Origin: a candidate division WOR-3 bacterium
Lineage (GTDB): Bacteria > Hydrothermota > Hydrothermia > Hydrothermales > JAJRUZ01
Direction of reading: 5' to 3'
DNA length: 33,465 nt
Assembly: GCA_039804025.1 (NCBI GenBank)
Contig: JBDRZP010000022.1
Location: 1 to 33,465 of the forward strand
In this document: one piece after another, positions 1 through 33,465 of the stretch
How the letters are laid out: the number at the start of each line of letters is the position of its first letter
Numbering within the stretch: the stretch's first letter is position 1
Notes under the pieces: model-generated
The model's database searches: none
The model's input: the letters and a program-made list of their open reading frames with translations, nothing else
Told to the model about the DNA's origin: nothing
Made by a program: the position numbers and the translations under genes

Positions 1-807
1 ATTTAATGCATAATCTAAAACTAAATTCTGATAAATCCTTGTTTTTCCAGATAAACCAAGATTGAATCTAACATTTTCATTTTTGTAATTTATGCTATCT
101 CTTATTCCAGTTTGAGAACTAATCAAATAGGGAATAAAATCATTTCTTTTTTCTTTTGAATAAATTCTTTCAGGAATTATAATTTCTGCAGCATTCATCC
201 AAACAGATGGATTATCCTTTGGGATTGAAGGGAAAAAATAAATTTCAAAAGTTTCTCTTGGTCTTGTTCTTCCTAATACAATCTTCCACTCGTTTTTCTC
301 CTTACTTTCAAACCTTATAGAGGAAAAGGGAATTTTGAATTCACATGACCAGAAAGAATCAGAAATAAATGATTTTACTTCAAAATATGTATCAAAAGAC
401 ATATCTTCTGTTTCAATAGGTGTTGGACCTTTAGTTAAATCAGCCTGAACTCCTAAAGGGTTTGTTATAAAAACATAACCTTCTTTTCTTCCACCATAAG
501 TATTAAGATATATTAAAACCATATCATCCATCCCAATTTCATCTCTTTTTGTTAGAGTTTTCCTTATAGTTTTAATATCATCATAGCATTTAAAGGCAAA
601 GTATATATTCTCATTATCATAACCGATAAATACTTCAGTTTTGAAAGAAGGAATTTTCCCTTCTTCTGGTTGAAATTCAATAAATTCAGTTACTTTTGCT
701 GCATTTTCCCATTCTTTATCAATTACACCATCTATTTTTGGACTTTCTTTGAATCTCTCAAGTGTTATTGTATAAGATGTTATTAAAATTAAAAAGAATA
801 GGTTCAT
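1..807 (-). CDS. DUF5916 / CBM9-like outer-membrane-associated protein, partial
   Basis: The reading frame is open for 269 codons from ATG at 807 to the window edge, so the C-terminal part is missing. An N-terminal hydrophobic stretch (MNLFFLILITSYTI) looks like a signal peptide. Residues about 20-70 carry a CBM9-like pattern: IDGVIDKEWENAA, then FIEFQPEEG, then a T-x-V-x-x-GYD-x-x-NIYFAF block. This is the layout of the family whose C-terminal half is the DUF5916 beta-barrel. The start is supported by AGGAGGTG about 5 nt upstream. The preceding ABC transporter stop lies only 2 nt away, so the gene is probably the last member of the lanthipeptide transcription unit. Whether it has any role with the peptide is unknown; DUF5916 proteins occur widely in FCB bacteria without lanthipeptides. 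Confidence 0.8.
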   Translation of the reverse strand, partial: MNLFFLILITSYTITLERFKESPKIDGVIDKEWENAAKVTEFIEFQPEEGKIPSFKTEVFIGYDNENIYFAFKCYDDIKTIRKTLTKRDEIGMDDMVLIYLNTYGGRKEGYVFITNPLGVQADLTKGPTPIETEDMSFDTYFEVKSFISDSFWSCEFKIPFSSIRFESKEKNEWKIVLGRTRPRETFEIYFFPSIPKDNPSVWMNAAEIIIPERIYSKEKRNDFIPYLISSQTGIRDSINYKNENVRFNLGLSGKTRIYQNLVLDYALN

Positions 808-809
808 AA

Positions 810-2339
810 TTACACCTCCTTTTTATTTTCTTTTAAATCTAAAATCCTGTCAAAAAATTGATGCCATTCATCGCCTTTATGCATTATAACAACAAGAGTT
901 TTATCCCTTGATAAATCTAAAATATGTTTCATTAAAACTTTTGTGCTCTCTTTATCTATATTAGCAAGAGGCTCATCTAAAATATATAAATCTGCTTCCT
1001 TTGAAAAAATAAGAGCAATGGCTAATTTCTGCATATTGCCAATAGATAATTCATGAGGATATTTATCAACAAATTCCATCAATCCAAAATCTTTTAAAAG
1101 TTTCTCCTTAATAGGTAATTCTTTTATCTTTAATAAAGGAAATTCAAAAGGAAGTGTTAAAGAGGAAATTCTTGGGGGTAAAATAACATTTCCACTTTGC
1201 ACTTTAAGTAACCCACTCATTATATTTGCAAGTGTTGTTTTTCCTGAACCATTTGGTCCTTTTATCAATATTTTCTCACCCTTTTTAATTCTTAATGAAA
1301 AATCTTTAAATACAAAATTTTTATCATAAGAAAAACAAACATTTTCTAAAATAACCTCATCTTTTACCTTATAAAATTTCACTTTTTCTTCCTTTTCAAA
1401 TTCATATATCCTGTTTATTATTGTAAGACTTTTGTTTAATTGGGCAAATGGTGCAAAAAATTGAGAAACTGCTGTAACACTCCTCCAGAAGGCAGTTACA
1501 AAGGCTAAATAACCACCAAAAGTCATTTTCCCTTTTAACAAAAATATAGCACCTACTAATAAAGAACAAAAATCACTAATATTCATTATAAGATAAATAC
1601 CCGTATTATAAGTAGTTATAATCTTGAAATTTCTGTAAAGAGCATTTAAATATTTATTGAAGGCAAAAATAGTTGATTCAAGAACTTTTCCGAGAAGATT
1701 TAAAATATTTACTGCTTTATATGAAGAAATATTTTTATTAAGAAAATTAATAAATTCGCTCTCTGTTTCCCTCTCAACTAAAGTTGCAGATTTTATCTTT
1801 TGAGATAATAAATTTGAAAAATATACAATAAATGGAATTAAAATAAACATAATAAGGGTAGCTTGCCAGGAAATATATATAAGAACAGAAGTAAATGCAA
1901 TTACCCTTGTTAAATTGGTGCTTATATTTCTTATAGAGGATATAAAGAGGGGGAAAGCTTCCATTACATCTTTATAAACTCTTCCTATGAAATATCCTTC
2001 ACCTTTTTGTAAAATATTTGCATAATCTTTATTATAAAAGGACATCAATGTTTTTTTAAGAATTTTACTTAAAATTTTATTTTCAAAAGATTTGCCCCAT
2101 AGTTCAACAAAAAAAGAAATTAAATTAATAAATATGCCTAAAAATAAATACGAAGATATTAAAATAAAGAAAATTTTTAAACTTTTTCTGATAACTGCTT
2201 CATCAAAGATTAATTTTGTTAAAATGGGATGAAAGATTGCCTCTATTGCATAGATTAAACAAATGGTAAATATAAAAAGGGAAAATTCTTTATTTAACCC
2301 CTTTAAAAAATAAAAAACTTTTTTTATATTATCTCTCAT
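810..2339 (-). CDS. ABC transporter, fused TM and ATPase domains (probable lanthipeptide exporter)
   Basis: This is a 509-aa half-transporter with about six transmembrane helices in residues 20-300 and an ATPase domain from about 325. Walker A is GPNGSGKTT at 361-369, a degenerate signature LSIGN is at 431-435, Walker B LYILDEP is at 452-457 and the H-loop His is H487. No N-terminal C39 peptidase domain is present, so it is not a leader-cleaving LanT; removal of the leader must be done elsewhere. The start overlaps the LanKC stop in an ATGA arrangement, which implies translational coupling. The ATPase domain is short, about 185 aa, and a clear Q-loop Gln is not obvious. Export of, or immunity to, the modified peptide is inferred from position. 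The family assignment is secure, the substrate is not. Confidence 0.88.
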   Translation of the reverse strand: MRDNIKKVFYFLKGLNKEFSLFIFTICLIYAIEAIFHPILTKLIFDEAVIRKSLKIFFILISSYLFLGIFINLISFFVELWGKSFENKILSKILKKTLMSFYNKDYANILQKGEGYFIGRVYKDVMEAFPLFISSIRNISTNLTRVIAFTSVLIYISWQATLIMFILIPFIVYFSNLLSQKIKSATLVERETESEFINFLNKNISSYKAVNILNLLGKVLESTIFAFNKYLNALYRNFKIITTYNTGIYLIMNISDFCSLLVGAIFLLKGKMTFGGYLAFVTAFWRSVTAVSQFFAPFAQLNKSLTIINRIYEFEKEEKVKFYKVKDEVILENVCFSYDKNFVFKDFSLRIKKGEKILIKGPNGSGKTTLANIMSGLLKVQSGNVILPPRISSLTLPFEFPLLKIKELPIKEKLLKDFGLMEFVDKYPHELSIGNMQKLAIALIFSKEADLYILDEPLANIDKESTKVLMKHILDLSRDKTLVVIMHKGDEWHQFFDRILDLKENKKEV

Positions 2340-4978
2340 GAAATTTGATCTAAAGTAAAATCTGCTTCATCAAGGGTTAAGACTCTATGAATTGTTCGCA
2401 TAACACCAGCAATTCCTGTTGCATAATCACAGGAGATTCTAAAAAGATTATCCCCTGGAACAGCATATCCATCAGGAAAAGAAAGTAAATAAATATCTAT
2501 AAGCCCTGTTAGAGGACGATTCATCATCTCCAAATATTGAACATCATTTGTGAAAATATAAACATCAATTAGAGTGTCAATAAAGCTTGATATTCCGAAT
2601 AAAATTCCTGGAAAAACTGAATATTTTCTACAAATATCCGGAATCAACCTTTTTAATTTATTAAAAAATTTATATCTTAATAATACTTTGATAATTCCTG
2701 CGGTACCGCACTCTATGTAATGTTCTAAAGTTTTATCCCCTATTGCCTCAGGAAAACTTATAACATCTTTTTCTATTTTTCTTCCATTTTTTAAATCAAA
2801 AAAAACTCCCTTTATTCCATACTCAAAATACTTTTTTTCCTTAGTAACCTGATATAATCTTAATAAGAAAAGGGAAACTCCACTCTGTCCATATCCATAT
2901 CCTAAATATACTTTATTTTCATATTCCCAAAAAATGCCCTTTTTATTTATTTTACTTACTTCAATTATTTTATTTCCATAATTTATTGCCCTTTCCAGAA
3001 ACTTTGCCTCTGAAGTAATTAGATAAAAAAATAAATTGGTAAGTCCAATTCCTGCCATTCCATAAAAAAGGGAATGATTTTTAAATTTTAAAGGACTTTT
3101 TTCGGTAAGTTCAATTATCTTTAAAGATTTATCTTCATATCCTAATTCCCAGAGTGCCCAGGCAATTCCTGAAAGTCCTGTAATAAAACCAGGAGGATAG
3201 TCCTTTTCATTTACTCCTTTTAATTTTTTTTCTATCCAATAAAATGCCTTTTTAGGTATATCAAAATTACATTTTTTTAAAGCATATAAAATTCCGGTGG
3301 CACCAAAACCTAAAGAGAGAGAATTAGTGTGATAGAGAAAGGGATCGCTTGGAAATAACCTATCTTCCCTTTCATCCTCTATGTGATTAAGAATAAAATT
3401 TCCGAATCCTTCCACTATTTTTTGTAATCTTTCTTTACTTAATTTTTTTGTGATAAATCCTGCTTTTTTAACAACTTTATTTGAAGAAACCAGAGATTTT
3501 CTTACATATTTGGAAATATAAGGAATTTTATTAACATTTTCATTAACACTATTAATAAGAATATTTATACAATTGTAAATCCTTTTTGACCAGCCTAAAT
3601 CTTTGAGTATCATTTTTAATACATTATCATAAAGATCTTTTCTAAGATCAGAAAATACATTTATAGGAAAAAGAAAATAAAACATAAGTGCACCCATACT
3701 GTAAAAATCAGCATTAAAAGAAAAGAAATTTCTATCCACTTTTCTAAAACCAGGGGTAAAAAGTAAAAATGGTTTATCAATTCCTTTTCTTATTGCACCT
3801 TCAAAGTCTATAAATTTAACCTTATAATTTTTTGGATTAACAATTACATTGTAAGGGGAAATATCACCTAAAATTATCCCTTTTGAATGAATAATTTCTA
3901 AAGCATCTAAAAAGTTTAAAAAAACTTTTTTATATATCTTGTAAAATTCTTTACTTTCCCTTGAGTTAAAATTTAATTTTAAAATAGGATGAAATTTTGA
4001 AAAAAATAATTCACGCAAATTTTTTTCACGGATATACTCCATAACTAAAAAAGTATGCTCCCATTCTTGAAATAATTCTATAGGTTTGGGTGCAATATTT
4101 GTATCTTTTAAAATTTTTAATATTTCGTATTCTTTATGCAAAAGGGTTACTGCGTCATTCCCCAAATTATCTTTACAAGTATAAGGTCTTGCCTCTTTTA
4201 TTACTACATATTTATTTGAATTTCTATCTTTAGCTAAATAAACTCCGCCGGTATTGGAAAAATGAAGAGCCTTTTCAATTAAATACTGTCCATTTTTTAA
4301 AGCCAACTCGTTAGGCTCTTTATCTTCTAAAGGAAATGGATCTTTTACCCAAGGAGGAAGATTAAAATATGGGAGTCTCTCGTCTTTTATATATTCTCCA
4401 TTAGGAGACACAATCATATATTCCTTCATTCCCATTATATCTACAAATGTAATTCTTTTAAATCCTCCGTATCTATAATATAAGACTTTGCAATCCTTAT
4501 ATCTTCTATCTGAAAGAATATAAGGTCCTTCTTCTTCTTTAAGTTCGCTATATAGAATTTCTATTATTTCTTTAAATTCATTTTCATTTGGATAAATAGT
4601 AATGAATTTTCCTGAAGCACTTCTTTGCCAATCCTTGAAATTCATCATGGAAAGAATTGTTTTATCCAGAGCAAATTTAAAAGGAATTTTTTTATCTATT
4701 AGAATTTTTGCAACTTTTGCAAGTATTCTTTCTGCATTATTTATGGTAGATGAAATATGAATTTTCCAGCCCTGAGTCATTATTTCTGAATTTAGAGGGA
4801 AAACATGAAACCATAAACCATCTCTTATTATTTTCCAATTTTCTTTTTTATTATTCAGTATTTGCATAATTATGTTTAAAAACTCATTAGAGGGGGAATA
4901 CATATTTTCAAAAGGCTCATAAAATTTGTCTGAAAGTAAAGTATATAAATATTTTATAACATGCCTTTTACTTCTCAT
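2336..4978 (-). CDS. lanKC: Class III lanthipeptide synthetase (lyase-kinase-cyclase)
   Basis: The 880 aa match the usual length of LanKC enzymes. Residues about 40-220 form the phospho-Ser/Thr lyase-like region (WKIHISSTINNAERIL at 71-86, then GPYILSDRRY and YYRYGGF). The kinase domain runs from about 230 to 480, with Lys261 in VVIKEAR, catalytic GDISPYN at 371-377 and metal-binding DFE at 391-393, which is the form typical of LanKC. Residues about 545-870 form a LanC-like toroid with repeated Gly-rich segments (LSLGFGATGILYAL, GLSGIAWAL, FYGMAGIGL, GYGYGQSGVSL, IECGTAGI, DYATGIAGVM). The Cys and Cys-His zinc ligands of class I, II and IV cyclases are absent, which points to class III rather than LanL. 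The gene follows the precursor gene by 71 nt across an attenuator hairpin and has no visible Shine-Dalgarno sequence, so it is probably made at much lower levels than its substrate. Confidence 0.92.
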   Translation of the reverse strand: MRSKRHVIKYLYTLLSDKFYEPFENMYSPSNEFLNIIMQILNNKKENWKIIRDGLWFHVFPLNSEIMTQGWKIHISSTINNAERILAKVAKILIDKKIPFKFALDKTILSMMNFKDWQRSASGKFITIYPNENEFKEIIEILYSELKEEEGPYILSDRRYKDCKVLYYRYGGFKRITFVDIMGMKEYMIVSPNGEYIKDERLPYFNLPPWVKDPFPLEDKEPNELALKNGQYLIEKALHFSNTGGVYLAKDRNSNKYVVIKEARPYTCKDNLGNDAVTLLHKEYEILKILKDTNIAPKPIELFQEWEHTFLVMEYIREKNLRELFFSKFHPILKLNFNSRESKEFYKIYKKVFLNFLDALEIIHSKGIILGDISPYNVIVNPKNYKVKFIDFEGAIRKGIDKPFLLFTPGFRKVDRNFFSFNADFYSMGALMFYFLFPINVFSDLRKDLYDNVLKMILKDLGWSKRIYNCINILINSVNENVNKIPYISKYVRKSLVSSNKVVKKAGFITKKLSKERLQKIVEGFGNFILNHIEDEREDRLFPSDPFLYHTNSLSLGFGATGILYALKKCNFDIPKKAFYWIEKKLKGVNEKDYPPGFITGLSGIAWALWELGYEDKSLKIIELTEKSPLKFKNHSLFYGMAGIGLTNLFFYLITSEAKFLERAINYGNKIIEVSKINKKGIFWEYENKVYLGYGYGQSGVSLFLLRLYQVTKEKKYFEYGIKGVFFDLKNGRKIEKDVISFPEAIGDKTLEHYIECGTAGIIKVLLRYKFFNKLKRLIPDICRKYSVFPGILFGISSFIDTLIDVYIFTNDVQYLEMMNRPLTGLIDIYLLSFPDGYAVPGDNLFRISCDYATGIAGVMRTIHRVLTLDEADFTLDQIS

Positions 4979-5005
4979 AATACATAAATTTTAAAAAAAT
5001 ATTTT

Positions 5006-5030
5006 AAAAGGGGCGAGGCTCCCTCGCCCC
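5006..5030 (-). terminator. Attenuator hairpin between lanA and lanKC
   Basis: A perfect 9-bp G+C-rich stem (GGGGCGAGG / CCTCGCCCC, 5010-5018 with 5022-5030) has a 3-nt loop. Read on the minus strand it is followed by TTTT and then AT-rich DNA. It lies 20 nt after the precursor stop and about 30 nt before lanKC. It is the most G+C-rich structure in the window. Partial termination here would yield a short, abundant precursor mRNA and a rarer read-through transcript for the enzymes, a common arrangement in RiPP clusters. Confidence 0.75.
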
Positions 5031-5049
5031 CACTTATGTTATTGCTCCC

Positions 5050-5157
5050 TTATTCTATCTCATTGCAGCAGTTAGCTATACTGCTAGTGAGACTTACAGG
5101 AGCCTTTGCGCTAGGCATTGCTACTGGTAATTTTTGTAGACTTAGTACTACTGCCAT
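5050..5157 (-). CDS. lanA: Class III lanthipeptide precursor peptide
   Basis: A 35-codon gene runs from ATG at 5157 to TAA at 5050, below usual gene-calling cut-offs. The N-terminal half contains VVLSLQKLP (residues 3-11), which resembles the ILxLQ-type leader motif recognised by class III synthetases. The C-terminal half is a core rich in modifiable residues: Ser22, Thr24, Ser25, Ser26, Cys30 and Cys31. Ser22-x-x-Ser25-x4-Cys30 fits the S-x2-S-x(2-5)-C pattern from which class III enzymes form labionin or lanthionine. The C-terminus after the Cys pair is NEIE. A very strong ribosome site (AAGGAGGTG) sits 5 nt upstream, in contrast to the synthetase. The leader cleavage site cannot be read from the sequence; a cut near Pro15 to Pro20 would leave a core of 15-20 aa. 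The function is inferred from the motif and from lying just ahead of LanKC. Confidence 0.85.
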   Translation of the reverse strand: MAVVLSLQKLPVAMPSAKAPVSLTSSIANCCNEIE

Positions 5158-5161
5158 CTCA

Positions 5162-5171
5162 CACCTCCTTT
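5162..5171 (-). promoter_or_regulatory. Strong Shine-Dalgarno site of lanA
   Basis: Read on the minus strand this is AAAGGAGGTGT, nearly the full anti-16S complement, followed by GAG and the ATG. Most other genes in the window have weak or no such site, so this fixes the start and suggests high translation of the precursor. Confidence 0.85.
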
Positions 5172-5178
5172 CTTTTAC

Positions 5179-5210
5179 CCCTGAGTTGGACTTTAACCAA
5201 TTTCTCAGGG
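5179..5210 (-). other. 5'-leader hairpin upstream of lanA
   Basis: CCCTGAG (5179-5185) pairs with CTCAGGG (5204-5210), and the stem continues as TTGG (5186-5189) with CCAA (5197-5200) across a 3-nt bulge. It ends about 8 nt before the ribosome site. If the AT-rich TATAAT at 5215-5220 is the -10 box, the transcript would begin almost exactly at this hairpin, placing it at the extreme 5' end where such structures often protect mRNA. Confidence 0.6.
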
Positions 5211-5214
5211 TCTT

Positions 5215-5220
5215 ATTATA
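5215..5220 (-). promoter_or_regulatory. Candidate -10 box for lanA
   Basis: The minus strand reads TATAAT within a TATATATAATAAG tract. No good -35 hexamer or TGn extension is visible at the right distance, so the call rests only on the -10 match and on the spacing to the leader hairpin. Confidence 0.35.
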
Positions 5221-5233
5221 TATATAACAATTT

Positions 5234-5253
5234 AAAAAGCCTTTTCGGTTTTT
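5234..5253 (-). terminator. AT-rich terminator after the sigma-like gene
   Basis: On the minus strand AAAAACC-GAAAA-GGcTTTTT forms a short stem with a T tail, just beyond the stop codon at 5267. The adjacent T20 homopolymer on the plus strand (5249-5268) runs into the stop codon. Such a hairpin would separate this gene from lanA. Confidence 0.45.
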
Positions 5254-5266
5254 TTTTTTTTTTTTT

Positions 5267-6265
5267 TTAACGAATCTGGAATTTTTTTATGATTAAAACT
5301 TTCTTATTATTTTTAGGAGAAAGAAAATTAATTTTCCCTTTTAAATAATCCTCTCCATTAAATATAAAAATTCTTTTCTTTGCCATCTGTTTTTTAAAAT
5401 CCCTCAAAGAATTTTTGTTTGAAAAAATTACCAAAAGCTCATCCTCTTTAATATTTACATTCTCCAAATCTTCATATAATAAAATTCTTATAAAACAGAA
5501 TCTGCATTTTAAAAAAATTGAAAAATCCTTTCTCTTATATTCTTTTAAATCACATGAGCTACATTCACATAAATATTTCAAAAAATTTCTTAAAATATCT
5601 AAAAAATCCTTCGCCTTAATTAACCTGTATAAACTCATATATTTTTTCATATATAAAATATTCTTTCGTCTCCAATCTTTATAATAATCTTTATTATCTT
5701 TTCTCCATTTAATAAAATAATCAGGATTTCTCCTTCTCCAATTTTCCCGAAGTTCTTTCACCTTCTCTTTATTCTCATTTAACCACTTCCTCCTTAATTC
5801 ATTTCTACTTCTTTTTAAAGGATTAATTTTACTCCTTATCTCACTCCATATATCCTTCATTTTTTCATAAGAAATATTCAATTTTTCTGAAATTTCTTTT
5901 AAATTAAACCCTTGCCTTATTAAATTTATAATCCATAACTCTTTTTCATTTAATCTTTTGTATAAATTATTTTCAAATCTTCTTAAAAATTCATCACTTC
6001 TTACTTCATTTAAAATCTCAATTTCCTCATAATCTTTTAAAATTAATCTTTTTTCCTTTTTTAAATAATTTAAAAAATGATTTTCCAAGGACTTAAAAAA
6101 ATAATTCCTAAACTCCATTTCATCCCCTTTAAATTTTTCTTTACATTTTTGAAAACATATAAAAGCTTCTCCTAAAAGATCATCTTTATGATGAAAAAAA
6201 TTATATTTTTTACAAAAATTTAAAATTTTAATATTGATTTCTTTTAAATATTCTTCAAAATTCAT
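5267..6265 (-). CDS. Sigma-70-like protein with Trp/Arg-rich repeats and Cys cluster
   Basis: The protein has 332 aa. Residues about 25-72 resemble sigma region 2 (DDLLGEAF, then FRNYFFKSLENHFLNYLKKEKR). Residues 105-147 resemble region 4 with a helix-turn-helix (GFNLKEISEKLNISYEKMKDIW). A basic segment at 155-213 follows with repeated W-R/N-P-x-Y units (WLNENKEK, WRRRNPDYF, WRKDNKDYY, WRRKN), like repeats seen in some phage-related DNA-binding proteins. A Cys cluster follows (C233, C235, C238, then C254, C257), probably a zinc ribbon, and then an uncharacterised C-terminal tail. This is not a housekeeping sigma factor. It is likely a DNA-binding regulator or ECF-like factor. Its position 110 nt upstream of lanA on the same strand makes it a candidate regulator of the lanthipeptide genes, but nothing in the sequence proves this. 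Confidence 0.6.
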   Translation of the reverse strand: MNFEEYLKEINIKILNFCKKYNFFHHKDDLLGEAFICFQKCKEKFKGDEMEFRNYFFKSLENHFLNYLKKEKRLILKDYEEIEILNEVRSDEFLRRFENNLYKRLNEKELWIINLIRQGFNLKEISEKLNISYEKMKDIWSEIRSKINPLKRSRNELRRKWLNENKEKVKELRENWRRRNPDYFIKWRKDNKDYYKDWRRKNILYMKKYMSLYRLIKAKDFLDILRNFLKYLCECSSCDLKEYKRKDFSIFLKCRFCFIRILLYEDLENVNIKEDELLVIFSNKNSLRDFKKQMAKKRIFIFNGEDYLKGKINFLSPKNNKKVLIIKKFQIR

Positions 6266-6455
6266 ATTTAAAGCAAATTATAATAATATTCAAAATAAAT
6301 TATAATATTAATATGTTAATTTTATCAAAAATGCTTGAGAGGTAAGAAAATTTCAAAAAAAATTGGAAAAATTGATAAGATTAATTTAACTATCAGTCTG
6401 AAAGAATTAATTTTAATGAGATCTGAAGTTTGCTTAAAGATTATATTTTTAAGAC

Positions 6456-6484
6456 TTGAAATTTTATTTTTTTTACAGTATAAT
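6456..6484 (+). promoter_or_regulatory. Promoter of the 6548-7755 operon
   Basis: TTGAAA at 6456-6461, a 17-nt spacer and a consensus TATAAT at 6479-6484. It is the best sigma-70 promoter match that I found in the window. The rest of the 6266-6455 gap is AT-rich DNA in which I see no gene. Confidence 0.75.
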
Positions 6485-6489
6485 TTATA

Positions 6490-6507
6490 TTACAAATTAA
6501 TTTGTAA
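6490..6507 (+). promoter_or_regulatory. Perfect 18-bp palindromic operator
   Basis: TTACAAATTAATTTGTAA reads the same on both strands and starts 5 nt after the -10 box, over the expected transcription start. The downstream gene at 6712 encodes a small winged-helix regulator, so it is a likely autoregulatory operator. Confidence 0.65.
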
Positions 6508-6547
6508 ATAAAAGGTTCAAATCCTGTAAAACAAAAATTTTTAAAAA

Positions 6548-6715
6548 ATGGAAAATAAAAAATCACTAAAAAGTGCAGGTCCCATGATATTTTTAGGTTT
6601 TCTTTTTATCGGATTGGGAATAGGCTTTCTTTTCGGAAAAGTTGCTGTAGGTTCTTCTATAGGTATGGGTTTCGGTTTTATACTTTGGGGAATTCTCTAT
6701 TTTCTTAAAAAATGA
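6548..6715 (+). CDS. Small two-helix membrane protein
   Basis: The 55-aa reading frame runs from ATG at 6548 to TGA at 6715. A short Lys-rich N-terminus (MENKKSLKSAG) is followed by two Gly-rich hydrophobic segments (residues about 12-30 and 35-52) and a KK end, as in small membrane proteins that travel with membrane regulators. It is not recognised as a named family. It lies directly behind the promoter and palindrome, and its stop overlaps the next start as ATGA, so the two are co-translated. It is a probable partner or structural unit of the operon. Confidence 0.65.
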   Translation: MENKKSLKSAGPMIFLGFLFIGLGIGFLFGKVAVGSSIGMGFGFILWGILYFLKK

Positions 6716-7005
6716 AATTCAAAGAACTTGACCCAATAATTCATGAAAAAACAAGGCTTTCAATACTCATTTATCTTCTGCAGAATAAAGAAGTAGATTT
6801 TTCAACACTTAAAAAAATTACTGATACTACTGAAGGAAACCTTTCCTCTCATTTGAGGGTGCTTGAAGATAATAAATTAATTGAAGTTAAAAAAACTTTT
6901 GTGGGCAGAAGACCAAAAACTTTTTATAAATTATCTGATTCAGGTAAAAATAAACTTTTAGATTACCTTGATAAACTAAAGAAAATTTTAAAAGAAATAA
7001 AATAG
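6712..7005 (+). CDS. Winged-helix transcriptional regulator
   Basis: A 97-aa single-domain protein of the HTH_34/ArsR-MarR-like type. Residues about 8-75 form the winged helix (IHEKTRLSILIYLLQN, then FSTLKKITDTTEGNLSSHLRVLEDNKLIE, then a wing with GRRPKTFYKLSDSG). It ends in a short coiled helix. This class commonly precedes multi-pass membrane proteins and acts as a local repressor. The palindrome at 6490-6507 is its likely target. No ligand-binding or metal-binding residues are apparent. Confidence 0.85.
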   Translation: MKFKELDPIIHEKTRLSILIYLLQNKEVDFSTLKKITDTTEGNLSSHLRVLEDNKLIEVKKTFVGRRPKTFYKLSDSGKNKLLDYLDKLKKILKEIK

Positions 7006-7038
7006 GGTTCAAATCCCCCTTAAATTTTTATATAAAAT

Positions 7039-7755
7039 ATGAAAAAAGAAATTGAAGAAATCCTTGAAACCATAGATATACTTAAATATATCTCTCAGAG
7101 AGCTAAAAAAGAAATTAAACACTTTGCTATATACATGATAATATTCGGGTTTTATATTTCAACCTGTGTTTTTATAACTCTTATAACAGGAAAATACATT
7201 TTATGGTTTTATCTTTTGCCTCTTGCCTTCTTTTTCTCTACAATCCACGTTTCAGGCATAATTTTCTCTATTTTAATATGGGGAATCTTTTCTATAATCT
7301 ATTTCTTTATAATTCCAAAACTTGGAATACCCCTATATATTTCTGCAATTTTTATTGGAATTCTTATTACCTTTGGTTATTACATGAACTACTACATAGG
7401 AATTAAAAGAAAAACTTATAAACCTCTCAATTCAAAATTAAGTGTAATTCCTAAAATAGGCATTTTCTGGGGATTTGCCTTTGCTGGAATTATATTTAAT
7501 ATCTTTCTTTTTTATAATGTTATTGGAGAAGATATAAATAAAATTGTCAATCCCCTTTATAGCTACACAACCGGAATGGGTCTTTTTGTTACAGGATTTG
7601 TTCTTCCATTTTTTTATATTCTTGGAATTATAGAAGTTATATTTATTCCTCTTCTTAATTATATGAATAATGCCTTAGCCTATATCACCAATGGGATTGT
7701 TGGTTTACTTATGGCATTTTATTCTATTTACCTTTTAAAAAAGAAAGAGAAATAA
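7039..7755 (+). CDS. Multi-pass membrane protein of unknown function
   Basis: The 238 aa contain a charged N-terminal helix (residues 1-25, KKEIEEILETIDILKYI) and about six transmembrane segments. Proteins of this layout, with a soluble amphipathic start and several membrane helices, often sit downstream of small winged-helix regulators. The family is not recognised. It has no Shine-Dalgarno sequence. An 11-nt motif, GGTTCAAATCC, lies 33 nt before the start and recurs 34 nt before the first gene of the operon. It ends 1 nt from the convergent lipoprotein gene. Confidence 0.6.
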   Translation: MKKEIEEILETIDILKYISQRAKKEIKHFAIYMIIFGFYISTCVFITLITGKYILWFYLLPLAFFFSTIHVSGIIFSILIWGIFSIIYFFIIPKLGIPLYISAIFIGILITFGYYMNYYIGIKRKTYKPLNSKLSVIPKIGIFWGFAFAGIIFNIFLFYNVIGEDINKIVNPLYSYTTGMGLFVTGFVLPFFYILGIIEVIFIPLLNYMNNALAYITNGIVGLLMAFYSIYLLKKKEK

Positions 7756-7765
7756 TTTATTTCTT
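7742..7765. terminator. Possible bidirectional hairpin between convergent genes
   Basis: AAAGA(G)AAATAA pairs with TTATTTCTTT around 7742-7765 and covers both stop codons. It is AT-only and has one bulge, so it is weak, but no other structure separates the converging transcripts. Confidence 0.3.
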
Positions 7766-8473
7766 TATATAAAAACTTTTCCTTCTTTCTACATATGCTC
7801 CAAAAACACCCTTTACCCACTCTTCCTCTATCCTATCACTCCTGTTTAAATTCCAGTAATAAAGATCTTCATTTTCAGCCCTGACATAAACCCTGTAAAT
7901 ACCCTCAGATTTAAATGCACTTTCCCTCCTGAAAAGATCAAAGAGAGTATCAGGTGAGAAAAAAATATAAAAAAGTGAGTCCGGAGTATTCTCTAAATAA
8001 ATAACATAAAATTTCGCTCCTTCACTTTTATTCCATATAAGTAAATTGTTAGAAGGAACATAAATCGTATCGTAAATGGGATAAATTATATTAAAATCAG
8101 TTGGAACCTTTGTAACCTTGAGAAGCTCCCTTGAATCAGGAAACTCAATTTTAAGGGTACAATCTGTACCTGAGGGAACATAAAAAGTATCATAATATAC
8201 AAGATATTCATTTGAATCTATGTCACTAACTATTTTTTCTTTAAATAAATATTCTTTACCCCCAAATTTTATTTTAACAGAACACCCAGAAACACCTTGT
8301 GATGGAACTTCATCTGGACTATATAACCTATCAACAAAAACAATCTGCTCTTCAATTTTTTTACTTGACTTTAATACACACCAAACAATGTAATCCGGAA
8401 TAATCACCTTTTCTATTTCTTTTTTACAGGAAATAAAAATTAAAGTCAAAAGAAAAATTTTTAATCTTTTCAT
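7757..8473 (-). CDS. DUF4249-like lipoprotein partner of the TonB receptor
   Basis: The 238 aa begin with a lipoprotein signal (MKRLKIFLLTLIFISC, Cys16 as the probable lipidated residue). The rest is beta-rich with no enzyme motif. The first part (VWCVLKSS, SPDEVPSQGVSGCSVKI) resembles the N-terminal strands of DUF4249 lipoproteins, which are usually encoded directly after carboxypeptidase-regulatory-domain TonB receptors, exactly as here. It starts 1 nt before the receptor stop, so it is the last gene of the operon. An accessory surface lipoprotein is the likely role. The ligand is unknown and the family match is from memory of pattern rather than a search. Confidence 0.6.
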   Translation of the reverse strand: MKRLKIFLLTLIFISCKKEIEKVIIPDYIVWCVLKSSKKIEEQIVFVDRLYSPDEVPSQGVSGCSVKIKFGGKEYLFKEKIVSDIDSNEYLVYYDTFYVPSGTDCTLKIEFPDSRELLKVTKVPTDFNIIYPIYDTIYVPSNNLLIWNKSEGAKFYVIYLENTPDSLFYIFFSPDTLFDLFRRESAFKSEGIYRVYVRAENEDLYYWNLNRSDRIEEEWVKGVFGAYVERRKSFYIKK

Positions 8474-10657
8474 CTAAAAAATAATTTTTATTTCAAAACT
8501 TGGAACAAAGGGAATTTGATATAATTCTCGCCTTACAGGTGGTTCTTTATCATAATCATAATAATATAAAAATACATTTTTTCTATTGTAAACATTTATT
8601 ATACTCAAGGAATAAAAGCCCTTAATTTTTTTTATTTTGAAATCCCTTGAAAGGGAAATATCAAGCCTGTGATAAGGTGGAAACCTTACACTATAAGGAT
8701 AGGATTCAATTTCATCCCATATAACCTTTGGATATCTATCTGGATATGGATTATAAAAGAATCTATACCTTTTAATAACATCTGTGAAGGGTGAACCAGT
8801 TGTATATAAAAAATTTAACCCCAGATCTAAATTGAATATTAACTTATAAAATAAACTTAAAGAAAAATTGAAGGTTTTATCCCACCTCATTGAATGATAT
8901 TTGTTTTCCTTTTCAAATTTTCCGTGAGACTTTAATACTGTCAAACTTAAATTAAAATTTAATTTTCCAAAGGTCTTTTCAATAAAAGAATCAAAACCGT
9001 AACTTTCTCCTTGCCCTTTTAAAAACAAGGTTTTATCAGGATTTAATGGGTCATAACTTTTTATTTCATAGTCAAGAATGTAATCATACTTCTTGTAAAA
9101 GATTTCAAAATCAATTTTACCCCAATCTGGCAAATAGGAAATTCCTGTTATATAATGTTTTGAATTCATTGGCCTATAACCATCAAAAATTGTTACCCAG
9201 TAATAAAAGGGATCAAAAACTTCTGAAAAGTTAACAGCTATTAGATACTGATTGAAAACTCCTGTTGCAAACTTTATTGCAAGGTTTTCCCTCAGAAAAT
9301 ATTTTAAATTAATTCTTGGTTCTATTCTAAAACTTTTAGCATTTCTCTCGGGTGTTTCCTTGATTCTTAAATAAAAATAATTTGTCCTTAAACCCGGATT
9401 AATTCTTAAATTATTTACTTTGAAATTTAATTCAGAAAAGAAAGAAAGGATGTGAGGATTTCCTTTATCAAGTTGTTTAATACCAAAAATATCATTCTGA
9501 AATTTTCCATTTAGATTCTCATATTCAAAACCAAAAGTTTTATCAAAACTTCCCTTAAACTCTCCCTTCCATTTTAAACCAGCTATGGAAACAGGATTCC
9601 AGAGGGAAATAAACTCTCCTATTTTAAAATAACTGAAAAAAGAAGAGAAAAATAAATTTATTTCATGAAAGTTTTTTCTATGTATATAAAAAGTTCTAAA
9701 GGAAAAACCATCATTTCCCCATTTTAAAAGGATTTCATCTTTTTTCTGATAAAATAAATCTCTACTTGTAATGTAGGAGAATTTAAATCTTAAAGAGGGT
9801 GATTTTTCAATCTGATAGGAAGATAAAATATCAAAAAAATGATAGGGAAATTCAAAATCCCTGTTTATCAAAGAAATATATTTATCAAAATAGGTTCTTC
9901 TCAAAAAAACAAGGTAATTTCCCTTAAAAAGCTTTCCTTCATTTAAAAGGCGGAAAGATAAAAAACTTAAAGCTAATTCAAAATTTATTTTTTCTGAATT
10001 ACCAGGTTTTATTTCAGCATATAAAAGAGAGGATAAAGCATTTCCAAATTGAGCCCCATAAGCTCCCCTATAAAATTCATACCTTGAAAGTGCTGAAAGA
10101 TCAAAAACCGAGAAAATTCCACCCAGATGATAGGGGTTATAAAGGGGAATTTCATCAATAAGTGTTAAATTTTCCTGAGGAGAACCACCCCTAACAGAGA
10201 ACCTGCCTGATAAATCTGTTACCTGAACCACACCAGGTAAGGTGGAAACTGTTCTTAAAAGATCTCCTTCAATAAATTTTGGAAGTCTCTTTAAAATTTC
10301 TGTTTCCCTTTTTACGGCAGAAGCCCTTTCCTCTTCAAATTCCTTTTTTCTTGAATAAATGATAATTTTTTCAATTTCTATTTCAATCTGATTTAGCTCA
10401 ACATTTAAAATTTTATTCTCTCCTTCCCTTAATTCCACTTCTAAACATTTTTCCTCATAACCAACAATTTTAAAACATAAAAGATATTTTCCTTCTTTTA
10501 ATTTTGAAATAACATAAAAACCCCTTTCATCTGTAAGTGTTCCTTTATTTAAATCCTTTATATAAACAAAAACAAAAGGAAGAGATTCACTTGTTTTTTT
10601 ATCTATCACCCTTCCAGAAATACTTGAAAAGGCTATAAGAATTTTAAACAAAATCAT
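8474..10657 (-). CDS. TonB-dependent receptor with carboxypeptidase-regulatory domain
   Basis: The 727 aa begin with a short signal sequence. A CarbopepD_reg-like domain follows at residues about 14-95 (ISGRVIDKKTSESLPFVFVYI, then GTLTDERGFYVI, then YLLCFKIVGYEE). The plug domain is at about 115-225, with the typical RGGSPQENLTLIDEIPLYNPYH segment, and the rest is a beta-barrel rich in alternating aromatic strands that ends in FEIKIIF, a terminal strand typical of outer-membrane proteins. It is shorter than many SusC proteins and no SusD follows; the partner is a DUF4249-like lipoprotein. It overlaps or abuts neighbours in a five-gene minus-strand operon. The substrate cannot be told. Confidence 0.9.
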   Translation of the reverse strand: MILFKILIAFSSISGRVIDKKTSESLPFVFVYIKDLNKGTLTDERGFYVISKLKEGKYLLCFKIVGYEEKCLEVELREGENKILNVELNQIEIEIEKIIIYSRKKEFEEERASAVKRETEILKRLPKFIEGDLLRTVSTLPGVVQVTDLSGRFSVRGGSPQENLTLIDEIPLYNPYHLGGIFSVFDLSALSRYEFYRGAYGAQFGNALSSLLYAEIKPGNSEKINFELALSFLSFRLLNEGKLFKGNYLVFLRRTYFDKYISLINRDFEFPYHFFDILSSYQIEKSPSLRFKFSYITSRDLFYQKKDEILLKWGNDGFSFRTFYIHRKNFHEINLFFSSFFSYFKIGEFISLWNPVSIAGLKWKGEFKGSFDKTFGFEYENLNGKFQNDIFGIKQLDKGNPHILSFFSELNFKVNNLRINPGLRTNYFYLRIKETPERNAKSFRIEPRINLKYFLRENLAIKFATGVFNQYLIAVNFSEVFDPFYYWVTIFDGYRPMNSKHYITGISYLPDWGKIDFEIFYKKYDYILDYEIKSYDPLNPDKTLFLKGQGESYGFDSFIEKTFGKLNFNLSLTVLKSHGKFEKENKYHSMRWDKTFNFSLSLFYKLIFNLDLGLNFLYTTGSPFTDVIKRYRFFYNPYPDRYPKVIWDEIESYPYSVRFPPYHRLDISLSRDFKIKKIKGFYSLSIINVYNRKNVFLYYYDYDKEPPVRRELYQIPFVPSFEIKIIF

Positions 10658-10658
10658 T

Positions 10659-11195
10659 TTAAGTATTAATTGCCATAAGAAAAGGACAGTTTATATGTAG
10701 TTTTTTATAACTCAAATTTTTATGACAATAATAACCTGAAATTTCAAAGCTAAAATTGAAAATTGAACCCCTTAAAATTTTTCTTTTTATGCTATAAGAC
10801 CAGGCTCTTTCTCTTTTACTTTCATTAACTGAAACTATAATGTATACTTTACCTACTTCCATATCCAGAATATCATCACCTGAAGGAGAAGATTTTCCCT
10901 TTATTCCTCCAACCATTGGATGGGAATGAAAATCTCCTATAACTTTAAGATTTTCAATTTTTAAGGAATTAATTAATTGAATTATTCTTTTTTCTCTCTT
11001 TGCTATAGGCGCAACACTGTAAGGAGACTTTTTTACAATCTGTAAAACCTGCGCATCCTCAACAATTATTTCCCTATTATTAAAATAACCAAGTATAAGA
11101 CCATAACATTCATAGTGATAAGATTCTGCTGAGGCAAGTATCATTTCAAGGAAAGCTGGAGGTTTCAAAATAATAACATCTGGTGATAAATTCAT
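10659..11195 (-). CDS. JAMM/MPN (JAB) metalloprotease-like protein
   Basis: The 178 aa contain the JAMM zinc site: Glu29 in YHYECYGLILG, the H-S-H-P segment (His90 and His92) and S-G-D-D (Ser105, Asp108). The gap between HxH and Ser is 12 residues instead of the classic 7, a variant seen in bacterial JAB proteins. The domain covers almost the whole protein, and a short His/Cys-containing tail follows. Bacterial JAB proteins cleave isopeptide or peptide bonds, often next to ubiquitin-like or sulfur-carrier proteins; none is encoded nearby. It lies 1 nt upstream of the TonB receptor gene and 2 nt after the cNMP-binding gene, so it is co-transcribed with both. Confidence 0.85.
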   Translation of the reverse strand: MNLSPDVIILKPPAFLEMILASAESYHYECYGLILGYFNNREIIVEDAQVLQIVKKSPYSVAPIAKREKRIIQLINSLKIENLKVIGDFHSHPMVGGIKGKSSPSGDDILDMEVGKVYIIVSVNESKRERAWSYSIKRKILRGSIFNFSFEISGYYCHKNLSYKKLHINCPFLMAINT

Positions 11196-11197
11196 AG

Positions 11198-11710
11198 TTA
11201 AAAAATAAAACCCTCTTTTAAATTTTCTTTTAACTGATTAAGTTCATCTTTTTCTATTTTATCTTTTTTTAAATATTCAGATACAATAAGATTCATATTG
11301 CTTAACCTTTCTGCTATAATTCTTGAAATTGAAAATAAAATCTCAATGTAAGGTTTTTCTCCTTTTAAAATTTTTTCCTCAAGAAGTTTTCCATCAATTC
11401 TAAAAAAAACTGAATCCTTACTTGCCCTTAAAGTTGCTGTTCTTCCACTCTTTAGAAGAAAAGAAAGCTCACCTATTATTGCTCCTTCCTTTAACTCTGC
11501 AATTTTTACAAGTTCTTTTCCCTTTAAAATTTCAGCTTCACCTTCAACAATTATATATAAATCCTCTCCTTCTGAACCTTCCTTAAAAAGTATTTCGCCC
11601 TTTTTAAGATATATAAAAGACGCAATTGAAGAAATATCATCTATACCCTTTTCACCTATACCTTTAAGTAAGGGGTGATTTAAAAGGAAATTTTTATAAG
11701 TTTCTTTCAT
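11198..11710 (-). CDS. Cyclic-nucleotide-binding domain protein
   Basis: The 170 aa consist of one cNMP-binding beta-roll (residues about 14-130) with the phosphate-binding cassette GELSFLLKSGRTATL and the typical FKEGSEGEDLYIIVEGEAEI strand. A C-terminal helical tail follows, but no helix-turn-helix, so it is not a complete Crp/Fnr regulator. It probably acts through partners or as a cAMP/cGMP sensor. Its 5' end overlaps the DUF2520 gene by 17 nt. A class III nucleotide cyclase is encoded elsewhere in the window (31022-32371) and could supply its ligand, which is inference. Confidence 0.85.
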   Translation of the reverse strand: MKETYKNFLLNHPLLKGIGEKGIDDISSIASFIYLKKGEILFKEGSEGEDLYIIVEGEAEILKGKELVKIAELKEGAIIGELSFLLKSGRTATLRASKDSVFFRIDGKLLEEKILKGEKPYIEILFSISRIIAERLSNMNLIVSEYLKKDKIEKDELNQLKENLKEGFIF

Positions 11711-12437
11711 TTAAAATTTTCTCTGTTAAATAATTATAAATCTTGTATAAATCTTTTTTAAAATTTTTTAATATTTTCCTGTGAAGTTTTATTGTTTTTA
11801 AATCCTTTCTTCTCGCAGGACCTGTTAAAGAGTTTTTTGCTCCTTTTGAAAGGACATTTTTAAAGGATGCATTTATTATTGGTTTTAAAATTTCTCCTTT
11901 TAATTTTAAACCTTCGAGGATTTCCTCTGCCTTTAAAATTGAATATACGGGAAAATTTGAGGCAAAAACACAGGCGATATGAATCAAAATCTGCTCTTTA
12001 TCCTCCATTTTTATTATTTTAAAATCCCTTGAAAATAATTTTTTTAAGATTTTATAAGTTTCTTCATCCCCTGAAAATGTTGTATATATATTTTTAAAAC
12101 TTCCTTTACTTCTTTCAGGAAAAGTTTGAATTGGATGAAGTTTACCTATAAAATTTCTTTTTTTCTTTAAAGGCTCAAGAATTGATAAAGGTGTTGCACC
12201 TGAAAGATGAATAAAGTGTTTCCCTTTAATCCCTTTTATTTTACTTATTTCTTTAACCCTTAAAGAAATAAGATCATCCTTAACAGTTATGAAAATTAAA
12301 TCTGAATTTATAACTAAGTCCTTTAAATTTCCTTTCCCTTTTGTTACTGAAAATATATTTACCTTAATAGATTTTTCCCTCAAAAGGTCATAGAGGGAAC
12401 TTCCAACTTTTCCAAATCCAATAATTCCTGCTTTCAC
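11694..12437 (-). CDS. Rossmann-fold DUF2520 protein
   Basis: The 247 aa begin with a glycine-rich NAD(P)-binding loop (GIIGFGKVGSSL). The Rossmann half extends to about residue 120, with HLSGATPLSILEPL and IGKLHPIQTFP, motifs typical of the Rossmann-like/DUF2520 pair. The C-terminal helical DUF2520 half includes HIACVFASNFPVYS and LTGPARRKD. These proteins resemble 2-dehydropantoate reductase and pyrroline-5-carboxylate reductase, but no reaction has been settled from the sequence. The start is GTG at 12437, 7 nt after a -10-like TATAAT, so the mRNA may be leaderless. It is the first gene of a five-gene operon. Confidence 0.88.
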   Translation of the reverse strand: MKAGIIGFGKVGSSLYDLLREKSIKVNIFSVTKGKGNLKDLVINSDLIFITVKDDLISLRVKEISKIKGIKGKHFIHLSGATPLSILEPLKKKRNFIGKLHPIQTFPERSKGSFKNIYTTFSGDEETYKILKKLFSRDFKIIKMEDKEQILIHIACVFASNFPVYSILKAEEILEGLKLKGEILKPIINASFKNVLSKGAKNSLTGPARRKDLKTIKLHRKILKNFKKDLYKIYNYLTEKILNERNL

Positions 12438-12444
12438 AATATAT

Positions 12445-12452
12445 ATTATAAT
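12445..12452. promoter_or_regulatory. Overlapping divergent -10 boxes
   Basis: The sequence ATTATAAT gives TATAAT on both strands: 12447-12452 on plus and 12445-12450 on minus. The plus start codon is 5 nt downstream of its box and the minus GTG is 7 nt downstream of its box. No convincing -35 is seen on either side. Transcription would start at or within a few nt of the start codon in both directions. Confidence 0.55.
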
Positions 12453-12457
12453 TAATT

Positions 12458-13495
12458 ATGAAACTCTTCTCTATAAAAGAAAAAATTTTAAAATCCTTAA
12501 ATAACATGGATTTTGACGAGGAAATTTTTTTAGATGTATTTAAATTTCAGTATGATAACAATGAAGTATATAAAAAATTCTGTGATAGGTTTAATAAGGA
12601 TAAAAGCAAGGTAAAAAATTTTGAGGATATTCCTTTAATGCCTGTTAGATTCTTTAAAAAATATGAGGTTAGGTCAATTAAAGAAAAACCAAAAGTTATT
12701 TTCCTTTCATCTGGAACAAGTGAGTTTTTAAGGTCAAAATCCTTTTATGTGGATACTGAATTTATAAATAGAAGTATCCTTATTTCCTTTAAACATTTTG
12801 TTTTGCCTGATGATTTAAAAACTAACTTTTATATATTTTTTGAACCTTTTGAAAAAAGGAATAATTCCTCCCTTTCCTATATGCTTTCCCTTGTTGCAAA
12901 AAATTTTTCAAAAAATTTTTATTTTGTGTTTGATAGAAAAGATTATAAGGATGCTCTTAAAAAAATGAAAAGAGAAAAGAAAAAAATAGTATTACTTGGA
13001 ACAACCCTTTCCCTTTATGCTTTTGCTATTTTTTTAAAGGAAAATAATGAAAAAATTTTTTTAAAGGAAGGCTCAAGAATTATGGATACAGGTGGATGGA
13101 AAACTAAAAGGATTTTATTAAAGGGAAAAGATTTAATAAAGATTTATAAAGAATTTTTTAACATTGATGAAAATTATGTTATAAATGAATATGGAATGTG
13201 TGAAATTGCCTCACAGTTCTATGATATAACTTTAAGAAAATTTATTTTTGAAAACAAAAAGGTAAGATTTAAATCTTCTTTACCCTTTTTAAGATTTAGA
13301 ATTTTAAATGAAGAGGGAAAATTAAGTAATAAGGGCTTAATAGCAATTTACGACCTATTCAATCTTGAAACCTGTTCTTTTCTTTTAACACCTGATATGG
13401 GAAAAATTAAAGGAAAAGGTTTTGAAATAATTGAAAGGGTTGATGAGGAATTAAGGGGCTGTGCCTTAATAAGTGAAAGTATTCTTTTTAACTAA
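12458..13495 (+). CDS. LuxE/PaaK-type acyl-adenylating protein
   Basis: The 345 aa match the acyl-protein synthetase (LuxE) family in length. The phosphate-binding loop is FLSSGTS at residues 82-88, preceded by DIPLMPVRFFK. Later come the family segments ILLKGKDL, EYGMCE and a basic C-terminal region. LuxE-like proteins activate acyl groups as adenylates and transfer them to a protein or carrier. Here no luciferase or acyl carrier genes are present, so an unrelated acyl or sugar-linked substrate is likely. It is convergent with neuB, the two 3' ends overlapping by 4 nt. It appears to use a near-leaderless start. Confidence 0.85.
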   Translation: MKLFSIKEKILKSLNNMDFDEEIFLDVFKFQYDNNEVYKKFCDRFNKDKSKVKNFEDIPLMPVRFFKKYEVRSIKEKPKVIFLSSGTSEFLRSKSFYVDTEFINRSILISFKHFVLPDDLKTNFYIFFEPFEKRNNSSLSYMLSLVAKNFSKNFYFVFDRKDYKDALKKMKREKKKIVLLGTTLSLYAFAIFLKENNEKIFLKEGSRIMDTGGWKTKRILLKGKDLIKIYKEFFNIDENYVINEYGMCEIASQFYDITLRKFIFENKKVRFKSSLPFLRFRILNEEGKLSNKGLIAIYDLFNLETCSFLLTPDMGKIKGKGFEIIERVDEELRGCALISESILFN

Positions 13496-14526
13496 TCCTC
13501 TAAATCCTCTTCAAAAAGGGGTTCAAATTTTCTTTTGTCTCTTTTTAACTTTTTCCCTAAAACTTCAAAAACTCTGTCAGGAGTTATGCCTTTTATTGGT
13601 CTTAAAGTTACAATATCACTTTTTTCAATTATTTCTCCTTTTCTTTTATCCCTTTTCAAATAAATTGATCTTCTTGCAACTTTTTTTACTTCAATTTCAC
13701 TTTTTGTTATTCTTTTAATTCCATCACCGAGCATTTTTTCTGTTAGTCTTATATTTTTAACCCATAAAAAGAGCTCTTCAGGTGAAAGGGAAGCCTGATG
13801 ATCTGGACCAGGAAGACCCTTCCATAGAGTGAAGTGTTTTTCAATAATTTTTGCTCCAAGAGAAACTGCAATACAACTTGCAAGATATCCTTCTGAATGG
13901 TCTGAAAATCCTATTATTGCATCTGGAAACTCCCTTTTAAAATTTTCAATAACTTTCAAATTGAGTTCATCAAAAGGTGCTGGATATTCTGATGTGCATT
14001 GAAGTATAGCAATTTCAGGAATTTTTCTTTCTTTTAGAAATTCATAAGTTTTTTTTACTTCTTCCCAATCTGCCATTCCTGTTGAAATTATAACTGGTTT
14101 TTTAAAATCTGCTATTGCATCGAGAAGATAAAAGTTATTTAAGTCTGTGGAACTTATTTTAAAAAAAGGAACACCAATTTCATTTAAAAATTCTGCTGAT
14201 CTTATATCATAAGGGGTTGAGAAAAATAAAATTCCAATTTTATCACAGTAATTCTTTATAATCTTAAAATCTTCAAAGGAAAGTTCCAGTTTCTTACACA
14301 TCTCATACATATCCTCTGATTCATCTTTTCTTTTCTGATAGGGTGCTTTCTCTGTTCCTCTTGAAATAACCTCTTCTGTTATGAAGGTCTGAAATTTAAC
14401 AGAATCACAGCTTGCCTTTTTAGCAAGATCACATAAATAAAGGGCTAAATCCCTTGATCCATTATGGTTATCACCTGCTTCTGCTATTAAAAAAGTTTTA
14501 TCTTTTGTTAGATCTTTCAGTTTCAT
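13492..14526 (-). CDS. neuB: N-acetylneuraminate / nonulosonate synthase
   Basis: The 344 aa correspond to a full NeuB-family synthase. The TIM-barrel half includes IAEAGDNHNG, VKFQTF, FFSTPYD, KISSTDL, ISTGMADW, LQCTSEYPAP, GFSDHS, GAKIIEKHFT and PGPDHQASL. The SAF (antifreeze-like) domain follows at about 280-340 (RRSIYLKRDKRKGEII, ITLRPIKGI). The enzyme condenses phosphoenolpyruvate with an N-acetyl hexosamine-type sugar to make a nine-carbon nonulosonic acid. Which acid (sialic, legionaminic or another) cannot be told here. It overlaps neuA by 29 nt and they are surely co-expressed. The product presumably decorates a surface glycan. Confidence 0.9.
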   Translation of the reverse strand: MKLKDLTKDKTFLIAEAGDNHNGSRDLALYLCDLAKKASCDSVKFQTFITEEVISRGTEKAPYQKRKDESEDMYEMCKKLELSFEDFKIIKNYCDKIGILFFSTPYDIRSAEFLNEIGVPFFKISSTDLNNFYLLDAIADFKKPVIISTGMADWEEVKKTYEFLKERKIPEIAILQCTSEYPAPFDELNLKVIENFKREFPDAIIGFSDHSEGYLASCIAVSLGAKIIEKHFTLWKGLPGPDHQASLSPEELFLWVKNIRLTEKMLGDGIKRITKSEIEVKKVARRSIYLKRDKRKGEIIEKSDIVTLRPIKGITPDRVFEVLGKKLKRDKRKFEPLFEEDLED

Positions 14527-15181
14527 TTTTTAATTTTAAAATAATTTCAGCCATTTTTAAATCATATATTGTGTCTATATCAATAGATTTTTCCCTTGGC
14601 ATATAGTATATGGTTAATTTTTTTCCGTAAAAGGTTTTTTCCTTTAAAAGAGCTTTATATTTTGCTATAAAAATAGCTCCATTTGGTAAGAATAGTTTTT
14701 TTCTGAATTTTTTTGAAAAGTAAAAATCAAAGAATTTGTTTTTTTTATAAATTGCCCATTTAAAAGGTTTTTCAAAATCAGTAACACTTACAAGAAAATC
14801 AGCTCTTTCCCTTTTTATTTTATCAAAAGCCTTTAATATATCATTTTTATCCCTTAAAGGTGATGTTGGTTGTAATAAAAAAATATAGTTAAATTCTTCT
14901 TTTAATTTTTTTAAAACATGAAATACTGCACTAATTGTTTTTGCTTTGTCGCCTGATAATTTTGAAGGCCTCTTGATAACATCTACCCCTTTTTCTAAAC
15001 TTAATTTTTCTATTTCCTCAGAATCAGTTGAAATAACTATTTTGTCAAAAATTCCGCTTTTTAATGCCTCTTCAATTGTATATAAGATAAGTGGTTTTCC
15101 AAGAACTGGATAGATATTTTTATTTTTAAGCCTCTTTGAAGAGGCTCTTGCAGGTATTATACAGAGCAATTTATTCTTCAA
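14498..15181 (-). CDS. neuA: CMP-N-acetylneuraminate cytidylyltransferase
   Basis: The 227 aa begin with the nucleotide-binding motif IIPARASSKRLKNKNIYPV of the acylneuraminate cytidylyltransferase family. GKPLILYTIEEA, STDSEEIEKL and LLQPTSPLRDKNDI follow at typical spacing. The enzyme activates the nonulosonic acid from NeuB with CTP to a CMP-sugar for transfer to glycans. It is between the propeller gene (11-nt overlap) and neuB (29-nt overlap). No transferase or sugar-modification gene for the pathway is in the window, so most of the pathway is elsewhere. Confidence 0.92.
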   Translation of the reverse strand: MKNKLLCIIPARASSKRLKNKNIYPVLGKPLILYTIEEALKSGIFDKIVISTDSEEIEKLSLEKGVDVIKRPSKLSGDKAKTISAVFHVLKKLKEEFNYIFLLQPTSPLRDKNDILKAFDKIKRERADFLVSVTDFEKPFKWAIYKKNKFFDFYFSKKFRKKLFLPNGAIFIAKYKALLKEKTFYGKKLTIYYMPREKSIDIDTIYDLKMAEIILKLKNETERSNKR

Positions 15182-16214
15182 GTTTTTTAATAAACTCCTC
15201 CTTTAATTTTGCAATAAATACATTTGTTTCCCTCTCAGTTTCTCCCTTTCTGTTTGAACAGAAAACAAGGTATTTTCCATCCCAAGAAAACATTGGAAAA
15301 GAATCAAAACCTTCAAAATAAGTTATTCTTTCAAGATCACTTCCATCTGTTTTCATTATATAGAGGTCAAAATTAAAGGGTTTATCTTTATCAAGGTTAG
15401 CAGAAAAAATAATGTATTTACCCTTTGGATGGGGAAAGGGTGCAAAGGAAATTTTTCCAAAGTTTGTCAATTTTTTTATTTCTGAACCATCCCTTTTAAC
15501 CATATAGATTTCAAGTCTTGGAGGTGCGACGATATTTTTTTCAATAAGTTCTCTATAACTTTTTAACTCTTCCTCATTTTCAGGATAAAAGGCTCTGTAA
15601 ACAATATACTCGTTTCCTGGCATAAAATAGGGTCCACCTTCATAACCATACAGATTTATAACTTTTTTAACTTCACCATTTTCTGGGTTTAACATATATA
15701 TACCAATATCACCATCCCTTAAAGATGTAAAAACTATTTCTCCCTTTTCATTTACAGTTGCTTCAGCATCATAAAAAGGGTTATCTGTTAACTTTTTAAG
15801 CTCTTTTTTTTCTAAATTAAACATAAAAATATCATAGGGGAATACTGGCCAGTAATATCTTTTTATATCAAGTTTTGGAACTTCAGGACAATCAGGTGAT
15901 AAATGATGTGTTGAGGAATATATAATATTTTTACCGTCTGGCATAAAATAAGCACAAGTTGTTCTACCCTTACCCGTTGAAACAAGGTTATACTTTTTCT
16001 TTTTTAAATCGTATATAAAAATCTGGTCGCACATATATTTTTTGTAATCACTTCTCTGAAAGATGATTCTTGTATTATCAAAGGAGAAATAGGCTTCAGC
16101 ATTATCACCACCTGATGTAAGTTTTTCAATATATTCAAAGTATTTTTCTTCTCCCTTGTAAATAAACTCTCTTATTTCTAATTGTTGGAGGATCAGATAA
16201 AAAATTACTATCAT
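15171..16214 (-). CDS. TolB/WD40-like beta-propeller protein (PD40)
   Basis: The 347 aa have a hydrophobic start and then repeated PD40 blades: a strand of F-S-x-D-x-x-R-I, SxDG and Y-M-x-P-D-G type units, for example AYFSFDNTRIIFQR, YFMPDGKNIIYSS, FTSLRDGDIGIYM, YFMPGNEYIVYRA, PFPHPKGKYIIFS and MFSWDGKYLVFCS. This is a TolB-like six-bladed propeller, probably periplasmic or surface-exposed. It has no catalytic domain. It heads a minus-strand operon with neuA and neuB. A short purine-rich tract (ACAGG) precedes the ATG. Confidence 0.75.
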   Translation of the reverse strand: MIVIFYLILQQLEIREFIYKGEEKYFEYIEKLTSGGDNAEAYFSFDNTRIIFQRSDYKKYMCDQIFIYDLKKKKYNLVSTGKGRTTCAYFMPDGKNIIYSSTHHLSPDCPEVPKLDIKRYYWPVFPYDIFMFNLEKKELKKLTDNPFYDAEATVNEKGEIVFTSLRDGDIGIYMLNPENGEVKKVINLYGYEGGPYFMPGNEYIVYRAFYPENEEELKSYRELIEKNIVAPPRLEIYMVKRDGSEIKKLTNFGKISFAPFPHPKGKYIIFSANLDKDKPFNFDLYIMKTDGSDLERITYFEGFDSFPMFSWDGKYLVFCSNRKGETERETNVFIAKLKEEFIKKLEE

Positions 16215-16243
16215 CCTGTTCGTTTAACTTTTTAAAAAGAGAA

Positions 16244-16272
16244 TTGAACTCTTATTATTTTAAAGATATTAT
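16244..16272 (+). promoter_or_regulatory. Promoter of the radical SAM gene
   Basis: TTGAAC at 16244-16249, a 17-nt spacer and TATTAT at 16267-16272. The ATG at 16282 lies 9 nt after the box, so the untranslated leader would be only a few nt. Confidence 0.5.
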
Positions 16273-16281
16273 TTTAAGAAA

Positions 16282-17676
16282 ATGAAAAAGAATTTTAAAA
16301 TTCTCCTTGTAAATCCCTGGGTAACTGATTTTTCTTTGTATGATTTCTGGATCAAACCCCTTGGTCTTTTAGTGTTGGGTAGTATTTTAAAAAGAGAGGG
16401 TTTTAAGGTTTTTCTTCTTGATTTTCTTGATAGGCACAATCCCTTTTTCAGGGAAAAATTAGGTGAAAAGGATTTAAAGAAAATAAAGGATAAAAGTTTC
16501 AGTACCGGAAAGTTCCCTTCAAAAGAAATTGAAAAACCCTCTTTATTAAAGGATATAAAAAGAAAATATAAAATTTATGGATGGTATGAAGATATTTTAA
16601 GAGATTATTTAAAAAATTTTGATAATTTTGATTACATTCTTATAACAAGTGGAATGACTTACTGGTATCCTGGGATAAGGAAAACAATTGATTTTTTGAA
16701 GGAATTTTATCCTCAATCTATATACATACTTGGAGGAAGGTATGTTTTTCTATGCAGAGAACATGCTGAAAAAAATTTTTACGATACAATCATTATTTAT
16801 GAAAGAAAAATAAAAAATATTTTGGAAAAATTATCAAAAATAATGGATGTAGAAATTAATATTGAGAAGTATTTAAAAAGGGATAATATCTGTTTTGACA
16901 TTTATTTTGATTATCCAATTTTAAAACATTTTGCAATTTTAAGGTCTTTTGGGTGTCCTTTCAGTTGTTCCTATTGCGTATCAAACCTTTTGTTTCCAGA
17001 GTTTTATGAGCTTGGGGATGAAAAGATAATAGATGAGATAGAAAGGATAAATAAAATTAAGGGAGCAAAGGATTTAGCCTTTTACGATGATGCACTTTTA
17101 TACCCCAAAGAAAAATTTAAAAATTTTTTAAAAAAATTAATAGAAAAAAATCTTGATATAAGAATTCATACTCCTAATGCAATTCATGCAAGGTATATAG
17201 ATGAGGAGATGGCTTATCTTTTAAAGAAAGCAAATTTCAAGACAATAAGAATAGGATTTGAAACAATCAATGAGAAAAAACTTGAAAAAAACTGGTCAAA
17301 AAAGCTTACTTTAAAACACTTTGAGGATGCAATTACAAATTTAAGTAAGGCTGGATTTGATGAAATAGGAGCTTACATTCTGATAGGGACAGAGGAAGAT
17401 GATTTTGATGAAATTATGAAGAGTTACGAATATCTTTATAATAAAAAGATAAAAATTTATCCTGCTCAATTTTCGCCTGTGCCTTCAACAAATTTTTTTG
17501 ATAAAGATACGGACCCTCTTCTTTCAAATAAATCCCTTTATTTTAAAGGTAATAAGGATATAGGTTTTGAACTTTACGAAAAAATAAAAGATTTTGCAAA
17601 AATTTTAAATAAGAATATAAAAGAGAACTTTTCTTTCAAGGAACTTATGAAAAAATTTTTTAATAAAAAATTTTAA
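16282..17676 (+). CDS. B12-binding-type radical SAM protein
   Basis: The 464 aa have an N-terminal Rossmann-like domain of the cobalamin-binding type (residues about 5-180, ILLVNPWVTDFSLYDFWIKPLG, YILITSGMTYWYPG). The radical SAM domain follows with its cluster-binding motif C225-x3-C229-x2-C232 (FGCPFSCSYC) and later FYDDALLYPKEKF, IRIGFETI and GAYILIGTEEDD. The classic DxHxxG cobalamin motif is not evident. The substrate cannot be inferred; such proteins methylate or rearrange many small molecules. The first 16S-like ribosome signal is absent and the gene starts 9 nt from a -10 box. It is followed by the REPIN element, without a clear separate terminator. Confidence 0.88.
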   Translation: MKKNFKILLVNPWVTDFSLYDFWIKPLGLLVLGSILKREGFKVFLLDFLDRHNPFFREKLGEKDLKKIKDKSFSTGKFPSKEIEKPSLLKDIKRKYKIYGWYEDILRDYLKNFDNFDYILITSGMTYWYPGIRKTIDFLKEFYPQSIYILGGRYVFLCREHAEKNFYDTIIIYERKIKNILEKLSKIMDVEINIEKYLKRDNICFDIYFDYPILKHFAILRSFGCPFSCSYCVSNLLFPEFYELGDEKIIDEIERINKIKGAKDLAFYDDALLYPKEKFKNFLKKLIEKNLDIRIHTPNAIHARYIDEEMAYLLKKANFKTIRIGFETINEKKLEKNWSKKLTLKHFEDAITNLSKAGFDEIGAYILIGTEEDDFDEIMKSYEYLYNKKIKIYPAQFSPVPSTNFFDKDTDPLLSNKSLYFKGNKDIGFELYEKIKDFAKILNKNIKENFSFKELMKKFFNKKF

Positions 17677-17801
17677 AGAGATATTAGATAATGGGAAAAG
17701 GTAAAAATCGCAGGCTAAAGCCTGCGCCTACCTTTTTTAATTTTTTTAACATTTATTACCATATTCTATAATTTTATGGTAGCCGCACCCTTTAGGGTGC
17801 G
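17677..17801. repeat. REPIN-like element, copy 1
   Basis: Two palindromes in inverted orientation flank an AT-rich spacer: CGCAGGCTAAAGCCTGCG (17709-17726) followed by CCTACC, and GGTAG followed by CGCACCCTTTAGGGTGCG (17784-17801). Read from each outer side, the units are GGTAG + hairpin, the GTAG-headed layout of REP sequences. The left flank (AAAGAGATATTAGATAATGG, from about 17677) recurs at about 32682. No RAYT transposase gene is nearby. Confidence 0.75.
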
Positions 17802-18115
17802 CAAAAATTCACTATTAAAATACCAGATCCAAAAGCAAAAAAATCTTTTTATGCAAAAATGGGTAGAGTAAAGGTATATTTTCTGTGCAGTTCTTTTAAA
17901 GACAAAGTTTGGTTTTGCTTATGCTTACAAATCTTTATAAGGTGAAATGCAAAAGATTTTATGAGAAAATGTTTATGTTGAAAGATTTAAAGAGGACTAT
18001 ACAAAAAACATTTTGTAGGAGGCACTCCTAAAAATCTTATTGAGCCAGAAAAATTCAGTATATTTATATATTAATAATCCTTATCAGTCTAAAATGTTAT
18101 GGTATTCTACAACCA
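17802..18115 (+). pseudogene. Relic of an IS481/IS3-type transposase, copy 1
   Basis: No long reading frame survives, but translations in adjoining frames read as an integrase core (rve) with breaks: MGRVKVYFLC, then KTKFGFAYAYKSL, then NVYVERFKEDYTKNI, then NLIEPEKFS and NNPYQSKMLWYST. These correspond to the TKFGFAY core strand, the N-x-Y-V-E-R-F motif and the terminal N-x-x-P-Y-Q-S-x-x-x-Y-x-T of IS481/IS3 transposases. The N-terminal part and catalytic DDE region are incomplete, so it cannot be active. A near-identical, independently decayed copy lies at about 32949-33262, in the same orientation. Identification is from pattern and not from a search. Confidence 0.6.
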
Positions 18116-18163
18116 GTTGATAAAATCGTGCAATTTATGGTAAAATTAAAAGGAGGAGCAAAA

Positions 18164-20890
18164 ATGGGTATCAAAATAAAGAAATATATAGACTTGTTAA
18201 AAGTAGAAATTTCTCGGCTAAATAATAAAGCCGTAAGAATAGAGGATGATCAACTACTTTATTCTCTGAAAAAATATTATTCTCGCGATATTTCTTTTTA
18301 TCACCAAAATGTTTTTGGAGAATTGGGTAGAGCTTTGGCAATTCTTGATTTAATCAAAGAACATAAAATTCCACCTAAATCTATCTCCTTAGAAGAAAAA
18401 TCCATTGTTGGGTCACCATCAAAAAGAATAGATATTAAAATAGAAATAAGCGATGTTTATAATGAAAGAAATTGTATAGCTTTAGTAGAATGTAAAACCT
18501 CTATTCATAAAGTTACTGATTTAGAATTTACTAATTATTTTAAAAGACAACTTTATAATATTGCTCATTCTTATGCAAAAGATCCTAAACAACCATATCC
18601 GTTAATTTTGATTGCTTATGAAATTTCATTTGATAAAAATACCATTAACATTTTCTATAGATGGTTTTATTATCCTGAAATTGAAAAAACGATAGAAACT
18701 GGACAGATTTCTTTAGATGAAATAATCAGTAAAAACTCTCCATTTGCTTATGGTATTTCTCCACAAGTATTTGGCGACAGAGTTTATTTCTATAAAAAGC
18801 CTTTGACGAAAGATGAATTGTTAGAGGTTAAAGACCCAAATCAACTTAAAAATTTACTAAAAGAAAAATTACATCAAGGATAAAAAAATTATGGTATTGT
18901 AGAAGATAAGGCTTTTGACACAATTATTAATTTGCTTCTTGCTAAGACCTTCGATGAAATTCAACTTCTAAAAAAAGAAAATAAAGAACCTGATTTTCAA
19001 GTAAAACCAGAAGATTATCTAAACAAAGCGGCTTTTTATAATAGAATTAAATATTTACTTGAAAATGCCTTAATCCAGCTTTTAGGTGAAGATCCAAAAG
19101 AAGCAAAAAATAAAGAATTGATAGACCACAAAGATAAAGAAAAAATCTTATTAGATATAATTCCCTATCTTCAAAGAATAAAACTTAGAAGTTTAAGATT
19201 TTTAGGCGAGGACTCTGTAGGAGATGTATTTTTAGATTTTATGCATTCAATTTTTAGGCAAAGTAGAGGTCTGTTTTTTACCCATCCGAATATTTGTAGA
19301 TTTGTTTGTAAGGCTCTCAATATTCAGAAGGCAGGAGAAGAGCTTAAAAAAGGAATTATAAATATATTCTTGATCCTGCATGTGGCTCTGGAACATTTTT
19401 AATTGAGGCTTTAAGATTAATTTTTAAAGATTATCGGATTGAAGATATAAAAGAAAATGCATTAAAAATTCTTTTTGGTATAGATAATGAACCAAGAGCT
19501 ACAGCTTTGTGTAAAGTAAACATGGTTATTCATGGCGATGGCTCGGCTAATGTATATACAAGAAACGTTCTTCTTCCATTAGATAATTTACCTTTACCAT
19601 TCATAAAAGAGCCTTATATTTTGAGAGACCAAGGTTGCACTGCGGAAAGTTTAAAAGAAAATTATGGAGTAGATTTTATTATAACTAATCCACCCTTTAG
19701 TTTAGAAATAAGACAGGACCAATATAATCATTTTAAGATGAAAGAAATTCTAAATTTCAAGAAGGGTATTACTAATGCGTCAGAATGCCTTTTTGCTGAA
19801 AGATGGTATCAATTGCTAAATCCAAATGGAAGATTGGGAGCTGTTTTACCATTCTCGCTTTTGATAGTGACGAATATTTCAAAGCAAGATTATTATTTTT
19901 ATGTTATTTTAGAATAGTGGCTATTGTGGGATTACCAGAACATGCGTTTGCACCTTATACCAACAAAGAACAGTATTAGTATTTGCAAAAAAAAGATCTT
20001 TAAAAGATAGTAATCGATTATTTAACAAACTTCATACAATATATGAATTTATAAATGATGTTAAAGATGAAAAAATAATTTTTTATGATGCAAAGGACAT
20101 TGGATACATAAGAATAAAAAAGAAAAAAACTGTCAATACAATAAATATTGAAGAAAATGATTTAATTGATGAAATAGCGGATATAATTGCTAAAGCTTTT
20201 GAAGAAAATTACCAAGAAAATCCTCAAATTGTATTGGAAACATTAGGAGAAATCTATAATAAAGATAAAAGACTTGTTTTAACTCCCACATTTCTAAGTA
20301 GTTATGGTGTTTCAAGATTATTAAAAGAAATCAACCTGGCTCAGGAATGGGAAATTGGTGAAATAGAAAAAACTAATAATATTAATATGAACAATTTATT
20401 AATATGTGAGACCGGAGATATAATACTCGGCGGTGTTGGAATTATTACTCCTAAAAATTTAAACCATACAACTGCTACTAATAAGGCAAGAATAAAAAGA
20501 AAGATAAGTTTAGGTAAATTTGGACTTTTAAGAGAGGGAGATATAATTATTGCTCCCGTAAGAATCTATCAGAAAAAGATAGGTGTAATTACCAAATCTG
20601 CCACAAAATTTCTATTTTCTAAGGATTTTATTGTGCTAAGAAGAAAAAAGACAAATTTAGAAGAATCATTTTCTTTGTTTTTATCTTTAATTCAAGATGC
20701 AAATATAAAACAATTAGAAAGTATATCTACCATCGGCAAGAAAGGCTATCCTAAAATTAAAAACAAAGAAAAAATTTTGCAAGTGAAATTTTATAAAATA
20801 GAAACTCCTACTCAAAAAATAACTGAACTAATTGAACTTTATGATCGCATTTATAGAGATATATTTTTAAAACTTTACTCCGTCTTCTAA
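18164..20890 (+). pseudogene. Broken N6-adenine DNA methyltransferase of a restriction-modification system
   Basis: About 908 codons once formed one protein. The start is set by AAAGGAGGA before ATG at 18164; an earlier ATG at 18128 is less likely. Parts in order: an HsdR-N-like PD-(D/E)xK segment (KRIDIKIEI, then VECKTS), a helical HsdM-like region, methylase motif I (DPACGSGTF, near 19373-19400), motif IV (NPPF, near 19690), and a C-terminal target-recognition-like region (from about 20270, ending near 20890). Damage: an in-frame TAA at 18881-18883 flanked by continuing homology, a frameshift near 19355 just before motif I, a 1-nt loss near 19862, and another near 19965. It is therefore not functional. 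The nuclease, methylase and recognition parts in one chain suggest a type IIG or fused type I enzyme. Gene content and codon use are AT-rich like the rest of the window. The transposase relic lies just upstream. Confidence 0.8.
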
Positions 20891-20915
20891 AGAAAAAAGA
20901 TTGATAAATCAATAA

Positions 20916-21850
20916 ATTGTTAATTATATTGATATTGCTGATGATTTAAGGAAATCTTTAAGTAAATATACGATTGAAACTATTGAAAAAGTTTTAACTG
21001 ACATAAATAAAGTTATAAATTTGCTAAAAGAAAAATACTATATTGTTTCTTCAATGTTTTATGGTATCGACTATAAAAACTGGAAAGTATTAAAACCAGA
21101 AGAACTTTCTAAATTAACAGTTTCAGCGTATAATCTTTTAGATACTGAAGATAAGAAGAAAGACTTTATAAAAAATTTTGTTGTTTTGAAAAAGATTTAT
21201 GCCCTTGCCAGCCCTCATCCTGAGACAATTAAAATCAATGATGATATAAGATTCTTTGAAATGATTAAGAAAATGATTGTAAAGTATTCCACACCAAGAC
21301 CGGAAATATCAAGGGACATTGAGTATGAAATAAATCAATTGATTTCAAAAAGTATATCAGCTGAAGAACCTGTAGATATATTTTCCCTTCTTCAAAAAGA
21401 AAAACCTGATATTTCAATTATTGATGAAGAATTTCTTAAACAGTTTAAAAGTATTGAACATAAAAATTATGCAGTTTATTTAATATTGAAGAGTTAATAG
21501 AGATTGCAAAAGAGATTAAAAAAAGGATTGAAGAAGGTGAAAATTTAAATTTAACTGAAGAGGAACTTGCTTTCTATGATATGCTTTCAAGTGAAAAAGG
21601 AGTTTTTATAAATGAAGAAGAGATTAAAAAGGTTGCAAAGGAAGTGGTGAAGAGGTTGGGTTATTATATTAAGATAGTTGATTGGAATAAAAAAGAAACA
21701 TTAAAGGCAAAAATTAAAATGGCTGTAAAGGAGATTTTAATAGAAACTCTTGATGAAAGGATTGAATATGAAAGAATTGATAAAATAGCTTCTGAAATAT
21801 ATGAACATGCAGAAATGATATTTACTCTTATAGTTTTTACAATTCTTTAA
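20916..21850 (+). pseudogene. 5'-truncated hsdR (type I restriction R subunit) remnant
   Basis: The frame opens at 20916 with IVNYIDIADDLRKSL, which matches the middle of HsdR just after its helicase motor, and continues through KYYIVSSMFYGIDYKNW and ALASPHPETIKI. A frameshift near 21484 moves to another frame with NIEELIEIAKEIKKRIEEG, TEEELAFYDML and VDWNKKETLKAKIK, the DUF3387-like C-terminal region, ending EHAEMIFTL. The nuclease and both helicase domains, more than half of a normal 1000-aa HsdR, are absent. The junction with the broken methylase at about 20890-20916 looks like a deletion. Its 3' end runs into the convergent mscS gene. Confidence 0.75.
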
Positions 21851-22865
21851 ATTTTTCTTTCTCTTCAATATAAATTTTTCTCACAGGATAGGGGATAACA
21901 ATTCCTTCCTCTTTATATTTTTTGTGTAACCTTTTGATAAAATTATGTCTTATTAAATGTTGCTGGGAAAACTCTTTTATATTAATTATTACATTAAAAT
22001 TTATACCGTATTCACCAAAGGAACTGTATCTTATAAAAACTTCATTATCTTCTTTATCATAAATTTCTCTTAAAACTTCCTTTGCAATAGAAGTTGTAAC
22101 TTCCTCAACCCTTTCAAGGTCACTATCATAACTAACAGTTACAGGGATTATAAGTCTCATCTCTTTTTCAGGCAAATGATAATTTGTAAAAATTTTTGAT
22201 GCCAATTTTGAATTTGGTATAACTATAAGATTATTTAATAAACTTTTTATTGTTGTATTTCTCCATGTAATATCAACAACATACCCTTCTTCACCTGTTT
22301 GAAGTTTTACATAGTCTCCCGGTCTTATATGCTTTGAAAGAATTATATGGAATCCTGCAAATAAGTTTGAGAGTGTATCCTGAAGTGCAAGAGCAATAGC
22401 AATTCCACCAACTCCAAGGGCTGTAATTATCGGGATTATTGAGATCCCAAGAAAGTTTAAAAGAACAAGAAGACCAATTATTAAAATTGATATTTTTATT
22501 ATATTTTCAAGAATTGAAACAGAAGGTAAGGCTTCTTTTAATTTTTCTGTATAAATTTTTAAAAAGCCTGACGCAATATTTATTAAAACTATTGTGATTG
22601 ATAGAATATAAATGGAAATTAATAACTTGTGAAGGATATTAAAAACATCTGGTTTTATTTTTATTATAAAGAGGGTAATATGAATACCTATCAATGTGAA
22701 CCATATTATTATCCATTTTTCTAAGAATTTTATTATAATTTCATCACCTTCCCATTTTGTCTTTTTTGCGATTTCCTTTAAAAATCTTAAAATGAATTTT
22801 TCAAATATAAAACCTAAAAGGAAAAAGCCAATAATTATTATAAGTGGTAAAACTATTTTGTTCAT
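21837..22865 (-). CDS. mscS: Small-conductance mechanosensitive channel (MscS family)
   Basis: The 342 aa have several N-terminal membrane helices and then the MscS pore helix (LGVGGIAIALALQDTLSNLFAG, about 150-172). The beta domain follows with RPGDYVKLQTGEEGYVVDITWRNTTI and VIPNSKLAS, then the soluble alpha/beta tail. This is a standard MscS, a channel that opens under membrane tension during osmotic downshock. The start overlaps the stop of the WYL regulator by 4 nt (ATGA), so the two are coupled. The 3' end overlaps the hsdR remnant. Confidence 0.92.
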   Translation of the reverse strand: MNKIVLPLIIIIGFFLLGFIFEKFILRFLKEIAKKTKWEGDEIIIKFLEKWIIIWFTLIGIHITLFIIKIKPDVFNILHKLLISIYILSITIVLINIASGFLKIYTEKLKEALPSVSILENIIKISILIIGLLVLLNFLGISIIPIITALGVGGIAIALALQDTLSNLFAGFHIILSKHIRPGDYVKLQTGEEGYVVDITWRNTTIKSLLNNLIVIPNSKLASKIFTNYHLPEKEMRLIIPVTVSYDSDLERVEEVTTSIAKEVLREIYDKEDNEVFIRYSSFGEYGINFNVIINIKEFSQQHLIRHNFIKRLHKKYKEEGIVIPYPVRKIYIEEKEKFKEL

Positions 22866-23833
22866 TTTCCCTTTTTATATTTATTCAATGTTCTTTCTAA
22901 ATAATTTATAAGTCTTTTTCTTAAATATTTTGGTGATTCAATTTCTGCATGAAAATGGAATGGCAAAACAAGGTAATATAAAACTGCCTCCGGATAGGAA
23001 ACCCTAATTTTTAATCTTATTGAGCCATCACCAAATTCTTTAATTTTAAACTCTTGAAGGAATTTTTTCTCCCTTATATACTCTGCAACTTCCCTGTCAT
23101 AAAAAATGCTCACCCATTCTTCTTTTTCTCCTTTCCATGGTCCAAACATATCCTTTACAAATTCTTTATAATCCTTTCCAATTATTGCATCAAAACATAG
23201 TTCGTTAGTTTTATTAATATTTTTTACCTTTTTTAAATCAAAAGTTCTCATTTCCTCCCTTAAAGTGCAATAACCTATTAGATACCATTTACCAAAGGCA
23301 TGTATTAAAAACCATGGAGCAACCTTCCTTTTTATCTCTTTTTTTTCCTTTGAACCATAATAATAAAATTCAATATATCTCTTTTCATTTATTGCTTCTT
23401 TTATTAAATCATATTTTTCCTTTAAATCAGAAGGGAATATAAAACTTGTAATTTCAAATATACTTTTATACTCAATATTTCCCTTATATTCTTCAATCTT
23501 TTTTATAAACGATTCAAGTTCAGAAATTAATGGGAAATTCTTTTTCTTTTTTAAAAAATCCAAAGCAAAATAAAGGGCATTTAATTCTTTTTCAGTAAAG
23601 ATTATTTCAAGAGGATAAATATGAATTATATCTTCTTTTTGTTCAATATAATATTTTTTTGTAAAATTATCATATTTTACAGTTATTCCTCTATTTTTAA
23701 GTTCTTTTATATACCTGAAAATTGTTCTTTCACTTATTTCAAGATATTCTTTTAATTCTTCCAATCCATATCTGCCTCTTTTTAATAAATTTATAAATTC
23801 ATTAAATCTCTGAATTTTTGATGTATATTTCAT
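22862..23833 (-). CDS. HTH-WYL domain transcriptional regulator
   Basis: An upstream GTG at 23869 would add 12 residues. I chose ATG at 23833 because it lies 6 nt after a TATAAT (23840-23845) and just before the first conserved helix. Residues about 7-50 form an HTH_11-type winged helix (YGLEELKEYLEISERTIFRYIKELKNRGI). The WYL region follows (RYIEFYYYGSKEKKEIKRKVAPWFLI, then WYLIGYC, then REEMRTFDLKKVKNI). WYL regulators typically sense ligands through this SH3-like fold and often control stress, DNA-repair or defence genes. It is divergent from the MoxR operon and translationally coupled to mscS. Confidence 0.9.
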   Translation of the reverse strand: MKYTSKIQRFNEFINLLKRGRYGLEELKEYLEISERTIFRYIKELKNRGITVKYDNFTKKYYIEQKEDIIHIYPLEIIFTEKELNALYFALDFLKKKKNFPLISELESFIKKIEEYKGNIEYKSIFEITSFIFPSDLKEKYDLIKEAINEKRYIEFYYYGSKEKKEIKRKVAPWFLIHAFGKWYLIGYCTLREEMRTFDLKKVKNINKTNELCFDAIIGKDYKEFVKDMFGPWKGEKEEWVSIFYDREVAEYIREKKFLQEFKIKEFGDGSIRLKIRVSYPEAVLYYLVLPFHFHAEIESPKYLRKRLINYLERTLNKYKKGK

Positions 23834-23839
23834 TTTTAT

Positions 23840-23885
23840 ATTATAAAGAAAAATGACATAATTTGTCACTAAAGAGTGTTATAAT
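23840..23885. promoter_or_regulatory. Divergent promoter and palindrome between WYL and MoxR genes
   Basis: Plus strand: TGTTATAAT at 23877-23885, an extended -10, with the ATG 6 nt later. Minus strand: GTGACA at 23864-23869, an 18-nt spacer and TATAAT at 23840-23845, with the ATG 6 nt later. Between them lies TGACA-TAATT-TGTCA (23854-23868), a perfect 5-bp inverted repeat overlapping the minus -35. This is a good candidate operator for the WYL regulator controlling both directions. Confidence 0.6.
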
Positions 23886-23891
23886 TAAAAT

Positions 23892-25187
23892 ATGATAAAT
23901 GAAATTTTTGAAATAGAAGATTTAAAGATATATAGAAATAGCACAGTTATAAGGAATTTTAAAGAAAATTTAAAACTTTCTGATATCATCAAGATTGCCC
24001 TTATCGGAAAATTGAATACTCTTTTAATAGGAGAAAGAGGCGAAGGGAAAACAGTATTACTCCATGAGATAAACTCAATTTATTTTGATGAAAAAGGAAT
24101 ATATATAAGGGCAAGACCTGATATGAAATTAAAAGAAATCTTTGAAAGATTTAATATAGATAAATTTAAGTTTGAATTGAAAGAAATTAAGTATGCAAAT
24201 TTTACAATGATAGATGAAATAAACAGGGCTCCGGAAATTATCCAGAACGAATTTTTCCATATTCTTGATGGATACATTGAATTTGAAAATAAAAAAATAA
24301 TTTTGGGGAATGGATACCATATCACTTTTGCAACTGCAAACTATGAAAGAAAAGGGGGAATTATAAGGTATTCAGGAATATTTGATATGGATTCTTCAAT
24401 AATTGACAGATTCCCTTTAATAATAAATGTTGATTATTTTAATCCTGACCCATTAGATGTAATTGAAATAATTGAGAATAATAAATATGAAATAAAGAGG
24501 AACGGGAATTATGTTGAACTATTTAAAAAAATTAATAAAGAAATTGAAAATGTTAAACTTACACTTGATGCAATAATTTCCATTCTTTATTTAAGATACG
24601 GGCTTGATTTTTGTAAAAAAAATAAACTCAATTCAAAAAGAATATCAATCAATTCCATACCTTCAATATGTGAGGGATGCCACAGGCTTGGAGAAGGATG
24701 TGGATATATTTTTCCACCGAGTATGAGATTCATAAAAAATTTAAATATCTTTTCAAAGGCAAAAAATCTTTATTTAAAACTCAAAGGAATAAAAAAAGAA
24801 TATGTTGATTATATTGATATAATTGAGAGTTTTTCCTTTCTTTCTCCATTTAATGGAATTATAAATAATTATTTAATTGAAACAAAATATATGGGTGATG
24901 CATATCTTGCTTCAATGGAAATTGGAAGAATGATTAAAAGGAAAATTGAGGAGAAAAAAGAAATTTTAAAAGAATTATTTTTAAAAAGTTTTGAGGGAAA
25001 ACTTGCCCAGAAAGACCTGGAAATGATTGAAGGGGAATGGAATTTTATAAAAAGAATAATTTATGAAATAAATCATATAGCAAAGGAAGAGGGGAACCTT
25101 TTAAAGATTAAGGAAAAAGAGAAAATTGAAAAAATTTTGAGTAAATATAAAAATCCACTCCTTCATTATTTTTTAAAAAATGATTGA
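23892..25187 (+). CDS. MoxR-family AAA+ ATPase
   Basis: The 431 aa contain Walker A GERGEGKT at 47-54 and Walker B MIDEINRA at 106-113. Sensor 1 is the TFATAN at 145-150 and the arginine-finger region is near IIDRFP at 170-175. A Cys/His cluster C260-x2-C263-H264-x5-C270 is inserted after the AAA+ core, with a possible metal-binding role. The C-terminal helical part has no recognised domain. MoxR ATPases act as chaperones with VWA partners, and here the next gene, overlapping by 8 nt, encodes one. The start lies 6 nt from an extended -10 box. Confidence 0.88.
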   Translation: MINEIFEIEDLKIYRNSTVIRNFKENLKLSDIIKIALIGKLNTLLIGERGEGKTVLLHEINSIYFDEKGIYIRARPDMKLKEIFERFNIDKFKFELKEIKYANFTMIDEINRAPEIIQNEFFHILDGYIEFENKKIILGNGYHITFATANYERKGGIIRYSGIFDMDSSIIDRFPLIINVDYFNPDPLDVIEIIENNKYEIKRNGNYVELFKKINKEIENVKLTLDAIISILYLRYGLDFCKKNKLNSKRISINSIPSICEGCHRLGEGCGYIFPPSMRFIKNLNIFSKAKNLYLKLKGIKKEYVDYIDIIESFSFLSPFNGIINNYLIETKYMGDAYLASMEIGRMIKRKIEEKKEILKELFLKSFEGKLAQKDLEMIEGEWNFIKRIIYEINHIAKEEGNLLKIKEKEKIEKILSKYKNPLLHYFLKND

Positions 25188-26730
25188 AAAAATTTTTGAG
25201 GATATTGAAAGAAATCTTGATTTTATAGGAGGCTTTATTGAAGTTAAAAGAATTAAAGGCAGAGAAATAAGAGCAAGTATTGATGTTTATAAATGGAAAA
25301 TTATTTTGGAAATAGGGGATGAAATAAAATGGAAAGATGAATTTATAAAGGATATATTGCTTCATGAAATAATGCACTGGAAAATATGTCCGATGGATAT
25401 TTTTTATCATTATGAATTATTTGATTTATCCTTTAAAAATTTTAAAAATCCAGAAGATTCAGGTTATATTTTAAATGCCTTTGAGGACTTAATAGTGAAT
25501 ACCTATAATAAGTTTAAAAATCCGCCTTATGAGGGACAATTAGAATTTTTCAAATTACAAACTTCTCATTCCTTTTCACCTTTTTATTCATTCTTTGTAA
25601 TATTGAATTTGTATTTATGGGATGAAGAAAAAAGGATAAAAGAAATCTTTAAAGATTTTCAAAATAATAAAGAAAAATATGAGGAAATAATTGAGGATGT
25701 AAAAAAATTATTTAAAAAATGGAATATACCTGAAAATAAAGAAGAAAGGATAGGATATTTAAAAAATCATGCTAACTGGAAATTTCTATTTAATGAATTT
25801 ATAATTTTTTCAAAAAAATATTTCAGAGGTGAGAGGATTCCTTTATCAGTTTTATCATTTTTTGAAGAAGAGATGTCTTCAAATGAAAGTATTGAAAAAT
25901 ATATTAAATTGAAGGCAAAAAGGAGAGAAAAACCCTCTTTTATCTCATCTTTTTTATTTTATGATATTTATTATACAAGTATTTCACCTTATGTTGAAAT
26001 TGAAACAGATGAAAGAAGTGGTTTTGAAATTCCTTTTATAAGTTATGGAAAGGAAAATTTTGATATAAAGAATCATTCCTTTTATGAAATAAACTTTAAA
26101 AGACCCTTCTTTGATAAAGATTCACCATTTAAAAATAATATAAATTTTTATGTTGAACCATTTAAAAAAGGAATATTTATTAAAAAAGGTGTTAAAGATT
26201 TTTTTCCTGATTTAATGTTTCTTGTTGATTCTTCCCATTCCATGACTTATGGGAGTGATAGTTTTTTGCCATGGGGAAAGAAATATCACAATCTTTTAAT
26301 TGGGATTTATGGAATTTTTAACTTTTTAAAAATAAAAAGGATAGCACCCTATATTAAATATTCTTTAATAAACTTCAGTTCTAAAACAATTTCAACAGGA
26401 TGGCTATCTTATAATGAAATTGATAAAATAAAAAAATTGCTCTTTTCACCGCAAAGGGGTAATACATATATTGATATTAAAAAAATAGAAGAGAACTTAA
26501 AGAATAATATTTTTATAATTTTCATCACCGATGGTGAAATTCATAACTGGAATAAAATAAGAAAAAGATTTATGGAAATTATTAAGAATTATAAATTTGT
26601 TTTGTTTCAGATAGAAAAGGAAAGTTCTGTTTATGAAGATTTAAAAGATAAAATACCCTGTTTTTTAATTGAAGATTCTGAAGATATACCTGAAAAAATA
26701 ATTGAATACACAAAAGACGTATATGCTTAA
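25180..26730 (+). CDS. HExxH metallopeptidase-like and VWA domain protein
   Basis: The 516 aa have an N-terminal metallopeptidase-like domain with HEIMH at 62-66 and a possible third ligand Glu102 in AFEDLIVN. A helical middle section of about 200 aa follows. A VWA domain starts at about 343 with an intact MIDAS (DSSHS, D350-x-S352-x-S354) and includes a TDG loop. This is the DUF2201/VWA-like arrangement. With the MoxR ATPase just upstream (8-nt overlap) it forms the usual ATPase plus VWA pair, in which the VWA part recruits substrates to the ATPase or uses metal-dependent adhesion. Whether the peptidase site is active is not known. Cytoplasmic: no signal peptide is seen. Confidence 0.85.
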   Translation: MIEKIFEDIERNLDFIGGFIEVKRIKGREIRASIDVYKWKIILEIGDEIKWKDEFIKDILLHEIMHWKICPMDIFYHYELFDLSFKNFKNPEDSGYILNAFEDLIVNTYNKFKNPPYEGQLEFFKLQTSHSFSPFYSFFVILNLYLWDEEKRIKEIFKDFQNNKEKYEEIIEDVKKLFKKWNIPENKEERIGYLKNHANWKFLFNEFIIFSKKYFRGERIPLSVLSFFEEEMSSNESIEKYIKLKAKRREKPSFISSFLFYDIYYTSISPYVEIETDERSGFEIPFISYGKENFDIKNHSFYEINFKRPFFDKDSPFKNNINFYVEPFKKGIFIKKGVKDFFPDLMFLVDSSHSMTYGSDSFLPWGKKYHNLLIGIYGIFNFLKIKRIAPYIKYSLINFSSKTISTGWLSYNEIDKIKKLLFSPQRGNTYIDIKKIEENLKNNIFIIFITDGEIHNWNKIRKRFMEIIKNYKFVLFQIEKESSVYEDLKDKIPCFLIEDSEDIPEKIIEYTKDVYA

Positions 26731-27013
26731 AATAATACTTTTTGGTGAAGACCTTTCAAAAGTTATTTTAAAAAAGAAAAAAAGAATTAAAAAAACAAAT
26801 GAAAAAGATTTAAATCCTCTTGAAAAAATAAAAAAAGCAATAGATTTATCAAAGAAGTTAGAAATTGAATATGTTGATTCAAAGGGTAAAGAGACAAGAA
26901 GGGTTATAAAACCTGAAAAAATAGAAAATGGCAAAATAATTGCCTATTGTTATTTAAGAAATGAATGGAGAAGTTTTAAAATTGATAGAATAAAAAAAAT
27001 AGAAATGATATAA
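26723..27013 (+). CDS. Small WYL-domain-like protein
   Basis: I chose ATG at 26723 over a TTG seven codons earlier; it overlaps the VWA gene by 8 nt and gives 96 aa. A basic linker (KKKKRIKKTNEK) is followed by a single WYL-like module: LEIEYVDSKGKETRRVIKPEKI, then AYCYLRNEWRSFKIDRIKKIEM. No DNA-binding domain is present, so it is not a stand-alone regulator. It may sense the same ligand as the divergent WYL regulator, or modulate it. It closes the MoxR-VWA operon. Confidence 0.7.
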   Translation: MLKIILFGEDLSKVILKKKKRIKKTNEKDLNPLEKIKKAIDLSKKLEIEYVDSKGKETRRVIKPEKIENGKIIAYCYLRNEWRSFKIDRIKKIEMI

Positions 27014-27035
27014 TTTTTTAGATTATAATTAAAAA

Positions 27036-27487
27036 ATGCAAAAATTAATCGGTGTAATAGGTGGCTCAGTTTGTTCAAGAGAAATCTATATATAGCCTAT
27101 GAAGTTGGTAAAAATATTGTTAAAAGTGGTAATATATTAATATGTGGTGGTTTAAGTGGTGTTATGGAGGCTGCATGTAAAGGTGCTTATGAAGCAGGCG
27201 GGCTTACAATAGGTATATTGCCAGGAGATTTAAAGGAAGAAAGGAATAAATGGGTTAAAATACCTGTAGTTACCGGGATGGGTGAAGCAAGAAATGTTAT
27301 AATAGTAAAGTCTGCTGATGGAGTAATTGCTATTGATGGTGAATATGGAACACTTATGGAACTTGCAATTTGTGGTAAAATTAATAAACCATTAATAAAA
27401 ATTAAAGTGCCTTTTAAAATTGATATAGGTATTGAGGTGGATGATCCAGAAAGTGCTGTTGAACTTTTATTGAATCTTTTGAAGTGA
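27036..27487 (+). pseudogene. TIGR00725/LOG-like Rossmann protein, frameshifted near its start
   Basis: From ATG at 27036 the frame reads MQKLIGVIGGSVCSREIY and hits TAG at 27093-27095. One base out, from 27071, it continues as IAYEVGKNIVKSGNILICGGLSGVMEAACKGAYEAGG to the stop at 27487. The joined product would be about 150 aa, the family's normal size, with the GGLSGVME loop and the DGEYGTLMEL segment in place of the PGGxGTxxE motif. A single nt is missing in the alternating run CTATATATAG at about 27087-27096 (homology predicts one base more). Either the gene is dead, or the base is lost by sequencing or assembly error. It starts 6 nt after TATAAT at 27024-27029. Confidence 0.65.
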
Positions 27488-27508
27488 AAAAAGAGAGAGT
27501 CCCTTGAG

Positions 27509-28498
27509 ATGAAAAAAATTTTATTTATAAGTATTTTATTTTTGTTTATTTTCTGCGGAGAAGAAAAGATTAATTATCCTCCTTTAGGTGATGAATTTGA
27601 AGAAGTTTGGAAAGCTAAGGATATAGGTAAGGAGAAGGAGATAAATTATATTATTCCTTCAAATATTTATGAAGAAATTTTTTATTTTGTAGTTTTAGAA
27701 GATTATGAATATAAACATAATTCATATATTTATAAATTTGATTTTAAAAATGAAAATTTAGAGAAAATAGGGGATTTGCCTTATTGTTACACACCTTTTT
27801 CTTTATCCTTTCGTTTTCCTGAAAAAATTTTAACTTTTAATAAAGATTCGGTTTATATATTAAACATAGAAAATGGGGAGATAAAAAAGATAAAAATTCC
27901 TTATCTTCCAAGGTTTATTTCTTTTTCACCCTTTGATTCTCTTCAGTTTTTCATAATATGTGGCATTTTACTTATAAGCTCCTATAATTTTTTATCCTTT
28001 GATACTATTTTTCATTTTTCTTCTAATGTCTATTATTTATTTATCACAAAAAGAGGAGATATTTTTGCAGTTTCGGAGAATGAAATTTTGTTCTCAGGGG
28101 ACAGCGGAAAAACATTTAATACAATTTATAATATGCCATTTAAAAAGGTTACCTTTGATGTAGATGGAAATGTGTATATAATTAAAGATAATAGTGTTTT
28201 AAAGTTAAGTAACGGGAATTTAATTTATGAGATAAATTTACCTTTTGAGTTAAATTTTTATTCCTTTACAGCTGGTAAGGACTTATTTATTTCAAATTTT
28301 ATAAACAATGAATTAAGAGTATATAAATTAAAAAATGATAAATTTTTGGATATTTCATTTGGAATAAAATATACTCTTGCAGATTCTCAAATTCGCCATC
28401 TTATTTTAAAAGGTGATTCTAAATATTATCTCATGTATGCAGGTTCCTCTTACGGTAATCATATTTTATATTTCATAGATAGTGAATTCCCACCATGA
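27509..28498 (+). CDS. Putative lipoprotein with beta-propeller-like repeats
   Basis: The 329 aa begin MKKILFISILFLFIFCGEE with a Cys at position 16 that may be lipidated, though Phe at the -1 position is unusual for a lipobox. The rest is beta-rich with short repeats of the type I-Y-x-F-D-F and S-G-D-S-G-K-T-F, a BNR-like Asp-box (FSGDSGKTFNTIY, about residue 193), which suggests a propeller fold. It overlaps the next gene by 4 nt (ATGA). The function is unknown; it is a probable surface or periplasmic partner of the outer-membrane protein that follows. Confidence 0.65.
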   Translation: MKKILFISILFLFIFCGEEKINYPPLGDEFEEVWKAKDIGKEKEINYIIPSNIYEEIFYFVVLEDYEYKHNSYIYKFDFKNENLEKIGDLPYCYTPFSLSFRFPEKILTFNKDSVYILNIENGEIKKIKIPYLPRFISFSPFDSLQFFIICGILLISSYNFLSFDTIFHFSSNVYYLFITKRGDIFAVSENEILFSGDSGKTFNTIYNMPFKKVTFDVDGNVYIIKDNSVLKLSNGNLIYEINLPFELNFYSFTAGKDLFISNFINNELRVYKLKNDKFLDISFGIKYTLADSQIRHLILKGDSKYYLMYAGSSYGNHILYFIDSEFPP

Positions 28499-29144
28499 TT
28501 AATAATTTTTTACTCTCTCTTCACTTTTATATAGGAGTAGATTTATTTTACATAAAAATAGGTGATTTCAATGAACATTTTAATTTTCTTACAAAAAGGG
28601 CAAATGAGATTGGGTGGAAGGGTAATTTCAGAAAATTTAAAAATTTTAATTTTTCTCCGGTCTTATCTATAAATTTCAGGAATTTATATGCATGCACTGG
28701 ACTTATTTTTGACAGAGCAGAAGGAAATTTCTCTTATACGGAAAACAATAATCTTTTTAAAATTTATGAAAGATGGACATATTATTTTATTCCTGTAAAT
28801 ATATACTTTGAGAAAAATTTTGAAGGAGTTTTTATTTTTTCAGGACTTGAATTTTTCTTTTCAAATTTAAAAATTGATATAGAAAGTAATTTTACAACAA
28901 GAGAAAATTATCCAAAAAGGTTTAAAGGAGAAGGGATGGGAATAATTTTAGGATTAAAAAAAGCATTTAAAAATTTGTCATTTATGGCATTCTGGCGCTT
29001 TGCCGAAGTTTCAGATTTTCATTCACAGGGGAATTATCTTTTTAAAAGTGATAAGGGGTATATTTACGAGGCACATTCTGGGGGAAAAAGGTAATTTTCA
29101 ATTTATCAGGAATTTGTTTAAGGATTGTATATAAGTTAAAATAA
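28495..29144 (+). CDS. Outer-membrane beta-barrel protein, frameshifted near its 3' end
   Basis: The annotated-like frame stops at 29094 after EAHSGGKR (199 aa). One base out, the following DNA reads KKVIFNLSGICLRIVYKLK and stops at 29142-29144, a hydrophobic-alternating terminal strand that an outer-membrane barrel should end with. The shift lies in GGGGGAAAAA at about 29081-29090, where one extra G would restore the frame (about 216 aa). The body is a series of alternating hydrophobic strands (ACTGLIFDRAEGNFSYT, WTYYFIPVNIYFEKNF), with no named family. The next gene starts 7 nt after this restored stop. A sequencing error is as likely as a real mutation. Confidence 0.6.
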
Positions 29145-29151
29145 AAAATTA

Positions 29152-31044
29152 ATGGAAATTTTATTTTTATTTTATGTGTTTCAGGTATTGAATATTCCCC
29201 CTGATGCACGGGGCTCTGCTATGAATTTCTTTCTTTCCTCCTCTGAAGGTGTTGAGGGAATATACTGGAATCCTGCAAACTTATCAAAAATTAATAACCC
29301 CGAGATTATTATGAGCCACAGAGAATGGTTAAAAAATGTAAAATACGATTATTTTGGAGTTTCCTTTTATAAAGAGAAAGTTGGAAAACTCGGTCTTTCA
29401 ATAGCAGTTTTTTATTCTGACTCCTTTTATACAAATTCTTCAGTTTCCTATTCGAAAAGATATAAAGATTTATTCTGGGGAATAAATTTAAAAGGTATAT
29501 ATGCAAGAAAATTTAAAGGCTCTGATTTTTCTTTTGCAGGTGATATTGGATTAAGTTATATCTATAAACCCTTTAATTTCTCCCTTGTTTTAAAAAATCT
29601 CGGCACATCTTTAAAATTTGAAAATAAATTAGAGCGCTTTCCTGTTAAGATAGAAGGGGGTATAGGTTTTTTAGAAAATTCAAAAAAATTTAAGTTTGAA
29701 ATAGGAAGTTCTTACAATTTTACTTTTAAAGGGTTTAAAGTTGGATTCGGAGGAGAATATCCATTATGGGATTTTTTATCTTTAAGAATGGGTTATTCAA
29801 AAGTTTTTTCTGATACTTTTGAGGAAAAAGGAATAACATTTGGAGCAGGAGTTAAATTTCTGGGATTTAATTTTGATTATGCTTTTATACCAGATGGAAT
29901 ACTGGGAGAGGTTCATGTATTTACACTTAAATATAATTTTGAAATAATTCAGAGATTGACCTCAGAAATGCTAAAAACACTATCAAAAATTAAATACATT
30001 TTTGAGATAATTGAAAAAGAGAAGGTGGGAGATGAAGAAATGATTATAAAAACAAGAGAAGAACTCAAGAGAAAGGAAAGGATGGTGGCTGAAAATTATG
30101 TTATATCAGGTAAGGAGAAGATGGAAAAAGGAAAGCTTGAAGAGGCAAAGAGAGATTTTGATATTGCCCTCATCTGGGATCCTGACAACGAGGAAGCAAA
30201 GAAGCTCTATATACTTGTTGAATCAAGGATAATCACAAGGAAAATTACTGAAGGTTTTTTGAATGTAAGGAAACATATAAAAAAGGGGGAGTATTCTGAG
30301 GCACTTTATTATATCAATGAAATTTTAAAAATAGACCCTGAAAATCCTGATGCAAAGGCACTTGCTGATTCTGTTGAATCATTAATAAAGGAAAAATCAA
30401 AGTTTAAAATGAAAGAAAACACAGATTATTTTAATTTAGGCATTGAATTATTTAAGAGGGGTGATTATGTTAAGGCAAGAAATTATTTTTTAAAGATTCT
30501 TGAAATTGAACCTGAAAATAAAGAGGTTAAAGGATATTATAATGAATGTGAGAATAAAATAGAGAAAATTTATGATATTTATTTAAAAAGGGCTTTAAAT
30601 CTTTACAAGGAAAAGAAATACTTTGAGGCGCGAGATATTTTAGAAAAAGCAAGAAATTATAAAAATACAGAAGAAATTAATAAATTACTTAAAGAGATTA
30701 ATGATGAACTTAAAGAAATGGCTGAAAAGAATTATGATAATGGAGTTTTATTTTTTAACAAAGGGAAAATAGAAGATGCATATTTTTATTTTATAAAAGC
30801 AAAGATTTATGAACCAGAAAATACTAAAATTAACTCTTACATTGAAACTATTGAAAAAGATTATAAAGATAAAATTGATGAAGATGTTATATACTTAAAA
30901 GGTATAGAGGCTTATGTGGAGAACGATTTTAGAGCTGCTTTAAATTTTTGGTTAAAGGTTAAAGAAATAAATCCCAATTATCCTAATATAGACAAAAATA
31001 TTCAGAGAGCAAAATCGAAAATTGAAGAGCTTGAAAAAGGTTAA
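29152..31044 (+). CDS. PorV/UPF0164-like barrel protein with C-terminal TPRs
   Basis: The 630 aa have an N-terminal half (residues about 1-270) resembling the PorV/PorQ (UPF0164) outer-membrane barrel: LNIPPDARGSAMNFFLSSSEG, IYWNPANLS and later GGEYPLWDFLSLRMGYSK strands. From about 310 the rest is helical with TPR-like repeats (ISGKEKMEKGKLEEAKRDF, ALIWDPDNEEAKKLY, NLGIELFKRGDYVKARNYF, EIEPENKEVKGYYN). PorV-like proteins take part in type IX secretion or outer-membrane assembly, and the TPR arm may bind partners in the periplasm. The 3' end overlaps the cyclase start. Confidence 0.75.
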   Translation: MEILFLFYVFQVLNIPPDARGSAMNFFLSSSEGVEGIYWNPANLSKINNPEIIMSHREWLKNVKYDYFGVSFYKEKVGKLGLSIAVFYSDSFYTNSSVSYSKRYKDLFWGINLKGIYARKFKGSDFSFAGDIGLSYIYKPFNFSLVLKNLGTSLKFENKLERFPVKIEGGIGFLENSKKFKFEIGSSYNFTFKGFKVGFGGEYPLWDFLSLRMGYSKVFSDTFEEKGITFGAGVKFLGFNFDYAFIPDGILGEVHVFTLKYNFEIIQRLTSEMLKTLSKIKYIFEIIEKEKVGDEEMIIKTREELKRKERMVAENYVISGKEKMEKGKLEEAKRDFDIALIWDPDNEEAKKLYILVESRIITRKITEGFLNVRKHIKKGEYSEALYYINEILKIDPENPDAKALADSVESLIKEKSKFKMKENTDYFNLGIELFKRGDYVKARNYFLKILEIEPENKEVKGYYNECENKIEKIYDIYLKRALNLYKEKKYFEARDILEKARNYKNTEEINKLLKEINDELKEMAEKNYDNGVLFFNKGKIEDAYFYFIKAKIYEPENTKINSYIETIEKDYKDKIDEDVIYLKGIEAYVENDFRAALNFWLKVKEINPNYPNIDKNIQRAKSKIEELEKG

Positions 31045-32371
31045 GGTATTAAAATTTCCAATAAGATATAAGGTTCTTTTAATACTTTTATTTTTGTTAG
31101 GGCTCACTTCTTTTCTTTTTTATAAATTCATAGGAGATTTTACAGTTAATTCATTAAAGGACGAGATAGATAAGAGGATGAGTTCTCTTATTCAGAATCT
31201 TGCATCCACATGTGAGGAACCTTTATTTGAAGGAGATGACCTTTTTCTTTTTAAGTTAATGAAGGAGATAAAGGAGGAAGAAGGTCTTGAATATGCTATG
31301 GTTATTGATAGGAACGGAATAATATTTGCTCATAGTGATTTAAAATATTTTGGAAAAAAGTATGAAGAAAAAGATTTTAAAAATCCAAAAATTTTTACAA
31401 AGGAAAAGGAAATATATCTTGCAGGTAAAAAATATATAGGTAAAGTGTTAATAGGAATTTCAGGAGAGATTATAAAAGAGAAAATAAAAAAACTTGAAAA
31501 GATAATTCTATTAATAACCCTTTTAATTTTTATCTTAGGATTTTTTTTAACAATTTTTATAACAAAATTTATAACAGATCCAATTAAATTACTTGAAAAA
31601 GGAACTAAGGAAATAGCGAAGGGAAATTATGATTATAGAATTCTTAAATATCCAAAGGATGAAATAGGTGACCTTGCAATTGCCTTTAATGAAATGGCAA
31701 AAAGTTTAAAAGAAAAGGAGATGATAAAAGATGCATTTAGAAGGTATGTATCCCGTCAGGTAGCAGAAGAGATATTTAAGAATCCTGAAAGGTATATTCA
31801 GAGTTTAAAAGGAGAGAGGAGGAAAATTGCAGTTATTTTTGCAGATATAAGGGGTTTTACCTCCCTTGCTGAGAGATTACCCCCTGAAAGGGTTGTTCAG
31901 ATACTTAACAATTATTTAACAAAAATGACAGATGTAGTTTTTAAATATGAAGGGACAGTAGATAAATTTATAGGAGATTGTATAATGAGTGTTTTTGGAG
32001 CTCCTATTTCTCATGATGATGATGTTTATAGAGCAGTTAAGGCTAGCTGGGAAATGCAGAAATATATAGAAATGGAAAATGAGAATAAAAAAGAAGAAGA
32101 GAAATTAAAAGTGGGTATAGGAATAAGTTATGGTGAGGCTGTTGTGGGAAATATTGGTTCAAAGGAAAGGCTTGAGTATACGGTTATAGGAGATTCAGTA
32201 AATTTAGCTGCAAGACTTGAATCTATTGCAAAGGGAGGGGAAATACTTATTTCTTCAGATGTTTATGAGAATGTGAAGGATAAAGTTCTGGCAGAAAAGT
32301 TACCTCCTGTAAAGATTAAAGGAAAAAGAAAAGAAGTTTTAATTTATAGGATAAAGGATGTTTTGTTTTAA
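31022..32371 (+). CDS. Membrane-bound class III adenylate/guanylate cyclase with HAMP
   Basis: The 449 aa begin at TTG 31022 (another TTG at 31031 is possible). A transmembrane helix at about 17-35, a periplasmic sensor of about 120 aa, a second helix at 160-182 and a HAMP domain at about 180-235 come first. The catalytic domain is at 265-440. Metal Asp275 is in FADIRGFT and Asp319 is in KFIGDC. The purine-selecting pair is Lys315 and Thr387 in EYTVIGD, the Lys/Thr pattern of many bacterial adenylate cyclases. Asn394 and Arg398 of VNLAAR are present, so all key residues are in place. It probably makes cAMP in response to a periplasmic signal. It overlaps the PorV-TPR gene by 23 nt. Confidence 0.88.
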   Translation: MKSLKKVKVLKFPIRYKVLLILLFLLGLTSFLFYKFIGDFTVNSLKDEIDKRMSSLIQNLASTCEEPLFEGDDLFLFKLMKEIKEEEGLEYAMVIDRNGIIFAHSDLKYFGKKYEEKDFKNPKIFTKEKEIYLAGKKYIGKVLIGISGEIIKEKIKKLEKIILLITLLIFILGFFLTIFITKFITDPIKLLEKGTKEIAKGNYDYRILKYPKDEIGDLAIAFNEMAKSLKEKEMIKDAFRRYVSRQVAEEIFKNPERYIQSLKGERRKIAVIFADIRGFTSLAERLPPERVVQILNNYLTKMTDVVFKYEGTVDKFIGDCIMSVFGAPISHDDDVYRAVKASWEMQKYIEMENENKKEEEKLKVGIGISYGEAVVGNIGSKERLEYTVIGDSVNLAARLESIAKGGEILISSDVYENVKDKVLAEKLPPVKIKGKRKEVLIYRIKDVLF

Positions 32372-32400
32372 TAATATAACTATTATAGAAAAATTATTTA

Positions 32401-32476
32401 AATAGGGGGCAAGAAGAATTTCAGTTATCCCCCGTTGAGATACTGCCCAAGGGATACTGACTTTCTTGCCCCTATT
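32401..32476 (+). terminator. Long imperfect hairpin after the cyclase gene
   Basis: AATAGGGGGCAAGAA (32401-32415) pairs with TTCTTGCCCCTATT (32463-32476) with one bulged G, and inside it CAGTTATCCC pairs with GGGATACTG with one bulge. The 76-nt structure is followed by CCTTTTTTATTTTA, a T-rich tail. It probably terminates the cyclase transcript, although the length and nested stem are more than a terminator needs, so an RNA or mobile element origin is possible. Confidence 0.5.
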
Positions 32477-32486
32477 TATTCCTTTT

Positions 32487-32655
32487 TTATTTTATATTTA
32501 TAACCTTTTCTGTCCTATCAGGGAGCTTAAAGAAATATACTCCTTTATTCTGTAAATTAATTTTTAAAGTATGGTTACCTGCACTAAAATATCTTTCAAT
32601 CCTGTTTATATCCCTTCCTTTTTATTCAAAAACTACTTTTATTCACTTTTTGAAA
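32487..32655 (-). pseudogene. Orphan C-terminal sorting-domain fragment
   Basis: Read on the minus strand to the stop at 32487-32489, the last 40 residues are FSAGNHTLKI, NKGVYFFKLPDR and TEKVINIK, matching the end of the FlgD-Ig-like or type IX secretion C-terminal domain. An in-frame TAA (32622-32624) and a TGA further upstream break the frame, and nothing of the parent protein remains before the repeat element begins at about 32682. It is a remnant, probably cut off by that insertion. Confidence 0.55.
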
Positions 32656-32681
32656 AATTTTTTTTTAGAAATTGAAAATTT

Positions 32682-32945
32682 TTAAAGAGGTATTAGATAA
32701 TGGGAAAAGGTAAAAATTCGCAGGCTAAAGCCTGCGCCTACTTTTTTTAACATTTATTACCATAATTTATTGTAACCGCAACCTTTAGGTTGCGTAAAAA
32801 TATTGTTACTAAAGCCTGAACCTACTGTATTTATATTTTTTTTCAACAAAAAAACAACGTGGTTGTATTTTGCAGGCTTAAGCCTGCGCCTACTTTTTTT
32901 AATTTTTTTAACATTTATTACCATATTCTATAATTTTATGGTAGT
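32682..32945. repeat. REPIN-like element, copy 2, with internal duplication
   Basis: The left flank AGAGGTATTAGATAATGGG matches copy 1. CGCAGGCTAAAGCCTGCG (32719-32736) with CCTAC, and CGCAACCTTTAGGTTGCG (32777-32794), form a first pair. A partial unit (about 32808-32825) follows. GCAGGCTTAAGCCTGC (32872-32887) with CCTAC, and a truncated GGTAGTGCG at about 32939, form a second pair. So one REPIN appears inserted in or joined to another, next to the transposase relic. Confidence 0.7.
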
Positions 32946-32948
32946 GCG

Positions 32949-33262
32949 CAAAAATTCACTATTAAAATACCAAATCCAAAAGCAAAGATATCTTTTTATG
33001 CAAAAATGGGTAGAGTAAAGGTATATTTTCTGTGCAGTTCTTTTAAAGACGAAGTTTGTTTTTGCTTATGCTTACAAATCTTTATAAGGTTAAATGCAAA
33101 AGATTTTATGAGAAAATGCTTATGTTGAAAGATTTAAAGAGGAATATACAAAAAACATTTTTAGTAGGCACTTCTTTTAATCTTATTGAGCCAGAAAAAT
33201 TCAATATATTTATATATTAATAATCCTTATCATTCTAAAATTTTATGGTATTCTACAATTTA
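32949..33262 (+). pseudogene. Relic of an IS481/IS3-type transposase, copy 2
   Basis: It shares most of its sequence with the 17802-18115 relic but has its own changes. Fragments in different frames: FYAKMGRVKVYFLC, KTKFVFAYAYKSL, NAKDFM, NAYVERFKEEYTKNIF and NLIEPEKFN. NAYVERF is the typical segment after the third catalytic residue of this transposase type. No frame is longer than about 70 codons. The 3' end borders the coiled-coil gene that starts at 33245. Confidence 0.6.
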
Positions 33263-33465
33263 TTGTCATTTAATACATCTTACCCTTATAATTTAAATCT
33301 GGAAATATTTGGAATAGGTCTTACATTGCTTGCAGGAGTTTTAACTTATTTTGTATGGATTAATGGTAGATGGATGAAAGAAATGATAAGTAAACAAAAG
33401 GAGATGCTAAATAAACAGAACGAAATTTTAAATAAACATACTGAAATATTAAACAAGCAGACAGA
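33245..33465 (+). CDS. Membrane-anchored coiled-coil protein, partial
   Basis: The frame is open from ATG 33245 (TTG 33263 is an alternative) to the end of the window. It has an N-terminal hydrophobic segment (EIFGIGLTLLAGVLTYFVWI) followed by repeated heptads, LNKQNEILNKHTEILNKQ, a coiled coil facing the cytoplasm or periplasm. The gene continues beyond the window, so its family cannot be assigned. The start overlaps the end of the transposase relic, so the natural start may be different. Confidence 0.5.
   Translation, partial: MVFYNLLSFNTSYPYNLNLEIFGIGLTLLAGVLTYFVWINGRWMKEMISKQKEMLNKQNEILNKHTEILNKQT

Follow-up and report, generated by a model that had tools for sequence, protein, structure and literature searches.

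A class III lanthipeptide locus of a diderm candidate division WOR-3 bacterium, probably an exchangeable cassette beside an outer-membrane gene

Most class III lanthipeptides isolated so far come from Gram-positive bacteria, which have no outer membrane to cross. What a class III locus encodes in a bacterium with two membranes, and how its product would leave the cell, are the questions raised by the locus described here. It lies in the window, a 33,465-nucleotide stretch of DNA from a candidate division WOR-3 bacterium. A sequence-only reading had found in it three genes, for a 35-aa precursor, a synthetase, and a coupled exporter, and had placed them in a Gram-negative-type host from a likely uncultured lineage. 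All three frames are present (Table 1). The host is indeed a diderm, with two Omp85 genes and a TonB-plug receptor gene (8474 to 10657), and its lineage is represented here by draft genomes only. That reading had overlooked a sigma-like gene, a shared promoter/hairpin element, an outer-membrane gene, and the exchange of cassettes at this site. With these included, sequence comparison makes it probable that the locus is an exchangeable cassette for making and exporting a class III lanthipeptide. As judged from gene arrangement, the precursor, the synthetase (LanKC), the exporter, and a DUF5916-type outer-membrane gene are one transcription-unit-like array behind the sigma-like gene and the promoter/hairpin element.

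Table 1. Features of the locus (positions in the window) and split synthetase frames at three other loci (positions in the locus named)
Feature	Position	Strand	Basis or remark
Putative CBM9/DUF5916-type outer-membrane protein, N-terminal 269 aa, fourth operon gene	1-807	-	Cut by contig end
ABC half-exporter without C39 peptidase domain	810-2339	-	Pfam ABC_membrane, 50.6 bits; ABC_tran, 70.2 bits
LanKC, class III lanthionine synthetase (lyase, kinase, zinc-free LanC-like cyclase)	2336-4978	-	Pfam, NCBIfam, PDB relatives, residue alignment
Hairpin then U-rich tract, between precursor and synthetase	5009-5031	-	-21.2 kcal/mol, z -3.55
Class III lanthipeptide precursor MAVVLSLQKLPVAMPSAKAPVSLTSSIANCCNEIE	5050-5157	-	NF038160, conserved family
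Promoter/5' leader element common to both cassettes	5158-5253	-	95% identity upstream of radical-SAM precursor
Sigma-70/ECF-like factor, long basic C-terminus, upstream neighbor	5267-6265	-	TIGR02937 sigma70-ECF, 50.7 bits; cut-off, 42.9
Split LanKC frames	L014 7848-9467/9446-10696; L015 7965-9569/9517-10764; L022 5464-6999/6986-8146		

The 880-aa LanKC matches the NCBIfam class III model (NF038151, lanthi_synth_III) over its full length with 710 bits, above the cut-off of 575, in the profile search that the earlier reading had proposed. Its score of 434 bits against the class IV model is under that model's cut-off of 650, which rules out a class IV (LanL) identity; none of 40 genomes of the host's class encodes a protein above the class IV cut-off. 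Lyase, kinase, and LanC-like domains all lie in a single chain (Pfam RamC_N, 206.8 bits; Pkinase, 59.3 bits; LANC_like, 59.7 bits), and the protein thus does not align with kinases only, the outcome that had been named as telling against a class III enzyme. The nearest solved structures are those of ThurKC (8sao, 8sap, and 8sam in the PDB; E about 1e-87). In an alignment of 13 LanKC homologues, the lyase residues K72, H74, R119, and K124 and the kinase residues D372, N377, D391, and E393 are invariant, as are others. The Cys/Cys-His set of zinc ligands is absent from all 13, and its places are occupied in the window protein by E756, L793, and F794. For ThurKC, Lys117, a DFE motif, S726/F770/D771 at the zinc-ligand places, and an LELQL leader have been described (PMC10604976). 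When positions are mapped by eye from the alignment with PDB relatives, Lys117 corresponds to K124 and DFE to D391-F392-E393, whereas the residues at the zinc-ligand places differ. Domains, model score, and residue alignment all agree with the earlier view of a class III synthetase without zinc ligands. Classified on these features, the protein is a genuine class III lanthionine synthetase and a new member of the family.

The precursor frame has an LxLQ leader, a lanKC neighbor, and Ser and Cys in its core. The leader motif is L5-S-L-Q-K-L10 (LSLQKL), the counterpart of LELQL in the ThurKC system, and the core, which likely starts about V21, contains S22-x2-S25-S26-x3-C30-C31. The short LxLQ leader and C-terminal Ser/Cys core are shared with the precursors of NF038160 (class III lanthipeptide, lanthi_III_c), but the window precursor, at 26.9 bits (E = 4e-6), lies 0.1 bit below the curated cut-off of 27. 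We searched for frames with a ribosome-binding site, a start, an LxLQ leader, and a Cys late in the sequence. There were 14 matches in 150 kb of LanKC-bearing loci (the window and seven other genomes), all adjoining LanKC, and 1 match in 235 kb of loci without LanKC, which is the orthologue of a true precursor (in genome G026). These counts rule out a chance frame. The precursor family is also kept in relatives; a lack of conservation there had been named as evidence against the frame. We assign it, from its leader pattern, its lanKC neighbor, and its Ser/Cys core, as a class III precursor, as had been proposed, and as a new member of the family. The closest cores are those of three precursors of G036, which have S-x2-S-S-x3-C-C in common with it. 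The canonical Sx2Sx3C motif is not matched, since the residues read S22-x2-S25-x4-C30 and S26-x3-C30. Compared with the Sx2Sx3C class III precursors (PMC7268733), the Ser pair and downstream Cys are the same, but x4 stands in place of x3 before the Cys and a second Cys adjoins it.

The exporter gene overlaps lanKC by 4 bp, and its product has both ABC_membrane and ABC_tran domains, which bears out the coupling seen earlier. No C39 peptidase domain is among its Pfam matches, and no leader protease was seen within the locus. The cluster had also been called complete and minimal, and here the earlier description fails: a fourth codirectional gene, for a putative outer-membrane protein, starts 2 bp past the exporter stop and leaves the contig. 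The operon runs past 810 into this gene, and the locus may thus be incomplete; all window frames are intact save for this cut. The truncated product scores 22.2 bits against CBM9_1, below the Pfam cut-off; its counterpart at the G002 class III locus is 52% identical to it. The full-length homologue, encoded in G032, scores 46.7 bits against DUF5916 (PF19313; cut-off, 22.6) over ∼90 of 572 positions. No related solved structure was found in the PDB, and a literature search found no paper on DUF5916. The G032 homologue is likewise paired with an exporter, and that exporter is 67% identical to the window's. The window genome (G000) has only five ABC_membrane genes, the window exporter among them, and two DUF5916-type paralogues, each directly after one of the five; the paralogue on contig C17 is 74% identical to the window's. 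The draft assembly is interrupted within the outer-membrane gene, with two N-terminal halves present and the C-terminal half assembled once. A straight run of the window contig into contig C3 was considered and not accepted, because C3 exactly continues C17 and differs from the window at 2 of 171 bases.

The sigma-like gene upstream is a candidate regulator of the locus. Its family is limited to 5 of the phylum's 147 genomes, which belong to a single order, and broken copies are scattered over several sites; the gene is intact at the same place in the sister species G030 and broken beside a radical-SAM cassette on C17 of the window genome. The promoter element that follows it comprises an A-run with CCGAAAAGGCTTTTT, a TATAAT-like box, a hairpin (CCCTGAG...CTCAGGG, 5179 to 5210; -15.1 kcal/mol, z -2.4), and a GGAGG ribosome-binding site. 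Over 81 bp, it is 95% identical to the DNA ahead of the radical-SAM precursor on G000:C17 and G030:C17. An exclusive link of the element to peptide clusters is not supported, as copies also precede other small- or secreted-protein frames or survive as remnants. Further copies or remnants lie at G000:C37:100-161, C39:7058-7146, and C41:71-105 and at G030:C14:517-568 and C3:20395-20441; one copy precedes a secreted-protein gene and another an 80-aa frame with a second hairpin. The hairpin between the precursor gene and lanKC is likely a partial terminator, with the precursor made in excess of the enzyme; the terminator scan marks this stem for the plus strand only (5010 to 5030). At two class III loci from other classes, sigma-54 activator genes lie immediately upstream of the precursor (L018, 10698-11939; L022, 3754-5004), so the type of regulator varies.

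Contig C17 of G030 aligns at 94.2% identity with window positions 5173-10592, which take in the sigma-like gene, the promoter, and the leader hairpin. The similarity ends 15 bp ahead of the precursor start, is absent from 5172 to 693, and is regained, at 95.7% identity, over 623-692 inside the outer-membrane gene, a right-hand junction that rests on 70 aligned bases at the end of the G030 contig. The interval in G030 encodes a Cys-rich precursor, a maturase of the radical-SAM type, and a different exporter, and the outer-membrane gene starts at the expected place after them. No LanKC was found in the G030 genome, which is 96% complete. The radical-SAM cassette is also present in the window genome, on C17, where it is 93.7% identical to that of G030 and stands in the order broken sigma-like gene, promoter/hairpin, radical-SAM cassette, and outer-membrane paralogue; the Pfam domains of this second cassette were read from the near-identical C17 copy. 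The two cassettes share the promoter/hairpin, the outer-membrane gene, and the precursor-maturase-exporter order, but differ in having unrelated maturases and precursors (MKIVNQGKTSV...CPILYCGKFCF... in the radical-SAM cassette) and exporters that are only 27% identical. With flanks that are 94 to 96% identical and an unrelated interior, this fixed site appears to accept either of two interchangeable cassettes, one of them the lanthipeptide genes.

The radical-SAM cassette occupies 952-3985 of L055 (G000:C17) and recurs in L093 (G030:C17), with the precursor MKIVNQGKTSVPLQNECPILYCGKFCFWGYRGDA. Similar Cys-rich precursors (CPALFCK...CLSKYCFLKY) adjoin radical-SAM genes in L062 and L063, and together they seem to make up a modified-peptide family of this phylum. 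A second variable site was found in another genus, where G023 has LanKC, exporter, and precursor at a place where G026 lacks 4.7 kb. The flanks there are 92 to 95% identical, and G026 keeps the barrel and a second precursor; this conserved class III precursor (L061 [G026:C71], 5761-5940) stands in a genome without LanKC. A barrel kept with one precursor but no synthetase may have another job. At the flank orthologous to that of the G045 cassette, G047 lacks the cassette and likewise the barrel.

Within the phylum, LanKC is present in 9 of 147 genomes. The LanKCs of a 2020 survey came mainly from Actinobacteria and Firmicutes (PMC7268733), and the sequence-only reading had called class III systems best known from those phyla. 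Outside them class III is rare but not new, because a scan of named genomes also found LanKC relatives in Bacteroidota, Gemmatimonadota, and Myxococcota. In a LanKC tree of few rows and long branches, two members of the phylum group with proteins of Bacteroidota, Myxococcota, Gemmatimonadota, and Streptomyces, and the rest fall elsewhere. A single ancestral origin in the phylum is unsupported, as there are at least two groups, with the long branches a caution; the split placement fits transfer between lineages. In Corallococcus, a Streptomyces, and G002, LanKC is divided into lyase-kinase and cyclase frames that overlap briefly at the same join; elsewhere the two are fused. G043 has a LanKC fragment.

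An outer-membrane barrel gene is present at six of the seven independent class III loci found in the phylum (the window, G036, G023, G045, G121, and G002), where it adjoins the exporter or lies inside the cluster; no outer-membrane gene lies near the class III loci of the congeneric G040 and G042. In G036, G023, and G045, a PF14905 barrel holds that place; G121 has a distant DUF5916-type protein there (profile built in this analysis, E = 5e-27). A barrel also stands with a radical-SAM maturase and an exporter at G000:C17, G027, G045:C27, and G046. Exporter-barrel pairs without a maturase, overlapping or 3 bp apart, occur in G032 and four further places. Both outer-membrane gene families are widespread in the phylum (108 and 61 of the 147 genomes); this breadth, the involvement of two different barrel families, and the barrel-free loci of G040 and G042 weaken the explanation preferred here.

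These observations might be explained if an ordinary class III cluster had been gained by transfer and the outer-membrane and sigma-like genes were bystanders flanking the insertion point. Such a history would suit the lack of a single LanKC clade in the phylum, the presence of LanKC in no more than 9 of 147 genomes, the cassette of G045 that is missing from the G047 flank, and flanking genes that persist when the cassette changes. It does not account well for two unrelated maturase cassettes that have one promoter/hairpin and one outer-membrane gene in common, for the many unrelated loci where exporter and barrel overlap or are separated by a few bases, or for the joint absence of barrel and cassette from the G047 site. 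We consider this account rather unlikely.

The swap could also be an assembly artefact, produced by misjoining the LanKC cassette at a repeated promoter element. Further copies of that element do exist in the genome, the outer-membrane gene is present more than once and interrupted by contig ends, and the assembly is a draft of 47 contigs. However, the overlap between C17 and C3 is exactly 126 identical bases long, suggesting long assembly words, and the window contig (C22) shares only ∼75 exact bases with C17 at the promoter side. Because the shared stretch is shorter than the overlap, a misjoin on this side is unlikely. C22, like G030, carries an intact sigma-like gene and C17 a broken one, and the same two kinds of end would be common to both cassettes even after a misjoin. 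We give an artefact hardly any weight. It is also highly improbable that the cluster is a relic, decaying or silent and yielding no product: relatives do contain the G043 fragment and the orphan precursor of G026, but no window frame is damaged except by the contig end, the catalytic residues are invariant, and a strong ribosome-binding site and a hairpin are in place.

If the locus is, as we prefer, a working and exchangeable lanthipeptide cassette, the mechanism of ThurKC suggests how its product would be made. The LSLQKL leader would bind the kinase N-lobe, the kinase would phosphorylate Ser/Thr of the core, and the lyase would remove the phosphate to give dehydro residues, to which the zinc-free cyclase would add C30, perhaps C31, to form one labionin or lanthionine. 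The second Cys might enter another ring or a disulfide. Read-through is probably restricted by the hairpin 3' of the precursor gene, and precursor would then outnumber enzyme. From its family, the half-exporter would act as a dimer to take the peptide across the inner membrane, and an unlinked protease would remove the leader. The pairing of the genes suggests that the DUF5916-type protein may let the peptide out through the outer membrane or may recognize it. The cassettes could be exchanged by homologous recombination within two shared regions, the promoter side and the outer-membrane gene, and a population could then change its peptide while keeping its regulation and outer-membrane partner. 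The product peptide, the role of the barrel, and the cell's use of the peptide are all things that we infer.

More tentatively, the site may be a diderm “plug-in” locus, in which LanKC or radical-SAM cassettes, each with its own precursor and exporter, recombine between a constant sigma/promoter/hairpin end and a constant barrel that is their common exit or receptor. If this possibility proved true, the barrel would be the first outer-membrane partner for class III lanthipeptides.

In the ThurA system of Bacillus thuringiensis, the protease is unlinked to the cluster (PMC10604976). The window locus resembles that system in its lyase-kinase-zinc-free cyclase order, its LxLQxL leader, and a cluster without a protease, but it differs in its host, a diderm of an uncultured-type phylum, in its single precursor with an S-x2-S-S-x3-C-C core, and in an operon that includes an exporter and an outer-membrane gene. 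The chemistry of the locus is already known, and the diderm cassette architecture is a novel variation. Beside the systems compared here, the locus appears to stand apart in two respects, its outer-membrane partner and its exchange with radical-SAM genes. A partial literature search found no title or abstract reporting an outer-membrane partner for class III lanthipeptides and no report of exchange between lanthipeptide and radical-SAM cassettes.

With the same enzyme chemistry in a diderm, and an outer-membrane gene coupled to the exporter, the exit of a lanthipeptide becomes directly testable. The cassette-exchange pattern can be searched for in metagenomes. The exchange of lanthipeptide and radical-SAM genes at one site suggests that a secreted peptide is changed as a unit, while its regulation and outer-membrane partner are retained.

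Follow-up and report, generated by a model that had tools for sequence, protein, structure and literature searches.

Genes of the lan locus

The window (the whole stretch of DNA analysed, 33,465 nt from a candidate division WOR-3 bacterium) carries on its minus strand, in collinear order, a precursor gene (lanA), a hairpin, a lanthionine synthetase gene (lanKC), an ABC exporter gene and the start of a gene for a DUF5916-like outer-membrane protein. lanA (5050-5157) encodes the 35-aa peptide MAVVLSLQKLPVAMPSAKAPVSLTSSIANCCNEIE and was recognized from its translation, from the NF038160 profile and from homologues located 5' of lanKC genes. Its leader motif, V-L-S-L-Q, spans residues 4-8 (LSLQ being residues 5-8), and its core contains Ser22, Thr24, Ser25, Ser26, Cys30 and Cys31. 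An earlier note had proposed this minus-strand frame as an unannotated precursor; translation confirmed its coordinates as well as the positions of LSLQ, Ser22, Ser25, Ser26, Cys30 and Cys31, and the longer antisense frame that it mentioned is a 63-aa plus-strand frame at 5036-5227 which overlaps lanA. Its remark that standard gene calling does not reach down to so short a gene is only partly right: such genes are often missed, but common gene callers usually have a minimum of 90 nt, which 35 aa exceeds. About 55% of class III precursors were reported to be un-annotated (PMC7268733).

The ribosome-binding site 5' of lanA, AAGGAGGTG (5162-5170, minus strand), had been described as the best of the window; ranked across the window it does come first, but tied with the site of the gene starting at 807 (minus strand), a member of the same gene set. 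One small frame in the window combines leader, labionin regex and ribosome site. Leader, labionin motif and ribosome site were found together in none of 300 dinucleotide-preserving shuffles of the window, and leader plus labionin motif in a small frame in one of 300. The leader motif alone appeared in 82 of the 300, which speaks for the 35-aa frame being a chance ORF and the true precursor lying elsewhere, but the position of lanA, its ribosome site, its homologues and its motif contradict this, and no second lanA copy was found in its own genome, which makes a chance ORF highly improbable.

Against the NCBIfam profile NF038160 (lanthi_III_c) the peptide scored 26.9 bits (E 4.2e-6), thus missing the cut-off of 27 by 0.1 bit, with a match covering positions 3-32 of 33, i.e. 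the whole profile; in a six-frame search it scored 24.8 bits. No frame passed the NF038160 cut-off in a six-frame search of 147 WOR-3 genomes, and the SapB/AmfS family NF033212 gave no match to lanA at E 0.1. We are confident that the frame is the LanA of a class III lanthipeptide, with a whole LanKC/ABC route as the explanation: lanA, its homologues, the conserved residues, the synthetase and the exporter are all directly readable in the DNA.

The synthetase and the lanA-lanKC hairpin

lanKC (2336-4978, minus strand) encodes a class III lanthionine synthetase of 880 aa with lyase, kinase and cyclase parts, as judged from NF038151, RamC_N, Pkinase, LANC_like and an alignment with ThurKC. Its score with NF038151 was 710.2 bits, well over the cut-off of 575 for class III, and this gene lying next to lanA supports the class III reading of the precursor already put forward in the earlier note; with the class IV profile NF038150 it reached 434 bits, under the cut-off of 650. 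The alignment to ThurKC (8sao) scored 297.7 bits. In ThurKC numbering, derived by hand as chain number + 3, the residue pairs kept (ThurKC/window) are K65/K72, H67/H74, K94/K101, K108/K115, K117/K124, D152/D157, R163/R169 and R191/R201, together with the DFE motif D391-F-E393. These ThurKC residues were reported as needed or closely conserved (PMC10604976). At the places of the zinc ligands, read by hand, the window protein has E756, L793 and F794 and ThurKC has Ser726, Phe770 and Asp771, i.e. the cyclase is devoid of zinc ligands.

Between lanA and lanKC lies a G+C-rich hairpin with a 9-bp stem, GGGGCGAGG-gag-CCTCGCCCC (5010-5030, minus strand). The predicted folding energy of this region is -26.1 kcal/mol (z -3.9), and hairpins are present at the corresponding place in the genomes G121, G023, G045 and G002. 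The hairpin is probably an attenuator or an mRNA 3' end, either of which would give more peptide than enzyme. An Rfam search of the window gave no match.

Distribution in WOR-3 and origin of the contig

A LanKC above the cut-off was found in seven of the 147 WOR-3 genomes; to these G002 can be added, where LanKC is spread over two frames. In this genome (locus L009, 1465-4147) the overlapping frames, of 511 and 386 aa, are cut between kinase and cyclase, which reflects either a sequencing error or a true split enzyme. G045, G042 and G040 fall in the phylum of the window, and the WOR-3 records of the LanKC tree are labelled Caldifarciminota, a phylum in the NCBI taxonomy. Sigma-54 activator genes lie close 5' of two of the lan clusters (L116 8698-9939 in G121, L118 3754-5004 in G002) and are possible regulators. 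The genome of the window is an incomplete, 47-contig assembly, which would suit a contaminating contig and a cluster foreign to WOR-3, but this is most improbable given a contamination estimate of 0.31%, a flank that along 6.2 kb matches a genome of the same genus at 92-100% per 250 nt, a GC content of 0.273 in the cassette versus 0.270 in the rest, and similar clusters in other WOR-3 genomes.

Exporter and outer-membrane neighbours

The lanT gene (810-2339, minus strand) codes for an ABC exporter of 509 aa (Pfam ABC_membrane and ABC_tran) without a peptidase domain; an exporter of this type adjoins lanKC in the same place and order in relatives. In G042 and G040 the exporter is on the strand opposite to lanKC. 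The next gene (1-807, minus strand) is cut by the contig end and gives the first 269 residues of a CBM9-like/DUF5916-like outer-membrane protein, which scored 22.2 bits with CBM9_1, below the cut-off of 23.4. Contig C3, which overlaps the first 172 nt of the window at 99%, carries a 514-residue continuation of this frame. We rejected the gene as a lanthipeptide-specific part, homologues of the first 269 residues being present in 125 of the 147 WOR-3 genomes; what stands out is its adjacency to the lan genes.

A cultured WOR-3 strain was reported to have inner and outer membranes (PMC12285271). In G121, as in the window, a CBM9/DUF5916-like protein comes directly after the exporter. In G002 the contig ends soon past the exporter, and a CBM9/DUF5916-like protein, 52% identical to that of the window, sits upstream. 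In G036, G045 and G023, a TonB-receptor-like barrel (PF14905 with plug) lies directly 3' of the exporter; no PF14905-type barrel was seen adjoining the G042 exporter. Since none of the 147 genomes has more than 10 PF14905 matches, we estimate that barrel adjacency at three of eight loci is unlikely to be due to chance. Outside WOR-3, MacB/FtsX permeases follow the exporter in Duganella, Stenotrophomonas and Janthinobacterium, with HlyD as well in Duganella, and the lan locus of a Sphingomonas MAG has a C39-ABC protein plus HlyD. A search of PDB sequences with two of the outer-membrane proteins gave no match. The window itself contains, 3 kb from the cluster, a CarboxypepD_reg/plug protein of 727 aa (8474-10657, minus strand) weakly resembling the barrel of the G036 cluster.

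Two unrelated cassettes between the same neighbours

Upstream of lanA, a promoter/5' leader element (5158-5262, minus strand) of about 90-105 nt contains the inverted repeat CCCTGAG (5210-5204)/CTCAGGG (5185-5179) and recurs elsewhere. Copies were found in the same genome on C17 (96%), C39 (87%), C37 (97%) and C41 (short, 89%) and outside it on C17 of G030 (96%), with shorter matches on C3 and C14 of G030, on C36 and C28 of G028 and on C4 of G027. The element precedes peptide genes in G028, and unrelated or decayed genes on C39, C37 and the G030 contigs C3 and C14. The stem of the inverted repeat is kept in C39 with a different loop. On G028 C36 (L144, 7300-7760), the element is followed by two peptides that look secreted and carry CDC and, later, CxC patterns; after them come a hairpin and, at a greater distance, a DUF5916 protein.

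Next upstream (5267-6265, minus strand) is a gene for a sigma-70-like protein (TIGR02937, 50.7 bits, cut-off 42.9), which recurs beside the leader element in the WOR-3 family of the window. It was considered as a regulator of the lan cluster and rejected: no homologue occurs at any other lanKC locus examined, and the gene therefore belongs to the slot described below, not to lan clusters.

The sister species G030 matches the window from 12592 to 5173, the match stopping 16 nt before lanA. Per 250 nt, identity stays at 92-100% as far as 6092 and falls to 81, 76 and 63% in the sigma-like gene. Past the matching flank, G030 carries genes for a 34-aa Cys peptide, a radical SAM/SPASM protein (best NCBIfam model TIGR04463, 191 bits for a cut-off of 525), an ABC exporter and a 61-aa Cys peptide, followed by the start of a related outer-membrane gene (L141, 7427-10838). 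The neighbours of the lan cassette thus enclose, in G030, a peptide pathway unrelated to it. The radical-SAM cassette of G030, with its two short Cys peptides and ABC exporter, is also present in the genome of the window, on C17 (L142, 1-5055; 98.2% over 3,519 nt), where a disrupted sigma-like gene lies on one side of it and a further copy of the outer-membrane gene on the other.

We tentatively propose for this WOR-3 family a standard slot, composed of a sigma-70-like gene, the recurring promoter/leader of about 90 nt with its small hairpin, a cassette and a DUF5916-type outer-membrane protein, in which unrelated cassettes may swap by homologous recombination through the fixed ends, the regulator and the outer-membrane partner serving any peptide. 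If so, the outer-membrane partner would handle export, uptake or anchoring whatever the peptide chemistry. The comparison with the sister species makes it testable whether cassettes of unlike chemistry swap behind a common promoter while sharing an outer-membrane partner.

The same arrangement could have arisen in the assembly. C22 and C17 are letter-for-letter identical over 75 nt of the leader element and over 83 nt of the outer-membrane gene, and the 75-nt repeat, located right at the junction (window 5265-5191, C17 from 4096 down), may have swapped the cassettes; lanA would then truly follow the sigma pseudogene of C17, and the flank of the window would truly be joined to the radical-SAM cassette, as it is in G030, whose cassette is 98% identical to that of C17. 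Such a chimera is unlikely, though far from negligible: the drop to 81, 76 and 63% between the window and G030 sigma genes, against 92-100% beyond, is what a recombination block would leave. A chimeric join leaves the lanA-lanKC-exporter unit untouched.

Conservation of the precursor core

Leader-bearing small frames, which the earlier note had suggested looking for 5' of lanKC genes, were found at seven of seven other WOR-3 loci. G036, whose LanKC is the nearest to that of the window (46%), has three precursors, all with the S-x2-S-S-x3-C-C arrangement of the window peptide. The precursors of G002 and G121 have S-x2-S-x2-C, those of G045 and G023 have two motifs, and the single precursor of G040 is without a clear motif. 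In G042 three precursors lie in tandem (L071, 5159-5839) as 174-nt repeats with hairpins between them. They share the leader MKKVL[KR]LQKV[NS]DKKGGKPRP, but their cores differ widely; these abound in Ser, Tyr, His and Arg, with a single Cys late in the sequence and without a clear labionin motif. They could be a fast-varying set of cores, perhaps with non-thioether crosslinks.

The CC core extends beyond WOR-3, to Duganella, Janthinobacterium, Stenotrophomonas, an Oxalobacteraceae MAG, a Sphingomonas MAG, a Bipolaricaulota MAG and several Actinobacteria. A LanKC tree was built from 51 rows, namely the 78 usable ones (broken-frame rows being dropped) minus 27 of a large actinobacterial clade; in it the LanKC of the window falls in an 18-row clade with a support of 100/98. 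Independently of the core, small frames were picked by the leader motif only, from 1,300 nt about the start site of each of 84 lanKC genes. Sixteen of the 18 clade loci yielded 26 such frames, and 34 of the 66 other loci yielded 58. SS-x3-CC was present in all 26 clade frames versus none of the 58 others; a stricter labionin regex was matched by 21 of the 26 and 34 of the 58. The two clade loci without a precursor in the leader scan were L046, where a SVTSSSSDCC frame is present but without a clear leader, and L076, for which no frame was found.

With the columns anchored on SS-x3-CC, so that the anchor positions are constant by construction, the Ser22 place in 26 precursors compiled from WOR-3 and other loci is occupied by Ser (24), Thr (1) or Gly (1) and the Thr24 place by Thr (16), Ser (6), Gly (3) or Ala (1). 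The earlier note had named a lack of Ser/Cys conservation among homologues as the outcome that would speak against it; the comparison gave the opposite, with SS-x3-CC throughout the clade. The S-x2-S-x4-C core that it had proposed is therefore right as to the conservation of Ser and Cys and too small as to the unit conserved, which is Ser25-Ser26-x3-Cys30-Cys31 plus Ser22 (24/26). SS-x3-CC is a cross-phylum core type following one LanKC clade. Since it travels with that clade, it is probably a substrate feature of the enzyme.

Proposed maturation and ring pattern

The short leader (about residues 1-18, including V-L-S-L-Q) would dock on LanKC, whose kinase domain would phosphorylate core Ser/Thr residues and whose lyase domain would eliminate the phosphate to give dehydro residues. 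The metal-independent cyclase would then add Cys30 and Cys31 onto these, forming a labionin or lanthionine across Ser22/Ser25 to Cys30 and a second thioether between Ser26 and Cys31, i.e. two parallel i to i+5 pairs. The ABC protein is predicted to export the peptide, and the adjoining outer-membrane protein may also take part in the pathway. No peptidase gene was found in the lan cluster, and the leader would be trimmed by a peptidase encoded elsewhere. Peptidase matches in the genome comprise, for M16, one adjacent pair each on C14 and C15 and a further match on C6, and for S9 two matches; none of these was retained as leader peptidase, for want of a link to the lan cluster.

The sequence on which type III cyclases act has been described as SxxSx(2-5)C (PMC11251773); a single ring joining Ser22/Ser25 with Cys30 (S-x2-S-x4-C) would satisfy it, Cys31 being then a free thiol available for an intermolecular disulfide or for metal binding. 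The second Cys of such a core need not form a thioether: in paenithopeptins a labionin sits within a wider ring closed by a disulfide (PMC8960859). This single-ring structure deserves serious consideration but is the less probable one, as Ser26 and Cys31 vary no more than Ser25 and Cys30 do in the 26 leader-selected precursors, a constancy that a spare thiol does not need, and as most relatives lack a third, downstream core Cys for an intramolecular disulfide. The same constancy leads us to prefer a structure with two thioethers to a single ring with a spare thiol, and most likely both Cys30 and Cys31 are used in rings. The alternative offered in the earlier note, that Ser25 and Ser26 both matter in a pairing with Cys31, gains support in so far as Ser26 is as constant as Ser25; its ring pattern is a prediction.

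Comparison with known systems

Class III lanthipeptides have been studied mostly in Actinobacteria and Firmicutes. The kind of molecule described here is a known one; its host and setting are unusual, and class III lanthipeptides are now placed in WOR-3, a poorly known phylum. Our literature search, in which subscription journals were thinly covered, found nothing joining WOR-3 with lanthipeptides or biosynthetic gene clusters and nothing spelling out any of six CC-core strings; nor did it find a described ring structure for the SS-x3-CC core type. Labyrinthopeptins are class III lanthipeptides that combine a labionin motif with at least two Cys. These features are common to the paenithopeptins (PMC8960859) and to the window peptide, but both known groups have a distant Cys partner whereas the window core has a vicinal pair only. 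None of six natural-product terms occurs in the main text of a 181-MAG study of WOR-3 (PMC12542636).

ThurA1/ThurKC of Bacillus thuringiensis has the LanKC architecture and all the catalytic residues listed above in common with the window (PMC10604976). ThurKC was reported to install up to 11 dehydrations in its substrate (PMC10604976); the window core has far fewer Ser/Thr. Noursin is likewise made by a class III synthetase (LanKC-Hbt) and has the leader motif LELQEL, but it contains one Cys and a His crosslink (PMC10206099), whereas the window peptide is devoid of His. The window peptide is also like lanthi_III_c (NF038160), with the same xLxLQ leader and SS-x3-CC core, and members from Duganella, Stenotrophomonas, Bipolaricaulota and Streptacidiphilus exceed its cut-off. 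Compared with many relatives, the window peptide differs by an Asn in place of Asp before the Cys pair and by a Lys after it.
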